A stretch of 64,000 bases of DNA. It comes from Rhizobium sp. Q54. GTDB lineage: Bacteria > Pseudomonadota > Alphaproteobacteria > Rhizobiales > Xanthobacteraceae. A model generated the notes under the pieces. It saw nothing but the letters and a program-made list of their open reading frames with translations, searched no databases and had not been told where the DNA came from. A program made the translations under genes and the position numbers. The first letter of the stretch is position 1; every line of letters starts with the position of its first letter. The stretch covers positions 1 to 64,000 of the forward strand of contig CAMDSH010000011.1 of NCBI GenBank assembly GCA_945907045.1, given 5' to 3'. Shown here in pieces: positions 1 through 64,000 of the stretch.

Positions 1-786
1 CGCGAACTGCTCGCCTTCTATGCCGAAGCGGGCGTGGATGCGCTCGTCGGAGAGGAACCGGTAAACCGGTTTGCCGACAATGCCGCGCCAACCGGGCAGG
101 CCGCACCCAGCGTCCGGCCCGCGATTGCGGCTATGCCGGCCAGCCTGGAGTTCAAGGGACGGATGAACCCCGCCCCGCCCGCGCCCGACGCCGCCGCCAT
201 GGCCGCGCGCGAGGCTGCGCGCAGCGCCAAGACGCTCGACGAATTGCGCGCTCTGCTGGACAAGTTCGAAGGCTGCGCACTCAAGGCCACCGCCAAGCAA
301 CTGGTGTTCGCCGACGGTAATCCGGCGGCGAAAGTGATGTTCGTCGGCGAGGCGCCGGGCCGCGACGAGGACATCGAAGGGCTGCCGTTCGTCGGCCGCT
401 CCGGCAAACTGCTCGACAGGATGATGGCGGCGGTCGGCCTCGACCGTAAAACCGCTTACATCGCCAACATCATCCCGTGGCGGCCGCCGGGGAACCGCAC
501 CCCGACGCCGCAGGAGTCGCAAATCTGCCTGCCCTTCATCCAGCGGCAGATTGAACTCGCCAATCCCGACATTCTCGTGTGCCTCGGCGGACCGTCGGCG
601 CAGACGCTGCTCGGGATCAAAGAAGGAATATTAAAATCGCGCGGGCGCTGGTTCCCTTATCAGACCGAAACTCGCGAAATCCGTGCGATTGCGACGCTGC
701 ACCCGGCTTACTTGTTGCGGCAGCCATTGCAGAAACGTCTTGCTTGGCGGGATTTTCTGGCCATCAAGAAAGCGCTGACATATTAA
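1..786 (+). CDS. Uracil-DNA glycosylase, family 4 type (5' partial)
   Basis: Removes uracil from DNA as the first step of base excision repair. The frame is open from base 1 and reads through a typical N-terminal ELLAFYAEAGVDA segment, so the true start lies upstream of the window and the ATG at 34 is internal. The core shows the family 4 signature GEAPGRDEDIEG followed by PFVGRSGKLL, then NIIPWRPPGNRTP and a C-terminal HPAYLLRQP histidine motif. Family 4 enzymes carry a 4Fe-4S cluster; a Cys is visible in the FEGCALK segment. An Ala-rich, low-complexity linker of about 60 residues precedes the catalytic domain. The next gene follows on the same strand after a short gap. Confidence 0.93.
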   Translation, partial: RELLAFYAEAGVDALVGEEPVNRFADNAAPTGQAAPSVRPAIAAMPASLEFKGRMNPAPPAPDAAAMAAREAARSAKTLDELRALLDKFEGCALKATAKQLVFADGNPAAKVMFVGEAPGRDEDIEGLPFVGRSGKLLDRMMAAVGLDRKTAYIANIIPWRPPGNRTPTPQESQICLPFIQRQIELANPDILVCLGGPSAQTLLGIKEGILKSRGRWFPYQTETREIRAIATLHPAYLLRQPLQKRLAWRDFLAIKKALTY

Positions 787-873
787 CCACAGCGCCCTTA
801 AATGCGGCAATGCAGCAGCTTGGCCGTTACGGCAACCGCTGGTATTCTGGCGGCGACAATAAATGAGGCAATC

Positions 874-1389
874 GTGGGCGTGAACTTCGCAATTGCAGGT
901 GGCGTGGCCGCAGCTATCGCGCTAGCAGCTATTTCTTTTCCGGCTGGCGCGCTGGCGGAACAAGCTCCCGCCTCCAAGAAGAAGCAGGCGGCGTTCGAAC
1001 CCATTCCCGTGAGCTGGGACCTCTCGTCATTCCAGACTCCAACTCAACAGCTCCCGTGGGATTCCAAACGGCCCGAAACAAGGTCGCCCTGGGTCGGCAG
1101 CTATCTTGGAACTTTGACTCCCAATAATTTTGCTCCACCCGAGGGAAGCGCCGTCGCAGTACCGGGACTGACGGACCAGGTTGCGCTCGGAGATTATTTG
1201 TTTCGGTTCGATGCAGGGCGCAACTACAACGATGCCGCCTCTGCCGTCACTGATGTCGCCCAATCGGCGGACTCGCCTGACTTCCGCCCGCTGGTCAAAA
1301 GCAAAACATCGAAGCGCTCGCTCGCGGCGCCTTATGTGGGTTTCACGCTGACCGCGCCCGGCTCCCCCTTTGAGCCACAGACGCGCTAA
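874..1389 (+). CDS. Hypothetical exported protein
   Basis: I do not recognise a family. The frame is open from an ATG at 802, but a GTG at 874 (or 880) is a better start: GAGG lies 5 bases upstream, and the protein then begins with a clean signal peptide (hydrophobic stretch ending ALA-EQ). The mature part of about 140 residues is rich in Pro, Ser and Thr and has no Cys, so a secreted or periplasmic soluble protein is likely. It follows the uracil-DNA glycosylase gene in the same direction and could be cotranscribed with it. No catalytic motif is visible and no function is proposed. Confidence 0.6.
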   Translation: MGVNFAIAGGVAAAIALAAISFPAGALAEQAPASKKKQAAFEPIPVSWDLSSFQTPTQQLPWDSKRPETRSPWVGSYLGTLTPNNFAPPEGSAVAVPGLTDQVALGDYLFRFDAGRNYNDAASAVTDVAQSADSPDFRPLVKSKTSKRSLAAPYVGFTLTAPGSPFEPQTR

Positions 1390-1494
1390 AGCACGATCCA
1401 TTCCAGCTGAATGAATTGGCTCGCGGGCTCCAGCATTCTTATTTGATCGCACTGCCGGACGGCGGAACCGGTCTCCGCTTCGCCTGATAAGGCT

Positions 1495-1929
1495 CTAACG
1501 GTAGGCAATGAGCACGGCGCCGGCGGCGATCAGCAGCACGCCAAGCCAGTTCGGCCCCGTGAGCTTCTCCCCTAAAAACGCAACGCCGAATATGGCCACC
1601 AGCACGACGCTGAGCTTGTCGATGGGCGCTACCTGCGACGCATTGCCGAGCTTGAGCGCGCGGAAATAACAAATCCACGACGCCCCGGTGGCGAGGCCCG
1701 AAAGAACCAGAAACAAATATGTTCGCCCCGAGATCGAACCCGGCGCCTGAAACTGCCCGGTGGCATACAGGATAAACGCCAGCGTCAGCAGAATGACGAT
1801 GGTGCGAACGAAAGTCGCGAAGTCGGAATTGATATTCTCAACGCCGACTTTCGCGAAAATCGCGGTGAGCGCCGCGAATACCGCGGAGAGCAGCGCCCAG
1901 AATTGCCAGGAGGAATAAGCCGCGCTCAT
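1495..1929 (-). CDS. EamA/DMT-type small membrane transporter
   Basis: About 144 residues with four to five hydrophobic segments, which corresponds to a single EamA repeat instead of the usual ten-helix pair. Visible features are the N-terminal WALLSAVFAALTAIFAK helix, the GLATGASWICYFRALKLG segment typical of the EamA family and a C-terminal LGVLLIAAGAVLIAYR helix. Small single-repeat DMT proteins are thought to act as dimers exporting metabolites; the substrate cannot be predicted. Its ATG overlaps the stop of the upstream NCS2 permease gene by four bases (ATGA), so the two are probably translationally coupled. An in-frame extension upstream runs through the permease gene and is not used here. 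Confidence 0.8.
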   Translation of the reverse strand: MSAAYSSWQFWALLSAVFAALTAIFAKVGVENINSDFATFVRTIVILLTLAFILYATGQFQAPGSISGRTYLFLVLSGLATGASWICYFRALKLGNASQVAPIDKLSVVLVAIFGVAFLGEKLTGPNWLGVLLIAAGAVLIAYR

Positions 1930-3251
1930 CCCGTGACGGCGAATTTGATGGCGAACAGCACCGCCAGTACCATCACCGCGGGCGAAGCCTCTTTCACCTT
2001 GCCGGCGATGATTTTCACGACGGCATAGGTGATGAAGCCAAGCCCGATGCCGGTCGCGATCGAATACGTGAGCGGCATCATGATCGCCGCAACCACGGCG
2101 GGCGCGTATTCGGTAATGTCGTTCCATTCAATCTCGGCGAGGCCGCGCGCCATCACGCAGGCAACATAAAGCAGCGCCGCCGCCGATGCGTAAGCCGGTA
2201 TCATCCCCGCCAGCGGCGAGAAGAACAGCGCCAGCAGAAAAAACAACGCGACGAAGACCGCGGTGAGGCCGGTGCGCCCGCCGGCCGAGATGCCGGCTGC
2301 GCTTTCGATGTAACTGGTGGTGGTGGATGTGCCGATCGCCGCGCCGAACATGGCGGCAAAGCTGTCGGATATCAGCGCCTGCTTCATGCGCGCGAGCTTG
2401 CCGTTCTTCATCAGCCCAGTGCGGTGGGTGACGCCGATCAGCGTGCCGGCATTGTCGAATACATCGACGAATAAAATCGAGAATACGACAATCAGGAACG
2501 TCAGTTCAAAGACGCGTGAAAAATCCATTTGCAACAGCGTGGGCGCCAGCGACGGCGGCATCGAGACGATGCCGGAATATTTCGCGAGGCCGAAGGGCAA
2601 CCCGATGAGAGTGACGGCGAGAATGCCGATCAGCGTACCGCCGACGATCTTGCGGTAATTCAATCCAGCTATCAGCGCAAATCCGAGCAGCATCAGCAGC
2701 GCCACGGGATTTTTAAGATCGCCGAGCGTCACCAACGTCGCCGGGTGCGCGACAATCACCTTCGCTTCTTCCAGCGCGATGATGCCGAGGAACAACCCGA
2801 CGCCGGCGGAGACCGCGAGTTTCAAGTTGTGCGGGATCGCATCGATGACGTATTGCCGGATCCGGAATACCGAGATCAGGAAAAACAGAACGCCGGACAA
2901 GAACACCGCGGCTAGCGCCTGCTGCCAGGTGTATTTGTAGGTCAGAACCACGGTGAAGGCGAAGAAGGCGTTGAGCCCCATGCCCGGCGCAAGCGCGATG
3001 GGATATTTGGCGTACAGTCCCATCACCAGCGTGCTGGCGGCGGCGGCGATGCAGGTGGCGACAAACACCGCGCCGGTATCCATGCCCGCTTTGCCGAGGA
3101 TCTGCGGATTGACGAACACGATGTAGACCATCGTGAGGAAAGTGGTCAGGCCGGCGAGGAACTCGGTGCGCACGTCGGTGCGCTGGCGCGTCAATCCGAA
3201 ATAGTCGTCGAACGCAGATACGTTGCGCACAGCATTGGCTTTCTTGGCCAT
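1926..3251 (-). CDS. NCS2 family purine (xanthine/guanine/hypoxanthine) permease, AzgA-like
   Basis: Integral membrane proton symporter for nucleobases. Start chosen at 3251 because GGGGGACTGAAG precedes it; a longer frame to 3371 adds an uncharged, non-conserved leader. The protein of 441 residues shows AzgA-branch features: FDDYFGLTRQRTDVRTEFLAGLTTFLTMVYI near the N-terminus, APGMGLNAFFAF at about residue 90, and FVDVFDNAGTLIGVTHRTGLM followed by IGTSTTTSYIESAAGISAGGRTGLTA in the central region, which form the substrate site in this family. About twelve to fourteen hydrophobic segments are present. It overlaps the EamA gene by four bases and is transcribed divergently from cioA. Confidence 0.92.
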   Translation of the reverse strand: MAKKANAVRNVSAFDDYFGLTRQRTDVRTEFLAGLTTFLTMVYIVFVNPQILGKAGMDTGAVFVATCIAAAASTLVMGLYAKYPIALAPGMGLNAFFAFTVVLTYKYTWQQALAAVFLSGVLFFLISVFRIRQYVIDAIPHNLKLAVSAGVGLFLGIIALEEAKVIVAHPATLVTLGDLKNPVALLMLLGFALIAGLNYRKIVGGTLIGILAVTLIGLPFGLAKYSGIVSMPPSLAPTLLQMDFSRVFELTFLIVVFSILFVDVFDNAGTLIGVTHRTGLMKNGKLARMKQALISDSFAAMFGAAIGTSTTTSYIESAAGISAGGRTGLTAVFVALFFLLALFFSPLAGMIPAYASAAALLYVACVMARGLAEIEWNDITEYAPAVVAAIMMPLTYSIATGIGLGFITYAVVKIIAGKVKEASPAVMVLAVLFAIKFAVTG

Positions 3252-3338
3252 CTTCAGTCCCCCATCGCGCCGCCGCGGCGGCATTCCAGCCCAGCACGGC
3301 CAGACTAGCGCGACTTTTACCGCCGCGGCAGGGCCTTG

Positions 3339-3352
3339 TTGATCTGAATCAA
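3339..3352. promoter_or_regulatory. FNR/FixK-type binding site upstream of the bd oxidase operon
   Basis: Perfect inverted repeat TTGAT-CTGA-ATCAA, the consensus for FNR, Anr and FixK regulators. Its centre is about 115 bases before the cioA ATG. A TATTAC -10-like hexamer at 3372-3377 would put the transcription start near 3385, so the box would sit near -40, the class II activator position. Low-oxygen induction of the bd oxidase is inferred. Confidence 0.8.
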
Positions 3353-3460
3353 TTGATTTTATCCGCTTCAATATTACGCAGAAATAGGAACGGGATAGCG
3401 CGCCAGGAATTCAACAATGGCGTATGATCGCTTTCAGTCCCGGCCGCGCGGAGTTTGGTA

Positions 3461-4855
3461 ATGGAATTGGATCCTGTCCTGCTGGCACGGCTGCAGTTCG
3501 CCTTCACGGTGACGTTTCATATTATTTTTCCGAGTTTCACGATCGGGCTGTCGGCCTACATCGCCACCCTCGGCGGCCTGTGGCTGTGGCGCGGCGACGA
3601 GCGCTACCACCGGCTGATGGCGTTCTGGGTGAAGATTTTCGCCGTATCCTTCGCCATGGGGGTCGTTTCCGGGATCGTGCTGAGCTACCAGTTCGGCACC
3701 AACTGGAGCCGCTTCTCCCTGGTCGTCGGCAATGTCGTCGGCCCGCTGATCGGCTACGAAGTTCTCACCGCCTTTTTTCTCGAAGCGACGTTCCTCGGCG
3801 TCCTGTTGTTCGGCTTCAAGCGCGTGCCGCCGTGGCTGTACGTGCTTTCGGCGGCGATTGTCGCCGTCGGCACCGCGATGTCGGCGTTCTGGATTCTCGC
3901 CGCCAACAGCTGGATGCAGACGCCGGTGGGATATGAAATGCGCGGCGGCATCGCCTACCCGACCGACTGGGTTGCGGCGATCTTCAATCCAAGTTTCCCC
4001 TATCGTTTCGCGCACATGCTCAACGCCGCTTACCTGACGACCGGCTTCGTGATTCTCGCGGTCGGCGCGCGCTATCTCATCGCCGGCAAGCACCAGCAGG
4101 ACGCGCGCACGATGGTGCGCATGGCGATCGGGCTGCTGGCGATACTCGCGCCGCTGCAACTTCTTATCGGCGACATGCACGGGCTCAACACGCTGAAACA
4201 TCAGCCGATCAAGGTTGCTGCGATGGAAGCGCATTGGGACGGCGATAAGCCCGGCGACTTCCACTTGTTCGCCTGGCCGAACGAAAAGCTGGAAAAGAAC
4301 GATTTCGCGATCTCGATCCCGAAGGGCGCTTCGCTCATCCTTACGCACAAGCTCAACGGCCTTTTTCCGGGGTTGAAAAGCGTCGCGCCGGAGGACCGCC
4401 CGCCTGTGAAGACCGTGTTCTTCGCCTTCCGTATCATGCTGGCCATCGGATTTTTCATGATCGCAGCGGCACTGCTCGGCGCCTGGCTGTGGTGGTGCGG
4501 ACACCTGTTCGAGACGCGCTGGTATCTGCGCGTCGTAGCGCAAAGCTGGTGGATCGGCTTCGTCGCCGTGATCGCGGGCTGGGTCGTCACCGAAAGCGGA
4601 CGTCAGCCGTGGATCGTTCACGGCGTTTTGCGCACCACCAATGCCATCTCGCCGGTGCCCGGCGCCAGCATCGCGGGCACGCTGGCTCTGTTCGTGTTCG
4701 CCTACGGGATCGTATTCACCGCCGGCATATATTTCATCAACCGCCTGATCGCGCGGGGACCGCAGGGCCGCGCGCTGGCGAAAACCGAAGGATTCTCGGC
4801 GAGCCCGATCGCCGCGGCGCAGGACGCCGGGCGGGAAGCGCTGCGCGGCCGTTAG
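3461..4855 (+). CDS. cioA: Cytochrome bd-type quinol oxidase subunit I (CioA/CydA)
   Basis: Quinol-oxidising, heme-carrying subunit of the bd-type terminal oxidase in the inner membrane. ATG at 3461 is preceded by GCGGAG. At 464 residues it is shorter than E. coli CydA, consistent with the short Q-loop, cyanide-insensitive (Cio) subgroup. Visible functional residues are His20 in FTVTFHIIF (high-spin heme ligand), the GYEVLTAFFLEATF helix with its conserved glutamates, the His in PYRFAHMLN, the Met in FAFRIML and the invariant GRQPW motif. cioB follows 42 bases downstream. The FNR box at 3339 suggests induction at low oxygen. Confidence 0.95.
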   Translation: MELDPVLLARLQFAFTVTFHIIFPSFTIGLSAYIATLGGLWLWRGDERYHRLMAFWVKIFAVSFAMGVVSGIVLSYQFGTNWSRFSLVVGNVVGPLIGYEVLTAFFLEATFLGVLLFGFKRVPPWLYVLSAAIVAVGTAMSAFWILAANSWMQTPVGYEMRGGIAYPTDWVAAIFNPSFPYRFAHMLNAAYLTTGFVILAVGARYLIAGKHQQDARTMVRMAIGLLAILAPLQLLIGDMHGLNTLKHQPIKVAAMEAHWDGDKPGDFHLFAWPNEKLEKNDFAISIPKGASLILTHKLNGLFPGLKSVAPEDRPPVKTVFFAFRIMLAIGFFMIAAALLGAWLWWCGHLFETRWYLRVVAQSWWIGFVAVIAGWVVTESGRQPWIVHGVLRTTNAISPVPGASIAGTLALFVFAYGIVFTAGIYFINRLIARGPQGRALAKTEGFSASPIAAAQDAGREALRGR

Positions 4856-4897
4856 CACGACGCGGCGAATATCAGCCGCGCCGCAATGGAGAACGTC

Positions 4898-5899
4898 ATG
4901 GAATGGTATCTCCCGGTGATCTGGGCCGCGCTGATCGGAACCGCGGTCGCCATGTATGTGATCCTCGACGGCTTCGATCTCGGCATCGGAATCCTGTTTC
5001 CGCTGTCCAAGACCGAAGGCGAGCGCGACCAGATGATGCGCTCGATCGCGCCGTTCTGGGACGGCAATGAAACCTGGCTGGTCCTCGGCGGCGGCGGCCT
5101 CTTCGTGGCGTTCCCGCAGGCCTACGCGGTGATCATGCCGGCGTTTTATCTGCCGGTGATCATCATGCTGCTCGCGCTCATATTCCGCGGCGTTGCGTTT
5201 GAATTCCGCACCCTCTCGGACAACAAACGCTGGTGGAATTTGGCCTTCGCCGCCGGCTCGACGCTGGCCGCGTTCGCGCAAGGAATCATTCTGGGCGCGC
5301 TGATTCAGGGCATCAAGGTGAAGGACGGCATATTCGCCGGCGGGCATTTCGATTGGGCAACGCCGTTCGCGTTGTTCTGCGGGCTGGCGCTGATAGCCGG
5401 ATATGGACTGCTCGGCGCGACCTGGCTGATCATGAAGACCGAAGGCAGGGTCGCCGATCGCGCGCGGGTGCAGGCAAAATGGCTGCTGCTCGCGGTGCTC
5501 GCCTTCATGGCGGCGGTGAGCCTGTGGACGCCGCTGTCCATCGAGCGGATCGCGCAGCGCTGGTTCTCGCTGCCCAACTTCTACTACCTCTGGCCGGTGC
5601 CGGCGCTGACCGCGCTCGCGGCTTACGTGGTCTGGCGCTCGATCGAGCACGGACGCGATGTGCCGCCGTTTCTGGCGACGATTGCGCTATTCCTGCTCGG
5701 CTATCTCGGCCTGGTGATCTCCAGCTATCCGTATCTGGTGCCGCCCTCGCTCACGGTGTGGGACACCGCGGCGGCGCCAGCGAGCCAGATTTTCATGCTG
5801 GTCGGAACGCTGGTGTTGCTGCCGATCATCCTCGGCTACACCGCGCTGATCTATTGGCTATTCCGCGGCAAGGTGCGCCCGGGCGAAAGTTACCACTAG
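4898..5899 (+). CDS. cioB: Cytochrome bd-type quinol oxidase subunit II (CioB/CydB)
   Basis: Second integral membrane subunit of the bd oxidase. ATG at 4898 is favoured over the in-frame ATG at 4886 because GGAG ends six bases before it and the protein then starts MEWYLPVIW, as family members do. Of 333 residues, the N-terminal VILDGFDLGIGILFP and FWDGNETWLVLGGGGLFVAFPQAYA motifs are diagnostic of CydB. No cydX-like small gene follows, since the next gene is convergent and overlaps the stop codon by four bases. It forms an operon with cioA. Confidence 0.95.
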   Translation: MEWYLPVIWAALIGTAVAMYVILDGFDLGIGILFPLSKTEGERDQMMRSIAPFWDGNETWLVLGGGGLFVAFPQAYAVIMPAFYLPVIIMLLALIFRGVAFEFRTLSDNKRWWNLAFAAGSTLAAFAQGIILGALIQGIKVKDGIFAGGHFDWATPFALFCGLALIAGYGLLGATWLIMKTEGRVADRARVQAKWLLLAVLAFMAAVSLWTPLSIERIAQRWFSLPNFYYLWPVPALTALAAYVVWRSIEHGRDVPPFLATIALFLLGYLGLVISSYPYLVPPSLTVWDTAAAPASQIFMLVGTLVLLPIILGYTALIYWLFRGKVRPGESYH

Positions 5900-7413
5900 T
5901 TCGCGGGCGGGCTTGTTTGCGGCCGGATCATCGCCCAACCGATGCGGATGAGCGGGAGAAAACCCTGCACGCCGCGGGCGAACACGCGCGGCACTTCCGG
6001 CACCAGATCGGGAAAACGCGCCTTGAGATCGGCGGGCGGAGTGCCGGCTATGTCGGTCATCGGCCATACCAGAATGGCGCCCTTGTCGCGGATCTCATCC
6101 GGCGTCGCCCACGGACTGCGCTCGGGCGCGCCTTCGAGAATCAGGCTTGGACGGCTGGGCGCGCCGAGCGCGACCAGGCTTGCAACGCGCGGATCGCCGG
6201 CGACGAAGGCGAGCGGCTGGCCGGTGCGGCGCTGAAAATTCTCGGCAAAGAAACGCCCCATGTCATTCGCCGGCTGCGCGATCCTGAGTTCGGTGGGATA
6301 AGTCCACGGCAGAAACAGGATGGCGAGGACAACGAGGACCGGCGGCGAGATCAGCAGGCCGACCCAGGCGAAACTGGCGATGTTCTCGCGATAGATGCGG
6401 ACCTGATCGCCGGCAGCGACGATAATCGCAAGACCTGAGAGCACGGCGAGCGGCGCGAGTTTTTGCAGCGGCGCGATCCTGCCCATCAGCAACGCCACCA
6501 GCACCGCCAGCGCGAGCGGCATCAGCGCGAAGAAATAGATATAGATGCGGCCGAACATGTCGGCCGGTTTGCGCTCGATCGTCGGCGCGCGTTCGCGGCG
6601 CTGGCGCGGCCAGCCGCTCGCCAGCGCGACAAGGAGGACGAGGCCGAAATGCGCCAGCACGAAACTCAGCAGCAGCCGCGCGCCCGCCGATGCGGCGAAC
6701 CCGCCGGCGGCCAGATATCCGAGCGCGGTATCGATACCGCCGCCCGACGTGTGCAGCCAGACAAGATGCGGCGCGAGCACGAACAGCACGAAGAGAATTG
6801 CGATCCACGGCTCGGCGAATTTGAACGCTGAGCGCGCGCGCTCATTGATGATCGAGAACGCAACGAGCAGCACGAGCAAAATCAGCCCGGCGTAGCTTGT
6901 GAGCAGCAGCAGCCCAAGCTCGATCGCCAGCATGAACCAGTTGCCGCGGCTGCCCTCGCCGACGGCGCGCCAATAATGCAGCAGCGCCAGCGCCCACAGC
7001 GGCATCGCCAGCACGCTCGGGCCGAAATCCGGCGTCGGTACCGAAAACAGCGCGACGCCCGTCATCAGCAGCACGGCGAGGACCGCGTGCCTTGTGCCGA
7101 CGATGGCGCGGCCGAGCGCATAGACCGCCCACAAGGCAATGACCACGCAGACTTGCGCCAGCAGATAAACGCCGAATGCGCCGGCGATCTTGAAGGAAAG
7201 TTCGGCGAGCCAGAACGCCAGTGGCGGCCCAAGGTGGCTGCCGAGGCGGAATTCATGCCCGATGGCGAGCACATCGGGAACGTCGCCGGGCGGCGCGCTG
7301 TAGAACAGAGCCGGGAGAAACACCCATAACGCCGCCTGGGTGAGCGCCGCGGTCCAGAACACCAGCGCCGGCCGGCCGCGCAGAAATTCGACAATGAGAG
7401 AGACGTAATGCAT
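5896..7413 (-). CDS. GT39-family (ArnT-like) polyprenyl-phosphate glycosyltransferase
   Basis: Polytopic membrane protein of 505 residues with about ten to twelve hydrophobic segments. The first periplasmic loop carries acidic residues (GDVPDVLAIGHEF), and the following helices resemble the dolichyl-phosphate-mannose mannosyltransferase family, which transfers a sugar from a lipid carrier to lipids or proteins on the periplasmic face. The FPDL and VPRVFARGVQGFLPLIRIGWAMI C-terminus resembles related alphaproteobacterial proteins. Acceptor and donor sugars are unknown. The stop codon overlaps the convergent cioB stop by four bases. A single-gene transcript is likely, as RNase HII lies 66 bases upstream in the same direction. 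Confidence 0.8.
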   Translation of the reverse strand: MHYVSLIVEFLRGRPALVFWTAALTQAALWVFLPALFYSAPPGDVPDVLAIGHEFRLGSHLGPPLAFWLAELSFKIAGAFGVYLLAQVCVVIALWAVYALGRAIVGTRHAVLAVLLMTGVALFSVPTPDFGPSVLAMPLWALALLHYWRAVGEGSRGNWFMLAIELGLLLLTSYAGLILLVLLVAFSIINERARSAFKFAEPWIAILFVLFVLAPHLVWLHTSGGGIDTALGYLAAGGFAASAGARLLLSFVLAHFGLVLLVALASGWPRQRRERAPTIERKPADMFGRIYIYFFALMPLALAVLVALLMGRIAPLQKLAPLAVLSGLAIIVAAGDQVRIYRENIASFAWVGLLISPPVLVVLAILFLPWTYPTELRIAQPANDMGRFFAENFQRRTGQPLAFVAGDPRVASLVALGAPSRPSLILEGAPERSPWATPDEIRDKGAILVWPMTDIAGTPPADLKARFPDLVPEVPRVFARGVQGFLPLIRIGWAMIRPQTSPPAN

Positions 7414-7478
7414 GGGCGCGAGCGGGGTACTCGACGAAACGCGAGAACGAAAGATAGACCAGAGATAGAGAACCCCAG

Positions 7479-8177
7479 CTAGAGAGGCAACACGCTTAGC
7501 GCGGCCTTATCGGCCCCGCAGGTTTCGGCCAGCCTTGCCGCCACCGGAGCGAACGAGCGGCGGTGGTGGACGGTGGGTCCCAGCCTGGCCAGGGCCGCGA
7601 AATGCTCCGGCACGCTGTAGCCCATGTGGCGCTCGAAGCCGTAGCCGGGATGCGCCAGCCCAAGCCGCGCCATCAGCCGGTCGCGCGTCACCTTGGCGAC
7701 GATGGAGGCGGCGGCGATGGAGAGCACCAGCGCATCGCCGCTGATGACCGCCACGCAATCGCAAGCCACGTCGATGCGCTTGTTGCCGTCAACGAACACG
7801 AGTTGCGGGCGGCATGGCAGCGCCTTCACGGCTTGCGCCAGCGCCCAAAGCGAAGCCTGCAGAATGTTGTCGCGATCGATGCGGTCGGTGGAACCGAAGG
7901 CCACCGCCACTTCGGCGCTGGCCAATATTTTTTCATACAAGGCCTCGCGCGCCTGCGCCGTGAGTTTCTTGGAATCGTTAAGGCCGCGCGGAATGCGCTT
8001 GGGATCGAGGATGACGGCGGCGGCAACCACTGGACCGGCGAGCGGACCCCTGCCCGCTTCGTCACAGCCGGCGACCGGAAACACGCCGCGCTTGAGCGCC
8101 GCGCGCTCGCGCCGGAACGATGGGCGGATGACCGGCTCTTCGAGCGGCAATCTTGCTGTGGCGGCTTTTGGACTCAT
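7479..8177 (-). CDS. rnhB: Ribonuclease HII
   Basis: Cleaves RNA in RNA/DNA hybrids and at single ribonucleotides misincorporated in DNA. ATG at 8177 is chosen over an upstream TTG. Of 232 residues, the N-terminal [19 protein letters not shown] carries catalytic Asp39 and Glu40, LNDSKKL follows, VFVDGN carries the third acid and KVTRDRLM the fourth, so the DEDD set is complete. The C-terminal [17 protein letters not shown] motif is typical of bacterial type 2 enzymes. In many alphaproteobacteria rnhB neighbours ccrM and the PA0069-type radical SAM gene; both are nearby here. Confidence 0.97.
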
Positions 8178-8248
8178 TGACCGCAAAGAGTGCGCCGCGC
8201 GGCACTCAAGTCAATGAATGTCTTTTCGCTGTGCAGGAACCGGGGAAA

Positions 8249-8686
8249 CTAATCGGGCAGCACGAGGGCACCGTCGGGCGCGAAGGTGAACCCCGGTGCG
8301 CGCACGGCCTCCCACGGATGACCGTCGGGATCGGCGAAGTAGCCGGAATAGCCGCCGTAAGATGTCTTGTGCGCGGGCTTGATGAGCTTTGCGCCGCACT
8401 TCACCGCATGGATGAGAAATTCATCGACTTCCTTGTCGGTGCGGCAGTTGTGCGCGAGCGTCGTGCCGCGAAAAGCCTGCGGCTGCGGGTCCAAAGGTAA
8501 ATCGGCGTCGGCGGCCAGCGCGTTCCAACGGTAAAGCGCGAGGATCGTCCCGCCGGCGTCGAAAAACGCCACCTCGTCGCCGGTCGCGCGCATTTTGCGC
8601 TTGAAACCAAGCGCCTCGTAAAAACGCACGCTGGCCGCGAAATCACGCACGCCGAGAGTGATGGCGGTGAGGCGTGGTGTAAGCAT
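8249..8686 (-). CDS. VOC (glyoxalase/bleomycin resistance) superfamily protein
   Basis: A single vicinal-oxygen-chelate domain of 145 residues with two beta-alpha-beta-beta-beta modules: TAITLGVRDFAASVRFYEALGF at the start and YSGYFADPDGHPWEAV near the end. The GxFxDPDGHxWE pattern with its acidic metal ligand is standard for the superfamily. The reaction (lyase, dioxygenase, resistance or none) cannot be assigned. The gene lies between rnhB and a large inverted repeat at 8701 that separates it from the radical SAM gene. Confidence 0.88.
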   Translation of the reverse strand: MLTPRLTAITLGVRDFAASVRFYEALGFKRKMRATGDEVAFFDAGGTILALYRWNALAADADLPLDPQPQAFRGTTLAHNCRTDKEVDEFLIHAVKCGAKLIKPAHKTSYGGYSGYFADPDGHPWEAVRAPGFTFAPDGALVLPD

Positions 8687-8700
8687 CGAAAATTCCTCCC

Positions 8701-8813
8701 GTCATTTCGGGACGGCGCGTAGCGCCGGGCCCGGAATCCAGATGCAGGCACAGTATATCTTTATATCTTTCTGGATTCCGGGTTCGCGTGCCTCGCACGC
8801 GCCCCGGAATGAC
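8701..8813. repeat. Large imperfect inverted repeat (REP-like)
   Basis: The left arm starts GTCATTTCGGGACGGCGCG and ends CCCGGAATCCAG; the right arm starts CTGGATTCCGGG and ends GCCCCGGAATGAC. The two arms, about 40 bases each, are reverse complements with few mismatches around an AT-rich centre. Palindromes of this type are dispersed between genes in Bradyrhizobium-like genomes. It lies between two genes read in the same direction. Confidence 0.85.
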
Positions 8814-8817
8814 AGAA

Positions 8818-10053
8818 CTAGAACAAATTCAGCTGCTGCACGCCCGGGCGCGGCGGATTGAAGTGCGCGGTGGTGAGCGAGCGCCGGGTTTTGTTCAGGC
8901 CGAGTTTTTCACACGCCAATTCAAAGCGCCGCCCGATCATCCAGGCATAAGGTCCGCTCCCCGTCATGCGCTTGCCCCAGGCGGAGTCGTAATCCTTGCC
9001 GCCGCGCATGTCGCGCACCAGCTTCATCACGTGGCGGTAGCGGTCGGGATAATTCGCCATCAGCCACTCGCGGAACAGGTCACGTACTTCCAGCGGCAGC
9101 CGCAAGATGACGTAGCCCGCGCCCTGCACGCCGGCGGCCGCGGCGGCTTCCAGAATGCGTTCGATCTCGGAGTCGTTGATGGCGGGAATAACCGGCGCGA
9201 CCATGACGGAAGTCGGAACGCCCGCCGCCGACAACTGCCGCAACGCCTCGAGGCGGCGCGGCGGCGTGGACGCGCGCGGCTCCATCGTGCGCGCCAATTC
9301 GGCATCGAGCGTCGTCACCGACAGTGCAACGCGCACGAGATTGCGTTTTGCCATGCGCGCGAGAATGTCGAGATCGCGCAACACCAGCGCCGACTTGGTG
9401 ACGATCCCGACCGGATGACCTGCCTTGTCGAGCACTTCGAGAATGCGCCGCATCACCTGATAGCGCCGCTCGATCGGCTGGTAAGGATCGGTGTTGGTGC
9501 CAATCGCAATGGTGCGCGGCTCGTAATTCGACAGCGACAGTTCGCGCTCCAGTAATTCCGGCGCGTCCGGCTTCACGAACAGCTTGGATTCGAAATCCAG
9601 CCCCGGCGAGAGGCCGAGATAGGCGTGGGTCGGCCGCGCAAAACAATAGACGCAGCCGTGCTCGCAGCCGCGATATGGATTGATCGAGCGGTCGAAGGAA
9701 ATATCCGGCGAGTCGTTGCGCGTGATGATCTTGCGCGTGGCGTCGGTGGTCACCGTTGTCTTGAAAGGTGGCAATTCATCAAGGCTGCGCCAGCCGTCGT
9801 CGAAGGCGATGCGTGCCAGCGGCTCGTAGCGGCCCGACGTATTGCTGATCGTGCCGCGGCCGCGCCTGCGCTGGCCCTCGACCCTGGTGTCGAGCAGGCC
9901 CGTGGTGTCAGGCGCGAGACCCTCGAAAGCCGATATCGGGTTTACTTCCGACCGCTTCGCAACCGGTTTTTTCGACGCAAAGCCGCCCGCCGGCACCGTG
10001 GGGGGCAACGGGACCGGCGGGCTTCTCAGGGCTGCGGAAGAAGAACGAGCCAT
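8818..10053 (-). CDS. PA0069-family radical SAM protein (SplB-like)
   Basis: 411 residues. After a Pro- and Ala-rich N-terminal extension of about 60 residues, the radical SAM core has INPYRGCEHGCVYCFARP, giving the CxxxCxxC cysteine triad for the 4Fe-4S cluster and SAM. GTNTDPYQPIE and GIVTKSALVLRDLD follow, as in the PA0069 and spore photoproduct lyase-like group. The C-terminus ends in QLNLF, common in this family. The substrate is not established; a nucleic-acid repair role has been suggested for relatives. The upstream intergenic region is about 100 bases and divergent to a GT2 gene. Confidence 0.9.
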   Translation of the reverse strand: MARSSSAALRSPPVPLPPTVPAGGFASKKPVAKRSEVNPISAFEGLAPDTTGLLDTRVEGQRRRGRGTISNTSGRYEPLARIAFDDGWRSLDELPPFKTTVTTDATRKIITRNDSPDISFDRSINPYRGCEHGCVYCFARPTHAYLGLSPGLDFESKLFVKPDAPELLERELSLSNYEPRTIAIGTNTDPYQPIERRYQVMRRILEVLDKAGHPVGIVTKSALVLRDLDILARMAKRNLVRVALSVTTLDAELARTMEPRASTPPRRLEALRQLSAAGVPTSVMVAPVIPAINDSEIERILEAAAAAGVQGAGYVILRLPLEVRDLFREWLMANYPDRYRHVMKLVRDMRGGKDYDSAWGKRMTGSGPYAWMIGRRFELACEKLGLNKTRRSLTTAHFNPPRPGVQQLNLF

Positions 10054-10185
10054 GGCTGCACCCTAGTGGAGAAATGAGAACATAACAAGAACAATTTTCG
10101 ATTACGCTGGTCCGCCGAGGGCTCGTAGCGGTACCGAAGGCGGCTACATGATATGGTGGCAACGGTTCCCACCGGCCAGAGTTCC

Positions 10186-10761
10186 ATGCTGAGCGCGATC
10201 ATCACCACCCTCGAATCGGAACGCTCGCTGGTGCCAACGCTGGCGGCGCTTATTCCGGGCGCGGCGGCGGGGCTGATCAGCGAAGTGATCGTCGCGGACG
10301 CCGGATCGAGCGATGCCACCGCCGAGGTAGCGGATCTTGCCGGTTGCAAGTTCATCGCTTCCACCGCGCCGCTTGGCGCACGGCTGAGCGAAGCTGCGGG
10401 ACAGGCGCGGGCGCCCTGGCTGCTGTTCCTGCGCGCGGGCGCCGTCCCCGATGTCACCTGGATGGACGAGACCGCGAGCTTCATTGAGGAGACGCAGGCG
10501 GCCGGAGGCGGCATGGCGGCGACATTCCGCCCCGCGCCTAAACGCGGACGGCCCCGCCCGGTGCTGGCCGAGGCACTGGCGCTGTTGGGGCGCGCCTTGG
10601 GCACGCGCGCGCGGCCCGAACACGGCCTGCTGATTGCCAAGAACCATTACCTCAGCCTCGGCGGGCATGACGCAAAGGCAGGCGCGGCGGAAACCGAACT
10701 GCTGCGCCGGCTGGGGCGGCGGCGGATCGTCATGCTGCGGGCGGGCGTCTCCGCTGGCTGA
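10186..10761 (+). CDS. Short GT2-like glycosyltransferase family protein
   Basis: About 191 residues from ATG 10186; an in-frame ATG at 10153 would add eleven residues. The N-terminus LSAIITTLESERSLVPTLAAL followed by EVIVADAGSSDATAEVA matches the nucleotide-sugar binding half of GT2 transferases, including the DxGSxDxT motif. The protein is shorter than full GT2 enzymes and lacks a clear second acceptor domain, though PWLLFLRAGAVPD occupies the DxD-region position without a clear DxD. It may be a minimal or degenerate transferase. It is followed after 77 bases by the MarR-GNAT gene. Confidence 0.7.
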   Translation: MLSAIITTLESERSLVPTLAALIPGAAAGLISEVIVADAGSSDATAEVADLAGCKFIASTAPLGARLSEAAGQARAPWLLFLRAGAVPDVTWMDETASFIEETQAAGGGMAATFRPAPKRGRPRPVLAEALALLGRALGTRARPEHGLLIAKNHYLSLGGHDAKAGAAETELLRRLGRRRIVMLRAGVSAG

Positions 10762-10773
10762 GGCGGCAGATAC

Positions 10774-10807
10774 TTGACTTAGTCAACTAATTGATTGACT
10801 TTGTCAG
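10774..10807. promoter_or_regulatory. Tandem palindromic operator, probable MarR autoregulatory site
   Basis: Two copies of a TTGAC-N3-GTCAA type palindrome: a perfect TTGAC-TTA-GTCAA at 10774-10786 and TTGAC-TTT-GTCAG at 10795-10807. They are spaced 21 bases apart, two helical turns, immediately upstream of the MarR-GNAT gene. Short palindromes with this spacing are typical MarR-dimer operators. Binding is inferred. Confidence 0.65.
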
Positions 10808-10838
10808 GTAGTTGCATCCGATCCCCCGCGTGCGCGCC

Positions 10839-11768
10839 ATGCCTGAACCCAGCCTCGCCAGACAAATCGCTGACGTACGCCGCTTCAACCGCTTCTACAC
10901 CCAGCGTATCGGGGTGCTGGAGGAAGGTTACCAGAACAGTCCCTTCTCGCTCGCCGAAGCGCGCGTGCTGTACGAACTTTTTCGCCACGACAAGACAACT
11001 GCGAGCGACATTGCCAAGGAACTCGGCCTCGACGCCGGTTACCTGAGCCGCATGCTGCGCGATTTTGAATCGCGCGGGCTGATCGCGCGCAAGACTTCGC
11101 AGGCCGACGGGCGGCAGAGTCATTTGTCGCTGACCGCGCGCGGGCGCGAACGCTTCACACCGCTGGAAAAGAACACCGTTTCGCAGGTGAGCGCGATGTT
11201 GCGCGATCTTTCCGGCGATGCACGGAGGCGCATGATCGGCGCGATGCACGCGATCGAAAATACGCTTGGCGGCATAACTGACGTGCAGCCGCCTTTTATC
11301 CTGCGGCAGCCGAAGCCCGGCGACTTCGGCTGGGTCGTCGCGCGCCACGCTGTGCTGTACGCGCAGGAATACGGCTGGACCGAACCGTTCGAGGGCCTGT
11401 GCGCGCAGATCGTCGCTGATTTTGCCAACAAGCAGGACGCCAAATACGAGCGCTGCTGGATCGCGGAGCGCAACGGCGAGAACGCGGGATCGATATTCAT
11501 GGTCAAGGACAAGCCGGGCGTCGCGCGGCTTCGTCTACTGCTGGTGGGGCCATCCGCGCGCGGCCTAGGCATCGGCGAGCGGCTGGTGGCGGAGAGCATC
11601 CGCTTTGCGCGCGAGGCCGGCTACAAGAAGGTGACGCTCTGGACCCACAGCGTGCTCGGCGCCGCGCGGCATCTTTATGAGCAGGCGGGGTTTACGCTCA
11701 CCTCAAGTGAAAAGCGCAAAAGCTGGGGCAAGAATGTCGTGGCGGAATACTGGGATTTGAAGCTTTAG
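10839..11768 (+). CDS. Bifunctional MarR-type regulator / GNAT acetyltransferase
   Basis: About 309 residues. Residues 1-150 form a MarR winged helix: SLAEARVLYELFRH, then TTASDIAKELGLDAGYLSRMLRDFESRGLI as the recognition helix-turn-helix, then the wing with DGRQSHLSLTARGRE. Residues 155-309 form a GNAT domain with the acetyl-CoA loop LLLVGPSARGLGIGERLV and an AARHLYEQAGF end. Such fusions are common in proteobacteria and couple a ligand-modifying activity to DNA binding. The start is ATG 10839; a TTG at 10812 is in frame. No strong ribosome site is visible. The palindromes at 10774 suggest autoregulation. Confidence 0.92.
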   Translation: MPEPSLARQIADVRRFNRFYTQRIGVLEEGYQNSPFSLAEARVLYELFRHDKTTASDIAKELGLDAGYLSRMLRDFESRGLIARKTSQADGRQSHLSLTARGRERFTPLEKNTVSQVSAMLRDLSGDARRRMIGAMHAIENTLGGITDVQPPFILRQPKPGDFGWVVARHAVLYAQEYGWTEPFEGLCAQIVADFANKQDAKYERCWIAERNGENAGSIFMVKDKPGVARLRLLLVGPSARGLGIGERLVAESIRFAREAGYKKVTLWTHSVLGAARHLYEQAGFTLTSSEKRKSWGKNVVAEYWDLKL

Positions 11769-11771
11769 ACG

Positions 11772-12335
11772 TTAGGCGGTTGCGCCTTTTGCCTTGGGCC
11801 GGCGCAGATGCTCATCCAGCCGCGGCAGCAGTTCGACGAAGTTGCATGGCCGGTAGCGGTAATCGAGCTGGTGCACGAGGATTTCGTCCCAGGCGTCCTT
11901 GCAGGCGCCGGGCGAACCCGGCAGGCAGAAGATGAAAGTCGACCTGGCGACGCCCGCGGTCGCCCGTGTCTGGATCGCCGAAGTGCCGATCTTGCGCTCG
12001 CTCACCAGCAGGAACATCGCCGAGAAGCCGTCCATGCGCTTCTCGAACAAAGGCTCGACGGCTTCGGGCGTTACGTCGCGGCCCGTAAAACCCGTGCCGC
12101 CGGTGGTGATGACGACGTCGATCGCTTTATCCGCAATCCACTTTTTCACCTGTGCCCGGATTTTCTTCACGTCATCCTTGACCAGCGTACGCGCAGCCAG
12201 CGCGTGACCGGCTTTGCCGATGCGCTCGGCCAGCGTGCCACCGGATTTGTCGTCGCTTAAATCGCGCGTGTCGGAAACCGTCAGCACCGCGATTTTCAGC
12301 GGGATGAACTTTCGGCTCTCGTCGATCCCCGCCAT
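11772..12335 (-). CDS. moaB: MoaB/Mog family molybdenum cofactor biosynthesis protein
   Basis: MoaB and Mog bind molybdopterin and take part in its adenylylation before molybdate insertion. The 187-residue protein has the fold signature ITTGGTGFTGRDVTPEAVEPL plus the N-terminal IAVLTVSDTRDLSDDKSG and the C-terminal IFCLPGSPGACKDAWDEIL. ATG at 12335 is chosen because AGAGAGG lies upstream; the open frame further upstream runs into a repeat hairpin at 12357. It converges with the MarR-GNAT gene with a three-base gap. No other moa gene is in the window. Confidence 0.93.
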   Translation of the reverse strand: MAGIDESRKFIPLKIAVLTVSDTRDLSDDKSGGTLAERIGKAGHALAARTLVKDDVKKIRAQVKKWIADKAIDVVITTGGTGFTGRDVTPEAVEPLFEKRMDGFSAMFLLVSERKIGTSAIQTRATAGVARSTFIFCLPGSPGACKDAWDEILVHQLDYRYRPCNFVELLPRLDEHLRRPKAKGATA

Positions 12336-12356
12336 GCCGCGCGCCTCTCTATCTTT

Positions 12357-12474
12357 CCCTCCCCTGCAAGGGGAGGGCCGGACCACAAAGTGGTCCGGGG
12401 TGGGGTCAACTTACTATCGCCAGCGGTGGATCGACCCCCACTCGCTCGCCACCCTCCCCCTTTCAGGGGGAGGG
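12357..12474. mobile_element. Short hairpin-flanked repeat element, copy A (no gene)
   Basis: Outer hairpins CCCTCCCCT-GCA-AGGGGAGGG (12357-12377) and CCCTCCCCCT-TTC-type-AGGGGGAGGG (12452-12474) flank a second hairpin, CCGGACCAC-AAA-GTGGTCCGG (12378-12398), and a GTGGGGTC/GACCCC pair around a short spacer containing TATCGCCAGCG. The same architecture is seen at 31662-31789 and, with a gene between the arms, at 42202-42642. It looks like a MITE. Confidence 0.7.
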
Positions 12475-12481
12475 ATATTTT

Positions 12482-13390
12482 TTATAACGAGGCCGCGGTG
12501 AAGGTGTTGCAGGCCGACACTTTTCCTTGCGTGAAGCCGGTGGTGAACCAGCGTTTGCGCTGCTCCGCCGAACCGTGCGTGAAGGCATCCGGCACCACGC
12601 GGCCCTGGGACTGCCGCTGCAAGGTGTCGTCGCCGATGGCGCTCGCCGTCTGCAGCGCCGCATCGACGTCGCCGGGATCGAGGAAGCTCTTGCGCTGTTC
12701 GGAATGGAACGCCCAGACGCCGGCGAAGCAATCAGCCTGCAACTCGACGCGAACCTGGATGCGGTTCGCCTCTGCCCGGTTGCCGGATGCGCGCTGCGCC
12801 TGATTGGCCTTGGTGAGAAGGCCAAGCGAATTCTGCACGTGGTGGCCAACCTCATGCGCGAGCACATAAGCCTGCGAGAACTTGCAGGCCTTGCCGGTGC
12901 ATCCGCGGAAGCGCGTCTCGATCTGCCGGAAGAACGATGTGTCGAGATAGATGCGCTGATCCTGCGGGCAATAAAACGGGCCCATGGCCGCGCTGGCGGC
13001 GCCGCAGCCGCCCTGGATCGCTCCGGTGAATAATTTAAGGCGGGGCGCGCGATAACTTTGCCCGCTCTGCTGGAAGATCACTTTCCAGGTGTCCTCGGTG
13101 TTGCCAAGCACCGCCGAGACGAACTGCCCCATATCGTCGTTGGGCACGCCTGCGCGCGAACGGCTGGACCCCGGCTGCTCATAGCGCTGCTGCTGGCCGC
13201 CGCCGGTCAGAACTTCGGCGCCGCCGATCAGCAGGCTGGGATCGATGCCGAGCGCCCAGCCGATCAGGCTCAGGATCACCACGCCGCCGATGCCGAGCCC
13301 GCCGGCGCCGCCGGGAACTCCGGTAAATCCGCCATCTTCGCCGCGCGAATCCTCAACGTTGTCGCTCCGGCGGAAATCTTCCCAACGCAT
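12482..13390 (-). CDS. ypfJ: YpfJ-type neutral zinc metallopeptidase family protein
   Basis: Membrane-anchored putative metalloprotease of 302 residues. The N-terminal 35 residues are charged and Gly-rich, followed by one transmembrane helix (LGIGGVVILSLIGWALGI). The catalytic region has YVLAHEVGHHVQNSLG, an HExxH zinc motif, and a downstream RVELQADCFAGVWA that supplies the third acidic ligand. Cys residues in GAIQGGCGAA, YCPQD and RGCTGKACKF suggest disulfides outside the cytoplasm. The family (PF04228) is widespread but its substrate is unknown. A repeat element begins directly behind the stop codon. Confidence 0.93.
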   Translation of the reverse strand: MRWEDFRRSDNVEDSRGEDGGFTGVPGGAGGLGIGGVVILSLIGWALGIDPSLLIGGAEVLTGGGQQQRYEQPGSSRSRAGVPNDDMGQFVSAVLGNTEDTWKVIFQQSGQSYRAPRLKLFTGAIQGGCGAASAAMGPFYCPQDQRIYLDTSFFRQIETRFRGCTGKACKFSQAYVLAHEVGHHVQNSLGLLTKANQAQRASGNRAEANRIQVRVELQADCFAGVWAFHSEQRKSFLDPGDVDAALQTASAIGDDTLQRQSQGRVVPDAFTHGSAEQRKRWFTTGFTQGKVSACNTFTAASL

Positions 13391-13552
13391 CGTTTCGTCC
13401 TTTCTCTCAGTATCTTCCGGCGATCATCGCTTATGCCGGTTTTGCAGTCCAACGCAGCCGCGCCGATCCCAGCAAATGGCTGCTTTATTTGAGTAATTAG
13501 GCATTTTTTTCCTAGCGTTCCAGACGGCTCAATAACCTTTTCTCAACCCTAA

Positions 13553-14766
<1,214 letters not shown>

Positions 14767-15408
14767 CTACAAGTCGCCGCGTCCGAGCTGGCACAGCACG
14801 CGAAAAACGCCGACATCTGCATCCGGAAATTCGCGCGCGAGGCGCTCGCCCAGCCTTTCAGCGTCAGCCTGGCGCAGCGTATCCGCCATCAGGCATGCTT
14901 TGATTTTCTTGTCGCCGCCGCGAAGCTTCTCTTCCACCGACACTGGCTGGCCGGCGGGATCGGCCGCGGTCCAGATTTCGCACGCGGCGACGCGTACATC
15001 GGTCACCAGCGTATCGGCGAGCGCGGTCAGAGCGCCAATATCGGGCTCATCTTTGAATCGCGCGGTGACGGCATAGGCGCCGCGAAAACCGCCGCGCCGG
15101 ACAGCGCGATGGCATATCGTCCGGTTCATGTTGGCGAAGATTTCCGACATTACTTTTTTTGTCATTGGCGTCGGATTGTCGAGCCGCTCAAGATAAGGCT
15201 TCGACGTCAGCACAGCCGGCCGCTCAACCAGATAGAAATTGAAATAACCAGACGAGCCGGAGATAGCGGCATGACGCCGCCCGAACAGGAAGCCGGGCAC
15301 CGCCAGCCGCTCGATCAAATGCTCGCCCTGGAACCAGGTCTCGAACTCGGCCTCGCGGCCGGGGCGGCAATCGTTGAAGATCGCGAGGATGCCCTGTGGA
15401 GGCGTCAT
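14767..15408 (-). CDS. Conserved hypothetical protein, ferredoxin-like (dimeric alpha-beta barrel type)
   Basis: 213 residues with no enzyme motif I recognise. The sequence seems to contain two related halves: ILAIFNDCRPGREAEFETWFQGEHLIERLAVPGF at the start and GAYAVTARFKDEPDIGALTALADTLV in the middle. Each resembles the beta-alpha-beta repeat of stress-responsive or EthD-like barrels, with the WxxxEHLxERxxxPGF pattern typical of that superfamily. It is the third gene of a mutY-ridA-hypothetical run, six bases after the ridA stop. A role in amine or aldehyde metabolism together with RidA is possible but unproven. Confidence 0.7.
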   Translation of the reverse strand: MTPPQGILAIFNDCRPGREAEFETWFQGEHLIERLAVPGFLFGRRHAAISGSSGYFNFYLVERPAVLTSKPYLERLDNPTPMTKKVMSEIFANMNRTICHRAVRRGGFRGAYAVTARFKDEPDIGALTALADTLVTDVRVAACEIWTAADPAGQPVSVEEKLRGGDKKIKACLMADTLRQADAERLGERLAREFPDADVGVFRVLCQLGRGDL

Positions 15409-15414
15409 TACTAA

Positions 15415-15765
15415 TTATTTCGCCGCCACCACCATGATCTCGACCTTGTAGTCCGGCGTGGCGAGCTTGGCCTCGACCGTGGCGCGCGCGGGCGTATTGC
15501 CAGGCGACACCCAGGCGTCCCACACCGCGTTCATCTCGGCGAAGTTCGCCATGTCGGTGATCCAGATATTGGCCGACAACAATTTGGATTTGTCGGTTCC
15601 CGCTTTGGCAAGGAAGCCGTCGATCTGCGAGAGGATGCTTTTGGTCTGCTCGGTGGTGTTCTTGCCCTTTGGCGCATCTGCGACGATGCCCGCGAGATAA
15701 ACGGTGTCGCCGTGGACGACGACCTTGCTCATGCGCGGCGCGGTGTCGAAGCGTTCGATTTTCAT
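15415..15765 (-). CDS. RidA/YjgF family protein
   Basis: RidA proteins deaminate reactive enamine or imine intermediates such as 2-aminoacrylate. The 116-residue protein has the family pattern VVVHGDTVYLAGIVAD in the N-terminal half and GNTPARATVEAKLATPDYKVEIMVVAA at the end. The Arg in PARATVEA matches the carboxylate-binding Arg of active RidA. Its ribosome site GGGAGGAAT lies inside the last codons of mutY, whose stop is immediately before the ridA ATG, so translation is probably coupled. Confidence 0.92.
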   Translation of the reverse strand: MKIERFDTAPRMSKVVVHGDTVYLAGIVADAPKGKNTTEQTKSILSQIDGFLAKAGTDKSKLLSANIWITDMANFAEMNAVWDAWVSPGNTPARATVEAKLATPDYKVEIMVVAAK

Positions 15766-16905
15766 CTAATTCCTCCCTCTTTTTGGTTTGATCTCGCTGG
15801 CATGTTCTAGCGCATGCGCGATGACTTTGCGCATCAGGTTCGGCAATGCCTCGCCATGCAATTCGCGCGCAGGCACAAAACGCGTTCCCTTCGGCGCGCG
15901 CGTCCCTTTTGGCAGTTCGGTACGATAGACGGCAAGCTGCAGCGGGAAATGCGTGAAGACGTGCGTCACCGCGCCGCGCAGGCGGCGCCACGCAGCGGCC
16001 TGAAAATGCGGCGCGGATTTCGCGGGCTTGCGTTCAATAAAATCATGCGACCATTCGCTCGTCGGCACTTCGGTCATGCCGCCAAGCAAGCCCTTCATCG
16101 GGCGCGCGCGAAGGAGAACCGCGCCGTCCGCGCGCACTGCGACGAAGGCAGAACCTTTACGCAGACGGCCCTCGACCTTCGGCGTTTTGCGCGGAAACGT
16201 CTCGGCATCGCCCCGTCGGCGCGCTGCGCAGCCATCGGTCCACGGGCAAAGTACGCAGGCCGGTTTTTTCGGCGTGCAAATCCCTGAGCCGAGGTCCATC
16301 AGCGCCTGCGCGAAATCCCCGGCGCGGTAGGGCGTCGCCAGCGTCGCCGCCAGCGCCTGAAACTCTCCCTTCGCCGCAGGTAATTCCGCCTCGACCGCGA
16401 ACAGCCGCGAGACCACGCGCTCCACGTTGCCATCGACCGGCACCGCGGGAATGTCGAAGGCGATGGCTGCAATGGCGGCAGCGGTATAGGGCCCGATGCC
16501 GGGCAGCACACGCAGCGCAATTTGATCCGGCGGAAATTCACCGGCGTGACGCTCGACAACAGCTTTCGCACATGCGTGCAGGTTGCGGGCGCGCGCGTAG
16601 TAGCCGAGTCCGGCCCAGGCTTTGAGCACATCGTTAAGCGGCGCCGAAGCGAGCGCCTCCACATCCGGCCAGCGTTGCAGAAAGCGCGCGTAATACGGCG
16701 CGACGGTTTTGACCGTCGTCTGCTGCAGCATGATTTCGGACAGCCAGACGCGGTAAGGATCGGATTTGGCGCGGCCCGTTGCGCGCCAGGGCAAAATCCG
16801 CCTGTTGCGGTCGTACCAGGCGAGAAGGTCGCCGGCTTGTACAACGGGGCCGGGTTTCTTTCGCCGGGCGGCTCTTGCTGCTACCGTCATGCTGCTGGCC
16901 TTCAT
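15766..16905 (-). CDS. mutY: A/G-specific adenine glycosylase
   Basis: Excises adenine mispaired with 8-oxoguanine. The 379-residue protein carries SEIMLQQTTV with the catalytic Glu, the helix-hairpin-helix LPGIGPYTAAAIAA, the catalytic Asp in PVDGNVERV, and the 4Fe-4S set C-x6-C-x2-C-x5-C in CTPKKPACVLCPWTDGC. The C-terminal NUDIX-like domain for 8-oxoG recognition runs from about residue 235 (AFVAVRADGAVLLRARPMKGLLGGM). ATG 16905 or 16890 may be used. It is divergent from dciA with overlapping 5' ends, a common arrangement in Hyphomicrobiales (mutY-dciA-dsbA-smc). Confidence 0.96.
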   Translation of the reverse strand: MKASSMTVAARAARRKKPGPVVQAGDLLAWYDRNRRILPWRATGRAKSDPYRVWLSEIMLQQTTVKTVAPYYARFLQRWPDVEALASAPLNDVLKAWAGLGYYARARNLHACAKAVVERHAGEFPPDQIALRVLPGIGPYTAAAIAAIAFDIPAVPVDGNVERVVSRLFAVEAELPAAKGEFQALAATLATPYRAGDFAQALMDLGSGICTPKKPACVLCPWTDGCAARRRGDAETFPRKTPKVEGRLRKGSAFVAVRADGAVLLRARPMKGLLGGMTEVPTSEWSHDFIERKPAKSAPHFQAAAWRRLRGAVTHVFTHFPLQLAVYRTELPKGTRAPKGTRFVPARELHGEALPNLMRKVIAHALEHASEIKPKRGRN

Positions 16906-16916
16906 GGCCGTCCGAT

Positions 16917-17414
16917 GTGACAGAGCGCCGCTCCGTGAACAAGCCCTCGAAAACCTTTGCCCGCCCGTTATCCGCCATTCTCGGCGCGACGTTGAGCGAG
17001 AGCTTCGCCAAGCAGGGCTTTGCCTCGGCCGAGCTGGTCACGCGCTGGGCCGACATCGTCGGGCCGGAAATCGCCGCTCATTCCGAGCCGCTGAAAATTC
17101 AGTGGCCCCGTCCAGTGGAGACACAGACGCCGGAGCCCGCCACGCTGGTGTTGCGCGTCGAAGGACCGGCGGCGCTGGAAATCCAGCACCTCTCCGCCGT
17201 CATCCTGGAGCGGGTCAACCGCTTCCTCGGCTGGAACGCGGTCGGGCGCCTCGCGCTCCGTCAGGCCCCGCTCAAGCGGCGCGGCACCAAGCCGCAAATG
17301 CCGGTCATCGATCCCGAGGCCACGGCGGAAATCGCCGCCCATCTCCCCGCCATCGCGGACGAGGATTTGCGTCAGGCGCTGGCCCGTCTCGGCGCGGCGA
17401 TCAAGCGAAAGTGA
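16917..17414 (+). CDS. dciA: DUF721/DciA family protein (replicative helicase loader type)
   Basis: DciA proteins load or regulate the replicative helicase DnaB in bacteria lacking DnaC. The 165-residue protein has the DUF721 core FAKQGFASAELVTRWADIVGPEIAAHSEPLKIQWP followed by LVLRVEGPAALEIQHLSAVILERVNRFLGWNAVGRL. No ATG is suitable; GTG at 16917 or GTG at 16935 are the likely starts, and neither has a strong ribosome site. An upstream frame overlaps mutY and is rejected as coding. The gene is followed by dsbA and smc in the same direction. Confidence 0.87.
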   Translation: MTERRSVNKPSKTFARPLSAILGATLSESFAKQGFASAELVTRWADIVGPEIAAHSEPLKIQWPRPVETQTPEPATLVLRVEGPAALEIQHLSAVILERVNRFLGWNAVGRLALRQAPLKRRGTKPQMPVIDPEATAEIAAHLPAIADEDLRQALARLGAAIKRK

Positions 17415-17503
17415 GCGGCGGCCCATGCATCGAGCGGGTAGATCACGCCATTGCCACAGTGTTTGTTTCCAGATAGCCACGCTAAACTGAGGGGCCTAAA
17501 CCG

Positions 17504-18184
17504 ATGGAGTTTGCGTTGAAGATCAACCGCCGTGAGTTTTGTGAACGCGCCGGTGCGCTGGTTCTGGCCGGCGCCGCGCTTGGAACGCTGTCGCCACTGT
17601 TCACCCAGCCGGCGCTGGCACAGGTGCTCTCGCTTGCCGAACTCCAGGCTCCCGGGCCGCTTGGCGAGATGAGCATGGGCGCGGACAACGCGCCGGTCAC
17701 CATCATCGAATACGCCTCGATGACGTGCAGCCACTGCGCGCATTTCCAGGAGACCACATTCCCGGAATTGAAGAAGCGCTACATCGACACCGGCAAGGTG
17801 CGTTACATCCTGCGCGAATTTCCGCTCGATCCGCTCGCCTCCGCCGGCTTCATGGTCTCGCGCTGCGTGGCCAAGGACGACAAGACAAAATATTTCACCA
17901 TGGTCGACACGCTTTTCGCCAAGCAGAAAGAATGGGCGTTCGTGCAGAAGCCGCTGCCGGCGCTGAAAGCCCTCGCCAAGCAGGTGGGACTCGGCGACGA
18001 GGCGTTCGAGCAGTGCCTCGCGAATCAGCAGATGTTCGATGGCGTGCGCGCCGTGCTCATGCGCGGCTCGGAGAAGTTCGGCGTCAATTCCACGCCGACT
18101 TTCTTCGTCAACGGCAAGAAACTCTCGGGCGATCTTTCGATCGACGATCTGGAGAAAGCGATTCAGCCCTTTATCAAGGGCTAA
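17504..18184 (+). CDS. DsbA-type thiol:disulfide interchange protein
   Basis: Periplasmic thioredoxin-fold oxidoreductase of 226 residues. The N-terminus has a signal peptide with INRREF, a hydrophobic core and an AQPALA-like cleavage site; the RR pair may allow Tat export. The active site is SMTCSHCAHF (CSHC), followed by an alpha-helical insertion and the cis-Pro segment NSTPTFFVNGKKL. Two further Cys (SRCVAK and EQCLAN) form the helical-domain pair common in alphaproteobacterial DsbA-like proteins. GAGGGGCC precedes the ATG. Its position between dciA and smc is conserved in the order. Confidence 0.92.
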   Translation: MEFALKINRREFCERAGALVLAGAALGTLSPLFTQPALAQVLSLAELQAPGPLGEMSMGADNAPVTIIEYASMTCSHCAHFQETTFPELKKRYIDTGKVRYILREFPLDPLASAGFMVSRCVAKDDKTKYFTMVDTLFAKQKEWAFVQKPLPALKALAKQVGLGDEAFEQCLANQQMFDGVRAVLMRGSEKFGVNSTPTFFVNGKKLSGDLSIDDLEKAIQPFIKG

Positions 18185-18313
18185 TCGGGGGGCTCGACGC
18201 CGCAGACAGCGAACTTCGCCGCAATTGACGGTATTTTTGCCGCAAAGCGGCTGAAAGGTCTGGACAATTACGGCCTGCCTGTTGCCCGCAGCCACGCGCC
18301 GATTCATTCTCCC

Positions 18314-18376
18314 TGCCAATGCGGTCTATGGGAATCACCTTCCGGGCTCGATCCCGGAATGGGCTGTTCATTGGCA
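18314..18376. repeat. Nested inverted repeat in the smc leader
   Basis: Outer arms TGCCAATG (18314-18321) and CATTGGCA (18369-18376) are perfect complements and enclose a hairpin TTCCGGG-CTCGAT-CCCGGAA (18340-18359). It lies in the 237-base gap between dsbA and smc, ending 46 bases before the smc ATG. There is no T-tract, so it is not a standard terminator. Confidence 0.6.
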
Positions 18377-18422
18377 AAGCATGTAAACGCGGCCCGGCGC
18401 CGCGAAACAAAAGGCTTGAGCC

Positions 18423-21400
18423 ATGAAGCTCACACGTCTGCGTCTGATTGGTTTTAAATCCTTCGTTGAACCGACCGATTTCCAGATCGAGCCGGGGCTC
18501 ACTGGCGTTGTCGGCCCGAACGGCTGCGGCAAATCCAATCTGGTCGAAGCGATGCGCTGGGTGATGGGCGAGTCCTCCCACAAGTCCATGCGCGCCGCGA
18601 GCATGGACGATGTGATCTTCTCCGGCACCAACGGGCGCCCCGCGCGCAATACCGCCGAGGTGGCGATCTCGATCGACAATTCCGAGCGCAAGGCGCCGTC
18701 CTCATTCAACGACCAAGATACGCTGGAAATCTCCCGCCGCATTGAGCGCGAGGCGGGCTCCGTTTACCGCATCAACGGGCGCGAGGCGCGCGCGCGCGAC
18801 GTGCAGATCGTGTTCGCCGACGCCTCCACCGGTTCGCGCTCGCCTGCCCTCGTGCATCAGGGCCGCATCGGCGAGATCATTCAGGCCAAACCGGAACAGC
18901 GCCGCCGCGTGCTGGAAGAGGCCGCCGGCATCGCCGGCTTGCATGCGCGCCGGCATGAGGCCGAGCTGCGCCTGAAAGCTGCGGAAACCAATTTGCTGCG
19001 GCTGGAAGACGTGATCGGCCAGCTTGCCGCGCAACTCGATGGGCTGAAAAAGCAAGCCCGCCAGGCGGTGCGCTATCGCAACGTCTCCGGCCATGTCCGC
19101 AAGGTCGAGGCGACGCTGTTCCATCTGCGCTGGACCGCGGCCAACGCCGAAGTCGCCGAGGCGGAGCGCGCCAAGAATTCCGGCGTGCGTCTTGTCGCCG
19201 AGCGCTCGGGCGCGCAGGCCGAAGCCACCAAGCGCCAGGCCAATGCCGCGGCTTCGCTCAATCCCCTGCGTGAGGCCGAGGCGCGCGCGGGCGCCGCTCT
19301 GCACCGGCTCAATGTCGCGCGCGAAGACCTCGACCGCGAGGAAGTCCGCGCCAAGGATCGCATCGCCGAACTCGAACAGCGGCTGGTGCAGCTTGCCGCG
19401 GACGGCGATCGCGAAAAGCGGCTCGCGGCGGACGCGCAGGCAGCGCTGGCCCGGCTTGCGAGCGAAGCCGAAGCGCTCAAGCGCGAAGCCGGCCAAAGCG
19501 CGCAGCGCCGCAGCGGAGTTGATACCCGCCTCGCCAAGGCCGACACTGAACTGAACGCCGCGGAAAAGATTTTCAGCGACCTCACCAGCGAACTCGCCGA
19601 TCTCACTGCGCGCCGCCAGTCGCTGGAGACCGCCGGGCGAGAGCATGGCGAGCGCGAGCAGCGTCTCGCAGCCGAAATCGCCGAAGTGGAACGCGAACTC
19701 TCCACCCTCAAGGCCGCGGGCATTACCGGCAGGAGCGCCAAGGCCGCCGAGGGCGCGCAGGCTGCCGTTGCCGAGGCGGAAGCCGCCGCGCTCGCAGCCG
19801 AAGCGGCTCACCTGACTGCGCGCGAGGAACTGGAATCCGCCCGCGCTGCATTCGCTGAAGCCGAGCAGCGCACGCAGCGGCTGGAAACCGAAGCAAAGAC
19901 GCTTTCCAAGATGCTCGCCGTCGACGCCAAGAATATGTGGCCGCCGGTGATGGACAACATCACGGTCGAGAAGGGCTACGAGAAAGCGCTCGGCGCCGCG
20001 CTGGGCGACGATCTCGACGCGCCCATCGATGCGTCCTCGCCGATGCGCTGGATGCGCACCAACGGCACCGGCGATCCGGCGCTGCCCGAAGGCGCCGTGC
20101 CGCTCGCACGCCATGTGAAGGCGCCGCCCGAGCTTGCGCGCCGGCTCGCCCAGATCGGCGTCGTCGAGCGCGACAACGGAGCGCGGCTGGCGGCATTGCT
20201 CAAAGCCGGTCAGCGGCTGGTGTCGCGCGAAGGCGATCTGTGGCGATGGGACGGCTTTGTCGCCGCCGCGCACGCCCCGAGCGGCGCCGCCCGCCGCCTG
20301 GCGCAGCGCAGCCGCATCGCCGAGGTCGAGGCCGAACTGGTCGCGGCGCGTGCCGACGTGGAAGAAAAACGCACCTCGGTCGAGAAGGCGCAAACCGGAT
20401 TCAACGCCGCCACCACCGATGAAATCGAAGCGCGAGCACGTGAGCGCGATCTCAATCGCAAGGCCTCGCGTCTTTCGGCGCTCACCGAAGCCATCGTCCG
20501 TCTCGTCGCCAGCCGCGATGAGGCCTCCGCCGCCAAGATGGATGCCGGACGCGCCACCTCGGCGCTGGCGCCCGTTGCCGGCATCGAGGCAAAGCTCACC
20601 GCCGTGCGTGACGACATCGCCAGGCGCCGCACCGTTCTCGCCGATGTGCGCGCCGAAGCGCAAGCCATCGCGCGCGACGCCGAACTCGCCGACCGCCGCT
20701 TGCAGGCTATTGCCGCCGAGCAAACCGGCTGGAGCGAGCGCAAAGAGGGTGCCGCACATCAGATCGCGACGCTGGAGACGCGCATCACCGAGGCCAAGGG
20801 CGAGCGTCAGGCGCTGGAGAACGCGCCAAGGGTATTTGCCGAAAAGCGCCGTGCCTTGATCGGCGAAATCGAGAATGCCGAGGCCGCCCGCCGCGCCGCC
20901 GCCGACACACTGGCCACCGCCGAAAATGCGCTCGCGGAAGCCGACAAGGACGCCCGCGCCGCGCTCGAATCCCTGAGCACCGCGCGCGAGGAATTCGCCC
21001 GTGCCGAGGAGCGCTTCGAGGGCGCCAAGCGGCGGCTTTCCGACCTGGGGCGTGAAATTCGCGAAGTGCTGGAAATCGACCCTTCAGGCGTGGCGGAACT
21101 CGCCGGCGTCAAGCCGGGCGATGCCGTGGAAGACGTCGCCGAGGTCGAGGCCACGCTGGAGCGCTTGCGGCGCGAGCGCGAGCGGCTTGGCGCGGTCAAC
21201 CTGCGCGCCGAGGAAGAACTGCACGAGGTCGAAGGCCAGCACGGCAATCTCGCTTCCGAGCGCGACGATCTCGTCGAGGCGATCAAGCGGTTGCGGCAGG
21301 GCATCCTCAACCTCAACCGCGAGGCGCGCGAGCGGCTGCTCGCCTCGTTCGAAGTGGTCAACGGCCACTTCAAGCACCTGTTCGCGAACTTGTTCGGCGG

Positions 21401-21812
21401 CGGCACCGCGGAATTGCAACTGATCGAAAGCGAAGACCCGCTGGAAGCCGGCCTTGAGATCATCGCGCGACCGCCGGGCAAGAAGCCGACGACGCTCTCG
21501 CTCCTCTCCGGCGGCGAACAGGCCCTCACGGCGCTGGCGCTTATCTTCGCGGTGTTCCTCACCAATCCGGCGCCGATCTGCGTGCTGGACGAAGTCGACG
21601 CGCCGCTCGACGATCACAACGTGGAGCGCTTCTGCGACCTGCTCGACGAGATGACCCGCTCGACCGACACGCGCTTCGTCATCATCACGCACAACCCGAT
21701 CACCATGGCGCGCATGAACCGCCTGTTCGGCGTCACCATGGCCGAGCGCGGCGTGTCGCAGCTGGTTTCGGTGGATCTGGAAACGGCGGCGAAATTCCGC
21801 GAGGCGAGCTAA
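18423..21812 (+). CDS. smc: Chromosome segregation ATPase SMC
   Basis: Condensin ATPase that organises the nucleoid with ScpA and ScpB. The 1129-residue protein has the ABC head halves at both ends: Walker A GPNGCGKSN at residues 31-39, Q-loop region, then two long Ala/Arg/Glu-rich coiled-coil arms. A short hinge lies at about residues 500-620 (from MWPPVMDNITVEKGYEKALGAAL to RREGDLWRWDGFV-like), and the C-terminal head has signature LSGGEQALTALAL and Walker B PICVLDEVDAPLDDHN. The hinge is compact, as in other alphaproteobacteria. Start ATG 18423. A long open frame on the opposite strand is a GC-skew artefact. Confidence 0.97.
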   Translation: MKLTRLRLIGFKSFVEPTDFQIEPGLTGVVGPNGCGKSNLVEAMRWVMGESSHKSMRAASMDDVIFSGTNGRPARNTAEVAISIDNSERKAPSSFNDQDTLEISRRIEREAGSVYRINGREARARDVQIVFADASTGSRSPALVHQGRIGEIIQAKPEQRRRVLEEAAGIAGLHARRHEAELRLKAAETNLLRLEDVIGQLAAQLDGLKKQARQAVRYRNVSGHVRKVEATLFHLRWTAANAEVAEAERAKNSGVRLVAERSGAQAEATKRQANAAASLNPLREAEARAGAALHRLNVAREDLDREEVRAKDRIAELEQRLVQLAADGDREKRLAADAQAALARLASEAEALKREAGQSAQRRSGVDTRLAKADTELNAAEKIFSDLTSELADLTARRQSLETAGREHGEREQRLAAEIAEVERELSTLKAAGITGRSAKAAEGAQAAVAEAEAAALAAEAAHLTAREELESARAAFAEAEQRTQRLETEAKTLSKMLAVDAKNMWPPVMDNITVEKGYEKALGAALGDDLDAPIDASSPMRWMRTNGTGDPALPEGAVPLARHVKAPPELARRLAQIGVVERDNGARLAALLKAGQRLVSREGDLWRWDGFVAAAHAPSGAARRLAQRSRIAEVEAELVAARADVEEKRTSVEKAQTGFNAATTDEIEARARERDLNRKASRLSALTEAIVRLVASRDEASAAKMDAGRATSALAPVAGIEAKLTAVRDDIARRRTVLADVRAEAQAIARDAELADRRLQAIAAEQTGWSERKEGAAHQIATLETRITEAKGERQALENAPRVFAEKRRALIGEIENAEAARRAAADTLATAENALAEADKDARAALESLSTAREEFARAEERFEGAKRRLSDLGREIREVLEIDPSGVAELAGVKPGDAVEDVAEVEATLERLRRERERLGAVNLRAEEELHEVEGQHGNLASERDDLVEAIKRLRQGILNLNREARERLLASFEVVNGHFKHLFANLFGGGTAELQLIESEDPLEAGLEIIARPPGKKPTTLSLLSGGEQALTALALIFAVFLTNPAPICVLDEVDAPLDDHNVERFCDLLDEMTRSTDTRFVIITHNPITMARMNRLFGVTMAERGVSQLVSVDLETAAKFREAS

Positions 21813-21824
21813 CGCGCTCTGAGC

Positions 21825-22058
21825 TTATGCCGCTTCGCTGCCGGCAATATCCGCGGCTTCTTGATCTTCAGTGGCTTGCGGCAATGGCTCTTCGTCGAGC
21901 CAGGCCTCGTCCGTCGCCCAGACATGCTCCTGCCCGCAGGCGGAGCAGTTCATGCGCGCGGCGATCCTGGGCAACGCGCGCAGGACATACGGCTCGGTCT
22001 CGATCTGCGTCGAAACCGCGCGGCCAGTCACAGGACACCTGATCATCACCGAGCTCAT
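21825..22058 (-). CDS. Small conserved hypothetical protein with a Cys-rich (zinc-ribbon-like) pattern
   Basis: 77 residues from ATG 22058, which is preceded by GGAGGG. The N-terminus MSSVMIRCPVTGRAVSTQIE and the central NCSACGQEHVWA give one single Cys and a CxxC, plausible for a half zinc ribbon or a dimeric zinc site. The C-terminus is acidic (DEEPLPQATEDQEAADIAG). Similar small proteins occur in Bradyrhizobium-like genomes but I know of no function. It converges with smc, separated by 12 bases. Confidence 0.65.
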   Translation of the reverse strand: MSSVMIRCPVTGRAVSTQIETEPYVLRALPRIAARMNCSACGQEHVWATDEAWLDEEPLPQATEDQEAADIAGSEAA

Positions 22059-22443
22059 ATTCGAGCCCTCCGATGCGTGCGCGCCCCATCCCCTATTCCT
22101 TGTTGGCAAAGAAACCCGCGACCGTGACGGCGGTAAGACGGCGCGGACGTCTCTGTGGATAACTTTACGAGAACCGGCATTGCGGTGGGAACCGGCGAGC
22201 CCGAGCGGCGTTAACGCGGGGTGAAGATTACGTAACGGTCGGGCGGCTTTTCCCCCCTACCCCCCCGAAGTGCCGTCTGACTAGTAGACCCCGGGCCTTA
22301 AAGGCCTGGGGTCTTTTTTTCGATGGTGGCGGCTTATGAGGCTGCGGCCTGCCGTTATCATTTTCCCCGTTGCCGTCTGCCGCGCGCACCCCATCTAGGA
22401 TAGGCTTTGGAACTTCCCCGCTTGCCCCGCAGGAGCAAATTGC
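22059..22443. other. 385-base intergenic region between the small Cys protein and lemA
   Basis: It contains a divergent promoter region, a strong rightward intrinsic terminator at 22287-22320 that no annotated gene needs, and about 120 bases of lemA leader with a GGAG ribosome site (GCAGGAGCAAATTGC) before the ATG. The stretch 22120-22286 ahead of the terminator has no convincing open frame and may encode a small RNA. A C-rich run lies near 22250-22266. Confidence 0.5.
22287..22320 (+). terminator. Intrinsic terminator
   Basis: Stem GACCCCGGGCCTT paired with AAGGCCTGGGGTC (22287-22313, one mismatch) followed by seven T. It terminates rightward transcription. The nearest rightward gene, smc, ends 475 bases upstream behind an opposing gene, so an independent short transcript is possible. 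Confidence 0.88.
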
Positions 22444-23007
22444 ATGTCCACCACCAATTGGGTCGTCATTGGCATCATCGTCGTCATCATCGGCTGGATT
22501 TTCACGGTCTATAACGGCCTCGTCTCCCTGCGGCAGCGCGTGAGCCAGGCCTTCGCCGACATCGACGTTCAGCTCAAACTGCGCAGCGATCTCATTCCGA
22601 ACCTGATCGAGACCGTGAAGGGCTACGTCTCGCACGAGCGCGGCACGCTCGAAGCCATCGTGCAGGCGCGCAACGCCGCCATCGCCGCGCCCGGCCTGCC
22701 GCAAAAGGTCGCCGCCGAAAACGCGCTCTCCGGCGCGCTGCGGCAATTGTTCGCGCTCTCCGAATCCTATCCCGACCTGAAAGCCAGCCAGAATTTCCAG
22801 CAATTGCAGAACGAGCTTTCCGACATCGAGAACAAGCTCGCCGCCGCGCGGCGCTTCTTCAACAACGCGGTGCAGGAATACAACACCGGCATCCAGCAAA
22901 TTCCCGCTGCGCTGTTCGCCGGCATGTTCGGCTTCCAGCAGCAGCCTTTCTTCGATCTTGGAGAGTCGCGCGCGCAACTCGACAAGGCGCCGAGCGTGAA
23001 ATTCTAA
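22444..23007 (+). CDS. LemA family protein
   Basis: 187 residues with an N-terminal membrane anchor (WVVIGIIVVIIGWIFTVYN) followed by the LemA helical domain: LVSLRQRVSQAFADIDVQLKLRSDLIPNLIETVKGYVSHE, then QLQNELSDIENKLAAARRFFNNAVQEYNTGIQQIP, which are the family hallmarks. It is predicted to be anchored with the helical domain outside the cytoplasm. The M48 protease gene follows 30 bases downstream; LemA-M48 pairing is recurrent in bacteria and suggests a joint role at the envelope. Confidence 0.93.
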   Translation: MSTTNWVVIGIIVVIIGWIFTVYNGLVSLRQRVSQAFADIDVQLKLRSDLIPNLIETVKGYVSHERGTLEAIVQARNAAIAAPGLPQKVAAENALSGALRQLFALSESYPDLKASQNFQQLQNELSDIENKLAAARRFFNNAVQEYNTGIQQIPAALFAGMFGFQQQPFFDLGESRAQLDKAPSVKF

Positions 23008-23037
23008 CGGCAAGTCCCGCCGCAACAGGACCGGGCC

Positions 23038-24168
23038 ATGGCCGCCTACGGTCTCTACACGCATATCCAGTCGAACAAGCGCCGCTCGGTCGCGCTGCTG
23101 ATCGGTCTGTTCTTTCTCGTCTATCTGCTGGTGTTCGCCGGCGCGCTGGTGGCCGAAGCACTGATGGCATCGGAAAACGTTCCGCTCGACTGGATCGTGC
23201 ACGCGGCGAAATACGATTTCATCATGGCGGCGCCGTTCGCGACCCTAGGCACCATTCTGTGGATTCTCGTTGCCTACAAATTCCACCAGTCGATGATCGA
23301 TTCGATCACCGGCGGGAAAGAAGTGACGCGCAAGGAAGAACCGCGGCTTTATAACTTGCTGGAAAATCTGTGCGTCTCGCGCGGCATTCCCGTGCCGAAA
23401 CTCAAGATCACCGAGGAAGACGCACTCAACGCCTTTGCCACCGGGCTGAATGAAAAGCAATATTCCATCACGGTGACGCGCGGGCTGATCAACGCGCTCA
23501 ACGACGCCGAGATTGAATCGGTGCTCGGACACGAACTCACGCACATTCGCAATGGCGACGTCCGCATGCTGGTGATCGCGGTCGTCATCGCCGGCGTGAT
23601 CTCGTTCTTCGGCGAGATGGTTTTCCGCATCTTCTTTCAGGGCAACTGGGGCAGCAGCCGCTCAAGCGGCAGCAGCGACCGCAAGGGTTCGGGCGCCGGC
23701 ATCGCCATCGTCATTGCGCTCGTGCTGGTCGCAATCGCATGGCTGCTGTCCGTCGTCATTCGCTTCGCGCTCTCGCGCAAACGCGAATTTCTCGCCGACG
23801 CGGGTTCGGTGGAACTGACGAAAAATCCCGACGCCATGATTTCGGCCCTGCGCAAGATCGAAGGGCGAGGCGAATTGCCCGTCGCCACTTCGGCGGTGAT
23901 GGAAATGTGCATCGACAATCCGCGGCATGGCTTTACGGACTTGTTCGCAACGCATCCTTCGGTGGATGCGCGCGCCGCCGCGCTGGTGCAGTTCGCGGGC
24001 GGGCACGATCCCGGTCCGCTGGAGCTGCCGCCGCCGGAAGAAGAAACATCTGACAACACTGATGCGCCGGCAGGCGAGCCATCAAGCGGACCTTGGGGCG
24101 GCAGCGAGAAGCCGGCTTTGCCCGGCCAGACGCCAGCCGGCGGGCCTTGGGGGCCGAAGCGTTCCTGA
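23038..24168 (+). CDS. M48 family (HtpX-like) membrane metalloprotease
   Basis: 376 residues. Two N-terminal transmembrane segments (about residues 20-43 and 62-82) precede the protease domain with VLGHELTHIRNGDVRM, the HExxH zinc motif; a third and fourth hydrophobic segment follow, and RKREFLADAGSVELT supplies the third ligand Glu. The C-terminal 60 residues are Pro/Gly/Ser-rich and disordered, ending PWGPKRS. HtpX-like enzymes degrade misfolded membrane proteins. It lies 30 bases after lemA and likely shares its transcript. Confidence 0.92.
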   Translation: MAAYGLYTHIQSNKRRSVALLIGLFFLVYLLVFAGALVAEALMASENVPLDWIVHAAKYDFIMAAPFATLGTILWILVAYKFHQSMIDSITGGKEVTRKEEPRLYNLLENLCVSRGIPVPKLKITEEDALNAFATGLNEKQYSITVTRGLINALNDAEIESVLGHELTHIRNGDVRMLVIAVVIAGVISFFGEMVFRIFFQGNWGSSRSSGSSDRKGSGAGIAIVIALVLVAIAWLLSVVIRFALSRKREFLADAGSVELTKNPDAMISALRKIEGRGELPVATSAVMEMCIDNPRHGFTDLFATHPSVDARAAALVQFAGGHDPGPLELPPPEEETSDNTDAPAGEPSSGPWGGSEKPALPGQTPAGGPWGPKRS

Positions 24169-24181
24169 TCCGCAATCAGCG

Positions 24182-24730
24182 CTAATGCCCCTCGAACGAA
24201 ACGAGCGTTCGCACCGGCACGCCGAGTTTTCTGATTTTCTCGGCGCCGCCGAGTTCAGGCAAATCGACCACGAAACAGGCGGCGAGCACATCGGCACCGA
24301 GCTGCCGCAACAGCTTCACCGCGCCTTCCGCCGTGCCGCCGGTGGCGATCAGATCATCCACCAGAATGACGCGCTCGCCCTTCACCACCGCGTCCTCGTG
24401 CATCTCCATCTCGTCGAGGCCGTATTCGAGCGAATAGGCGACGCTCACGCGCTTGTGTGGAAGCTTTCCTTTTTTACGGATCGGGATGAACCCGGCTGAC
24501 ACCTGATGCGCCACCGCGCCGCCGAGAATGAAGCCTCGCGCCTCGATGCCGGCGACCTTGTCGATCTTCATGCCCGCCCAAGGCTGCACCAGCTCGTCCA
24601 CCGCGCGGCGGAACGCGCGCGCATCGCCCAGCAATGTAGTGATGTCGCGGAACATGATCCCCGGCTTTGGATAATCGGGGATCGTGCGGATCGTGGCGCG
24701 AAGATCGTGTTCGAGGTCGGAGCGTGCCAT
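24182..24730 (-). CDS. apt: Adenine phosphoribosyltransferase
   Basis: Converts adenine and PRPP to AMP. The 182-residue protein has [16 protein letters not shown] near the start, [13 protein letters not shown], the flexible [20 protein letters not shown] loop and the PRPP motif [21 protein letters not shown] 24730 is chosen; the frame continues upstream over the FkbM gene without coding signs. Adenine released by MtnP (26 kb) is its expected substrate, and both genes point the same way with one gene between them. Confidence 0.97.
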
Positions 24731-24791
24731 GACAATTTCAGGTAATTGGGATTTTCGACTTTGCTCGACAAACAAGCCAAACGCAACGCCG

Positions 24792-25610
24792 TCAGCCGGA
24801 CCGGGATTGAAATGAGGATTTGCGCGAAGAGTGCACGGCAAGAATATCGCCGTCTTTATCGCCAACGGAGCCCCACGTTTCCGGATCGAAAAGTTCGTAA
24901 TCGATGCCCCTGAGCAAAGCCATGATCTCAGGGCGATCCTCGGAAGCCTCAAGCAAAATCGCCGGACGATGAGCGCGCAGCGTTTCCATGCCGCCGCGCA
25001 GGACGAGCAGGTCCGCGCCTTCCACGTCGATCTTGAGCAAATCCGGCGGGCCGTAAGCGGCGCAACTTTCATCCAGCGTCGTGCACTGCACGGTAACGGC
25101 GGGACCGCCAACACTGTGGTGACGCTGATTGAAAGTGTGGCCGTCCCTGCCGAGCACAAGGCTCCCGGTTGCTCCCGAAAGCTGGTCGAGGAGAAAAACA
25201 TTTTTGCCCGCGCGGTCGGCAACAGCCCGTTCGACAAGACGCACGTCCGTTCCGGCTCCCGTTTTTCGCAAACACGCCATGTTGCCGGGGTCCGGCTCGA
25301 ACAGCACGGTTTTGACGCCGGGCCGCTCGCTTAAAACGATCCACGTATAAAGTCCGATGTTCGCGCCGACATCCCAGAACGACGCAGGCTTCACCGCACA
25401 GACGATGCGCGCAAAGCGGTCATGCTCCGGCAGATTTGGCAGCAGCAGAAAAGACATATTGCGGTAGCTGTCGGCATAGACGCGGCGGCCGCGGAAATTG
25501 CGCCACGCCGTGAAACTCAAGCGCCGTCCCAGAAGCCGGAAGATCGCGCTGCGGCGCAGCCGGTACAGGGGGTGAAAGCGCTCGCGAACCCAGGCTGCGA
25601 CAGATTGCAT
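24792..25610 (-). CDS. FkbM family SAM-dependent methyltransferase
   Basis: 272 residues from ATG 25610; an in-frame ATG at 25679 would overlap mtnP. The SAM site is [17 protein letters not shown] (DxGANxGxYT motif), followed by VLFEPDPGN and the catalytic-region [18 protein letters not shown]-terminal [11 protein letters not shown] is typical of the FkbM family, which O-methylates sugars or polyketide-like hydroxyls. The acceptor is unknown. It sits between mtnP and apt, two purine-salvage genes, which is not an obvious functional grouping. Confidence 0.88.
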
Positions 25611-25638
25611 GAATGCGGCGCTCCAACTGCCGCAAATA

Positions 25639-26511
25639 CTATCCCAGCACCCGCCCCGCCACAGCATCCAGTTTCGCAACCAGTGCCGGGTCGCGCGCTT
25701 CCGGCGCGGTGAGGATCGCGGTATCGAGCGCGCGGTCGGAGCCGATAGGGCACGGCTCGTGCTCGCGCGGAAAATCGCGGGCCAGCCGCGCCACCAGGCG
25801 CTTCGCCTTTTCGGCGTTTTCCTTGAGCACCGCGATGATGTCCTGCACCGTCACGGCGTCATGTTCCGAATGCCAGCAGTCGAAGTCGGTGACCATCGCA
25901 ACGGTCGCGTAACAAAGCTCCGCCTCGCGCGCGAGTTTCGCCTCCGGCATGTTGGTCATGCCGATCACCGAATAGCCGAGCGTCTTGTAGGTGATGCTTT
26001 CGGCGTAAGTGGAAAATTGCGGGCCTTCCATGCAGACGTAAGTGCCGCCGCGCGCCAGCGGGATGTTCTCCTTGCCCGCCGCCTCGTCGATGCGCAGGCG
26101 AAGCTGCGGCGACACCGGGTGCGCCATCGAGACATGCGCGACCAGACCCTTGCCGAAGAACGAACTCTCGCGCTTGTGCGTGCGGTCGATGAACTGATCG
26201 ATCAGCACGAATGTACCGGGCGGCAGTTCTTCCTTGAATGAGCCGCAGGCCGAGAGCGAGACCAGATCGGTGACGCCCGCGCGCTTAAGCGCATCGATAT
26301 TGGCGCGATAGTTGATGTCGGAGGGCGAGAGGCGGTGACCCTTGTCGTGGCGCGGCAGGAAGATGACGGGGAGGCCGGCAATCTCGCCGATGCGCAAGGC
26401 GCCCGACGGTTCGCCCCACGGGCTTTTGACGTGCTCCTCGCGCACATTCTCCAGCCCCGGCAGGTCGTAAATGCCGGAGCCGCCGATAACGCCGAGAACC
26501 GCTTTGGCCAT
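25639..26511 (-). CDS. mtnP: S-methyl-5'-thioadenosine phosphorylase
   Basis: Splits methylthioadenosine, a by-product of polyamine and quorum-signal synthesis, into adenine and methylthioribose-1-phosphate. The 290-residue protein shows IGGSGIYDLPGL, LPRHDKGHRLSPSDINYRANI (phosphate and ribose contacts), YVCMEGPQFSTYAES and IGMTNMPEAKLAREAELCYA, all typical of the family. The DFDCWHSEH segment fits the methylthioadenosine-preferring group. A terminator at 26539 separates it from cytochrome bc1. Adenine can go to Apt. Confidence 0.96.
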   Translation of the reverse strand: MAKAVLGVIGGSGIYDLPGLENVREEHVKSPWGEPSGALRIGEIAGLPVIFLPRHDKGHRLSPSDINYRANIDALKRAGVTDLVSLSACGSFKEELPPGTFVLIDQFIDRTHKRESSFFGKGLVAHVSMAHPVSPQLRLRIDEAAGKENIPLARGGTYVCMEGPQFSTYAESITYKTLGYSVIGMTNMPEAKLAREAELCYATVAMVTDFDCWHSEHDAVTVQDIIAVLKENAEKAKRLVARLARDFPREHEPCPIGSDRALDTAILTAPEARDPALVAKLDAVAGRVLG

Positions 26512-26538
26512 TTCCCCGCCCTACCAATTGCCCAAATG

Positions 26539-26562
26539 AAAAGGGCCCCGAAAGGGGCCCTT
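26539..26562 (-). terminator. Intrinsic terminator of the petA-fbcH operon
   Basis: Read leftward: AAGGGCCCC-TTTC-GGGGCCCTT followed by TTTT. It lies 19 bases after the stop codon of the cytochrome b/c1 gene and before mtnP, so it ends the bc1 transcript. Confidence 0.88.
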
Positions 26563-26580
26563 CGTCAAGATCGGCAGCGC

Positions 26581-28635
26581 TTAGTGCGCGTCCGCCCAGA
26601 CTTTCTTCTTGGTGAAGTACAAGAGGCCCGACAGGACGATGAGGAAGATCATCACCTGAAAACCAAGACGCTTGCGCTCGTTCAGATGCGGCTCCGCCGT
26701 CCACATCAGGAATGCCGAGATGTCCTGCGAATACTGGTCGATCGTCGTGGGCGATCCGTCATCGAAGGTAACCTGCCCCGCCTGCAGCGGCGGCGGCATG
26801 CCGATCATGTGGCCGGAGAAGTATTTGTTGTAGCTCATGCCGGACGGCATCTGCATGCCCTTGGGCGCGTCTTCGTAGCCCTTGATGAGCGCTGCGATGT
26901 AGTCCGGCCCCTGTTCCTGATACTGCGTGAACATGTCGAACACGAACTGCGGGAAGCCGCGCTCATAGGTGCGCGCCTTTGCCATGACGGAGAGATCGGG
27001 CGGCACCGACCCGCCATAGGTGGCGCGCGCGATGGCATCGTTTGCGAACGGCTTCGGGAAAGCATCCGCCAGCCGGCCGGGACGCTCGAACATGTCGCCC
27101 GCGTCATTCGGCCCGTCCTTGATCTTGTATTCAGCCGCGACCGTCGCCGCCTGCGCCGACGAATAGCCGGGCCCGCCGGGCTCGGCCAGATTGCGGAAGC
27201 TGATGTATTCAAGCGAATGACAGGTGGCGCAGACCTCGCGGTAAATCTTGAAGCCGCGCTGCAACTGCGCCTGATCGTATTTGCCGAACGGGCCGGAGAA
27301 CGACCACTTGAGTTGCGGCGGCGCCGGAGTGTCGTGCTCATGCCCCTGCGCGATCGCAGCCTTCGGCAGCATCAGCACCGAGAGCGCGATCGCCAGCACC
27401 GCGACGGCGGCGCCCGCCTTGCCGAGCACCGATTCCGAAATCGACTTCGGCAGCGGCTTGGCCTTCTCGAACTTGCCGAGCAGCGGCAGGATGATGATGA
27501 AGTGCGCGAAGTAATAGAACGTGAGAATGCGCGCGGCGGTGACATAGCCGCCTTCCGCGGGCTTGGCGCCGAGCCAGCCGAGGCCGATGCACACCAGCAC
27601 GAACAGCCAGAAGAACTGGCGGTAAAGCGGCCGGTAGCGCGCCGAGCGCACTTTCGACGTATCGAGCCATGGCAGGAAGGCGAGGATGACAATGGAGCCG
27701 ACCAGCGCGGTCACGCCCAGCAGCTTGCTCGGGATCGCGCGCAGGATCGCGTAGAACGGCAGGTAATACCATTCCGGCACGATGTGCGTCGGCGTCACCG
27801 CAGGATTGGCGGGCACGTAGTTGTCGGCGTGGCCGAGGAAGTTCGGCGTGTAGAACACGAACCATGCGTAGACGATGCAGAACGCCACCATCATGAAGGA
27901 GTCCTTCGAGGTGGCGTAAGGCGTGAAACGCACCACGTCCTTTTCCGTCTGCGGCTCGATGCCGGTGGGATTGTTCTGACCGACGACGTGCAGCGCCCAG
28001 ATGTGCAGCACCACGACGCCCGCGATCACGAACGGGAGCAGATAATGCAGCGAGAAGAAGCGCTGCAGCGTCGGATTGCCGACCGAATAGCCGCCCCACA
28101 GCCAGGTGACGACGGCTTCGCCGACGCCCGGAATGGCCGAGAAGAAGTTGGTGATGACGGTGGCGCCCCAGAAACTCATCTGGCCCCAGGGCAGCGTGTA
28201 GCCGAGGAAGCCGGTCGCCATCATCAGCAGATAGAGAATGACGCCGAGGATCCACAACAGCTCGCGCGGCTCCTTATAGGAGCCGTAATACATGCCGCGG
28301 AACATGTGGATGTAGACGGCGACGAAGAACATCGACGCGCCGTTGGAATGCAAATAGCGCAGCAGCCAGCCGTAATTCACGTCGCGCATGATGTGCTCGA
28401 CGGACTTGAAGGCCATGTCGGCATGCGGGGTGTAATGCATGACCAGCACGATGCCGGTGATGATCTGCGCGCCCAGCAGGAACGAGAGGATGCCGCCGAA
28501 GGTCCACCAGTAATTCAGGTTTCGCGGCGTCGGATAGGCGACGAACGACGAATGGATCAGCCCGCCGATCGGCAGGCGCCGTTCAATCCATTTCATCACC
28601 GGATTTTGCGGCTGGTAAGTCGATTGTCCGCTCAT
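26581..28635 (-). CDS. fbcH: Cytochrome b/c1 fusion protein of the bc1 complex
   Basis: Quinol:cytochrome c oxidoreductase core. Residues 1-410 are cytochrome b with eight hydrophobic helices, heme-ligand His pairs and the Qo-site motif PEWY. Residues 425-684 are cytochrome c1 with heme-binding [11 protein letters not shown], a Met-ligand region and a C-terminal anchor ([17 protein letters not shown]). Between them lies a signal-peptide-like stretch ([24 protein letters not shown]), where the Bradyrhizobium precursor is known to be cleaved into separate b and c1 chains. The Rieske gene is immediately upstream. Confidence 0.96.
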
Positions 28636-28665
28636 GCTCGAACCTTCAGGGAAAGCGCTCGCGGA

Positions 28666-29193
28666 TCAACCGATCCGGATCTTGGTGTCGGAAAGGAATT
28701 CATAGGGCGGCAGCGGCAGATTATAGGGCGCCGGGCCCTCAACGATGCGCCCTGAGCTGTCGTATTGCGAGCCGTGGCAAGGGCAGAAGAAGCCGTCGTA
28801 CTTGCCCGCATGCGCGAGCGGGATGCAGCCGAGATGGGTGCAGATGCCGACAAGCACCAGCCACTGGTCCTTGCCTTCCTTCACGCGCTTCTGGTCCGCC
28901 TGCGGATCCTTCAGCTTGCTCAGATCGGCCTTGCGCGCCTCGTCGATCTCTTTCTTGGTGCGGTGACCGACGAAAATCGGCTTGCCGCGCCAGAACACCT
29001 TGATCACCTGACCTTCGGTGATGGGCGCAAGATCGACCTCGATCGGCGCACCGGCGGCGATCGTCGAGGCATCTGGATTCATTTGGGTGACAAGAGGCAC
29101 AAGCACCGCGGCGGCGCCGACCGCGCCGACCGCTCCGGTTGCGATGTATAGAAAATCGCGGCGCGTGTGCTCCGTTGCAGACACGGTCGTCAC
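28666..29193 (-). CDS. petA: Rieske iron-sulfur subunit of the bc1 complex
   Basis: 175 residues starting with GTG at 29193, preceded by GGGGAGA. The N-terminus has a Tat motif HTRRDFLYIATGA and an uncleaved membrane anchor (GAVGAVGAAAVLVPLV). The 2Fe-2S ligands are CTHLGC and CPCHGSQYD, giving two Cys and two His plus the disulfide pair. The fused cytochrome b/c1 gene follows 30 bases downstream, making an operon that ends at the terminator at 26539. Confidence 0.96.
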   Translation of the reverse strand: MTTVSATEHTRRDFLYIATGAVGAVGAAAVLVPLVTQMNPDASTIAAGAPIEVDLAPITEGQVIKVFWRGKPIFVGHRTKKEIDEARKADLSKLKDPQADQKRVKEGKDQWLVLVGICTHLGCIPLAHAGKYDGFFCPCHGSQYDSSGRIVEGPAPYNLPLPPYEFLSDTKIRIG

Positions 29194-29445
29194 GTTTCGT
29201 CGTCTCCCCGTGTGGCGATGAAACCACCCGCGCTGGGAACCGGCAGGGAAGTCCTGCGGGACGGCGTGTGGCCCGGCTGCGGCAGTTCTGGTTAAGGCAG
29301 AATGCGCGGCCGGCGGGTTTTATTGGCACCCTTGCCGAAAGAGCGCAAGCCCGCTATCGCCGCAATGACCAAAGGTCGCATAAGTCGTTCTTAAATGTTG
29401 CTTTTAGGGCCGCGCCCGCTGCCCGCTAAACCGGCAGGCTGCCTT

Positions 29446-29907
29446 ATGCGGATCGCCCTTTTGGAGCCGGATATCCCCCAAAACACGGGAACGATTCTGC
29501 GCCTATGCGCCTGCTTCGGGGTTGAAGCGCATCTCATCGAGCCATCGGGATTTCCAATCACCGACCGCGCCTTCCGCCGGGCGGGGATGGATTACCTGGA
29601 TCAGGTCTCCATCACCCGGCACACCTCGTGGCAGGCATTCGATGACTGGCGGCGGGGCGAGGCTTTGCGCCTGCTGTTGTTCACAACCAAGGGCGCCGCC
29701 TCTTATCTCGATCATGCCTACGGCAAGGGCGACATTTTATTGTTTGGCCGGGAATCCGCCGGCGCACCCGAGGCCGTCCATCAAGCCGCCGATGCCCGGC
29801 TTAAAATCCCGATGCGGGAGGGCTTGCGCTCGCTCAATATCGCGATGGCGGCGGCCATCGTAATTGGCGAAGCGATGAGGCAGACGGGAGGCTTCCGCTT
29901 TGAATAA
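29446..29907 (+). CDS. trmL: tRNA (cytidine(34)-2'-O)-methyltransferase
   Basis: SPOUT methyltransferase that modifies the wobble base of leucine tRNAs. The 153-residue protein begins [21 protein letters not shown], the family start, so ATG 29446 is used instead of an upstream in-frame ATG at 29395. The knotted SAM site is [15 protein letters not shown] and [19 protein letters not shown]. The hemF gene overlaps its last bases. The 250-base region upstream, divergent to petA, contains the promoter. Confidence 0.94.
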
Positions 29908-30823
29908 GATCGCGGGCATGACCTCGCCTTTACCCGATGCAGCCACGCTGGAAGCGCGCAAGAACAGCGCCCGCGTTTGGTTTGAAAAATTGCGCGACGA
30001 TATTTGCGCGGGGCTCGAAGCCGTTGAGGACGCGCTGCCGAAAGGCGCGCCGATGGCAGAGCAAAAGGCGGGGCGGTTCATCCGCAAGCCCTGGGAGCGC
30101 ACCGATCATACCGGCAAACCGGGCGGCGGCGGCGTGATGTCCGTGATGCACGGGCGCGTGTTCGAGAAAGTGGGCGTGCATTGCTCCACCGTGCATGGCG
30201 AGTTCTCGCCGGAATTCCGCAAGGATATCCCCGGCGCGGAAACCGACCCGCGTTTCTGGGCGTCGGGCATTTCTCTGATCGCGCACCCGCAAAATCCGCA
30301 CGTCCCCGCCGTGCACATGAACACGCGCTTTGTCGTCACCAGCAAAGCCTGGTTCGGGGGTGGCGCGGATTTAACGCCCGTGCTCGATGCCCGCCGCACG
30401 CAAGGCGACCCCGACAGCGTGGCGTTTCACGCCGCAATGAAAGCGGCATGCGACGCGCACGCCAAGATCGCGCCTTACGAGAAATACAAAAAATGGTGCG
30501 ATGAATATTTCCACCTCAAGCACCGCAATGAACCGCGCGGCATCGGTGGAATTTTTTACGACTACCTTGAAACCGATTGGGACGAGACTTTCGCCTTCAC
30601 GCAGGATGTCGGCCGCGCGTTTGCAAAAATTTACCCAGAGCTGGCGCGAAAGAATTTCGGCAAGCCGTGGACGGATACCGAGCGCGAGGAACAACTCATC
30701 CGGCGCGGGCGCTACGTGGAATTCAATTTGCTTTACGACCGCGGCACGATTTTCGGCCTTCGCACCGGCGGCAACGTCGAGTCGATCCTCTCCTCGCTGC
30801 CGCCCGTGGTGAAGTGGCCGTGA
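29900..30823 (+). CDS. hemF: Oxygen-dependent coproporphyrinogen III oxidase
   Basis: Converts coproporphyrinogen III to protoporphyrinogen IX in aerobic heme synthesis. The protein has [58 protein letters not shown] (substrate site), [21 protein letters not shown] and [33 protein letters not shown], all diagnostic. TTG at 29900 has GGGAGG eight bases upstream and overlaps trmL by eight bases; ATG at 29918 is an alternative with a weaker site. A palindromic repeat (30831) follows directly. Confidence 0.96.
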
Positions 30824-30830
30824 TTTTTTG

Positions 30831-30879
30831 GAGCAGGATCTTGTCCGAAAACCGGTTCCCACTTTTCGGGATCATGCTC
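30831..30879. repeat. 49-base palindromic repeat between convergent genes
   Basis: Starts GAGCAGGATCTTGTCCGAAA, has an ACCGGT centre and ends TCGGGATCATGCTC; the two halves are reverse complements with a few mismatches. Near-identical palindromes are abundant in Rhizobiales genomes. It lies seven bases after hemF and four before the end of the convergent TSUP gene, where it could act as a bidirectional terminator. Confidence 0.85.
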
Positions 30880-30882
30880 TGA

Positions 30883-31641
30883 TCACCAGCGCGTCACCGC
30901 TCCATAGATCATGAACGCGCCGCCGGTGAGCACCACCGCGTCGAGAATCGCGGTGTGCACATGCAACGGCATGCGCGCGACGAACGCTTTGGCGAGAAAC
31001 GCGCCGGGCAGCGCGACGAAGCCAATGAGCAGCGCAAACGCGATTACCTGAGCGGTGAGCACGCCCGCGAGACCGAACACGGAAATTTTCACCAGCCCGA
31101 TGACGATGGAGATGACCGCGTCGGTCGCGATCACGCCCGCGCCTTCGACACCCGCCGCCATCAGCAACGAGAGCAAGATGACGCCCGATCCGGCAGTGCC
31201 GCCGACCACAACGCCGTAGCCTGCCGAACTCATCGCCAATCCGCCGTCGCCGAGGCTGACGTTGTGATATTTGAGCAACCGGCGCAGCGGCACGCTCAGG
31301 CACAGCATCGAGCCGATCACCAGCAGCGCGCCCGCGCTGGAGAGCAGCGTGTAGCCGTAGGCGCCGAGCGCGCAGGTAAGCACCGACGCGGCAAGAATGA
31401 TCCCCGCGCGCCGCCAGTCGATGAATTTGAAAAACGCCACCGCGCGGCTCGAATTGGAGAACAACGCCGAGATCGCGATGATCGGAACGATCGGCTCCGC
31501 GCCGATCAGCGGCACCAGCACCAGCGGCATCAGCGCGCCGGTGCCGTAGCCCGCGACGCCGCCGACGATTGAGGCGAACAGCGCAACGCCCGCCACCAGC
31601 AATAATTGAAACAGCGATACATCGGCGAAGGCTGAGAACAA
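30883..31641 (-). CDS. TSUP (TauE/SafE) family sulfite-type exporter permease
   Basis: 252 residues with about eight hydrophobic segments. The N-terminal GVALFASIVGGVAGYGTGALMPLVLVPLIG and central YGVVVGGTAGSGVILLSLLMAAG are the two related halves with the Gly-rich motif of the family. TSUP proteins move small anions such as sulfite, sulfonates or carboxylates; the substrate here is unknown. It stands alone: the gene behind it (DM13) is separated by a 128-base repeat element. Confidence 0.87.
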   Translation of the reverse strand: MFSAFADVSLFQLLLVAGVALFASIVGGVAGYGTGALMPLVLVPLIGAEPIVPIIAISALFSNSSRAVAFFKFIDWRRAGIILAASVLTCALGAYGYTLLSSAGALLVIGSMLCLSVPLRRLLKYHNVSLGDGGLAMSSAGYGVVVGGTAGSGVILLSLLMAAGVEGAGVIATDAVISIVIGLVKISVFGLAGVLTAQVIAFALLIGFVALPGAFLAKAFVARMPLHVHTAILDAVVLTGGAFMIYGAVTRW

Positions 31642-31661
31642 ACTGGGCGCTCTTTCTTTTA

Positions 31662-31789
31662 CCTCCCCCTAGAAGGGGGAGGTCGCCCGCCGTAGCCCAT
31701 TGGGCGAAGGCGTGGCGGGTGGGGGTAAAGGTATCGCTAGCGATAGTTGAATAACCCCCACCCCAACCCTCCCCCTTTCAGGGGGAGGG
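31662..31789. mobile_element. Short hairpin-flanked repeat element, copy B (no gene)
   Basis: Left hairpin CCTCCCCCT-AGA-AGGGGGAGG (31662-31682), an inner stem around TCGCCC and GGGCGA, then a TGGGGGT/ACCCCCA pair around a spacer with the perfect palindrome TATCGCTAGCGATA (31732-31745), and right hairpin CCCTCCCCCT/AGGGGGAGGG (31767-31789). It has the same architecture as copy A at 12357 and the DUF559-carrying copy at 42202. Confidence 0.72.
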
Positions 31790-31812
31790 AGTCGAGAGGC
31801 CCATTGTTTCAT

Positions 31813-32304
31813 CTAGCGCGCGGCGAGATCGGCCGGCGAAATCAGCACGCCGAAGCGCTCGCACCAGATCACCACGCTGGGATAATCCTTCAGGTTGACG
31901 CCGGCCGGAATCGCATAGCGCTGGCTGCCCTTGAAGGCGCGCAGGCCGCCGAGATCGATATACATCGCGTCCTTCACCGCCGCCTCGTTGCGGATGCCCG
32001 CCTTCGGCACGAGATAGACGTGATAAGCCGGCCCCGGCCCCACTTCGAAATCCGGCTCAAGAAAAACCGTGCGCTCATAGACGCTCACCTTGCCGCGGCC
32101 CCAATGCACCGGATCGGACGGATTGGCATGGATGAACGTGCCGGAGGCTTTGAGCGGCGAGCGGTCGGCCTCGGTCAACTGCTCGAAGGCAGGCGGCGGC
32201 GGAAACACGTAAGGGAAAATGAAAAATCCCAGCGCCACGCCGAAGATGGTGCCGACCGCGCCGCCGAAACAGAAAATCACAATCGAGCGCCAGAAATTGC
32301 TCAT
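31813..32304 (-). CDS. DM13 domain membrane-anchored protein
   Basis: 163 residues. One N-terminal transmembrane helix (IVIFCFGGAVGTIFGVALGFFIFPYVFP) is followed by a DM13 domain: LKASGTFIHANPSDPVHWGRGKVSVYERTVFLEPDF, YHVYLVPK and NLKDYPSVVIWCERFGVLISPADL. The invariant Cys in VIWCERFGV is the residue proposed to make DM13 a redox or electron-transfer module. The domain should lie in the periplasm. The gene has its own short upstream gap, 63 bases from the CCA gene in the same direction. No partner is evident. Confidence 0.85.
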   Translation of the reverse strand: MSNFWRSIVIFCFGGAVGTIFGVALGFFIFPYVFPPPPAFEQLTEADRSPLKASGTFIHANPSDPVHWGRGKVSVYERTVFLEPDFEVGPGPAYHVYLVPKAGIRNEAAVKDAMYIDLGGLRAFKGSQRYAIPAGVNLKDYPSVVIWCERFGVLISPADLAAR

Positions 32305-32367
32305 GACATCCTCCCCTGATCGGCGCGAGTGTAAAGCCCTCGCGGCGCCTGCGCCTTCACGAGCGCG

Positions 32368-33615
32368 TCATGAGTTTTCACTTTTGGCGGCCATGTCCGT
32401 GATAGCGGCGAGCGCTTTTGCGTCATTGGGAAAATCCGCCGCGATCCAGGCATCCTCCGCCGCGCGCAATGCGGCGCCGAGCGCCGGGCCTTTCGCAACG
32501 CCACGCTGCATGAAGTCCGCCGCCTTGACCGGAAACTCCGGCGCCGTCCAGCGCTGCGGCAGCGTGGCGAGCGCATGCCAGTCTTTGTCCGCCGCGCCCG
32601 CGGGCGAGCGCGACCACGCCAGCAGCACGCGGTCGGTGTAGCGCTCGGGGCCAAGTTTATAAAGAAGCACACGCGCTTGCTTTTCGTCCGGAGCAACTTG
32701 CCGCCATTCCTGACCCATCGAGGCAAGCCGCTCGTGCTCGGCATTGGCGAGGCGCAATTTTTGCCATAGCCGTTCGGCGTCTTCCGGAACGCTGACGGCA
32801 AGCGCGCCCAACCGTTGCACCGGATCGGCGGGTGCGCCGATGGCGGCCTCGGCCTTCGCCATGTTCTCGAAGCTGGCGAGATAGCTCACGCCGCCGAGCA
32901 CGCGCAGCAGTAACCCCGCATCGGTCATCGCGATCAGCGTCGGCACCGCATGCTTTGCTACAACGAGCTTGAGCAATTCCATCCGAACGCGCTCGCGCGA
33001 GAGCTGATCCAGCCCCTCGCGCCCCGCGATGCACGCCGCCAGGCCCGCCGCGTCGGGATGCCCGCCGTTGCTGTAAGCCGCGTGGAAACGGAAGAAACGC
33101 AGGATGCGTAAGTAATCCTCGGCGATGCGTTTTGCCGGATCGCCGATGAAGCGCACGCGCCGCGCTTTGAGATCGTCGAACCCGCCGACATAGTCGTAAA
33201 CTTTTCCGTCACGCCCGACGGAAAACGCATTCATGGTGAAGTCGCGCCGTTCCGCATCCGCCTTCCAGTCGCGCCCGAACGCCACCTTGGCGTGACGTCC
33301 GTAAGTCTCGACGTCCTGCCGCAACGTCGTCACCTCGAACGGCGCGCCGTCAATCACCACGGTAATGGTGCCGTGCTCGATGCCGGTCGGCACCGGCTTG
33401 AACCCGGCAGCGTTAGCGCGGCGGATCACTTCGTCCGGCACGGCGGTGGTGGCGACGTCGATTTCCGCAACCGGCATATCGAGCAGCGCATTTCGCACCG
33501 CGCCGCCGACCGCGCGCGCCTCCTCACCGTCGCAATCGAGCACCTTGAGCAGCCGCGACAGCGATCCGCCAGTCAACCACGCCGCGCCGGAAAGGTTCGC
33601 GGCAGCCGCCGTCAT
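32368..33615 (-). CDS. cca: CCA tRNA nucleotidyltransferase / poly(A) polymerase family
   Basis: Adds or repairs the CCA end of tRNAs. The 415-residue protein has the class II head: VGGAVRNALLDMPVAEIDVATTAVPDEV with catalytic acids in EIDVAT, then RRDFTMNAFSVGRDG and DYLRILRFFRFHAAY (neck). The C-terminal half is helical. ATG 33615 shares one base with the upstream DUF6111 stop codon (TGATG). It is the last gene of the DUF1285-NUDIX-DUF6111-cca operon. Confidence 0.95.
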   Translation of the reverse strand: MTAAAANLSGAAWLTGGSLSRLLKVLDCDGEEARAVGGAVRNALLDMPVAEIDVATTAVPDEVIRRANAAGFKPVPTGIEHGTITVVIDGAPFEVTTLRQDVETYGRHAKVAFGRDWKADAERRDFTMNAFSVGRDGKVYDYVGGFDDLKARRVRFIGDPAKRIAEDYLRILRFFRFHAAYSNGGHPDAAGLAACIAGREGLDQLSRERVRMELLKLVVAKHAVPTLIAMTDAGLLLRVLGGVSYLASFENMAKAEAAIGAPADPVQRLGALAVSVPEDAERLWQKLRLANAEHERLASMGQEWRQVAPDEKQARVLLYKLGPERYTDRVLLAWSRSPAGAADKDWHALATLPQRWTAPEFPVKAADFMQRGVAKGPALGAALRAAEDAWIAADFPNDAKALAAITDMAAKSENS

Positions 33616-33878
33616 CAGCGCGTCGTCCCCGGCACGAATTTGCCGTTCTCCATGTGCGCCGGAACGTAAGTGGTGCCGACCGGGGCGCCGGTGAAATGCG
33701 CGAAATAGATGAAGCTGCCGAGCATCAGAAGCAGCGCCGCGATGGTGAGCCAGGCGATGCGCGAGAGCGGCCAGTGCTGCGGATCGAGAACGCCCGCGCG
33801 CGTGGCCATCAGAAAAGCGGCGTAAAGCACGAACGGCGCGATGAACAGCAGGAATTCCGTGAGAACCGGGCGGATCAT
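33615..33878 (-). CDS. DUF6111 family small membrane protein
   Basis: 87 residues with two transmembrane helices (VLTEFLLFIAPFVLYAAFLMA and IAWLTIAALLLMLGSFIYFAHF) and a C-terminal VGTTYVPAHMENGKFVPGTTR tail. The family is restricted to alphaproteobacteria and has no known function. Its start overlaps the NUDIX stop by four bases (ATGA) and its stop shares a base with the cca start, so it is translated as part of this operon. Confidence 0.85.
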   Translation of the reverse strand: MIRPVLTEFLLFIAPFVLYAAFLMATRAGVLDPQHWPLSRIAWLTIAALLLMLGSFIYFAHFTGAPVGTTYVPAHMENGKFVPGTTR

Positions 33879-34540
33879 GGACGGTAAATCCGATCATAAA
33901 GATTGCGGAGGATACCCGCGGTGACGCCCCAGATATTACGCTCTCCGAACGGCATCGCGTAGACCGTCCGCGTCATTCCCTGCCATTCGCGGGCTTGCCG
34001 GTGGTGATTTTCCGGCGCCATCAGGAAAGCCAGCGGCACCTCGAAAGTGTCGTCCACCTCCGCGGCGCTTAAACGAAGTTTGAAACCCGGCTTCACCCGC
34101 GCCACCGTTGGCACGATGCGGTAGCCGCGCGTCGTCATGTAGAGATCGAGATAGCCGACCGGTTCGACGAATTCGCGCGTCAGGCCGATTTCCTCATCGG
34201 CTTCGCGCAAGGCCGCTTCCAGCGGATTTTTGTCGCCGGCGTCGATCTTGCCACCCGGAAATGAGATCTGCCCGGGATGATCCGGCAAATGCGCCGAGCG
34301 CTGGGTCAACAAAACAGTTGGTTCGGGGTGATCGACAATCGGCACCAGCACGGCGGCGGGGCGGACAGGCTTCACCTCGGCAATCGCCCGCATCACCGGA
34401 TCGATGTCGTGGTCGCCGCGCGCCGGGATGATGCTGGCATCGCGCAAGCCCGCCGGCACGTCGAGCGAAAGCCGCTCGCGCGCACGCGCGAAAAACTCCG
34501 CCGCCGGCATTGAGGCCTGAACGCGGGCGGCATTCTCCAT
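33875..34540 (-). CDS. NUDIX hydrolase, CoA pyrophosphatase type
   Basis: 221 residues. The NUDIX box is in ISFPGGKIDAGDKNPLEAALREADEEIGL, which fits GX5EX7REUXEEXGU with a U position replaced. The preceding LLTQRSAHLPDHPGQISFPGG carries the LLTxRSxxLxxHxGQxxFPGG motif of CoA pyrophosphatases (UPF0035/NudL). The predicted role is hydrolysis of CoA or its oxidised derivatives. ATG 34540 shares one base with the DUF1285 stop. A longer upstream frame overlaps DUF1285 and is not used. Confidence 0.93.
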   Translation of the reverse strand: MENAARVQASMPAAEFFARARERLSLDVPAGLRDASIIPARGDHDIDPVMRAIAEVKPVRPAAVLVPIVDHPEPTVLLTQRSAHLPDHPGQISFPGGKIDAGDKNPLEAALREADEEIGLTREFVEPVGYLDLYMTTRGYRIVPTVARVKPGFKLRLSAAEVDDTFEVPLAFLMAPENHHRQAREWQGMTRTVYAMPFGERNIWGVTAGILRNLYDRIYRP

Positions 34541-35193
34541 CAGGCGAATTCCTTCAGCGCGTCGGCCTTTGCCATGACGAAAAATTCCCCGCCGGAGGCG
34601 ACGCCGAACATTCGCTCGCCGGAAATCTCGCGCTCCTCGCCGAGCGCCACCAGATCGTAGAACAGCGCGCGCGTCACTTTCGCCCAAAGCTCGCGCCGCA
34701 CATGCAAGTAAGGCTTGAGCCCACCTGTCGCAGGCTCGGGCTCGAAGCGCAAGGCGTGGCCCGGCCCGCACTCCACCCAGTCATCGACATTGGTGCGGAA
34801 GCGCAAAACCTGCCCGCGCGCGTCCTGCTCCACCTGCATCTCGACGGCAAGGAACGGCGCGTCGTCGACAACGATTCCAACTTTTTCCACCGGCGTGACG
34901 AGGAAATATTTTTCTCCCTCGCGCTTGAGCACCGATGCGAACAATTTGACTAAAGCCGGCCGGCCGATCGGCGTCTTGAGATAGAACCATGTGCCGTCGG
35001 TGGCGATACGCATATCGAGATCGCCGCAAAACGGCGGATTCCACAGGTGAACGGGCGGCGGTCCCTTGGCGCCTTCGCGCCTGACGGCACCCGCGATGGC
35101 GTCCAGCCCGGCAACCTCGTTCTGCCCTTCCTTCGCCACTGTTTTCCTATCGAGTTCAAGCACTTCTAGGCTGTTCGCATCTTCGTGATTCAT
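34540..35193 (-). CDS. DUF1285 family protein
   Basis: 217 residues from ATG 35193. Conserved PPPVHLWNPPFCGDLDMRIATDGTWFYLKTPIGRPALVKLFASVLKRE at residues 45-90 is the core of DUF1285, whose known structures are soluble beta-rich proteins of unknown role. It is the first gene of the operon with NUDIX, DUF6111 and cca, and is divergent from moxR over a 136-base region. That region contains the near-palindrome GCGTAAGCTTATGC. Confidence 0.88.
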   Translation of the reverse strand: MNHEDANSLEVLELDRKTVAKEGQNEVAGLDAIAGAVRREGAKGPPPVHLWNPPFCGDLDMRIATDGTWFYLKTPIGRPALVKLFASVLKREGEKYFLVTPVEKVGIVVDDAPFLAVEMQVEQDARGQVLRFRTNVDDWVECGPGHALRFEPEPATGGLKPYLHVRRELWAKVTRALFYDLVALGEEREISGERMFGVASGGEFFVMAKADALKEFA

Positions 35194-35329
35194 CGGACCC
35201 AACAGCCAAGATAGCGTAAGCTTATGCGTAGAAATGAGCCAGATTCGTGCATTTTGGACCCCCGGCGGTGTTGGTGCGTTTGTTGCATGAATTCGCTTGA
35301 AGCAGGCAACCGGTAACAAGGAGCCAGAC

Positions 35330-36346
35330 ATGGCGAAGGGGAAGTCGAGCGGCGAGAACCTGGAGAAGCTCGAGGACATGATCGTCCGCGCGGCGGAATC
35401 GACAGCCGCCCATGTGCGCGCCGCCAAGGCCGCGATCGGCTCAGTCATCTTCGGGCAGGAACGGGTGGTCGAGCGCGCGCTCATCACCGTGCTCTCCGGC
35501 GGCCATGCGCTCCTCATCGGCGTACCCGGCCTCGCCAAGACGAAACTGGTCGAGACCATGGGCATCGTGCTCGGACTGGATGCGCGGCGCGTGCAGTTCA
35601 CGCCCGACTTGATGCCGTCCGACATTCTCGGCTCGGAAGTGCTGGAGGAAAGCCCCGGCGGCAAGCGCAACTTCCGTTTCATTCCGGGACCGATCTTCGC
35701 GCAGTTGCTGATGGCGGACGAAATCAACCGCGCTTCGCCGCGCACGCAGTCTGCCCTCTTGCAGGCGATGCAGGAGCAGCACGTCACTGTCGCCGGCGCG
35801 CGTCACGATCTGCCGAAGCCGTTCCATGTGCTGGCGACACAAAATCCGCTGGAGCAGGAAGGCACCTATCCGCTGCCCGAAGCGCAGTTGGATCGCTTTC
35901 TGATGGAAGTGGACGTCGATTATCCAGACCTCGCCGCCGAGCGTAAAATTCTGTTCGACACCACCGGCGCGGAAGAAACACGCGCCAAAGCCGCGATGAC
36001 GGCAGAAGATCTGATCGCCGCGCAGCGGCTGGTGCGCCGGCTTCCCGTCGGCGAATCCGTCGTCGAAGCGATCCTGCAACTGGTGCGCTCCGCGCGTCCC
36101 GGCCCGGAAGGCGGCGACACCGGCAAATTGATTTCGTGGGGCCCCGGCCCGCGCGCCAGTCAGGCGCTGATGCTGGCGGTGCGCGCACGCGCGCTGCTGG
36201 AGGGACGCTTCGCGCCGTCGGTTGACGATGTCATCGATCTGGCCGAGCCGGTGCTCAAGCACCGCATGGCGCTCACGTTCACGGCGCGGGCGGAAGGCGA
36301 GACGATCCCGAACGTGATCGGCCGGCTCAAGGCGCGCATCGGATAA
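35330..36346 (+). CDS. MoxR-type AAA+ ATPase
   Basis: 338 residues from ATG 35330, with AAGGAG six bases upstream. Walker A is LIGVPGLAKTKLVE, Walker B LLMADEINRASP, sensor 1 LATQNPLEQEGTYPLPEAQLDRF and the C-terminal lid has sensor 2 GPRASQALMLAVRARALL. MoxR ATPases act as chaperones for vWA-domain or Bat proteins. It is the first gene of a four-gene operon with DUF58, a BatA/DUF4159 protein and a large membrane protein. Confidence 0.94.
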   Translation: MAKGKSSGENLEKLEDMIVRAAESTAAHVRAAKAAIGSVIFGQERVVERALITVLSGGHALLIGVPGLAKTKLVETMGIVLGLDARRVQFTPDLMPSDILGSEVLEESPGGKRNFRFIPGPIFAQLLMADEINRASPRTQSALLQAMQEQHVTVAGARHDLPKPFHVLATQNPLEQEGTYPLPEAQLDRFLMEVDVDYPDLAAERKILFDTTGAEETRAKAAMTAEDLIAAQRLVRRLPVGESVVEAILQLVRSARPGPEGGDTGKLISWGPGPRASQALMLAVRARALLEGRFAPSVDDVIDLAEPVLKHRMALTFTARAEGETIPNVIGRLKARIG

Positions 36347-36349
36347 GCA

Positions 36350-37306
36350 ATGGCCGTTGAGCCCGGACTGAACGACATCGAGACAAGCGCGGTAAAGCAG
36401 GCAACCGGCGGCGGGCGCACGCTCGCCGCTACCGTGCCGCGTTTGATCCTGGAAGCGCGGCGCGTCGCCGCTACCGTCATTCACGGGTTGCACGGACGCC
36501 GCCGCGCGGGACCGGGCGAGAATTTCTGGCAGTACCGGCGCTTTTCGTCAGGAGAACCGGCAGCACGCGTCGACTGGCGGCGTTCCGCGCGCGACGATCA
36601 TCTTTATGTGCGCGAGCAGGAATGGGAAGCCTCGCATACAGTCTGGATCTGGCCGGATCGCTCGCCTTCGATGGCGTTCGCGTCGGCGCTGTTGCCCGAT
36701 AGCAAGCTTGAGCGCGCGCTGATCGTCGGCTTCGCGCTCGCGGAAGTTCTGGTGCAAGGCGGCGAGCGCGTCGGCATTCCCGGCCTGATGCGACCGACCG
36801 CCAACCGCAACATCATCGAAAAGATGGCGGAGGCGATCCTGCACGACCGCGAGGAGCGCGCGAGCCTGCCGCCGTCTTTCGTGCCATCCCCGCTCGCCGA
36901 GATCGTGATGCTGTCCGACCTGTGGGCCCCGATCGGCGACGTGCACAAAACCATCGCGCAGCTTTCCGCGGCCGGCACGCACGGGCATGTCGTGCAGATC
37001 GTCGATCCGGCGGAAGAAACATTCCCCTATTCCGGGCGCATTGAATTTGTCGAGCCGGAAGGCGCGGGCGCGATAACAGCGGGCCGCGCGGAGACCTGGC
37101 GCAGCGATTACGTGGCGCGCGTGGCGCGGCATCGCGCCGACATCCGCGCCGAGACCGACCGTCTGGGCTGGACCTTCGCCGTTCATCGCACCGACCGGCC
37201 TGCGAGCGAACTCCTGCTCGTGCTGCACTCGCGCATGGGGGCCGGCCCCGCCGGCACCGGCATCAATCGCTGGCACGCACTCGGGCAAACAGGGGGCGCC
37301 GCATGA
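36350..37306 (+). CDS. DUF58 domain protein
   Basis: 318 residues, soluble. The DUF58 core is GRRRAGPGENFWQYRRFSSGEPAARVDWRRSARDDHLYVREQEWEASHTVWIWPDRSPSM at residues 50-110 (written here as segments of one motif region: GENFWQYRRF, VDWRRSAR and YVREQEWE). DUF58 proteins accompany MoxR ATPases and contain a degenerate vWA-like fold. The start is four bases after the moxR stop, and its own stop overlaps the next gene by four bases. Confidence 0.9.
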   Translation: MAVEPGLNDIETSAVKQATGGGRTLAATVPRLILEARRVAATVIHGLHGRRRAGPGENFWQYRRFSSGEPAARVDWRRSARDDHLYVREQEWEASHTVWIWPDRSPSMAFASALLPDSKLERALIVGFALAEVLVQGGERVGIPGLMRPTANRNIIEKMAEAILHDREERASLPPSFVPSPLAEIVMLSDLWAPIGDVHKTIAQLSAAGTHGHVVQIVDPAEETFPYSGRIEFVEPEGAGAITAGRAETWRSDYVARVARHRADIRAETDRLGWTFAVHRTDRPASELLLVLHSRMGAGPAGTGINRWHALGQTGGAA

Positions 37307-40116
37307 TCGGCGGCTTGCCCCTCGGCTTCGCGCAACCGCTGGTGCTGCTCGGCCTGTTGAGCCTGCCGGTGTTGTGGTGGCTGTTGCGGCTAATCCCGCC
37401 TAGGCCAAGGCGCATTTCGTTTCCGCCGACGCGCATGCTGTTCGACATCGTGCCGAAGGAAGAGACGCCCGCGCGAACGCCGTGGTGGCTCACGTTGTTG
37501 CGGCTCACGCTCGCGGGCCTCGTCATCATCGCCGCCGCGGGGCCGCTGTGGAATCCGCCCGTCGCCACATCGAGCCGCGCCGCGCCGCTCGCGATTCTGA
37601 TCGACGATGGCTGGGCGGCGGCCGCCGCATGGGACGCGCGCATCCGAACCGCCGATGAATTGATCGCGCGCGCGGAAGCCGACAATCGCGGCGTCGCATT
37701 GGTGCCGCTGTCGGAAACCGGCCGCGACATCTCGATGCAGACGCCGGGCGCCGCGCGCGTTCGGCTGAAACAGATCAAGCCGAAGCCGCATACGCTGGAA
37801 CGCGGCGAGGCGCTCGCGCCGCTCGGACGCTTCCTTGCCGCCGCGCCGGATATAGAGCTCGTGTGGCTCTCCGACGGCGTCGATATGGGGCGCGGGCAGG
37901 AATTCATCGAAGCGTTGTCGCGCACCATCGGCAGCCGCCCGATCACAGTGGTGGAAGGCGGCATCGCGCAGCCGCATGCGCTCGCCGCCGCTGACAACGC
38001 TGCCGGCGCACTCAGCGTCAAAGTTTTGCGCGCGCAAACCGGGGGCAGCGACACCGGCATCGTGCACGCGCTCGATCTCAAAGGCCTGCCGCTCGGCGAC
38101 GCGCCGTTCGCGTTCAAGTCCGACGAGCGCGAGACGGAAGCCGTGCTCGATCTTCCCGTCGAAATTCGTAACGATGTCGCGCGGCTCGAAATCGTTTCCG
38201 AGCGTTCCGCCGGCGCGGTGCAACTGCTGGACAAGCGCTGGCGCCGCCGCACCGTCGGCGTGATTTCCGGCTCCTCCTCCGACACCGCGCAGCCGCTGCT
38301 CGGTTCGACTTTTTATCTTGGCCGCGCGCTCAATCCCTTCGCCGACGTGCGGCTGGCGGAAGGCGCAGCGCCCGCCGACGCGGTGGCGCGTTTCCTCGAC
38401 CAGAATTTGCCGATGCTGATCCTCGCCGACGTAGGCAACGTCGCAGGCGAGGCGCATGACCGGCTGACCAAATGGATCGACGGCGGCGGCGTGCTGGTGC
38501 GCTTCGCGGGGCCGCGTCTTGCCGCCACCGACGACGATCTGGTGCCTGTTAAACTGCGACGCGGCGGACGCATCCTCGGCGGCAGCCTGAGCTGGGAACA
38601 GCCGCAGCAACTCGCCGGGTTCGCGCGCGAAAGTCCGTTCAACGGCATGGCGGTGCCGAACGATGTCACCGTCAACCGTCAGGTGCTGGCGGAACCGGAT
38701 TCCGTTTTGACCGAGCGCACCTGGGCAACGCTCGCCGATGGCACGCCGCTGGTCACCGCGCAGCGCCGCGGCAAGGGCGTGATCGTGCTGTTCCATGTCA
38801 CCGCCGATACGCGCTGGTCGGATCTGCCGCTCTCCGGCGCCTTCGTCGAAATGCTCAAGCGGCTGGTCTCGCTCGCCGGCTCCACAATCGCAACCGAAAC
38901 CAATACGCCGGGAAGGCGCGAAGCGGTGCCTGCAACCCGCGTGCTCGACGGCTTCGGCGCGTTCGAGCCGCCTCCCGCGACGGCGCGGCCCGTCCCTGCC
39001 GGATTTACCGGACGCGCGAGCGCCGATCATCCGCCCGGCTTCTACGGGCCACCCGAAGGCCTGATTGCCGTTAACACGCTGGCGCCCGCCGACCGCATGG
39101 CGCCGCTCGATGTCTCCGCGCTCAACGCGCGGCGCGAAGTCTATCGGCTGGGCGAGCCGCAGGATCTGCGCGGGCCGATCTTCCTCGGCGCGCTTTTGCT
39201 CCTGCTGGCCGATGCGATGGTGGTGTTCTGGCTCGCGGGCGGACTTGTGGCGCTGGGCCGGCGGCGGCGCGCGGTCACTGCATCGATCGCCGCCGCAATG
39301 CTGGCGGCTTGCCTGCTGGCGTCCCCGCACGCACAAGCACAGGCGCTATCGCCCGCCGACGACTTCGCCATGAAATCCTCGGTGCAGACCAAGCTCGCTT
39401 ACGTCATCACCGGCGACGCCGAGGTCGATGCCATCAGCAAGGCGGGCCTGCAGGGGCTCACGCTATTTCTCGCACAGCGCACAGCGCTGGAAGCCGGCGA
39501 GCCGGTCGGCGTCGATCCGGCCCGCGACGAACTTGCGTTCTTCCCGCTGATCTATTGGCCTGTGGTGCCGGGCGCACCGAAGCCGCCGCAGATCGCACTC
39601 ACGCGTATCGACGCCTACATGAAACAGGGCGGCAGCATTCTGTTCGACACACGCGATGCCGTCGATGCGCCGCCCGGTCCCGGCGGCGAAATGCGCGCGC
39701 CCGGCATGATGACGCTGCGGACTATTTTGTCCGCGCTCGATATCCCTGAGCTTGAGCCGCTGCCGCGCGATCACGTGCTGACCAAAACGTTCTTTCTGCT
39801 GAAAGATTTCCCCGGACGATTCAGCAACGGCCAGCTTTGGGTTGAGGCGACGCCCGCCGACAGCGAGGAGGAGCCGAGCCGTCCGGCGCGCGCCGGCGAC
39901 GGCGTATCTTCGATTCTGATCACGTCGAACGATCTTGCCGGCGCATGGGCGTTGCGGCCCGACGGCCAGCCGATGTTGCCGTTGATGCCGGGCGAAGCGC
40001 GCCAGCGCGAATTCGCCTTCCGCGCCGGCGTGAACATCGTGATGTACGCGCTCACCGGCAACTACAAGGCCGACCAAGTGCATATCCCCGCGCTGCTTGA
40101 GCGGCTGGGGCAATAG
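37303..40116 (+). CDS. BatA N-terminal / DUF4159 membrane protein
   Basis: 937 residues. Two N-terminal transmembrane helices (residues 5-27 and 64-85) form the BatA-type double-membrane domain with IPPRPRRISFPPTRML between them. A long periplasmic or vWA-like central part (residues 90-620) has degenerate metal-site motifs, then two more helices (about 627-675). The C-terminal 240 residues match DUF4159 (YVITGDAEVDAISKAGLQGL, NIVMYALTGNYKADQVH). The ATG overlaps the DUF58 stop by four bases. It is probably the membrane partner or client of the MoxR ATPase. Confidence 0.88.
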   Translation: MIGGLPLGFAQPLVLLGLLSLPVLWWLLRLIPPRPRRISFPPTRMLFDIVPKEETPARTPWWLTLLRLTLAGLVIIAAAGPLWNPPVATSSRAAPLAILIDDGWAAAAAWDARIRTADELIARAEADNRGVALVPLSETGRDISMQTPGAARVRLKQIKPKPHTLERGEALAPLGRFLAAAPDIELVWLSDGVDMGRGQEFIEALSRTIGSRPITVVEGGIAQPHALAAADNAAGALSVKVLRAQTGGSDTGIVHALDLKGLPLGDAPFAFKSDERETEAVLDLPVEIRNDVARLEIVSERSAGAVQLLDKRWRRRTVGVISGSSSDTAQPLLGSTFYLGRALNPFADVRLAEGAAPADAVARFLDQNLPMLILADVGNVAGEAHDRLTKWIDGGGVLVRFAGPRLAATDDDLVPVKLRRGGRILGGSLSWEQPQQLAGFARESPFNGMAVPNDVTVNRQVLAEPDSVLTERTWATLADGTPLVTAQRRGKGVIVLFHVTADTRWSDLPLSGAFVEMLKRLVSLAGSTIATETNTPGRREAVPATRVLDGFGAFEPPPATARPVPAGFTGRASADHPPGFYGPPEGLIAVNTLAPADRMAPLDVSALNARREVYRLGEPQDLRGPIFLGALLLLLADAMVVFWLAGGLVALGRRRRAVTASIAAAMLAACLLASPHAQAQALSPADDFAMKSSVQTKLAYVITGDAEVDAISKAGLQGLTLFLAQRTALEAGEPVGVDPARDELAFFPLIYWPVVPGAPKPPQIALTRIDAYMKQGGSILFDTRDAVDAPPGPGGEMRAPGMMTLRTILSALDIPELEPLPRDHVLTKTFFLLKDFPGRFSNGQLWVEATPADSEEEPSRPARAGDGVSSILITSNDLAGAWALRPDGQPMLPLMPGEARQREFAFRAGVNIVMYALTGNYKADQVHIPALLERLGQ

Positions 40117-40125
40117 GAGCGCGTT

Positions 40126-42192
40126 TTGAATCTTGGAATTTCATTCGCCCCGCTGCTGCCATCCTATGTTGTGTGGACGGCGATGGGCGTCGCCATTGCG
40201 ATGGCGGTGCTGCTCGTGGTGGTGCGAAGCCCCGGCGCGACGCTTCGTATCGTTGCGCTCGCGCTGCTGGTGCTGGCGCTTACCAATCCATCATTGACCC
40301 GCGAGGACCGCGACCCGATCCCCTCGGTCGCCGCCATCATCGTGGACAAGAGCCCGAGCCAGAACTTTGCCGACCGCGGCGCTCAGACCGAAGCCGCGCG
40401 CGCCGCGCTCGTCGATCGCTTAAGCCGCATTCCGGGGCTGGAAGTGCGCGTGGCGGAGGCAAGCCAATCCGACGGCGAGAACGACGGCACGCGGCTGTTC
40501 ACGGCGCTCTCCTCGACGCTCGCCGACGTGCCGCCCGACCGCATCGCCGGCGCCATTCTCATCACGGACGGCCGCGTACATGACGTGCCGGCCGATGCCG
40601 CCGCGCTGGGTTTCGCCGCGCCAGTGCATGCGCTGATCACCGGCAAGAAGGACGAGCGCGACCGCCGCGTCGTGCTCATCACCGCGCCCCGTTTCGGCAT
40701 CGTCGGCCAATCGCAGACCATCGTGTTCCGCGTCGAGGATCAGGGCGCGCCGCCCTCGCCCGCCCGCATTGAAGTGCGCCGCGACGGCGAAGCGCTGGAA
40801 AGCCGCACCGTCACGCCGGGACAGGTCGTGCGCGTCGATGTGCCGATCCCGCATCCCGGCGCCAACATCGTCGAGATCGAAGCCTCGCCGCTCGAAGGCG
40901 AACTCACGCCGATCAACAACCGCGCGGTCGTTTCCATCGACGGCGTGCGCGACAAGCTGCGCGTGCTTCTCGTCTCGGGAGAGCCGCACGCAGGCGAGCG
41001 CACCTGGCGCAATCTGCTCAAGTCCGACGCCTCGGTCGATCTGGTGCACTTCACGATTTTGCGCCCGCCGGAAAAGCAGGACGGCACGCCGATCAACGAG
41101 CTTTCGCTGATCGCATTCCCGACGCGCGAACTGTTCCAGCAGAAGATCAACGAATTCCAGCTCATCATCTTCGACCGCTACGCGCGGCAAGGCGTGCTCC
41201 CCATCATCTATTTCGACAACATTGCGAAATACGTGCAGGACGGCGGCGCGGTGCTGGTCGCTGCGGGGCCGGATTACGCCAGCCCCACAAGCATCTGGCG
41301 CACGCCGCTCGATGCGGTGCTGCCCGCAGAGCCGAGCGGCGAGGTCACCGAGCGGCCGTTCCGCGCAGAGCTTACCGAGCCCGGCAAGCGCCATCCCGTC
41401 ACGCGCGGCCTAGAGGGCGCCGACAGCAACCCTCCGCACTGGAGCCGCTGGTTCCGTCTGGTCGACACCAAGAGCAACACCGGCACCAACGTCATGCAGG
41501 GCGCCGACAACAAGCCGCTGCTGGTGCTCTCGCGCCAGGGCGAAGGGCGCATCGCGCTGCTGCTGTCGGATCATATCTGGCTCTGGGCGCGCGGCTTCGA
41601 GGGCGGCGGCCCGCATATCGACCTGCTGCGGCGGCTCTCGCACTGGCTGATGAAGCAGCCCGACCTGGAAGAAGAAGCGCTGCGTCTCATCCTCAACGGC
41701 CGCGATCTTGTCGTGCAGCGCCAGACCATGGCCGACAGCGTGGAAGAGATCACACTCACCTCGCCCATGGGGGCGGTACGCAAGCTCACCTTGTCGGCGT
41801 TCGAACCCGGCGTGTGGCGCTCCTCGGTCAATGCCAATGAGCTTGGCCTGTGGCGCGCGACCGACGGCAAGCTAACCGCGCTGATCAATGTCGGTCCGGC
41901 CAATCCGCGCGAATTCGCCGAAGTGACCTCGACCGGCGAAGTGCTTCGCGCGCTCGCCAGCGCTACGGGGGGCGACGTGCGGCGGCTCACAGATGCAACG
42001 GCGCCGGGCGTGCCGCGCGTCATCGCGGTGCGGTCGAGCACGACTTACAAGGGCGATGACTGGATCGGGCTGAAGATGCGCGATGTCAGCGTCGTGCGCG
42101 GCATCGGCGTGCTGCCGATATTCGCCGGCATCATCGGCCTGTTGTTGCTGGTCGGCTCGCTCGCCGCGACTTGGGCCAAAGAGGGCCGCTGA
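40126..42192 (+). CDS. Membrane protein with vWA/class I glutamine amidotransferase-like region
   Basis: 688 residues starting at TTG 40126, with GGAG overlapping the preceding stop codon. Two N-terminal helices (about residues 10-48), a vWA-like segment VAAIIVDKSPSQNF (MIDAS-like DxSxS degenerate), a large soluble region with ALLVAAGPD-like glutamine-amidotransferase topology near residues 340-410, and a C-terminal helix (GIGVLPIFAGIIGLLLLVGSLAATW). It is the last gene of the MoxR operon, likely anchoring a complex with the DUF4159 protein. The catalytic Cys of an amidotransferase is not evident, so activity is doubtful. Confidence 0.75.
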   Translation: MNLGISFAPLLPSYVVWTAMGVAIAMAVLLVVVRSPGATLRIVALALLVLALTNPSLTREDRDPIPSVAAIIVDKSPSQNFADRGAQTEAARAALVDRLSRIPGLEVRVAEASQSDGENDGTRLFTALSSTLADVPPDRIAGAILITDGRVHDVPADAAALGFAAPVHALITGKKDERDRRVVLITAPRFGIVGQSQTIVFRVEDQGAPPSPARIEVRRDGEALESRTVTPGQVVRVDVPIPHPGANIVEIEASPLEGELTPINNRAVVSIDGVRDKLRVLLVSGEPHAGERTWRNLLKSDASVDLVHFTILRPPEKQDGTPINELSLIAFPTRELFQQKINEFQLIIFDRYARQGVLPIIYFDNIAKYVQDGGAVLVAAGPDYASPTSIWRTPLDAVLPAEPSGEVTERPFRAELTEPGKRHPVTRGLEGADSNPPHWSRWFRLVDTKSNTGTNVMQGADNKPLLVLSRQGEGRIALLLSDHIWLWARGFEGGGPHIDLLRRLSHWLMKQPDLEEEALRLILNGRDLVVQRQTMADSVEEITLTSPMGAVRKLTLSAFEPGVWRSSVNANELGLWRATDGKLTALINVGPANPREFAEVTSTGEVLRALASATGGDVRRLTDATAPGVPRVIAVRSSTTYKGDDWIGLKMRDVSVVRGIGVLPIFAGIIGLLLLVGSLAATWAKEGR

Positions 42193-42197
42193 CCTGT

Positions 42198-42587
42198 CTA
42201 TCCCTCCCCCGCTTGGGGGAGGGTGGTCGGCGTAGCCGACTGGGTGGGGGAACTCCGCTCAAGCTCGCCGTCAATCGTTTCCAACACACCCTCTAAATTT
42301 TCATCAACCTCATTATTCCAAAAGCGCAAGATTCTAAAATTCTGTCGTGAAAAAAGAGCATCGCGATTCTTATCACGCATGGCATGCAATGACATGCCGT
42401 GCTGCCCGCCGTCGATCTCGATGATCAGACGCTGCCGCAAACAGACGAAATCGAGAATGAACCCGTCTCGCGGAACCTGACGGCGAAAATGAAAACCGCG
42501 GGCGCGCCACGAACGGAGATGAACCCAAAGTTTCACCTCTTGCGGCGTCATCGACTTGCGAAGGGCACGAGCGCGTTGGTTCGCCAT
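42198..42587 (-). CDS. DUF559 endonuclease-like protein
   Basis: 129 residues from ATG 42587. The DUF559 core has LRKSMTPQEVKLWVHLR, RGFHFRRQVPRDGFILDFVC and RLIIEIDGGQH, a restriction-endonuclease-like fold related to the very-short-patch repair nuclease; the acidic DFVC/EIDGGQH residues form the presumed metal site. RFWNNEVDENLEGVLETI completes the domain. The gene starts just inside the right repeat arm and runs out through the left arm, so the C-terminal SSPTQSATPTTLPQAGEG tail is encoded by the repeat. The role is unknown; a nuclease linked to the repeat is suggested. Confidence 0.85.
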   Translation of the reverse strand: MANQRARALRKSMTPQEVKLWVHLRSWRARGFHFRRQVPRDGFILDFVCLRQRLIIEIDGGQHGMSLHAMRDKNRDALFSRQNFRILRFWNNEVDENLEGVLETIDGELERSSPTQSATPTTLPQAGEG

Positions 42588-42642
42588 CAGCAACCCCACC
42601 CAACTGGCCTTCGGCCAGCCACCCTCCCCTTTCAGGGGAGGG
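42202..42642. mobile_element. Hairpin-bounded element carrying a DUF559 nuclease gene, copy C
   Basis: The left arm has hairpins CCCTCCCCC-GCTT-GGGGGAGGG (42202-42223) and GTCGGC-GTA-GCCGAC (42226-42240), then TGGGTGGGGG. The right arm has AACCCCACCC (42592-42601), hairpin CTGGCC-TTC-GGCCAG (42604-42618) and CCCTCCCCT-TTC-AGGGGAGGG (42622-42642). The same arm order occurs at 12357 and 31662 with no gene between the arms. Mobility is inferred; no target duplication was established. Confidence 0.65.
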
Positions 42643-42649
42643 ATAACAA

Positions 42650-43156
42650 TCACGCGTCCCAGTCCGGGCGGATTTCACCTTTAACGCCTTCGCAAGCGCC
42701 GGCAGCGAGTTCGGCAATCAGCAGCCGCGCCGGATCGACCGGCCCCGGCATTTTCACCTGGCCCTTGGGAATGCGCTTGAAGCCGTTTTTGGCGTAGAAC
42801 GGCTCATCGCCGACCAGCACCACGAGCTTGTGACCCTCGGCCTTGGCTTCCTTCAACGCACGCTTGATCAACGAACTGCCGACGCCGCGCCCGCGAAACG
42901 GCGGCTCGACCGTGAGCGGGCCGAGCAGCAGCGCCTTGGTGTCGGCGATGCAGATCGGCGTGAGCCGCACCGAGCCGACCAGCAGCGTGCCGATGCGCGC
43001 GGTGAACGACAATTCCGTCCGGTGCCCCTTGCCTTCGCGGATGCGATAGGCGGTGCGCGCATATCGTCCGGGCCCGAACGTGCGCTCGTGCAGCCGCTCG
43101 ATCGCCAGCGCGTCGTCGGGCGTTTCCGGCAAGATGGTGAGTGAAAGTTCGGTCAA
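42650..43156 (-). CDS. GNAT family N-acetyltransferase (YhbS-like)
   Basis: 168 residues. The start is TTG 43156 (MTELSLTILPETPDDALAIERLHERTFG); no better start is near. The GNAT acetyl-CoA site is LLLGPLTVEPPFRGRGVGSSLIKRALKEAKAEGHKLVVLVGD followed by PFYAKNGFKRIP, which matches the YhbS-type subgroup. The substrate is unknown. The stop lies eight bases beyond the right end of the DUF559 element, so the element inserted close behind this gene. Confidence 0.9.
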   Translation of the reverse strand: MTELSLTILPETPDDALAIERLHERTFGPGRYARTAYRIREGKGHRTELSFTARIGTLLVGSVRLTPICIADTKALLLGPLTVEPPFRGRGVGSSLIKRALKEAKAEGHKLVVLVGDEPFYAKNGFKRIPKGQVKMPGPVDPARLLIAELAAGACEGVKGEIRPDWDA

Positions 43157-43299
43157 AGCTCAGACGAATCTCGATGATGGCCCCGGAACCCGCACGCCGA
43201 TTAGCACTTAGGCCAGCATAGGTCCATCGTTGGGTCCATCGCTTGCGGCGAGGCCTGAATATGTCCATCTGAGAGAAGCGATATAGCGGAGAATTCGAA

Positions 43300-44283
43300 A
43301 TGGGCGTGCTCGTCGATGGCGTCTGGCAGGAGCAACCGCGCGAGACCAAGGACGGGCGTTTCCAGCGGCCCGCCTCAAAAATCCGCAACTGGGTGACGCC
43401 GGACGGCAGTCCCGGCCCCTCCGGGGAAGCCGGATTTGCCGCCGAAGCCGGGCGCTATCATTTGTATGTATCGCTCGCCTGCCCGTGGGCGCACCGCACG
43501 GTCATCTTCCGCAAGCTGAAAAAACTGGAAGACGTCATCTCGCTCTCCGTCGTCGCGCCCTACATGGGCAAAGACGGCTGGACATTCGACACCGCAAACG
43601 GCTCGACCGGCGACGCGGTCAATGGCAAGAGCAAGCTCTCTGAAATTTATCTGATCTCGGATGCGTGTTACTCAGGCCGCGTCAGCGTGCCGGTGCTGTG
43701 GGACAAGAAACGCCGCACCATCGTCAACAACGAGTCGCCCGAAATCATCCGCATGCTCAATTCGGCGTTCGACGCCTTCACCAGCGTGAAGACGGATTAT
43801 TATCCGCCCGCCCTGCGCGCGGAAATCGACCGCATCAACGATCTCGTCTATCCGAACATCAACAACGGCGTTTACCGCTCCGGCTTCGCCACCACGCAGG
43901 CGGCTTACGAGGAAGCCTTCCGCGCGCTGTTCGACGCGCTCGACGAAATCGAGCAGCGCCTCGCGCAGCATCGCTATCTCGCCGGCAACACGCTCACCGA
44001 AGCCGACTGGCGGCTGTTCACGACGCTGGTGCGCTTCGACGCGGTCTATTACAGCCACTTCAAATGCAACTGGCGGCGCATCGCCGACTATCCGAATTTG
44101 TCGAATTATCTGCGCGATCTTTATCAGGTGCCGGGCGTGGCGGAGACGACAAGTCTCGATCAGATCAAGCGGCACTATTACAGCAGCATGCCGACGCTCA
44201 ATCCGAGCGGCATCGTTCCGGTCGGCCCGGAACTCGACTTCACCGCGCCGCACGACCGCGCGAAGTTCACCACTCCTCGCTGA
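43300..44283 (+). CDS. yqjG: Glutathionyl-hydroquinone reductase (Xi-class GST, YqjG-like)
   Basis: Reduces glutathionyl-hydroquinones using glutathione. The 327-residue protein has an N-terminal thioredoxin-like domain with the catalytic Cys in VSLACPWAHRTVIFRKLK and RVSVPVLWDKKRRTIVNNESPEI (cis-Pro and glutathione site). The helical C-terminal domain has LTEADWRLFTTLVRFDAVYYSHFKCNWRRI, as in YqjG and PcpF. It converges with a NUDIX gene and overlaps it by 17 bases. Confidence 0.95.
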   Translation: MGVLVDGVWQEQPRETKDGRFQRPASKIRNWVTPDGSPGPSGEAGFAAEAGRYHLYVSLACPWAHRTVIFRKLKKLEDVISLSVVAPYMGKDGWTFDTANGSTGDAVNGKSKLSEIYLISDACYSGRVSVPVLWDKKRRTIVNNESPEIIRMLNSAFDAFTSVKTDYYPPALRAEIDRINDLVYPNINNGVYRSGFATTQAAYEEAFRALFDALDEIEQRLAQHRYLAGNTLTEADWRLFTTLVRFDAVYYSHFKCNWRRIADYPNLSNYLRDLYQVPGVAETTSLDQIKRHYYSSMPTLNPSGIVPVGPELDFTAPHDRAKFTTPR

Positions 44284-44749
44284 GCGGCTTGCCGGCGAAT
44301 ATTTCCGCAAGCCGCACGCGCGTCGCGCGACTGGTGTCCTCGGGCAACTCGCCGGGCGGGAAAAATCCGTGCGCGATGATTTCGTGATCCGGTTGCGGTG
44401 GCCCGTCCTGGCGGAATTCGCGCACGATATAGAGCGCCACATGATCGCGCTTCGAGGCGCTCGCATTGAAGAACACGTCGTGCAGTTTCGGCGTTGCGGT
44501 GATCTCGATGTTGCCTTCCTCGCGCAGCTCGCGCGCGAGTGCCGACAGAACGCTCTCGCCGGTTTCCACCCCGCCGCCCGGAAGGTGCCAGCCATCGACA
44601 TAAGAGTGCTTGATGAGGAACACGCGGCCCTGCCCGTCGATCACCACCGCGCGCGCGCCCAGGGTCATCCCGCGCGCGAAACGCCAGTAGAAATGCATCA
44701 GCGGCCGGATCACCGGCTCCCAGGCGCGGCGGAGAATTTTGAAAGACAT
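44267..44749 (-). CDS. NUDIX hydrolase
   Basis: 160 residues from ATG 44749. The NUDIX box is HLPGGGVETGESVLSALARELREEGNI; REL.EE is intact, while the terminal GU is NI, a small deviation. The N-terminal RPLMHFYWRFARGMTLGARAVVID is a common lead-in of MutT-like ADP-ribose or dinucleotide hydrolases of this group. The substrate cannot be assigned. Its last 17 bases overlap the convergent GST gene. The upstream region with mbfA is divergent and contains the Irr-type box at 44802. Confidence 0.85.
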   Translation of the reverse strand: MSFKILRRAWEPVIRPLMHFYWRFARGMTLGARAVVIDGQGRVFLIKHSYVDGWHLPGGGVETGESVLSALARELREEGNIEITATPKLHDVFFNASASKRDHVALYIVREFRQDGPPQPDHEIIAHGFFPPGELPEDTSRATRVRLAEIFAGKPLSEEW

Positions 44750-44801
44750 GCCCCTAGAACTGCCCGCGATAAAAAGGCCTGTCAAAACGTGCTCTTTCTA
44801 G

Positions 44802-44818
44802 TTTAGAATATTTCTAAT
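44802..44818. promoter_or_regulatory. Iron control element (Irr box) of mbfA
   Basis: Inverted repeat TTTAGAA-TAT-TTCTAAT, matching the ICE consensus TTTAGAA-N3-TTCTAAA at all but one base. It lies 44 bases before the mbfA GTG start. In Bradyrhizobium and Agrobacterium, Irr represses mbfA through such a box when iron is low. Confidence 0.82.
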
Positions 44819-44861
44819 ATAAAGAACTGACGCCATTCCACTTAAAGCGAGGCCAGACGCC

Positions 44862-45818
44862 GTGAAACGATTTGCCGATCTGACCGAGCAGGAAGTTCTC
44901 GCGCTCGCCATCTCCAACGAGGAAGAAGACAGCCGCATCTATCGCGGCTTCGCCGAAGGCTTGCGCGCGCAGTTTCCCGCCTCCGCCAAGGTGTTCGACG
45001 AGATGGCGGATGAGGAGGTCGTCCACCGCACGCGGCTGTTCGATCTCTACCGGGAGAAATTCGGCGAATATCTGCCGCTGATCCGCCGGCAGGACGTCAA
45101 AGGCTTCATCAAGGCCAAGCCGCTCTGGCTGATGAGCCCGCTCGGCCTCGACGAGGTGCGCAAGTACGCCGAGAACATGGAATTCGAAACCGCGCGATTC
45201 TATCGCAAGGCGGCGGAGACCGCGCGCGACGCTTCCGTGCGCCAGTTGCTGGTCGAACTTGCCGAAGCGGAAGATCAGCACGAGAGCCTCGCGCACAAGC
45301 TCACCGAGCAGATTCTAACTCAGGGCGCGCGCGCCAAGGAAGACGAAACCTCGCGCCGCATGTTCCTGCTGCAATACGTGCAGCCGGGGCTGGTCGGATT
45401 GATGGACGGTTCGGTCTCGACGCTGGCGCCGCTGTTCGCGGCTGCGTTCGCTACGCACAACACCTGGGAAACTTTTCTGGTCGGCATGGCCGCTTCCGTC
45501 GGCGCCGGAATCTCGATGGGCTTCGCCGAGGCGCTCTCCGATGACGGCTCACTCACCGGGCGCGGAACGCCGTGGCTGCGCGGCACCGTGTGCGGACTGA
45601 TGACCACCATCGGCGGGCTCGGGCACACGCTGCCTTATCTCATTCCCGACTTCTGGATCGCGACCGTCGTTTCTGTCATCGTTGTCGCCGTCGAACTCGC
45701 CGCGATCTCCTACATCCGGTACCGCTACATGGATACGCCGTTCCTCAACGCCGCATTTCAAATCGTCGTCGGCGGCGTGCTGGTGTTCCTCGCCGGAATT
45801 CTGATCGGCAGCGCCTGA
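44862..45818 (+). CDS. mbfA: Membrane-bound ferritin-like iron exporter MbfA
   Basis: 318 residues starting with GTG at 44862. Residues 1-150 form a ferritin-like four-helix domain with iron ligands in ALAISNEEEDSRIYRGFAEGL, DEMADEEVVHRTRLFDLY, AENMEFETARFYRKAAE and ELAEAEDQHESLAHKL. Residues 165-318 are a VIT1/CCC1-like transporter domain with about five helices (LVGLMDGSVSTLAPLFAAAFATH, MAASVGAGISMGFAEALSDDGSLTGRG). MbfA exports iron under excess and in acid. The Irr box 44 bases upstream supports iron control. The next gene overlaps by one base. Confidence 0.95.
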   Translation: MKRFADLTEQEVLALAISNEEEDSRIYRGFAEGLRAQFPASAKVFDEMADEEVVHRTRLFDLYREKFGEYLPLIRRQDVKGFIKAKPLWLMSPLGLDEVRKYAENMEFETARFYRKAAETARDASVRQLLVELAEAEDQHESLAHKLTEQILTQGARAKEDETSRRMFLLQYVQPGLVGLMDGSVSTLAPLFAAAFATHNTWETFLVGMAASVGAGISMGFAEALSDDGSLTGRGTPWLRGTVCGLMTTIGGLGHTLPYLIPDFWIATVVSVIVVAVELAAISYIRYRYMDTPFLNAAFQIVVGGVLVFLAGILIGSA

Positions 45819-46711
45819 TGCCGCCTTATGCGCTGGCGCATCTGTCGGACCCTCACCTCGCACCGATGCCGAGGCCGCGTCTGGCCCAGCTCGCCGGCAA
45901 ACGCATCACCGGCTATCTCAACTGGCTGCGCGGGCGGCGGAAAATCCATGTCAGCGCAAACCTCAACGCCATCGTCCGCGACCTGAAGGCGCAAAGCCCC
46001 GGCCACATCGCGGTCACCGGCGATCTCGCCAATATCTCGCTGCCGGGCGAGTTCACCGCCGCGCGCGCCTGGCTCGACACGCTGGGGCCGGCGGCCGATG
46101 TGACGTTCGTGCCGGGCAATCACGACGCCTATGTGCGGGAAGCTGCGGACGCCGCCGCCTTGCACTGGGCGCCCTACATGCAAGGCGATGCTGCGGCACC
46201 AAAAATAGAATTTCCATTCGTGCGCCGCCGCGGCCCGCTGGCGCTGATCGGCCTTTCGACCGCGGTGCCGACGCCGCCGTTCATGGCGACGGGCCAGCTC
46301 GGCGATGAGCAACTGACGCGGTTCGAGCGCACGCTCGCGCAACTCGGCAAGGAGCCGCTGTTCCGCGTGGTGCTGATCCATCATCCGCCGGTCAGCGCGC
46401 CGGAAAATCACTCGAAGCGCCTCACCGACGCCGAAGCATTTCGTAAAATCTTGAGCCAGCACGGCGCGGACCTGGTGCTGCACGGCCACGACCATGTGCA
46501 TTCGCTGGTCTGGCTGGATGGACCGAAAGCAAAAATTCCCGCCGTCGGCGTGCCGTCCGCTTCCGCGACACTGCATAGCAAATACGATCCCGCTGCCTAC
46601 AATCTTTACCGGATCGATGGCGCGCCGGGCGCATGGACATGCGAAATGGTGTCGCGCGGGCTTAACTCCGGCGGTATCGGTGAAATAAAACGGCAGATGC
46701 TTGTGAACTAG
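45818..46711 (+). CDS. Metallophosphoesterase
   Basis: 297 residues. Calcineurin-like motifs are HLSDPHLAP (DxH), AVTGDLANIS (GDxx), FVPGNHDAY (GNHD), LIHHPPVS and HGHDHVHS (GHxH), so both metal sites are complete. The substrate may be a cyclic nucleotide or another phosphodiester. ATG 45818 overlaps the mbfA stop (TGATG); the open frame further upstream is within mbfA and not coding. The convergent gene overlaps its stop by four bases. Confidence 0.92.
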   Translation: MPPYALAHLSDPHLAPMPRPRLAQLAGKRITGYLNWLRGRRKIHVSANLNAIVRDLKAQSPGHIAVTGDLANISLPGEFTAARAWLDTLGPAADVTFVPGNHDAYVREAADAAALHWAPYMQGDAAAPKIEFPFVRRRGPLALIGLSTAVPTPPFMATGQLGDEQLTRFERTLAQLGKEPLFRVVLIHHPPVSAPENHSKRLTDAEAFRKILSQHGADLVLHGHDHVHSLVWLDGPKAKIPAVGVPSASATLHSKYDPAAYNLYRIDGAPGAWTCEMVSRGLNSGGIGEIKRQMLVN

Positions 46712-47277
46712 GGCGCCGGATTGAACAGCGCCAGCGCGAACAGCGCGGCGATGCCGACGATAAGCCCGAACACAAATGCGCGCAGCGCACGCCAGCGCCG
46801 CCGGCGGCGCTCGAAATTCACGTCCCCCCGCGCGCCGTTTTTTACCGGATCGTCAGCCAGCGCCCGCTCACGCTCCACCAGACGGCGCGCGACATAACGC
46901 GTCACCGCCGCGACGAGATCGCTCACCTCATAGGATTCCGCCAGCACCTTGCGGCCATAGCGGGTGTCCTGCACGAAACGATAGATGCGCTTGTCGCGGC
47001 CCATCTCGACATGCGCGACCACGTCGATCCAGAGCCGCGGCACGTCGCCCCGGCTCACGCCGCGGTCGAACAATTCGACGCCATCGGGAACCTGCTCGAA
47101 CAGCGGGTCGAGCTCGTCGTTGAGCAGTTCGAGCCGCGCGAGTTCAGCATCGCGCAGATCGACGACGACGCCGGAGCGCTCGGCCGCCTCGATGCGCGCT
47201 TCGCGCACCGCGTCCTTGAGCGCCGGTCCATCGGGATCGGACTTCTCGTCCTCAGCCTGTTTGCTGCGTCCCCACAT
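46708..47277 (-). CDS. Hypothetical protein with a C-terminal membrane anchor
   Basis: 189 residues: a charged N-terminal half (LKDAVREARIEAAERSGVVVDLRDAELARLELLNDELDPLF), a conserved-looking centre PRLWIDVVAHVEMGRDKRIYRFVQDTRYGRKVLAESYEV, then a basic linker and one transmembrane helix at the end (ALRAFVFGLIVGIAALFALALF). It is probably tail-anchored, facing the cytoplasm. I do not recognise the family. It converges with the phosphoesterase gene with a four-base overlap. Confidence 0.7.
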   Translation of the reverse strand: MWGRSKQAEDEKSDPDGPALKDAVREARIEAAERSGVVVDLRDAELARLELLNDELDPLFEQVPDGVELFDRGVSRGDVPRLWIDVVAHVEMGRDKRIYRFVQDTRYGRKVLAESYEVSDLVAAVTRYVARRLVERERALADDPVKNGARGDVNFERRRRRWRALRAFVFGLIVGIAALFALALFNPAP

Positions 47278-47369
47278 AAGCTCAGGTTAGCAATCGCCAG
47301 CCCCGTAGCAAAGGCGGAACTGGCGATTTAACCGGCGCTATCCCCGGCTTGGTCCCCCGGTCTGGCGCC

Positions 47370-48359
47370 TTAAAGCGCTTCGGGGAAGAACATGTCCTTC
47401 CACGACGGCGGCGGGTTCTTCAGCGTGCCCACTTTCGTCATGAAGGTGACGAAGGCTTCGATGCCGGAAACCTTGGTGGTGTATTCGATCTGCGGATCGG
47501 CCAGCACTTCCATCAGGTCCGCGACCGGGGTCTTGTCGTTGGTGACTTTGAGATAAATCTCGGCCGCGCGCTTCTTGTCGGCGTTGATGAAGTCGGTCGC
47601 CTCTTTCAGCGCGGTAAGGAAAGCGCCGTAGAGCTTGGGATTTTCGGTCCGGAATTTCGATGTCGCCGCGATCACGTTGAACGACAGGCCGCTGGTGAAC
47701 AAATCCGTGCTGTTGAGAATCTTGCGGATGTTGGGATTCTTCATCTGCCGGTACTGGAACGGCGCCGACGACCAGTTCGCCACGATTTCACTCGGGCCGC
47801 CGAGCATGGCGGCGGTGGCGTCGGGATGCGCCATCGAAACGGTGAGATGATCGAGCGAATTGTATTTATCGATGCCGAATTCCTTCGCAGCCGCCATCTG
47901 CAACATGATGGCCTGCATCGACACCTTGACCGCCGGCATGGCGATCTTGTGGGTGTCCTTGAAATCACGGATCGACTTGATGGAAGGATCGCGCACCATC
48001 AGCATCAGCGGCGAGACGTTGAGGCCGGCGGCGGCCTTCACGTCGATGTTGCCTTTGGTCTTCGACCAGATGGTGATGATGCCGGGAATGCCGAGGCAGA
48101 CGAAATCGACGCTGCCGGAAATCAGCGCGTCGTTCATCACGTCGCTGGAGCGGAACGAATTGAACTCCGCCGTTATATCGCCGAGGCCGGCCAGCTTGGC
48201 CTGCTTCTCGATCATCTTCTGATCTTCCATGACCATGAATTGCATGTAGGCGATGCCGAACTGCTTGGCGACGCGGATGGTGTTGGCCTCGGCAAAGGCC
48301 TGCTGCGGAACGGCAAGTGCTGTGGCAAGCGCCGCCGCGATGGCGAATTTGCGATACAT
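47370..48359 (-). CDS. NitT/TauT-type ABC transporter substrate-binding protein
   Basis: 329 residues with a Sec signal peptide (IAAALATALAVPQQAFA-EA). The mature protein resembles SsuA/TauA-type receptors: RVAKQFGIAYMQFMVMEDQKMIEKQAKLAGLG, then SGSVDFVCLGIPGIITIWSKTKGNIDVKAAAGLN and HPDATAAMLGGPSEIVANW. Such receptors bind nitrate, sulfonates, or pyrimidine and other small organic ligands; this one cannot be assigned. It is transcribed divergently from the ATPase and permease genes, about 70-100 bases away, which together make a complete importer. Confidence 0.92.
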   Translation of the reverse strand: MYRKFAIAAALATALAVPQQAFAEANTIRVAKQFGIAYMQFMVMEDQKMIEKQAKLAGLGDITAEFNSFRSSDVMNDALISGSVDFVCLGIPGIITIWSKTKGNIDVKAAAGLNVSPLMLMVRDPSIKSIRDFKDTHKIAMPAVKVSMQAIMLQMAAAKEFGIDKYNSLDHLTVSMAHPDATAAMLGGPSEIVANWSSAPFQYRQMKNPNIRKILNSTDLFTSGLSFNVIAATSKFRTENPKLYGAFLTALKEATDFINADKKRAAEIYLKVTNDKTPVADLMEVLADPQIEYTTKVSGIEAFVTFMTKVGTLKNPPPSWKDMFFPEAL

Positions 48360-48453
48360 CTGATCCTCCCCTGGGAGTTTATTGGCCTTGCGCGGCCCTC
48401 ATTCCCTTGCTGCCGACGATACTACAATGGATAGTCTCGGCGAAACTGGGGGG

Positions 48454-49293
48454 ATGAGCATGGCCGCTGGAACAACCAGCGCCGGGGGGCAGGCCAACGG
48501 CGGAACAGCCGCACCGCTCCTCGTCGTCGATGACGTAACGCTGCAATACAAGACCACCGAGCACCTGGTCACCGCGACCTGGAAAGTGGGATTCGAGGTC
48601 TATGCCGGCGAGCGCTATGTGCTGCTCGGCCCATCCGGTTGCGGCAAGACGACGCTGCTCAAGGCCATCGCCGGATTCATGAAGCCGGTGGCGGGCGCGA
48701 TCACTCTCGCAGGCAAGCCGATCGAGCGCCCCGGCCCCGACCGCATGATGGTGTTCCAGGAATTCGACCAGCTGCTGCCGTGGCGCACGGTACTGGGCAA
48801 CGTTATGTTCCCGCTGCTCGTCAACCACCGCATGCCGCGCGCACAGGCCGAGAAACACGCCCGCGCACTGCTCGCCAAGGTCAACCTCACGCGCTTCGAG
48901 GACGTGCATCCGCACATGCTCTCCGGCGGCATGAAACAGCGCGTGGCGATTGCGCGCGCGCTCGCGATGGAGCCCGCCGTACTGCTGATGGACGAGCCGT
49001 TCGCGGCGCTCGATGCGCTCACGCGGCGCAAGATGCAGGAAGAGCTGGTCGCGCTGTGGGAGGAAGTCCGCTTCACGGTAATTTTCGTGACGCACTCCAT
49101 CGAGGAAGCGCTGCTGATCGGCAGCCGCATTCTCGTACTCTCGCCGCATCCGGGGCGCGTGAAGGCCGAACTTAACGCCGGGCATCTCGGCCCCGCCGAT
49201 GTCGGCACGCCCGCCTTCGATAAATTGCAAAAGCACATCCACAATTTGCTGTTCACCGACAAAATCGAAACCACGGAGGCCGCGCATGGTTGA
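48454..49293 (+). CDS. NitT/TauT-type ABC transporter ATP-binding protein
   Basis: About 279 residues. Walker A LLGPSGCGKTTLLKAIAG, Q-loop MVFQEFDQLLPWRTVLGN, signature LSGGMKQRVAIARALA, Walker B VLLMDEPFAALDAL and the switch His in FVTHSIEEAL are all intact. ATG 48454 follows a G6 run; ATG 48460, six bases after it, is equally plausible, and upstream in-frame ATGs at 48427 and 48382 have no ribosome site. The permease gene overlaps its 3' end by eight bases. Confidence 0.94.
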   Translation: MSMAAGTTSAGGQANGGTAAPLLVVDDVTLQYKTTEHLVTATWKVGFEVYAGERYVLLGPSGCGKTTLLKAIAGFMKPVAGAITLAGKPIERPGPDRMMVFQEFDQLLPWRTVLGNVMFPLLVNHRMPRAQAEKHARALLAKVNLTRFEDVHPHMLSGGMKQRVAIARALAMEPAVLLMDEPFAALDALTRRKMQEELVALWEEVRFTVIFVTHSIEEALLIGSRILVLSPHPGRVKAELNAGHLGPADVGTPAFDKLQKHIHNLLFTDKIETTEAAHG

Positions 49294-50164
49294 GCACAAA
49301 GTTGCGCCGCCGGCGCGGCCCGAGCGCATGATCGCGCTCGACGCCATGGGCGCGGTCGGCGATGTCGCCCGTCCGCTGGCGCCGTTCGAGCGCATCGCCA
49401 ACATCACCGCGGTGCGCCGCCTGTTCGTGCTGGTCGTGTTGGCGGTGCTGTGGGAAGGCTTCGCGCGCATTTCCAACAATCCGCTGCTGTTCCCCAGCCT
49501 CACCGACACGGTGGAAGCTTTCTACGAGGCTGCCGTATACGGCCCGCTGCTCGAGCGCACGCTCAACTCGCTGCAGGTGCTGGCTGCCGGTTACGCCATC
49601 GGGCTCGTCATCGCGGCGTTGTTCACCACCGTCGCGGTTTCGACGCGCATCGGCACGGATCTGCTCTCCACGCTCACCGCCATGTTCAATCCGCTCCCCG
49701 CCATCGCGCTGCTTCCGTTGGCGCTGTTGTGGTTCGGCCTCGGCGCGAAAAGTCTCATCTTCGTCATTATCCATTCGGTGCTGTGGGCGGTCGCGCTCAA
49801 CACGCATTCCGGCTTCACCTCGGTGAGCCAGACGCTGCGGATGGCTGGACAGAATGTCGGCCTGCGCGGCTTGCGCTATGTCGCGCTGCTGCTGGTGCCG
49901 GCGGCGCTGCCCGCCATCGTCACGGGGCTGAAAATCGGCTGGGCATTCGCCTGGCGCACGCTGATCGCGGCGGAACTTGTGTTCGGCGCCAGCTCGCGCT
50001 CCGGCGGCCTCGGCTGGTTCATCTTCGAGAATCGCAATCAGCTGGAAACCGCATCGGTGTTCGCCGGATTGCTTACAGTGATCCTGATCGGACTGTTCGT
50101 CGAGAGCGTGATCTTCCGCACCATCGAGAATGCGACGATACGCAAGTGGGGAATGCAGAGCTGA
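49286..50164 (+). CDS. NitT/TauT-type ABC transporter permease
   Basis: 292 residues from ATG 49286 with CGGAGG six bases upstream, overlapping the ATPase stop. There are about six transmembrane helices, beginning RRLFVLVVLAVLWEGFARI, and the EAA loop AAELVFGASSRSGGLGWFIFENRNQLE that contacts the ATPase. Together with the divergent receptor it forms an importer of the nitrate/sulfonate/taurine class. An AT-rich gap follows. Confidence 0.94.
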   Translation: MVEHKVAPPARPERMIALDAMGAVGDVARPLAPFERIANITAVRRLFVLVVLAVLWEGFARISNNPLLFPSLTDTVEAFYEAAVYGPLLERTLNSLQVLAAGYAIGLVIAALFTTVAVSTRIGTDLLSTLTAMFNPLPAIALLPLALLWFGLGAKSLIFVIIHSVLWAVALNTHSGFTSVSQTLRMAGQNVGLRGLRYVALLLVPAALPAIVTGLKIGWAFAWRTLIAAELVFGASSRSGGLGWFIFENRNQLETASVFAGLLTVILIGLFVESVIFRTIENATIRKWGMQS

Positions 50165-50311
50165 AATAAAAAATCCGTAAAATAAAATCGAGACCTCGCA
50201 AGTGAGATTCGAGAGGCCCCCGATGACAGCGTCGCCGGAAAAAGATAGAGTTGAAAACCAAGACGGCTGAGCCCGAGCCGCGTCAATTTATTTTGGGCTA
50301 GGGAGAATCAC

Positions 50312-50602
50312 ATGTCTGGCGTGCTTATCAATCTCATCATTCAAATTGTTGCCGGAGCGATCGGCGGCAATGTTGCTGGTTCGGCTGCAAAAGATTTCAG
50401 CCTCGGCACAATCGGAAACACGATTGCCGGCGCGGTAGGTGGCGGTGTTGGCGGACAGCTTCTCGCGGCGTTCATTCCGTTGCTTGCGCAAACCGCGAGC
50501 ACGGTCGACATCGGCGCGCTCATTGGTCAGGTGGCTGGTGGCGGCGTCGCCGGCGCGGTCCTTACGGCGGTTGTCGGGCTCATCAAGAACAAGATGGCTT
50601 AG
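50312..50602 (+). CDS. Small glycine-zipper membrane protein
   Basis: 96 residues, highly hydrophobic, with repeated small-residue motifs: GAIGGNVAGSA, NTIAGAVGGGVGGQLL and GALIGQVAGGGVAGAV. These form two or three helices that can pack tightly or oligomerise in membranes. The ribosome site GGGAG precedes the ATG, and a terminator at 50629 ends the gene, so it is monocistronic. Similar hypothetical proteins occur in Bradyrhizobium-like genomes. No function is known. Confidence 0.75.
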   Translation: MSGVLINLIIQIVAGAIGGNVAGSAAKDFSLGTIGNTIAGAVGGGVGGQLLAAFIPLLAQTASTVDIGALIGQVAGGGVAGAVLTAVVGLIKNKMA

Positions 50603-50628
50603 AAATATCGAACCTGAATTTCGAATCC

Positions 50629-50662
50629 AAACCCCAGCGCTGAGGCGCTGGGGTTTGCTTTT
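50629..50662 (+). terminator. Intrinsic terminator
   Basis: Perfect stem AAACCCCAGCGC-TGAG-GCGCTGGGGTTT (50629-50656) followed by a short GCTTTT tract. It lies 26 bases after the glycine-zipper gene and before the convergent msrB. Confidence 0.8.
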
Positions 50663-50677
50663 ACGGCTTGATGGAAA

Positions 50678-51103
50678 TCACTTCGGCTTCAGATTCAGCG
50701 CCGCCGAGTTGATGCAATAGCGCAGGCCGTTCTCGCCCGGTCCATCGTTGAAGACGTGACCGAGATGGCCGTCGCACTTCGAGCACAGCACTTCAGTGCG
50801 CACCATGCCGTGCGTGCTGTCGGATTTCTCCGCCACGTTGGCCTCGCCGAGCGGCTGGGTGAAGCTCGGCCAGCCGCAGCCGGAATTGAACTTCGAATCC
50901 GACTCGAACAGCGGCTGCCCGCAACCCGCGCACATATAAGTGCCGGGCGTCTTGGTCTTTTCATACTCGCCGGTGTAGGGGCGCTCGGTCGCCTTCTCGC
51001 GCAGCACGGCGTACTGCATCGGCGTCAGTTCCTTGCGCCACTCCTTCTCGTCTTTCACAACCTTGTCGGCCAAAGCTAAATCTCCAGCGTTGGATTGCGG
51101 CAT
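50678..51103 (-). CDS. msrB: Methionine sulfoxide reductase B
   Basis: Reduces the R epimer of methionine sulfoxide. The 141-residue protein has two zinc CxxC motifs ([10 protein letters not shown] and [13 protein letters not shown]), the GCGWPSF segment with its Cys and the catalytic RYCINSAAL. There is no signal peptide, so it should be cytoplasmic. It follows msrA with no gap (msrA stop at 51104), so the two are coexpressed. Confidence 0.96.
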
Positions 51104-51814
51104 TCAATTGCCCGCCGATTTTACCAGAGCCGGCTTGTCGCGATAGATGTCCGCGAACATCCGTTTCAGGTTTTCGACCTTCGGGCGGTCGTTGATGTAG
51201 ATATAGGGCTGCATCGGGTGCAGGAAAGCGTAGTCCTGATGGTAGTCCTCGGCCGGATAGAAGGCGTCGAGATTATCCACGCGCGTGACGATCTTGCTCT
51301 TGTAGGCGCCCGAGGTGTTGAGCTGCGCGATATAGGCTTGCGCCACCTTCTGCTGCTCGGCATTGGCGTAGAAAATCGCCGAGCGGTATTGCGGCCCTGA
51401 GTCCGGGCCCTGCCGGTCGAGCTGGGTCGGATCGTGCGCCACCGAGAAGAAAATCTGCAAAATCTTGCCGTAGGAGATTTTCTTCGGGTCGAATTTGATT
51501 TCCACGGCTTCCGCATGCGCGCTGCGGCCCGCGCTCACGAGATTGTAGTTCGCCGTGGCCTTGGTGCCCCCGGAATAGCCGGAGACGGCGGTGGTGACGC
51601 CGGTGGTGTGCTGAAACACCGCCTGCACGCCCCAGAAACAGCCGCCGGCCAGCACGGCCGTTTGCAGGCCATCGCCAGCGGCGGACACATCGGCGGCGGG
51701 CGCCGGAATCTTGAAGGCGGACTCAGCCAAGGCAGATGTCTGCGCCAGCGCGCCCGCCAGCAGCAGCGGGGCAAGCGCGGTGAACATCGTGCGGATCGGA
51801 TGCGCGAGGGTCAT
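51104..51814 (-). CDS. msrA: Methionine sulfoxide reductase A, exported form
   Basis: Reduces the S epimer of methionine sulfoxide. The 236-residue protein carries a signal peptide (ALAPLLLAGALAQTSALA-ES), an uncommon feature that would place it in the periplasm. The catalytic motif is LAGGCFWGVQAVFQ; GYSGGTKATANY and YHQDYAFLHP follow. It is adjacent to msrB. Divergent expression is not evident; the upstream gap is about 119 bases to the hyi gene end. Confidence 0.95.
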   Translation of the reverse strand: MTLAHPIRTMFTALAPLLLAGALAQTSALAESAFKIPAPAADVSAAGDGLQTAVLAGGCFWGVQAVFQHTTGVTTAVSGYSGGTKATANYNLVSAGRSAHAEAVEIKFDPKKISYGKILQIFFSVAHDPTQLDRQGPDSGPQYRSAIFYANAEQQKVAQAYIAQLNTSGAYKSKIVTRVDNLDAFYPAEDYHQDYAFLHPMQPYIYINDRPKVENLKRMFADIYRDKPALVKSAGN

Positions 51815-51933
51815 GGGTTTTTCCTTGTTGAGGGAGGCTAAAGGCCCTTTGGTTCTGCGTTTATATACGTCCGCCCGGCGAAAAAAGGGCTACACGTTTT
51901 CACACAGTTGCGTGAAACCGCCGTGTGCGCCGC

Positions 51934-52722
51934 TCACGCGTCCGTTGGCTTGAGCCCGAAGGCGCGTCCCCAGCCAAGGCCAACTTCAGTCCGCGCGCGC
52001 GGGCGATATTCGCAGGCTACCCAGCCGTCGTAGCCCAGCCGGTCGAGCGCCTCGTAGATCGCCGGATAATTGACCTCGCCTTCGTCCGGCTCGTGGCGCG
52101 ACGGCACCGCCGCGATCTGCACATGGCCGACGAGCGGCTGCACTTTCTCGAAACGGCGGATCAGGTCGCCCTGCATGATCTGCACATGATAAAAATCGTA
52201 CTGGATTTTCACGTTCGGACGGCCGACCTTGGCAATGACATCGGCGGCGTGCTCGACGTAATTGAGAAAATAATTCGGCCGCTCGATGGTGTTGATCGGC
52301 TCGATCAGCAGAAATTTTCCCTTTTCCGCGGCGAGGTCAGCCGCGCGCGTCAAGTTCGCGACAAAGGTTTTCTCCGCCGCCGGGCGGCTTTCCGGCGGCA
52401 CGCGGCCCGCAAGGCAATGCACCGAGCGCCCGCCGATGGCGACGATGTAATCCAATGCCTGCTTGAACAGCGCATCGAAATCGCGCTCGCGCCCCGGCAC
52501 CGCGGTCAGTCCAAACTGCCCTTCCCCGCCGCGTTCGGTGTTGAGGCCGAGCACCGTGAGCTTGTGCTTCTCGATTTCGGCTTTGAGCACTGCGGGCGCG
52601 TGGTCGTAGGGAAATTGCAGCTCAATGGCCGGAAAGCCCGAATGGGCCGCGGCGCCCACGCGCTCCAGCAGCGACGGGCGCTCGGTGTACATATAGGCGA
52701 TATTGGCGGCAAAACGCAGCAT
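51934..52722 (-). CDS. Hydroxypyruvate isomerase family (Hyi/OtnI-like) TIM-barrel protein
   Basis: 262 residues from ATG 52722. The sugar-isomerase barrel shows MLRFAANIAYMYTERPSLLERVGAAAHSGFPAIELQFPYD, LLIEPINTIERPNYFLNYVEHAADVI, IQYDFYHVQIMQGDL and VGHVQIAAVPSRHEPDEGEVNYP. The acids and His in EPIN, DFYH and HVQIA form the metal site. Hydroxypyruvate or 2-oxotetronate isomerisation is predicted. It is divergent from the IMDH-family dehydrogenase gene, suggesting joint sugar-acid catabolism. Confidence 0.9.
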   Translation of the reverse strand: MLRFAANIAYMYTERPSLLERVGAAAHSGFPAIELQFPYDHAPAVLKAEIEKHKLTVLGLNTERGGEGQFGLTAVPGRERDFDALFKQALDYIVAIGGRSVHCLAGRVPPESRPAAEKTFVANLTRAADLAAEKGKFLLIEPINTIERPNYFLNYVEHAADVIAKVGRPNVKIQYDFYHVQIMQGDLIRRFEKVQPLVGHVQIAAVPSRHEPDEGEVNYPAIYEALDRLGYDGWVACEYRPRARTEVGLGWGRAFGLKPTDA

Positions 52723-52814
52723 CGACTCCCCCTTAAGCCTTCCGCTTGCGAAGGCGCTTCTTTCCGTATTCATTAGCGCGCCCGCCGCCCGCAACACCAG
52801 CCGGAAACGACATC

Positions 52815-53900
52815 ATGCTCGCCAACGACGCTTTCCATATTGCCGTTTTGCCGGGTGACGGCATCGGACCCGAGGTGATGGCGCCCGCCATCGAAATCCT
52901 CAACAAGGTCGCGGGCTCGACCCAGAATTTGAAATTCCGCTTCACCGAAGGCGCGGCCGGCGCGACGCATTACAAGGAAACCGGCAAGTCGATGCCGGAG
53001 TCGACGATCAAGCTGTGCGAGGAAGCCGACGCCATTCTGCTCGGCGCCTGCGGCATGCCCTCGATCCGCTATCCCGACGGCACCGAAATCGCGCCGCAAG
53101 TCGAGCTGCGATTCATCTTCGATTTGTATGCAGGCGTGCGCCCGTGCCGCCTTCTTCCCGGCGTGCCGAGCCCGATCGTCGGCGCCGACAAGCACGGCAT
53201 CGATCTCGTCGTCATCCGCGAGTCGACCGAAGGCCTGTTCGCCTCCATGGGCAAGGGCGTCGTTACCGACGATGAAGCGCGCGAGACGATGGTGATTACA
53301 CGCAAGACCTCGCAGCGGCTGTTCGACTTCTCGTTCCGGCTTGCCGAGCGGCGCAAAGCGCGCGGCGGCAAGGGCCTGCTGCATTGCGTCGACAAGGCCA
53401 ACATCTTTCGCGCCTTCGCCTTCTTCCGCAAAATCTTCGACGAGCGCGCGGCGAAATTTCCCAACGTGAAGCCCGACCGCATTTACATCGACGCCTGCGC
53501 CGCCGCGATGGTACGCCGCCCGTGGGACTTCGACGTGCTGGTGACCGAAAACATGTTCGGCGATATTTTGTCCGATCTTACCGCGGGCTTGATCGGCGGC
53601 ATGGGCATGGCGCCCTCCGCCGACATCGGCGACCGCCACGCGGTGTTCCAGCCCTGCCACGGCACCGCGCCCGACATCATGGGCCAGGGCAAGGCCAATC
53701 CGGCGGCGATGATTTTATCCGCCGCGATGATGCTCGACTGGCTTGCCGACAAGCACGACCATCCGCCGGCGGCCGAGGCAGCCCAGCGCATTGAGCGCGC
53801 CGTGGACAAGGCGTTCGCGCAAGGCATCAAGCCGATGGAGTTTGGCGGCAAGGACGGCACCACCGCCGTCGCCAAGGCCGTGATGAACGCGCTGGATTAG
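52815..53900 (+). CDS. Isocitrate/isopropylmalate dehydrogenase family protein
   Basis: 361 residues from ATG 52815. The fold motifs are IAVLPGDGIGPEVMAPAIEIL, the substrate site ELRFIFDLYAGVRPCRLLPGV, VIRESTEGLFASMG, VDKANIFRAF, VTENMFGDILSDLTAGLIGGMGMAPSADIGD and the NAD-loop HGTAPDIMGQGKANPAAMILSAAMML. The R-rich substrate loop could accept tartrate-, malate- or isopropylmalate-like acids; 3-isopropylmalate cannot be assumed. It is next to a Hyi-type isomerase on the other strand, so a sugar-acid role is more likely. Confidence 0.9.
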   Translation: MLANDAFHIAVLPGDGIGPEVMAPAIEILNKVAGSTQNLKFRFTEGAAGATHYKETGKSMPESTIKLCEEADAILLGACGMPSIRYPDGTEIAPQVELRFIFDLYAGVRPCRLLPGVPSPIVGADKHGIDLVVIRESTEGLFASMGKGVVTDDEARETMVITRKTSQRLFDFSFRLAERRKARGGKGLLHCVDKANIFRAFAFFRKIFDERAAKFPNVKPDRIYIDACAAAMVRRPWDFDVLVTENMFGDILSDLTAGLIGGMGMAPSADIGDRHAVFQPCHGTAPDIMGQGKANPAAMILSAAMMLDWLADKHDHPPAAEAAQRIERAVDKAFAQGIKPMEFGGKDGTTAVAKAVMNALD

Positions 53901-53913
53901 TGTCTCGTTTTTT

Positions 53914-53990
53914 CCGCTCGTCCCCGCGAAAGCGGGGACCCAGTAATTTCCAAAATGAAACTGGATTCCCACTTCCGCGGGAATGAGCGG
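53914..53990. repeat. Inverted repeat between convergent genes
   Basis: Outer arms CCGCTC (53914-53919) and GAGCGG (53985-53990) continue into CCCCGCGAAAGCGGGG and CCACTTCCGCGGG, with CCCAGT/CTGG near the centre. This is the CGTCATTCCCGCGAAAGCGG type of repeat common in this order. It sits between the convergent IMDH-family and alpha/beta hydrolase genes, where it may help terminate both. Confidence 0.8.
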
Positions 53991-53997
53991 TGAAGGC

Positions 53998-54786
53998 TTA
54001 GAGTCCCACGAAACTCTTGATTGCCGCCAAAAACTCTTCCGGCTGCTCCAGCGGCGGGCAGTGTCCGCAGCCGGGCAGCTCGATGTATTTCGCGCCTGAA
54101 ACTTTCTCCGCGATCAGCTTGTTGAGCGCAGGTGGCGTCGCCTGATCGAACTCACCGCAAACGACCAATGTCGGCTTTTGCAGCCGGTGCAGCAGCGGCA
54201 CCAGATCCGCCTCGACCAGTATCGCGCAAGCATCCCTGAAAGCTTTCGGATTGATTTCGAGCAGCACGGCTTTGCGTTCCTCGATCTTTTCCGGATGCGC
54301 TGCAAGATATTTCGGAGAGAACACGCGCTTGGCCGCGATCTCCGCAATCGTTCCCAATCCGCCGGCCGCGACCTTCTCCGCCATCACCGTGAACGCCTGC
54401 TTGCCCTGCTCCGGAAAGCCGGGCGCGGCATCGCTCAAAACCAGTTTGCCGATGCGCTCCGGATGATCGAGCGCGAACGCCAGCGCCAAGGTGCCGCCGA
54501 AACCGTTGCCCAACAGGATGGCGTCGCTCTCAATGCCCCACTCCTGAAAGCCGTCCTCGATGCGCGCGATGTAGGCTTCCAGCAACGCGGTCATCGCAGG
54601 CTCCGAGCCGTGAAAGCCCGGCAGGTTGAACAACGTGACGCGGAATTTTGCTGCCAGCGCCTCCAGCACCGGATCGAAAGCGTGCCGGTCCGTGAGCAAC
54701 GAGTGCAGAATGACGAGATCGCGGCCGCGCCCGGTTCGCACCCCGGTGAGCGCGCCATGTCCGGCGCTGAGCTTTTCGAACTGCAT
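53998..54786 (-). CDS. Alpha/beta hydrolase fold protein lacking the nucleophile serine
   Basis: 262 residues. The hydrolase fold is recognisable: LVILHSLLTDRHAFDPVLEAL, FNLPGFHGSE, LLGNGFGGTLALAFALDHPERIGKLVL, VVCGEFDQATPP (acid) and PGCGHCPPLEQPEEF (His). The nucleophile elbow reads GNGFGG, where an esterase would have GxSxG, so Ser is replaced by Gly while the acid and His are kept. It may be inactive, use another nucleophile, or act as a lyase or binding protein. It lies before the gentisate dioxygenase-like gene on the same strand. Confidence 0.85.
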   Translation of the reverse strand: MQFEKLSAGHGALTGVRTGRGRDLVILHSLLTDRHAFDPVLEALAAKFRVTLFNLPGFHGSEPAMTALLEAYIARIEDGFQEWGIESDAILLGNGFGGTLALAFALDHPERIGKLVLSDAAPGFPEQGKQAFTVMAEKVAAGGLGTIAEIAAKRVFSPKYLAAHPEKIEERKAVLLEINPKAFRDACAILVEADLVPLLHRLQKPTLVVCGEFDQATPPALNKLIAEKVSGAKYIELPGCGHCPPLEQPEEFLAAIKSFVGL

Positions 54787-54855
54787 CCCGCGTCTCCTTT
54801 GTGCGCTGGTATCAACGATACAAGGCGCCGCTCGTTCCCGCTAATTCTGTTGCAT

Positions 54856-54889
54856 AAAAAAAAACACCCCCGGGTCAAGCCCGGGGGTG
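54856..54889 (-). terminator. Intrinsic terminator of the bicupin gene
   Basis: Read leftward: CACCCCCGGG-CTTGA-CCCGGGGGTG followed by nine T. It lies 27 bases after the stop of the gentisate dioxygenase-like gene. Confidence 0.9.
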
Positions 54890-54916
54890 GCATCGAAACC
54901 GGCGCGCGAAAGAAGA

Positions 54917-55972
54917 CTATTTGCCTTCGCGGAACAGGCCGAGCGCTTCCTGTGCCGGGCGGTCGGAGATCGAGAACAGCACCGACTCTTTCGATGCGTT
55001 GTGCGAATAGCGCTTCCACGGCGGGATGACGAACACGTCGTTGACGCCCCATTCCAGCGTCACATCGCCAACCTTGGTAGTACCCTGGCCTTCCGCGCAG
55101 CAGAAAATGGTGCCGTCGGTCGCGCGGTACGGCTCGCCTTTGAAGCCCGCCGGGAACAACGAGAGATAGGCGCCCATCGTGGGGAGCACCGGTCCGCCGT
55201 TGATCGGGTTGGCGTAGCGCACGCGCGCGCCGTGACGCGGATCGATGTCGCCGGATTTTTTCAGCCGCTCCAGGATCGGCCGCATCTTGGAATACGGATA
55301 GTTGATGACCGGGCTGCGGTTGGTGACTGCGGGCATGCCATCGGGCAGCACGCCTGAAGCATAGCGATCGAAGGAATCTCCGTCCTCGTGATCGGTCTTC
55401 TGCATCTTCTCGTCGGAATGCTCGGAGAACGACGTCTCGAAGTGGTTGACGGTCGGCATGTCGAGCACGTCGAGCCACATCATCGGCACCTTGCCCGGAT
55501 TGCCGTGATCGTGCGGCGCCCAGTTGGCGGTGATGATGAAGTCGCCGTGCTCCATCATCGTCTTCTCGCCTTCGACGGCGGTGTATGCGCCCGAGCCGTC
55601 GAGCACGAAACGAATGGCGGACGAGACGTGACGGTGCACGTCGGCGATTTCACCGGGATTGATCAGCTGGATGCCGGCGAACAGCGAATTGGTGACGCGC
55701 GACTTGCCGGGCACGCCGGGATTTTCCAGCACCAGCACGCGGCGCTCGGCTTCCTCGGCGGTGATGACGTCGCCCGCCTCCAGCATCAGTTGTTTCACCC
55801 GGTCGAACTTCCAGACCTTCGGCAGGAAGGCCGTTTTCGGCTCCGGCGTGACCAGGCCTTTGAGCACCTCCCACAACGGGGTCATGTTGTCTTTGGCGAT
55901 CTTGGCGTAATAGGCCTGCCGCGCGCCCGTGATGTTGTGCTTCGAGTCCGCAGGCTGGGTTGCCACCGACAT
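54917..55972 (-). CDS. Gentisate 1,2-dioxygenase-like bicupin
   Basis: 351 residues from ATG 55972, with GGAGGAATTCCC upstream. Two cupin domains are present. The first has GEIADVHRHVSSAIRFVLDGSGAYTAVEGEKTMMEHGDFIITANWAPHDHGN, containing the iron-binding HxH and later His of gentisate and 1-hydroxy-2-naphthoate dioxygenases. The second (GTTKVGDVTLEWGVNDVFVIPPWKRYSHNA) is degenerate in metal ligands, as is usual. It cleaves a dihydroxybenzoate ring. FAH, SDR and a hydrolase are nearby. Exact substrate unproven. Confidence 0.87.
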   Translation of the reverse strand: MSVATQPADSKHNITGARQAYYAKIAKDNMTPLWEVLKGLVTPEPKTAFLPKVWKFDRVKQLMLEAGDVITAEEAERRVLVLENPGVPGKSRVTNSLFAGIQLINPGEIADVHRHVSSAIRFVLDGSGAYTAVEGEKTMMEHGDFIITANWAPHDHGNPGKVPMMWLDVLDMPTVNHFETSFSEHSDEKMQKTDHEDGDSFDRYASGVLPDGMPAVTNRSPVINYPYSKMRPILERLKKSGDIDPRHGARVRYANPINGGPVLPTMGAYLSLFPAGFKGEPYRATDGTIFCCAEGQGTTKVGDVTLEWGVNDVFVIPPWKRYSHNASKESVLFSISDRPAQEALGLFREGK

Positions 55973-56088
55973 GGGAATTCCTCCATCCAATCGAATTGTC
56001 GAATTTGCACCAGTATAGATCAGGTTAGCGCTTTGAGGAAATAACCGGAAAATGCCCGCAAACCCGCTATGCGTGTAAATCCCGGCGG

Positions 56089-56853
56089 CTAGATATTGAT
56101 CGCGCCGCCGTCCACGGCGATCGATTGGCCGGTCATGAAGTCGCTCTCGCTCGACGCCATATAGATGAGGGCCCCTGTGAGGTCTTCAGGGTACTCGTCG
56201 CGCTTGAACGCGCGGGTAGCGATCACCTTGGCGCGCGCCTGATCGAGATGCGCCTGATTCTTCAGGCCGGTGTCGCTCAGGGTCAGCCCCGGCACCAGCG
56301 TGTTGACGGAAATCCCGTGCTCGCCGAGTTCGCGCGCGAGCGCGCGCGTCATGGAAACCACCGCGCCCTTCGATGTGACGTAATGCAAAAATTCAGGCAA
56401 GCCCTTGTAGGCGGTGCCGGACGCGATGTTGATGATCTTGCCGCTTTTGCGCGCAATCATGTGCGGCGCGACGTGCTTCACCATCAGGAACGAGCCGCGC
56501 ACGTTCACCGCCATTACCTTGTCCCACAGATCGACGTCGATCGCGGTGACCTTGACCGGCGGCAGCGTCGAATACATCGCTGCGTTGTTCACCAACACGT
56601 CGATCTGCCCGAAGCGTTCCAACGTCTGCGCGACGAGCTTTTTCACCTTCGCCTCATCGCTCACGTCGAACACCACGCTCGCCACCGAATTGGCGCCGTG
56701 CTTGGCGGCGATCTCCGCTGCGAGCTCTTTCCCATCGACGATGTCGGCGATCATCACGCGTGCGCCCTCGGCGGCCAGCGCCTTTGAGTAATGCGCACCG
56801 ATGCCCACCGCGCCGCCGGTGACGATGGCTATGCGTCCGTCAAGTCTGTTCAT
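56089..56853 (-). CDS. Short-chain dehydrogenase/reductase
   Basis: 254 residues. NAD(P) site IVTGGAVGIGAHYSKALAAEG, NNAAM motif, catalytic Ser in IINIASGTAY and catalytic Tyr-Lys in LHYVTSKGAVV, then PGLTLSDTG. The Asp in VMIADIVDG after the second strand suggests NAD preference. The substrate is unknown. It lies upstream of the bicupin gene in the same direction, with 116 bases between them, so it may be part of the aromatic catabolic set. Confidence 0.94.
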   Translation of the reverse strand: MNRLDGRIAIVTGGAVGIGAHYSKALAAEGARVMIADIVDGKELAAEIAAKHGANSVASVVFDVSDEAKVKKLVAQTLERFGQIDVLVNNAAMYSTLPPVKVTAIDVDLWDKVMAVNVRGSFLMVKHVAPHMIARKSGKIINIASGTAYKGLPEFLHYVTSKGAVVSMTRALARELGEHGISVNTLVPGLTLSDTGLKNQAHLDQARAKVIATRAFKRDEYPEDLTGALIYMASSESDFMTGQSIAVDGGAINI

Positions 56854-56870
56854 GCGCGCCTCTCTTTGTC

Positions 56871-56957
56871 CGTCATCACCGGGCTTGTCCCGGTGATCCC
56901 GATTGCAATGGCACTGCGCCCCTAAGCGGGATGGCCGGGATAAACCCGGCCATGACG
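56871..56957. repeat. Inverted repeat between divergent genes
   Basis: Outer arms CGTCAT (56871-56876) and ATGACG (56952-56957). The left half is CACCGGGCTTGTCCCGGTGA, a hairpin in itself; the right half GGCCGGGATAAACCCGGCC is a second hairpin, with a GCGGGATGG segment between. A composite REP-like structure in the divergent SDR / SnoaL-like gap. Confidence 0.8.
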
Positions 56958-57007
56958 AGCGGATTCTTATCAGCTATGACCATTTCTCCCAACAACCGTG
57001 GTCAAAG

Positions 57008-57631
57008 ATGAAATCCGACATCGCAGGCCAACTCGCCATCCGCGCGCTGATGGAAAACTGGGTGCTCTGGCGCGACGCGCGCGAGTGGGACCGCTTCCGC
57101 ACGCTCTGGCACGAAGACGGGCGGATGATGGCGACCTGGTTTCAGGGCGGGTTCGAGGATTTCATCAAGGTCAGCCAGCAGGGCTTTGAGCGCGGCGCAC
57201 GCATCCTGCACATGCTCGGCGCGACAACCATCGACATCAAAGGCAAACGCGCCATCGCGCAAGCCAAGACCGCGATTTCGCAGCGCGCCGAAGTCGAAGG
57301 CGTATTGTGCGATGTGGTCTGCACCGGACGCTTTTACGTGTTCGCGGAAAAACGCAAAGGCCGCTGGGGCATCGTGCTGATGCAGCCGATCTACGAGAAA
57401 GACCGTCTCGATCCGGTCGATCCCGCTGCAACGCTCAAGCTCGACGAAAAGCTGCTGGCGAGTTTCCCCGAAGGCTATCGCCATCTCGCCTATCTGCAGG
57501 TGAAGAACGGCTACAAGGTGAAAGGCGACCTGCCCGGCCTCGATGGGCTAGCGCTGGATAAAGTTTATGCGGCAGGCGCGGCGTGGCTTAAGGGCAAGCC
57601 GTTGGGCAAGAACACCGGCGGACCGCTTTAA
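57008..57631 (+). CDS. SnoaL/NTF2-like family protein
   Basis: 207 residues from ATG 57008. The NTF2-like cone fold is suggested by IRALMENWVLWRDAREWDRFRTLWHEDGRMMATWFQGGFEDFIKVSQQGF, as in scytalone dehydratase- or SnoaL-like proteins, and RFYVFAEKRKGRWGIVLMQPIYEKDRL as the antiparallel sheet. No clear catalytic residue is assigned. It is next to an Old Yellow Enzyme on the same strand, so it could act on the same small-molecule substrates. Confidence 0.8.
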   Translation: MKSDIAGQLAIRALMENWVLWRDAREWDRFRTLWHEDGRMMATWFQGGFEDFIKVSQQGFERGARILHMLGATTIDIKGKRAIAQAKTAISQRAEVEGVLCDVVCTGRFYVFAEKRKGRWGIVLMQPIYEKDRLDPVDPAATLKLDEKLLASFPEGYRHLAYLQVKNGYKVKGDLPGLDGLALDKVYAAGAAWLKGKPLGKNTGGPL

Positions 57632-57695
57632 TACCCTCCCCCGCCTGTATATGCTTCGCGCCTGTCCGTTTCCGGCCAAAAGGAATTCCCTAAAA

Positions 57696-58808
57696 ATGCC
57701 CAGCGCCCTGTTCTCGCCGATCACCTTGCGTGGCCTCACATTGCCGAACCGCATCGCGGTGTCGCCGATGTGCCAATACAATTCCACCGACGGCACAGCC
57801 AATGATTGGCACCTGATGCATATCGGCCAATTCGCGCTCGGCGGTTTCGGCCTGATCATCGCCGAAATGACGAATGTCAATATGGTCGGTCGCATCAGCT
57901 ACAAATGCGCGACACTCGCCACCGACGAGAATGAGAAGGCACTCAAGCGGGTGGTCGATTTCGCCCGCCAGTACGGGCCGTCGAAACATGGCCTGCAGGT
58001 CGGCCATGCCGGCCGCAAGGGCTCGACGCAGCCGCCGGCGCAGGGCGCCAAGCCGCTGACCAAGGAAGAAAAAGCGTGGGAGACCGTGGCGCCTTCCGCC
58101 ATTCCCTATGGCCCGGACTGGCACGTCCCGCGCGCCATGACGAAAGAAGAGATGAAGGCGACGCTCGCCGATTACCTCAACACGGTGAAGCGTGCCGAGC
58201 GCATCGGCTACGACCTGCTCGAATTGCACGCGGCGCACGGCTACCTGCTGCACCAATTCCTCTCGCCGCTGTCCAACCAGCGCAGCGACGAATACGGCGG
58301 ATCCTTGCAAAAGCGCATGCGCTATCCGCTCGAAGTGTTCTCGGCCTTGCGCGAAGCCTGGCCGAAGGACAAGCCGCTCGGCATCCGCGTCTCGGCGGTG
58401 GACTGGGTGGACGGCGGCACGACGCTCGATGACACGGTCGTCTTCGCAAAGGAATTGAAGGCTCTCGGCTGCGACTACATGGACGTGTCCAGCGGCCAGC
58501 TCGACGCCCGGCAGAAGATTCCGTTCGCGCCGCACTTCAACGCGCCGTTCGCCGAGCGGGTGCGCAAGGACGCCGGCCTGCCGACGATGTCGGTCGGGCT
58601 GATCACTGACGCCAGGGAAGCCGAGGAGATCGTCGCTTCCGGCAAGGCCGACATGATCGCGATGGCGCGCGGCGCGATGTACGACCCGCGCTGGCCGATC
58701 CATGCCGCGATGGAGCTCGGCGCCGAACCGCCCTTTGCGCCGCGCATGATGGCCGCGCATCCCAAGATGCGGCCGATGATCTTCCCCGACTACAAGCCGG
58801 CGGGCTAA
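57696..58808 (+). CDS. Old Yellow Enzyme family NADH:flavin oxidoreductase
   Basis: 370 residues from ATG 57696 with AAGGAATT upstream. FMN and substrate site motifs are ALFSPITLRGLTLPNRIAVSPMCQYNS (Cys in the active site), QVGHAGRKGST, ELHAAHGYLLHQFLSPLSNQR (His-x-x-His and Arg) and the C-terminal MARGAMYDPRWPIHAA. This is the YqjM-like, thermophilic-type OYE class. It reduces activated alkenes and enones. It follows the SnoaL-like gene and is convergent with the FMN reductase gene. Confidence 0.94.
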   Translation: MPSALFSPITLRGLTLPNRIAVSPMCQYNSTDGTANDWHLMHIGQFALGGFGLIIAEMTNVNMVGRISYKCATLATDENEKALKRVVDFARQYGPSKHGLQVGHAGRKGSTQPPAQGAKPLTKEEKAWETVAPSAIPYGPDWHVPRAMTKEEMKATLADYLNTVKRAERIGYDLLELHAAHGYLLHQFLSPLSNQRSDEYGGSLQKRMRYPLEVFSALREAWPKDKPLGIRVSAVDWVDGGTTLDDTVVFAKELKALGCDYMDVSSGQLDARQKIPFAPHFNAPFAERVRKDAGLPTMSVGLITDAREAEEIVASGKADMIAMARGAMYDPRWPIHAAMELGAEPPFAPRMMAAHPKMRPMIFPDYKPAG

Positions 58809-58810
58809 GC

Positions 58811-58937
58811 CCTCATCCTGAGGAGCAGCCCAACGGGTCCGCGCTCGGCGCGGCCCGATGGTAAACTCCGGCTGCGTCTCGAAGGATGAAGCGGCTACAT
58901 GATTCGAGACGGCGCGTCGCGCCTCCTCACCATGAGG
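58811..58937. repeat. Composite inverted repeat between convergent genes
   Basis: CCTCATCCTGAGGAG (58811-58825) and CTCCTCACCATGAGG (58923-58937) are outer arms; CGTCTCGAAGGATGA and ATTCGAGACG lie inside. The pattern of CCTCATCCTGAGGAG with CGTCTCGAAGGATG is a widespread Bradyrhizobium-type repeat. It sits between the convergent OYE and FMN reductase genes. Confidence 0.82.
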
Positions 58938-58950
58938 CTGAGTGTCGTTA

Positions 58951-59514
58951 TTACGCGCGCACGCGTTCGATGAATTTGGCGAAGGCCGCGAGCTGTTGCG
59001 TGATGATATCCTTGGTCGGCTGATCGGCGATCTCGCCGGTCTTCTCGTCGATCTTCTTGTTGGCGAAATTTATAATCACTTCCGGCTTGCCGAACATCAT
59101 CGCGTCGATGGACGTGAGCGCCTGACGCAGGTGGTATTGCATGCGCGAGCCGCCGACCAATCCGGGCGAAGCGGATTGCACGGCCACCGGCTTGTCCTTG
59201 AACGGCTGATCCTTCACGCGCGAGGCCCAGTCGATGGCGTTTTTCAGCGGCCCCGGAATCGACCAGTTATATTCCGCCGACACGATGACGACGCCGTCAG
59301 CCGCGCGGATGGCCTCGACCCAGGCAATGACTTCCGGCGGATTTCCCACCGCCTGCAAGTCGGCATTGTAGAGCGGAAACTTGTCGTAGCCCGGCGCAGA
59401 CTTGATCGCCATCTCCGGCGGCGCCAGCGCGGGGAGCGCACGCGCCACCGACGCATTGTAGGAGCCCTTGCGCAGGCTGCCGCAGATAACGATTACGTTG
59501 AGCTTGTCGGCCAT
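58951..59514 (-). CDS. NADPH-dependent FMN reductase
   Basis: 187 residues from ATG 59514. The flavodoxin-like fold carries VIVICGSLRKGSYNASVARAL (FMN phosphate loop), VIVSAEYNWSIPGPLKNAIDWASR and PVAVQSASPGLVGGSRMQYHLRQAL, typical of the NADPH-FMN reductase (SsuE/YieF-like) group. It may supply reduced flavin or reduce quinones. It is downstream of the TctC gene on the same strand, with 15 bases between them, so it is probably cotranscribed. Confidence 0.93.
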   Translation of the reverse strand: MADKLNVIVICGSLRKGSYNASVARALPALAPPEMAIKSAPGYDKFPLYNADLQAVGNPPEVIAWVEAIRAADGVVIVSAEYNWSIPGPLKNAIDWASRVKDQPFKDKPVAVQSASPGLVGGSRMQYHLRQALTSIDAMMFGKPEVIINFANKKIDEKTGEIADQPTKDIITQQLAAFAKFIERVRA

Positions 59515-59528
59515 TTCATGTCCTTCGA

Positions 59529-60497
59529 TTAATTCGTGGCAATGCCGGCTTTGTCGCGCACCGACTTCCACTTGGCGATCTCGTCGCCGAGATGCTTGGT
59601 GAATTCCGCCGGCGTCGAGAAGCGCACTTCCGCGCCGGCCTTGGAAAGCTGTTCTTTAACCGCGGGGCGATCGAGCACCGTCTTGAGCGCCTTGGATGTC
59701 TTGTCGATGATCGCCTTCGGCGTGCCGGCGGGATAAACCCAGCCGTACCAGGTGGCGACTTCGTAGCCCGGCACTCCGGATTCCGCGACCGTTGGCACAT
59801 TCGGAATGCTCGGCCAGCGCTTCGGCGACGCGACGGCGAGGATTTTCAATTCTCCGGCGTTCACCTGCCCGATCACGGCATGCACCAGCTCGACGGCGTA
59901 ATCGACTTCATTGGCGCGCAGCGCGGTAACCACCGCGGGCGTTCCACGATAGGGAATATGTTTCACGTCGATGCCCGCCATCTGCTTGAGCAATTCACCC
60001 GCGAAATGCTGCGTCGAGCCCAGGCCCACGCTGGCGAAATTCAGCTTGCCCGGGTCCTTCTTGGCGATCGCGACCAGCCCCTTGATATCGCTGGCGGGGA
60101 AATCCTTGCGCGCGACGATGACGAAGGCCGACGTGCCGACCAGCGCCACCGGCGCGAAGTCCTTCACCGGATCGAAGGGTAATGATTTGAGCATCGCCGC
60201 CGAAACGGTGTGGCCGGCGCTGAGCATCGACGCGGTGTAGCCGTCCTTGTCAGCCTTGGCGACAGCATCGGACGCAATGGTGCTGCCCGCGCCCGGCTTG
60301 TTCTCGATCACCACCGTCTGCCCGAGAAGTTCGCCGAGCGGCTGCGCGACGACGCGCGCAACGATGTCGGTGCCGCCGCCGGCGCCGAAGCCGACGAGAA
60401 CGCGGATCGGCCGCTGCGGCCATTCCTGCGCGGCGGCGGGCGCGAGCTGCGCTGTGAGTGCGGCCACGCCCGCGAATGCGATACGTGCGAAATTCAT
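59529..60497 (-). CDS. TctC-type (Bug family) substrate-binding protein
   Basis: 322 residues with a signal peptide (ARIAFAGVAALTAQLAPAAA-QE). Bug motifs are PQRPIRVLVGFGAGGGTDIVARVVA, VVIENKPGAGSTIASDAVAKADKDGY and NVPTVAESGVPGYEVATWYGWVYPAGTP. These receptors bind carboxylates, including aromatic or tricarboxylate compounds. No TctA or TctB gene is in the window, so it is an orphan receptor. AAAGGGGGG precedes the ATG. It is flanked by FAH and FMN reductase genes on the same strand. Confidence 0.95.
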   Translation of the reverse strand: MNFARIAFAGVAALTAQLAPAAAQEWPQRPIRVLVGFGAGGGTDIVARVVAQPLGELLGQTVVIENKPGAGSTIASDAVAKADKDGYTASMLSAGHTVSAAMLKSLPFDPVKDFAPVALVGTSAFVIVARKDFPASDIKGLVAIAKKDPGKLNFASVGLGSTQHFAGELLKQMAGIDVKHIPYRGTPAVVTALRANEVDYAVELVHAVIGQVNAGELKILAVASPKRWPSIPNVPTVAESGVPGYEVATWYGWVYPAGTPKAIIDKTSKALKTVLDRPAVKEQLSKAGAEVRFSTPAEFTKHLGDEIAKWKSVRDKAGIATN

Positions 60498-60571
60498 GAA
60501 TCCCCCCTTTTCAGCTTTTTCTGGTTGACCCGAAGGGAACGCGCCTTGCGGCCTTGCGTCAAGGTGAGAAA

Positions 60572-61450
60572 TTACGCCTTCTCGTCTTCGATTGGATTTC
60601 GCAGCACGCCGATGCTTTCGACTTCGATCTCGCAGACATCGCCCTTCTTCATCCAAACCGGATTGGGTTTTTGCGCGTGGCCGACGCCCGACGGCGTGCC
60701 GGTGAGAATGATGTCGCCCGGCTCCAGCGCGATGCCCTTGGTGGCGTAGACCAATGTTTCGGCGAGCGGAAACATCAGCAGGTCGGTATTGGACGATTGC
60801 ATTACCTTGCCGTTGAGGCGGCTTTCGATTTTGAGGCCCTTGCCGCCGGCGGGCAATTCGTCGGCACTCACCATCCAAGGGCCGAAACTGCCGGAGCGGT
60901 CGAAATTTTTTCCCATCGTCCACTGCGTGGTGTGGCGCTGGAATTCACGGATCGAGCCTTCGTTCGAGCACGAATAACCGGCGATGCAATCGAGCGCGTT
61001 CGCCATCGTCAGATGCTTGGCGTGGCGGCCGACGACCGCAACCATTTCCGCCTCGTAATCGAGCTGCTCGGAGATAAGCGGGCGGATGATCGCGGCCTCG
61101 TGCGGAACGAGCGAGGCGATGGTGCGGAAGAACAGCGTCGGGAATTTCGGGATATTGTCGGCGTAGCGGCCTTCCTTGACGTGATCGAGATAGTTGAGGC
61201 CGAGGCAGATGATCTTGCCCGGCTTTGCCACGGGAAGCGTGTATTTAAGGCCCTTGAGCGGGTGGCGCGCGGAGGCCGGCGCTTTCTTTGCCAAGTCGGC
61301 GAGCGGCTTGAGATCGCCCTTGTGCTGGCGCAACCATTCCCCGAGATCGTTCGGCGCCTTGGCATCCACCGCCTGCAAATCGACGACCTGATCGCCCTCG
61401 ACAACGCCGAGATGCAACGCGCCGTTCAACTCAAATCCGACAATCTTCAT
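60572..61450 (-). CDS. Fumarylacetoacetate hydrolase family protein
   Basis: 292 residues. The catalytic C-terminal domain has KIICLGLNYLDHVKEG, the metal ligands in ISEQLDYEAEMVAVVGR, GYSCSNEGSIREFQRHTTQWTMGKNFDRSGSFGPWMV and IILTGTPSGVGHAQKPNPVWMKKGD. Members hydrolyse fumarylpyruvate, acylpyruvates or related ring-fission products or isomerise 2-hydroxyhepta-dienedioate. Together with the gentisate dioxygenase-like bicupin, a fumarylpyruvate-type substrate is plausible. Confidence 0.94.
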   Translation of the reverse strand: MKIVGFELNGALHLGVVEGDQVVDLQAVDAKAPNDLGEWLRQHKGDLKPLADLAKKAPASARHPLKGLKYTLPVAKPGKIICLGLNYLDHVKEGRYADNIPKFPTLFFRTIASLVPHEAAIIRPLISEQLDYEAEMVAVVGRHAKHLTMANALDCIAGYSCSNEGSIREFQRHTTQWTMGKNFDRSGSFGPWMVSADELPAGGKGLKIESRLNGKVMQSSNTDLLMFPLAETLVYATKGIALEPGDIILTGTPSGVGHAQKPNPVWMKKGDVCEIEVESIGVLRNPIEDEKA

Positions 61451-61468
61451 GAGTTTGCCTCTTGTTGT

Positions 61469-62350
61469 TCAGCCGAGTGCTTGTCGCACATGCGCCGCGA
61501 TCTTGTCGCGGGTCGTGATCCAGATGTCGTCGCGCTTGGCCGCGCTTTTCGCGATCTGCTCGAAGGCGGCGGCGCCCGCCGCATGCCCGTAACAATGACA
61601 GTGCGCGGTGACGTCAATCATCATCGGTTCGTTGAACGAGAGCGATGCCGCCAACGTGTCGTCATACAACTCGATGAACTGGCGCGGCGAGCGGCCATGT
61701 TTCATCGCGTGCGGCAGGTCGTTCACTTCCATGGTGAGTGGAATGGCGACGAGGCTGCCTTTGTCGAAGTCCTGCACGTATGGCCGGTCGTCATCGAACA
61801 CGTCGCCATGCCAGTCGTAACCGGCTTCAAGCAGAAGGTGCGCGCTGTCGGCGTGCGGCGTGCCGCGCGGGCTGATCCAGCCGCGCGGGCGGAAGCCGAT
61901 GACAGCGGCAAGCGCATCGGTGGTCTTTTGAATATCCTCGCGCACCTGCTCAGGGTTAAGTTTCGCCGGCACGATGTCCTGCGCGTAGGAATGCGCGACG
62001 ATTTCGTGGCCCGCATCGGCAATGGCCTTCACAGCCTTCGGATGGCTTAACCCGAAAATTCCGCTGACCATCACGCTGGATTTTATTTTCGTGCGCTCAA
62101 GCACGCCGAGCAGACGTTCAAGCCCGCGCGCGGAACCGTAGTTGCCCCATGAAAGCGAATTGGTGTCGAAGGTGCCGGGGGGAAGCGGATTGCCCATCGG
62201 GCTGAGCGCGGGAGCAACGCCATCCGACCAGCGCTCGAAGGCGATATCGAACACCACCGCCACTTTGCGCCCGCCCGGCCAGCGAAAGTCCGCGCCCAGG
62301 CGGCGAACGCGCGCTCCGCGCGAAACGGCATCCAACTCCTGCATACGCAT
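61469..62350 (-). CDS. Polysaccharide deacetylase family protein
   Basis: 293 residues from ATG 62350 (62344 is an alternative). NodB-homology features are KVAVVFDIAFERW with the first Asp, GHEIVAHSYAQD (HxxxxD-type metal motif, HSYAQD), RGWISPRGTPHADSAHLLLEAGYDWHGDV, and a DVTAHCHCYGHAAG C-terminal segment. This is the PuuE/allantoinase-like branch, which hydrolyses small amides instead of polysaccharide. It lies 18 bases upstream of the FAH gene on the same strand, consistent with a catabolic role. Confidence 0.88.
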   Translation of the reverse strand: MRMQELDAVSRGARVRRLGADFRWPGGRKVAVVFDIAFERWSDGVAPALSPMGNPLPPGTFDTNSLSWGNYGSARGLERLLGVLERTKIKSSVMVSGIFGLSHPKAVKAIADAGHEIVAHSYAQDIVPAKLNPEQVREDIQKTTDALAAVIGFRPRGWISPRGTPHADSAHLLLEAGYDWHGDVFDDDRPYVQDFDKGSLVAIPLTMEVNDLPHAMKHGRSPRQFIELYDDTLAASLSFNEPMMIDVTAHCHCYGHAAGAAAFEQIAKSAAKRDDIWITTRDKIAAHVRQALG

Positions 62351-62413
62351 TACTCCGGGGGGCGCGGCCAAGAGAGCGGGACTATAGGCGATCCGCTTTT
62401 GCGGAAACAACCG

Positions 62414-63325
62414 TCAGAGGGCTGCGGGCAGATGATACGCGCGCAACCGCTCGCGGGCCTCGCGCCCGACGTCTAAGTCCCAGCCGTTGACGATGGCGAG
62501 GCGGAAGCCGCCGGGCGGCATGGCGTGGCGCTCGGGATCGCGATCCTCGTGAAATGTCGTCTGCACGCTGGTGACGCCCGGCATGCGCTTTATCTCTTCG
62601 GCCAGCGCGCGCGGCGGATGCGAGTAGCGCCGCCCCTTCGGGCCGAACAGCACGACGCTGTAACCCTCGCGCCGTTCGGGATTTGAAAAACTCCACGTCC
62701 CCTTTTGATAAAGGCCGATAAGCGCCTCGACCCAGCCCGCGCCGTAGAGATCCGGCCATTGATCGGAAAAGCGCAAATGCACTTCGATGATCTTGCCGCC
62801 GATGGTCTCGATATTGGCCATGCCGGTGTAGCCGCGCAGGTGCTTCGCGATCCATTCGCCGCAATAGGCCTCGATCTCCGGATCGGGCGCAGCGTGCACG
62901 GTCCAGTAATCGAACGTGCGCCCGCCCGCCGCCACGCCCGTCGCATGCCGCCACCAGCGCGGTTCGCCATCGGCAATCGCGATGTCGGAGGAAACATGGC
63001 GGCCTTCCAGCAGCGTCATCCACATGTTGCCGGAGACGTGATCGCGCGCGTAATCCTCGGGCGAGCGGAGAACGCGCGCATCGACGCCCATGCCCTTGAG
63101 ATTGACGATCGGCTTGGAGAACACCGGAAACGACGGCGGCGCGGTGCCGTGCGGACCGGCGTCGATGCCCTGGCTCTGCGCGATGGCGATCTTGTCGTAG
63201 ACCCAGCGGTGATCCGGGTTCCAGTCCCAAGCGTCGGAATCCTCGGTCGGAATGCTCACGCCCGCCGGACAGACGGCGTGCTCGAAATACTGTACCCGCC
63301 ACGGATCGATTTCGCAGATCGGCAT
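62414..63325 (-). CDS. Hypothetical protein with ATP-grasp-like features
   Basis: 303 residues from ATG 63325. Not assigned to a known family by me, but several segments resemble an ATP-grasp fold: WVYDKIAIAQSQG and GTAPPSFPVFSKPIVNLKGMGVDARVLRSPEDY (Lys-Pro of the ATP lid), WMTLLEGRHVSSDIAIADGEPRWW, and MANIETIGGKIIEVHLRFSDQWPD where IEVHLR sits at the metal-binding IEINxR position. The C-terminal 80 residues form a separate domain. It is 29 bases downstream of egtD on the same strand, so it may ligate a small molecule in the same pathway. Confidence 0.7.
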   Translation of the reverse strand: MPICEIDPWRVQYFEHAVCPAGVSIPTEDSDAWDWNPDHRWVYDKIAIAQSQGIDAGPHGTAPPSFPVFSKPIVNLKGMGVDARVLRSPEDYARDHVSGNMWMTLLEGRHVSSDIAIADGEPRWWRHATGVAAGGRTFDYWTVHAAPDPEIEAYCGEWIAKHLRGYTGMANIETIGGKIIEVHLRFSDQWPDLYGAGWVEALIGLYQKGTWSFSNPERREGYSVVLFGPKGRRYSHPPRALAEEIKRMPGVTSVQTTFHEDRDPERHAMPPGGFRLAIVNGWDLDVGREARERLRAYHLPAAL

Positions 63326-63354
63326 TGCGCTCAGCCGCTCTCGCGGCAATCGAA

Positions 63355-64000
63355 CTAAGGCGTGAGGTCGGCGGTCTTGGAGTTGGAAAGCATGAAGGCT
63401 TGCATCGAGAAATAATTCTTCGGATCGGTCCAGGCCGCCAGCGGCTGCCAGCCGGTGCCGCGCGCCAGCGCGCCCAGCAACTCAATTGAATATTTGTAGC
63501 TGTTCTCGGTGTGGATGGTTTCGCCCGCGCGAAATTCAATCGTCTCGCCTGCGATGCGGACTTTCTGCCGCTTCAAGCTTGCAAGGTGCATTTCGATGCG
63601 GCTGCGCTCGCGGTTGAAGAATGCGTGATGCTCGAACGTCTCGAGCCTGAAATTCGCGCCCAGTTCGCGGTTTAGCCGCGTGAGCAGATTGAGATTGAAC
63701 CTCGCTGTGACTCCGGCGGCGTCGTTATAGGCGGCGTTGAGAATTTCCGCCGGCTTGACCAGATCGGCCCCGATGATGAGCACAGCGCCCTTGCCCAATA
63801 TGCGCGCGGCGTTGTGCAGGAACGTCGCTGCCTCGTGCGGCTCGAAATTACCGATGGTCGAACCGGGGAAAAACCCGACGCGCGCCGGCGCATTTTCCGC
63901 TTCACGCGGCAGATCGAACGGCTTGCAAAAGTCAGCAGCGACCGGAAGAACCTTCAGCTGCGGCATGTCACGGCGCAGCGCCACCGCTTCCTGCTCCAGC
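63355..64000 (-). CDS. egtD: L-histidine N-alpha-methyltransferase EgtD (5' part outside window)
   Basis: Trimethylates histidine to hercynine in ergothioneine biosynthesis. The frame runs off the right edge of the window (LEQEAVALRRDMPQLKVLPVAADFCKPF), so the start is missing and the GTG at 63984 is internal. SAM-site and substrate motifs are VGFFPGSTIGNFEPHEAATFL, LIIGADLVKPAEILNAAYNDAAGVTARFNLNLLTRLNRELGANF and the C-terminal GETIHTENSYKYSIELLGALARGTGW with the YKYS segment. The next gene downstream is the ATP-grasp-like protein. Confidence 0.94.
   Translation of the reverse strand, partial: LEQEAVALRRDMPQLKVLPVAADFCKPFDLPREAENAPARVGFFPGSTIGNFEPHEAATFLHNAARILGKGAVLIIGADLVKPAEILNAAYNDAAGVTARFNLNLLTRLNRELGANFRLETFEHHAFFNRERSRIEMHLASLKRQKVRIAGETIEFRAGETIHTENSYKYSIELLGALARGTGWQPLAAWTDPKNYFSMQAFMLSNSKTADLTP

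Follow-up and report, generated by a model that had tools for sequence, protein, structure and literature searches.

A DUF559 nuclease gene between inverted BoxC-type repeats in Rhizobium sp. Q54: a probable repeat-plus-nuclease element

Introduction

The BoxC/PIT/TM repeats were described in the 1990s and, according to a survey published in 2015, they occur in more than 260 prokaryotes (PMC4666352). The survey gives 23 copies for E. coli K-12, with the consensus CCCTCNCCC-N3-6-GGGNGAGGG-N3-GGGNGAGGG, and states that TMECO oligonucleotides form a triplex in vitro and that a stable triplex in vivo is unsupported (PMC4666352). As presented there, neither transposase nor integrase remnants were found around the E. 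coli copies, no mobility gene was noted near the motif, and the origin of the repeats was left open (PMC4666352). The CGTC repeats of Alphaproteobacteria are described as palindromic doublets without a dedicated transposase (PMC3733652). RAYTs, by contrast, were tied to REP and REPIN sequences by the position of the gene between two inverted repeats, by gene-repeat co-evolution, and by a repeat abundance that follows the gene (PMC2817692).

Among DUF559 proteins, YcjD of E. coli is counted with the known PD-(D/E)XK superfamily proteins (PMC1189080). VsrA of Caulobacter causes an SOS response in cells lacking the cytosine methyltransferase, and mismatch repair has been proposed as its role (PMC12907096). 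In the open-access literature on DUF559, ycjD, BoxC, REP/RAYT, intrastrand triplexes, Vsr and GIY-YIG, we found no description of an association between DUF559 and a repeat, as the original prediction for this locus had anticipated. Here, we analyzed a DUF559 gene and its flanks in a window of 64,000 nucleotides from Rhizobium sp. Q54 (contig CAMDSH010000011.1, positions 1 to 64,000), and compared them with DUF559 loci from the same order, from other phyla and from plasmids.

Results and Discussion

The DUF559 gene and its arms

Direct reading of the sequence bore out the prediction of a DUF559 gene placed exactly inside hairpin-bounded arms: at 42202–42642, a single minus-strand ORF, the DUF559 (PF04480) nuclease gene (42198–42587, 129 codons plus stop; ORF, Pfam and fold model), lies between two inverted arms. 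The left arm, read on the plus strand, consists of an outer hairpin with stems 1 and 2 of a triplex-type motif (42202–42223), an inner hairpin within the second loop (42226–42240) and a G-rich third strand, GGGTGGGGG (42242–42250). The right arm, on the minus strand, is the mirror image of the left arm, with the order of the parts reversed: the third strand (GGGTGGGG on the minus strand, C-rich on the plus strand; 42594–42601), the inner hairpin (42604–42618) and the outer hairpin (42622–42642). The outer hairpins were delimited by sequence reading, pattern search and folding, the inner hairpins by sequence reading and folding, and the third strands by sequence reading and the triplex-rule test given below. 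In general, an arm comprises a CCCTCCCC...GGGGAGGG hairpin and an inner hairpin, followed on the gene side by a G-rich strand (GGGTGGGG). Both arms fold as single-stranded DNA, with z values of −4.6 and −4.1 relative to dinucleotide shuffles.

Gene and arm overlap, in that the DUF559 frame crosses the entire left arm, with its last codons within the arm and its stop (42200–42198) one base beyond. Six bases separate the start codon (ATG, 42587–42585) from the G-rich strand of the right arm, which lies upstream of the start and could act as a ribosome-binding site. The neighbors of the DUF559 gene are a large ORF and a gene for a GNAT-type acetyltransferase, with no methyltransferase among them. 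A reading of the arms as a structured RNA family was rejected, because an Rfam search of the window yielded zero matches at the gathering score.

The same repeat elsewhere in the genome

Two gene-free doublets of the same repeat, with tails facing inward, were found in the window at 12357–12474 and about 31661–31789 (sequence reading, pattern search and folding), and their parts follow the same order as in the gene-bearing unit. The arms had been predicted to match the ends of these copies, which proved correct for the stem, the G-rich strand and the layout, but not for the inner hairpins, whose sequences differ. The hairpin pattern CCTCCCCN{3,16}GGGGAGG occurs 62 times in the genome, versus zero for the reversed control. 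Besides a pair on contig C18, 19 further hairpin places of the genome were read, 15 with two hairpins and four with one, and gene-free doublets are far more numerous than gene-bearing ones in this genome. REPINs are gene-free doublets as well. The genome has four DUF559 matches: three stand-alone genes, all between such arms, and a fourth (L004), part of a 406-codon frame, with neither arms nor hairpins. In the window, neither the arms nor the gene-free copies end in GTAG, the letters of which occur inside two inner hairpins. The C18 hairpin pair, which spans 746 bp and encloses a dienelactone-hydrolase-like ORF (named by eye), was considered as a second type of cargo and rejected, since one of its sides is the terminus of a doublet and the other an isolated hairpin.

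The arms as intrastrand-triplex repeats

The arms contain a pyrimidine strand, a purine strand and a third strand in the C-G-G register. The third strand tracks the purine strand of the stem in antiparallel orientation, with G facing G, and A or T facing A. In this register, 150 of the 223 arm readings were free of mismatches, versus 83 in the parallel register, and the third strand fitted its own stem perfectly in 68% of cases, versus 9% for a stem swapped in from another locus (n = 221). The stems GGGAGAAGG, GGGAGAGGG and GGGGAGGG, for instance, pair with third strands reading backwards GGGAGTAGG, GGGAGTGGG and GGGGTGGG. Because the antiparallel triplex rule is obeyed, we identify the arms, on the basis of their sequence, as members of the BoxC/PIT/TM(ECO) family of intrastrand-triplex repeats, the E. 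coli consensus of which corresponds to a window-type arm with a short second loop (PMC4666352).

The loops differ. Loops of 3 nt (TMECO) or of 1–6 nt characterize BoxC, and the motif search of the 2015 survey allowed 1–6 nt (PMC4666352), whereas many DUF559 arms, including those of the window, hold a hairpin in the second loop instead. Among 187 arm readings, the second loop was a linker of at most 6 nt in 70, an insert of at least 12 nt in 114 and of intermediate length in 3. The inserts of at least 12 nt comprise 90 distinct sequences, and 99 of the 114 close with a stem of at least four pairs, versus 19% after shuffling. The window arms belong to this long-insert loop class, a variant within the BoxC family. 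Across 30 orthologous Bradyrhizobium-type loci, 26 of which contributed an upstream arm to the count, the hairpin reached 98% consensus versus 54% just outside, and the third strand was kept in all 26 of these arms. As judged by eye, the inner stem changes in sequence and retains its pairing at many of these loci, pairing being less evident in the upstream arms of L144–L152.

The DUF559 protein

The window protein matched PF04480 with an E value of 3.3e-34 (117.5 bits, curated cut-off 20.6), in addition to a sub-threshold match with the Pfam family MTES_1575. E57, D59 and H63, which are among the residues invariant in 32 DUF559 sequences, are presumably catalytic. The predicted model (mean pLDDT 86.8) found its best solved-structure match in 3hrl, an endonuclease-like protein from N. 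gonorrhoeae (E 3.0e-7), followed by 3r3p, the catalytic domain of the homing endonuclease I-Bth0305I (E 4.4e-4), and, more weakly, by 1vsr (Vsr, E 5.5e-2); in a sequence-based search, 3hrl was the only match, at E 0.001. DUF559 is thus predicted to be a PD-(D/E)XK nuclease with a Vsr fold, and neither Pfam nor the predicted fold revealed a Y1/HUH tyrosine transposase domain in the window protein. The predicted fold is shared with I-Bth0305I and Vsr, and VsrA also carries DUF559 (PMC12907096). Differences from these systems may lie in the repeat that bounds the window gene and in its neighbors, which include no methyltransferase. The results reported for VsrA fit a DNA-breaking nuclease, and are compatible with repair and with movement alike.

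Association of DUF559 with arms across genomes

DUF559 occurs in 95 of 199 genomes of the order. The best-scoring DUF559 matches listed provided 94 order loci (30 + 60 + 4 from the window's genome), 92 of them testable for arms; six matches near contig ends were left out (one each in G104, G159, G016 and G070, and two in G174). Inverted arms, called when a local alignment between the two 250-base flanks of the gene gave an arm score of 16 or more, were present at 64 of the 92 testable loci, with 28 below this score, and in 0 of 178 windows shifted by 900 bases. Pairs swapped between loci reached the score in 146 of 920 cases, presumably because such arms, although taken from different loci, come from a single repeat family. 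Local coincidence was rejected on the basis of the shifted windows and the swapped pairs. A detector of exact hairpins gave 53 two-sided, 30 one-sided and 11 hairpin-free loci among the 94, versus 0 two-sided and 4 one-sided cases in 180 shifted windows. Arms or exact hairpins were found at 90 of the 94 loci; the exceptions are L094, at a contig edge, and L004, L040 and L104, which are without arms and without hairpins.

The scan across phyla, with a seven-protein alignment and one genome per species, gave at least 575 relatives, the best 80 of which were taken, so that the loci are ranked by similarity to an arm-bearing protein rather than randomly drawn. The record titles name Alpha-, Beta- and Gammaproteobacteria, Desulfobacterales, Chloroflexi, Nitrospira, Omnitrophota, Rokuibacteriota, a Daviesbacteria bin and others, with misbinning possible for the odd phyla among the metagenome bins. 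Among the 78 testable loci of these best 80, 64 had inverted arms (63 of 77 without L269, which contains a run of N) and 14 were below the arm score, versus 1 of 145 in the control; arms or exact hairpins were found at 76 of the 78 loci of this best-80 sample. In Legionella anisa (L252), a DUF559 gene lies in inverted arms with an alignment score of 125 and without the C/G hairpin, possibly a different type of end. A plasmid collection, some entries of which are of chromosome size, yielded 44 records with DUF559. Of the 16 loci read by eye, 15 carried a C/G hairpin next to the gene (imperfect at L116 and L177, one-sided at several), and the P. aeruginosa locus L174 lacked one. Two Deinococcus plasmids, whose inverted arms are nearly perfect, are among these loci, as are plasmids of cyanobacteria.

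Arm type, repeat load and specificity

In a tree of 93 DUF559 proteins, 78 of which could be labelled with one of three arm types (the others lack a clear type), arm type changes 16 times, versus 30.1 ± 2.4 times when shuffled within host families (0 of 2000 shuffles as low as 16), and host family changes 49 times. Arm type therefore follows the protein rather than the host. The possibility, raised with the original prediction, that the arms are unrelated to DUF559 in other genomes is contradicted by the order-wide and cross-phylum samples and by the protein tree.

The number of repeats also follows the gene. The median number of hairpins was 41 in 77 genomes with a strong DUF559 match, 2 in 18 genomes with a weak match and 0 in 104 genomes without DUF559, the boundary between strong and weak (E below 1e-25) being our own choice. 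At least 10 hairpins were found in 68 of the 77 genomes with strong DUF559 versus 8 of the 104 without it, as counts uncorrected for the species tree. Within the families holding both kinds of genomes, 16 of 17 differed in the same direction (p 2.7e-4), and the observed difference in load was never reached in 2000 within-family permutations. The exceptions are the 8 DUF559-less genomes with at least 10 hairpins (up to 52), including G005, G067 and G188 with about 50 each, and 6 of the 77 strong-DUF559 genomes with fewer than 5, including G140 and G187. Such exceptions might reflect recent arrival, loss or a different type of arm.

GIY-YIG (PF01541) loci of the order provide a comparison. Inverted arms were present at 14 of 27 testable loci (of 30), versus 0 of 51 shifted windows, and 13 of the 14 were counted as CGTC type. 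When identical patterns were applied to the 64 DUF559 and the 14 GIY-YIG arm pairs, the strict BoxC hairpin was found in 43 of the former and none of the latter, the loose C/G type in all 64 and in 1, respectively, and the CGTC-like tag in 6 and in 13, a count that missed L193, which reads as CGTC type, and included L190 on a weak match. BoxC-type arms and CGTC-tagged REPs thus differ in stem, tag and partner, GIY-YIG going with the CGTC-type arms, and the DUF559 arms were rejected as CGTC REPs because their tag and stem differ. A GIY-YIG nuclease may, by the same kind of sequence comparison, be the partner enzyme of the CGTC REPs. GIY-YIG genes in inverted CGTC-type REPs were seen by eye in L160–L166, from the Bradyrhizobium-type genus, and through PF01541 in L183, L186, L187, L191, L193–L196, L201, L202, L206, L209 and L211.

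The contents of one Bradyrhizobium-type intergenic site vary with the species: DUF559 within BoxC arms, a GIY-YIG-like gene (identified by eye) within CGTC-type arms, or CGTC pairs that enclose no gene. At another intergenic site (L301, L326–L328), beside a terminator-like hairpin, two congeners have a BoxC-type doublet and two other congeners have what reads by eye as a pair of GTAG-type palindromes, one repeat family standing in for another at this site. Such exchanges would be expected if intergenic hot spots gathered palindromes and small dispensable genes independently, with DUF559 as a passenger and the arms as terminators. Under that explanation, however, the strict BoxC hairpin should not be specific to one gene, as it is in the comparison with GIY-YIG, and the shifted windows (0 of 178) also argue against it; we find it hardly credible.

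Presence and absence, junctions and selection

Sinorhizobium sp. K101 has a unit of about 730 bp between two genes that, in Shinella, adjoin without it, and a gene-free doublet carried by two Bradyrhizobium-type genomes is missing cleanly from four relatives, the difference amounting to about 200 bases. The presence/absence pattern to be checked under the original prediction is therefore seen for a whole unit and for a doublet, but not at the level of clean junctions for the unit, the K101 and Shinella sites being too diverged for this (77–82% identity). The doublet is the one clean absence among five doublet sites compared in relatives: a second is common to one relative and replaced by another palindrome in two, a third is absent in one of four relatives, and the intergenic regions of the remaining two are strongly divergent. 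The possibility that the gene is ancestral at its locus, with the repeats added independently, is disfavored by the co-variation of arm and protein and by the absence of the 730-bp unit in a relative.

Judging by the spacing of their flank matches, several doublets seem to be common to related species, in which case movement would be slow or past, or infrequent at this scale. Neither a target duplication nor a fixed junction was detected among 15 doublets of one genome (mean 0.53 versus 1.02 after swapping), so the target duplication of a classical transposon, a feature to be looked for under the original prediction, did not materialize in this set.

This last result is compatible with a homing-like element, in which the nuclease would cut sites lacking the unit or the doublet and repair would copy it in, the arms guarding against self-cutting rather than serving as transposition ends. 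A homing-like resemblance had also been predicted, and it holds at the level of the predicted fold, I-Bth0305I being the second-ranked structure. Homing should nevertheless leave a conserved site, yet the flanks of the copies read differ among sites, at junctions too diverged for a closer comparison, and this genome has many more doublets without a gene than with one. We consider homing distinctly improbable.

The median dN/dS of DUF559 was 0.08 (210 pairs of 21 genes, these being the 21 of 30 orthologues with the full-length hit required), with dS near saturation for most pairs; for the closest pair, dN and dS were 0.048 and 0.529. These estimates place the DUF559 protein under purifying selection, and decayed copies exist (L170 and L132). 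Strong purifying selection would also be expected of an enzyme useful to the host, and DUF559 might be a structure-specific nuclease that resolves or repairs hairpins, triplexes or mismatches, with the repeats accumulating because they are tolerated and not because they are moved. The Vsr-like predicted fold, the SOS-linked VsrA with its proposed role in mismatch repair (PMC12907096), and the apparent age of several doublets, common to species by flank spacing, are consistent with such a function. It leaves unexplained, however, why the gene lies between matched arms, the type of which tracks the protein across host families, and why the whole unit is missing from an otherwise matching site in Shinella. 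We therefore regard a purely host-serving nuclease as unlikely.

The ycjD locus of E. coli

The ycjD gene of E. coli is a DUF559 gene, and with the exact pattern a BoxC copy is found on one side of it only. From its map position, we take the copy near fabI to be no. 9 of the published E. coli copies. The BoxC copy between ycjD and fabI (L121) has the sequence listed for copy no. 9 in Table 1 of the 2015 survey, identical in nos. 16, 19 and 22 of that table (PMC4666352). In the sapF-ycjD-fabI region (L114 and L121), a long A/T-rich palindrome with no relation to BoxC lies ahead of ycjD, and behind the gene come first a degenerate C/G hairpin and next the BoxC copy. An empty site for ycjD in E. 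coli was rejected, because an efflux operon occupies the position in the four strains without ycjD that were read (PMC12817139).

Conclusions

The explanation that we favor, and hold to be likely, is that the unit is a self-contained repeat-plus-nuclease element, composed of two inverted BoxC/PIT/TM repeats and a DUF559 gene, with the gene-free doublets as its non-autonomous relatives, and that it spreads in a RAYT-like manner by means of an unrelated enzyme. The assignment of DUF559 as the putative dedicated nuclease of the BoxC repeats is well supported, resting on association, specificity, co-variation, load and constraint, and the DUF559 family is probably their missing partner, by which these widespread repeats are spread or maintained. 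The flanking inverted repeats co-evolve with the gene and their number follows it, a combination of properties like that by which RAYTs were tied to REPs (PMC2817692). The prediction of a nuclease carried by its own repeat, in the manner of a REP-associated transposase, thus holds for the unit, through association and co-variation, but its mechanistic part, namely recognition, cutting and copying by DUF559, is something that we infer. The DUF559 protein would recognize the arm when extruded as a cruciform or when single-stranded, on the lagging strand or during repair, and would nick or cut at or beside it; host replication or repair would then place a copy of the doublet, whether or not it includes the gene, at a different intergenic location. 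This would be an operation of the RAYT/REP kind, by an unrelated enzyme and in the absence of target duplication.

DUF559 is not a RAYT, given its enzyme domain and the absence of the terminal GTAG tag: it is a predicted PD-(D/E)XK-type nuclease and not a Y1 HUH transposase, and its repeats are of the C/G triplex type, unlike REPs. Furthermore, RAYTs are described as fast-evolving (PMC2817692), whereas the dN/dS of DUF559 is about 0.08. A bolder reading, which we put forward tentatively and rate somewhat short of an even chance, is that DUF559 units form a cross-phylum class of mobile elements with a nuclease that recognizes an intrastrand DNA triplex, the first such dedicated enzyme, and that, together with GIY-YIG and the CGTC repeats, each large family of palindromic repeats has its own small nuclease. 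If true, a nuclease for each repeat family would explain the origin of the BoxC/PIT and CGTC repeats at once.

A dedicated nuclease would make the questions of the origin of BoxC and of the transposase of the CGTC repeats accessible to bench experiments. It would give E. coli ycjD and many other DUF559 genes a likely role, and VsrA of Caulobacter would merit a second look. It would also widen REP-type elements beyond those served by tyrosine transposases.
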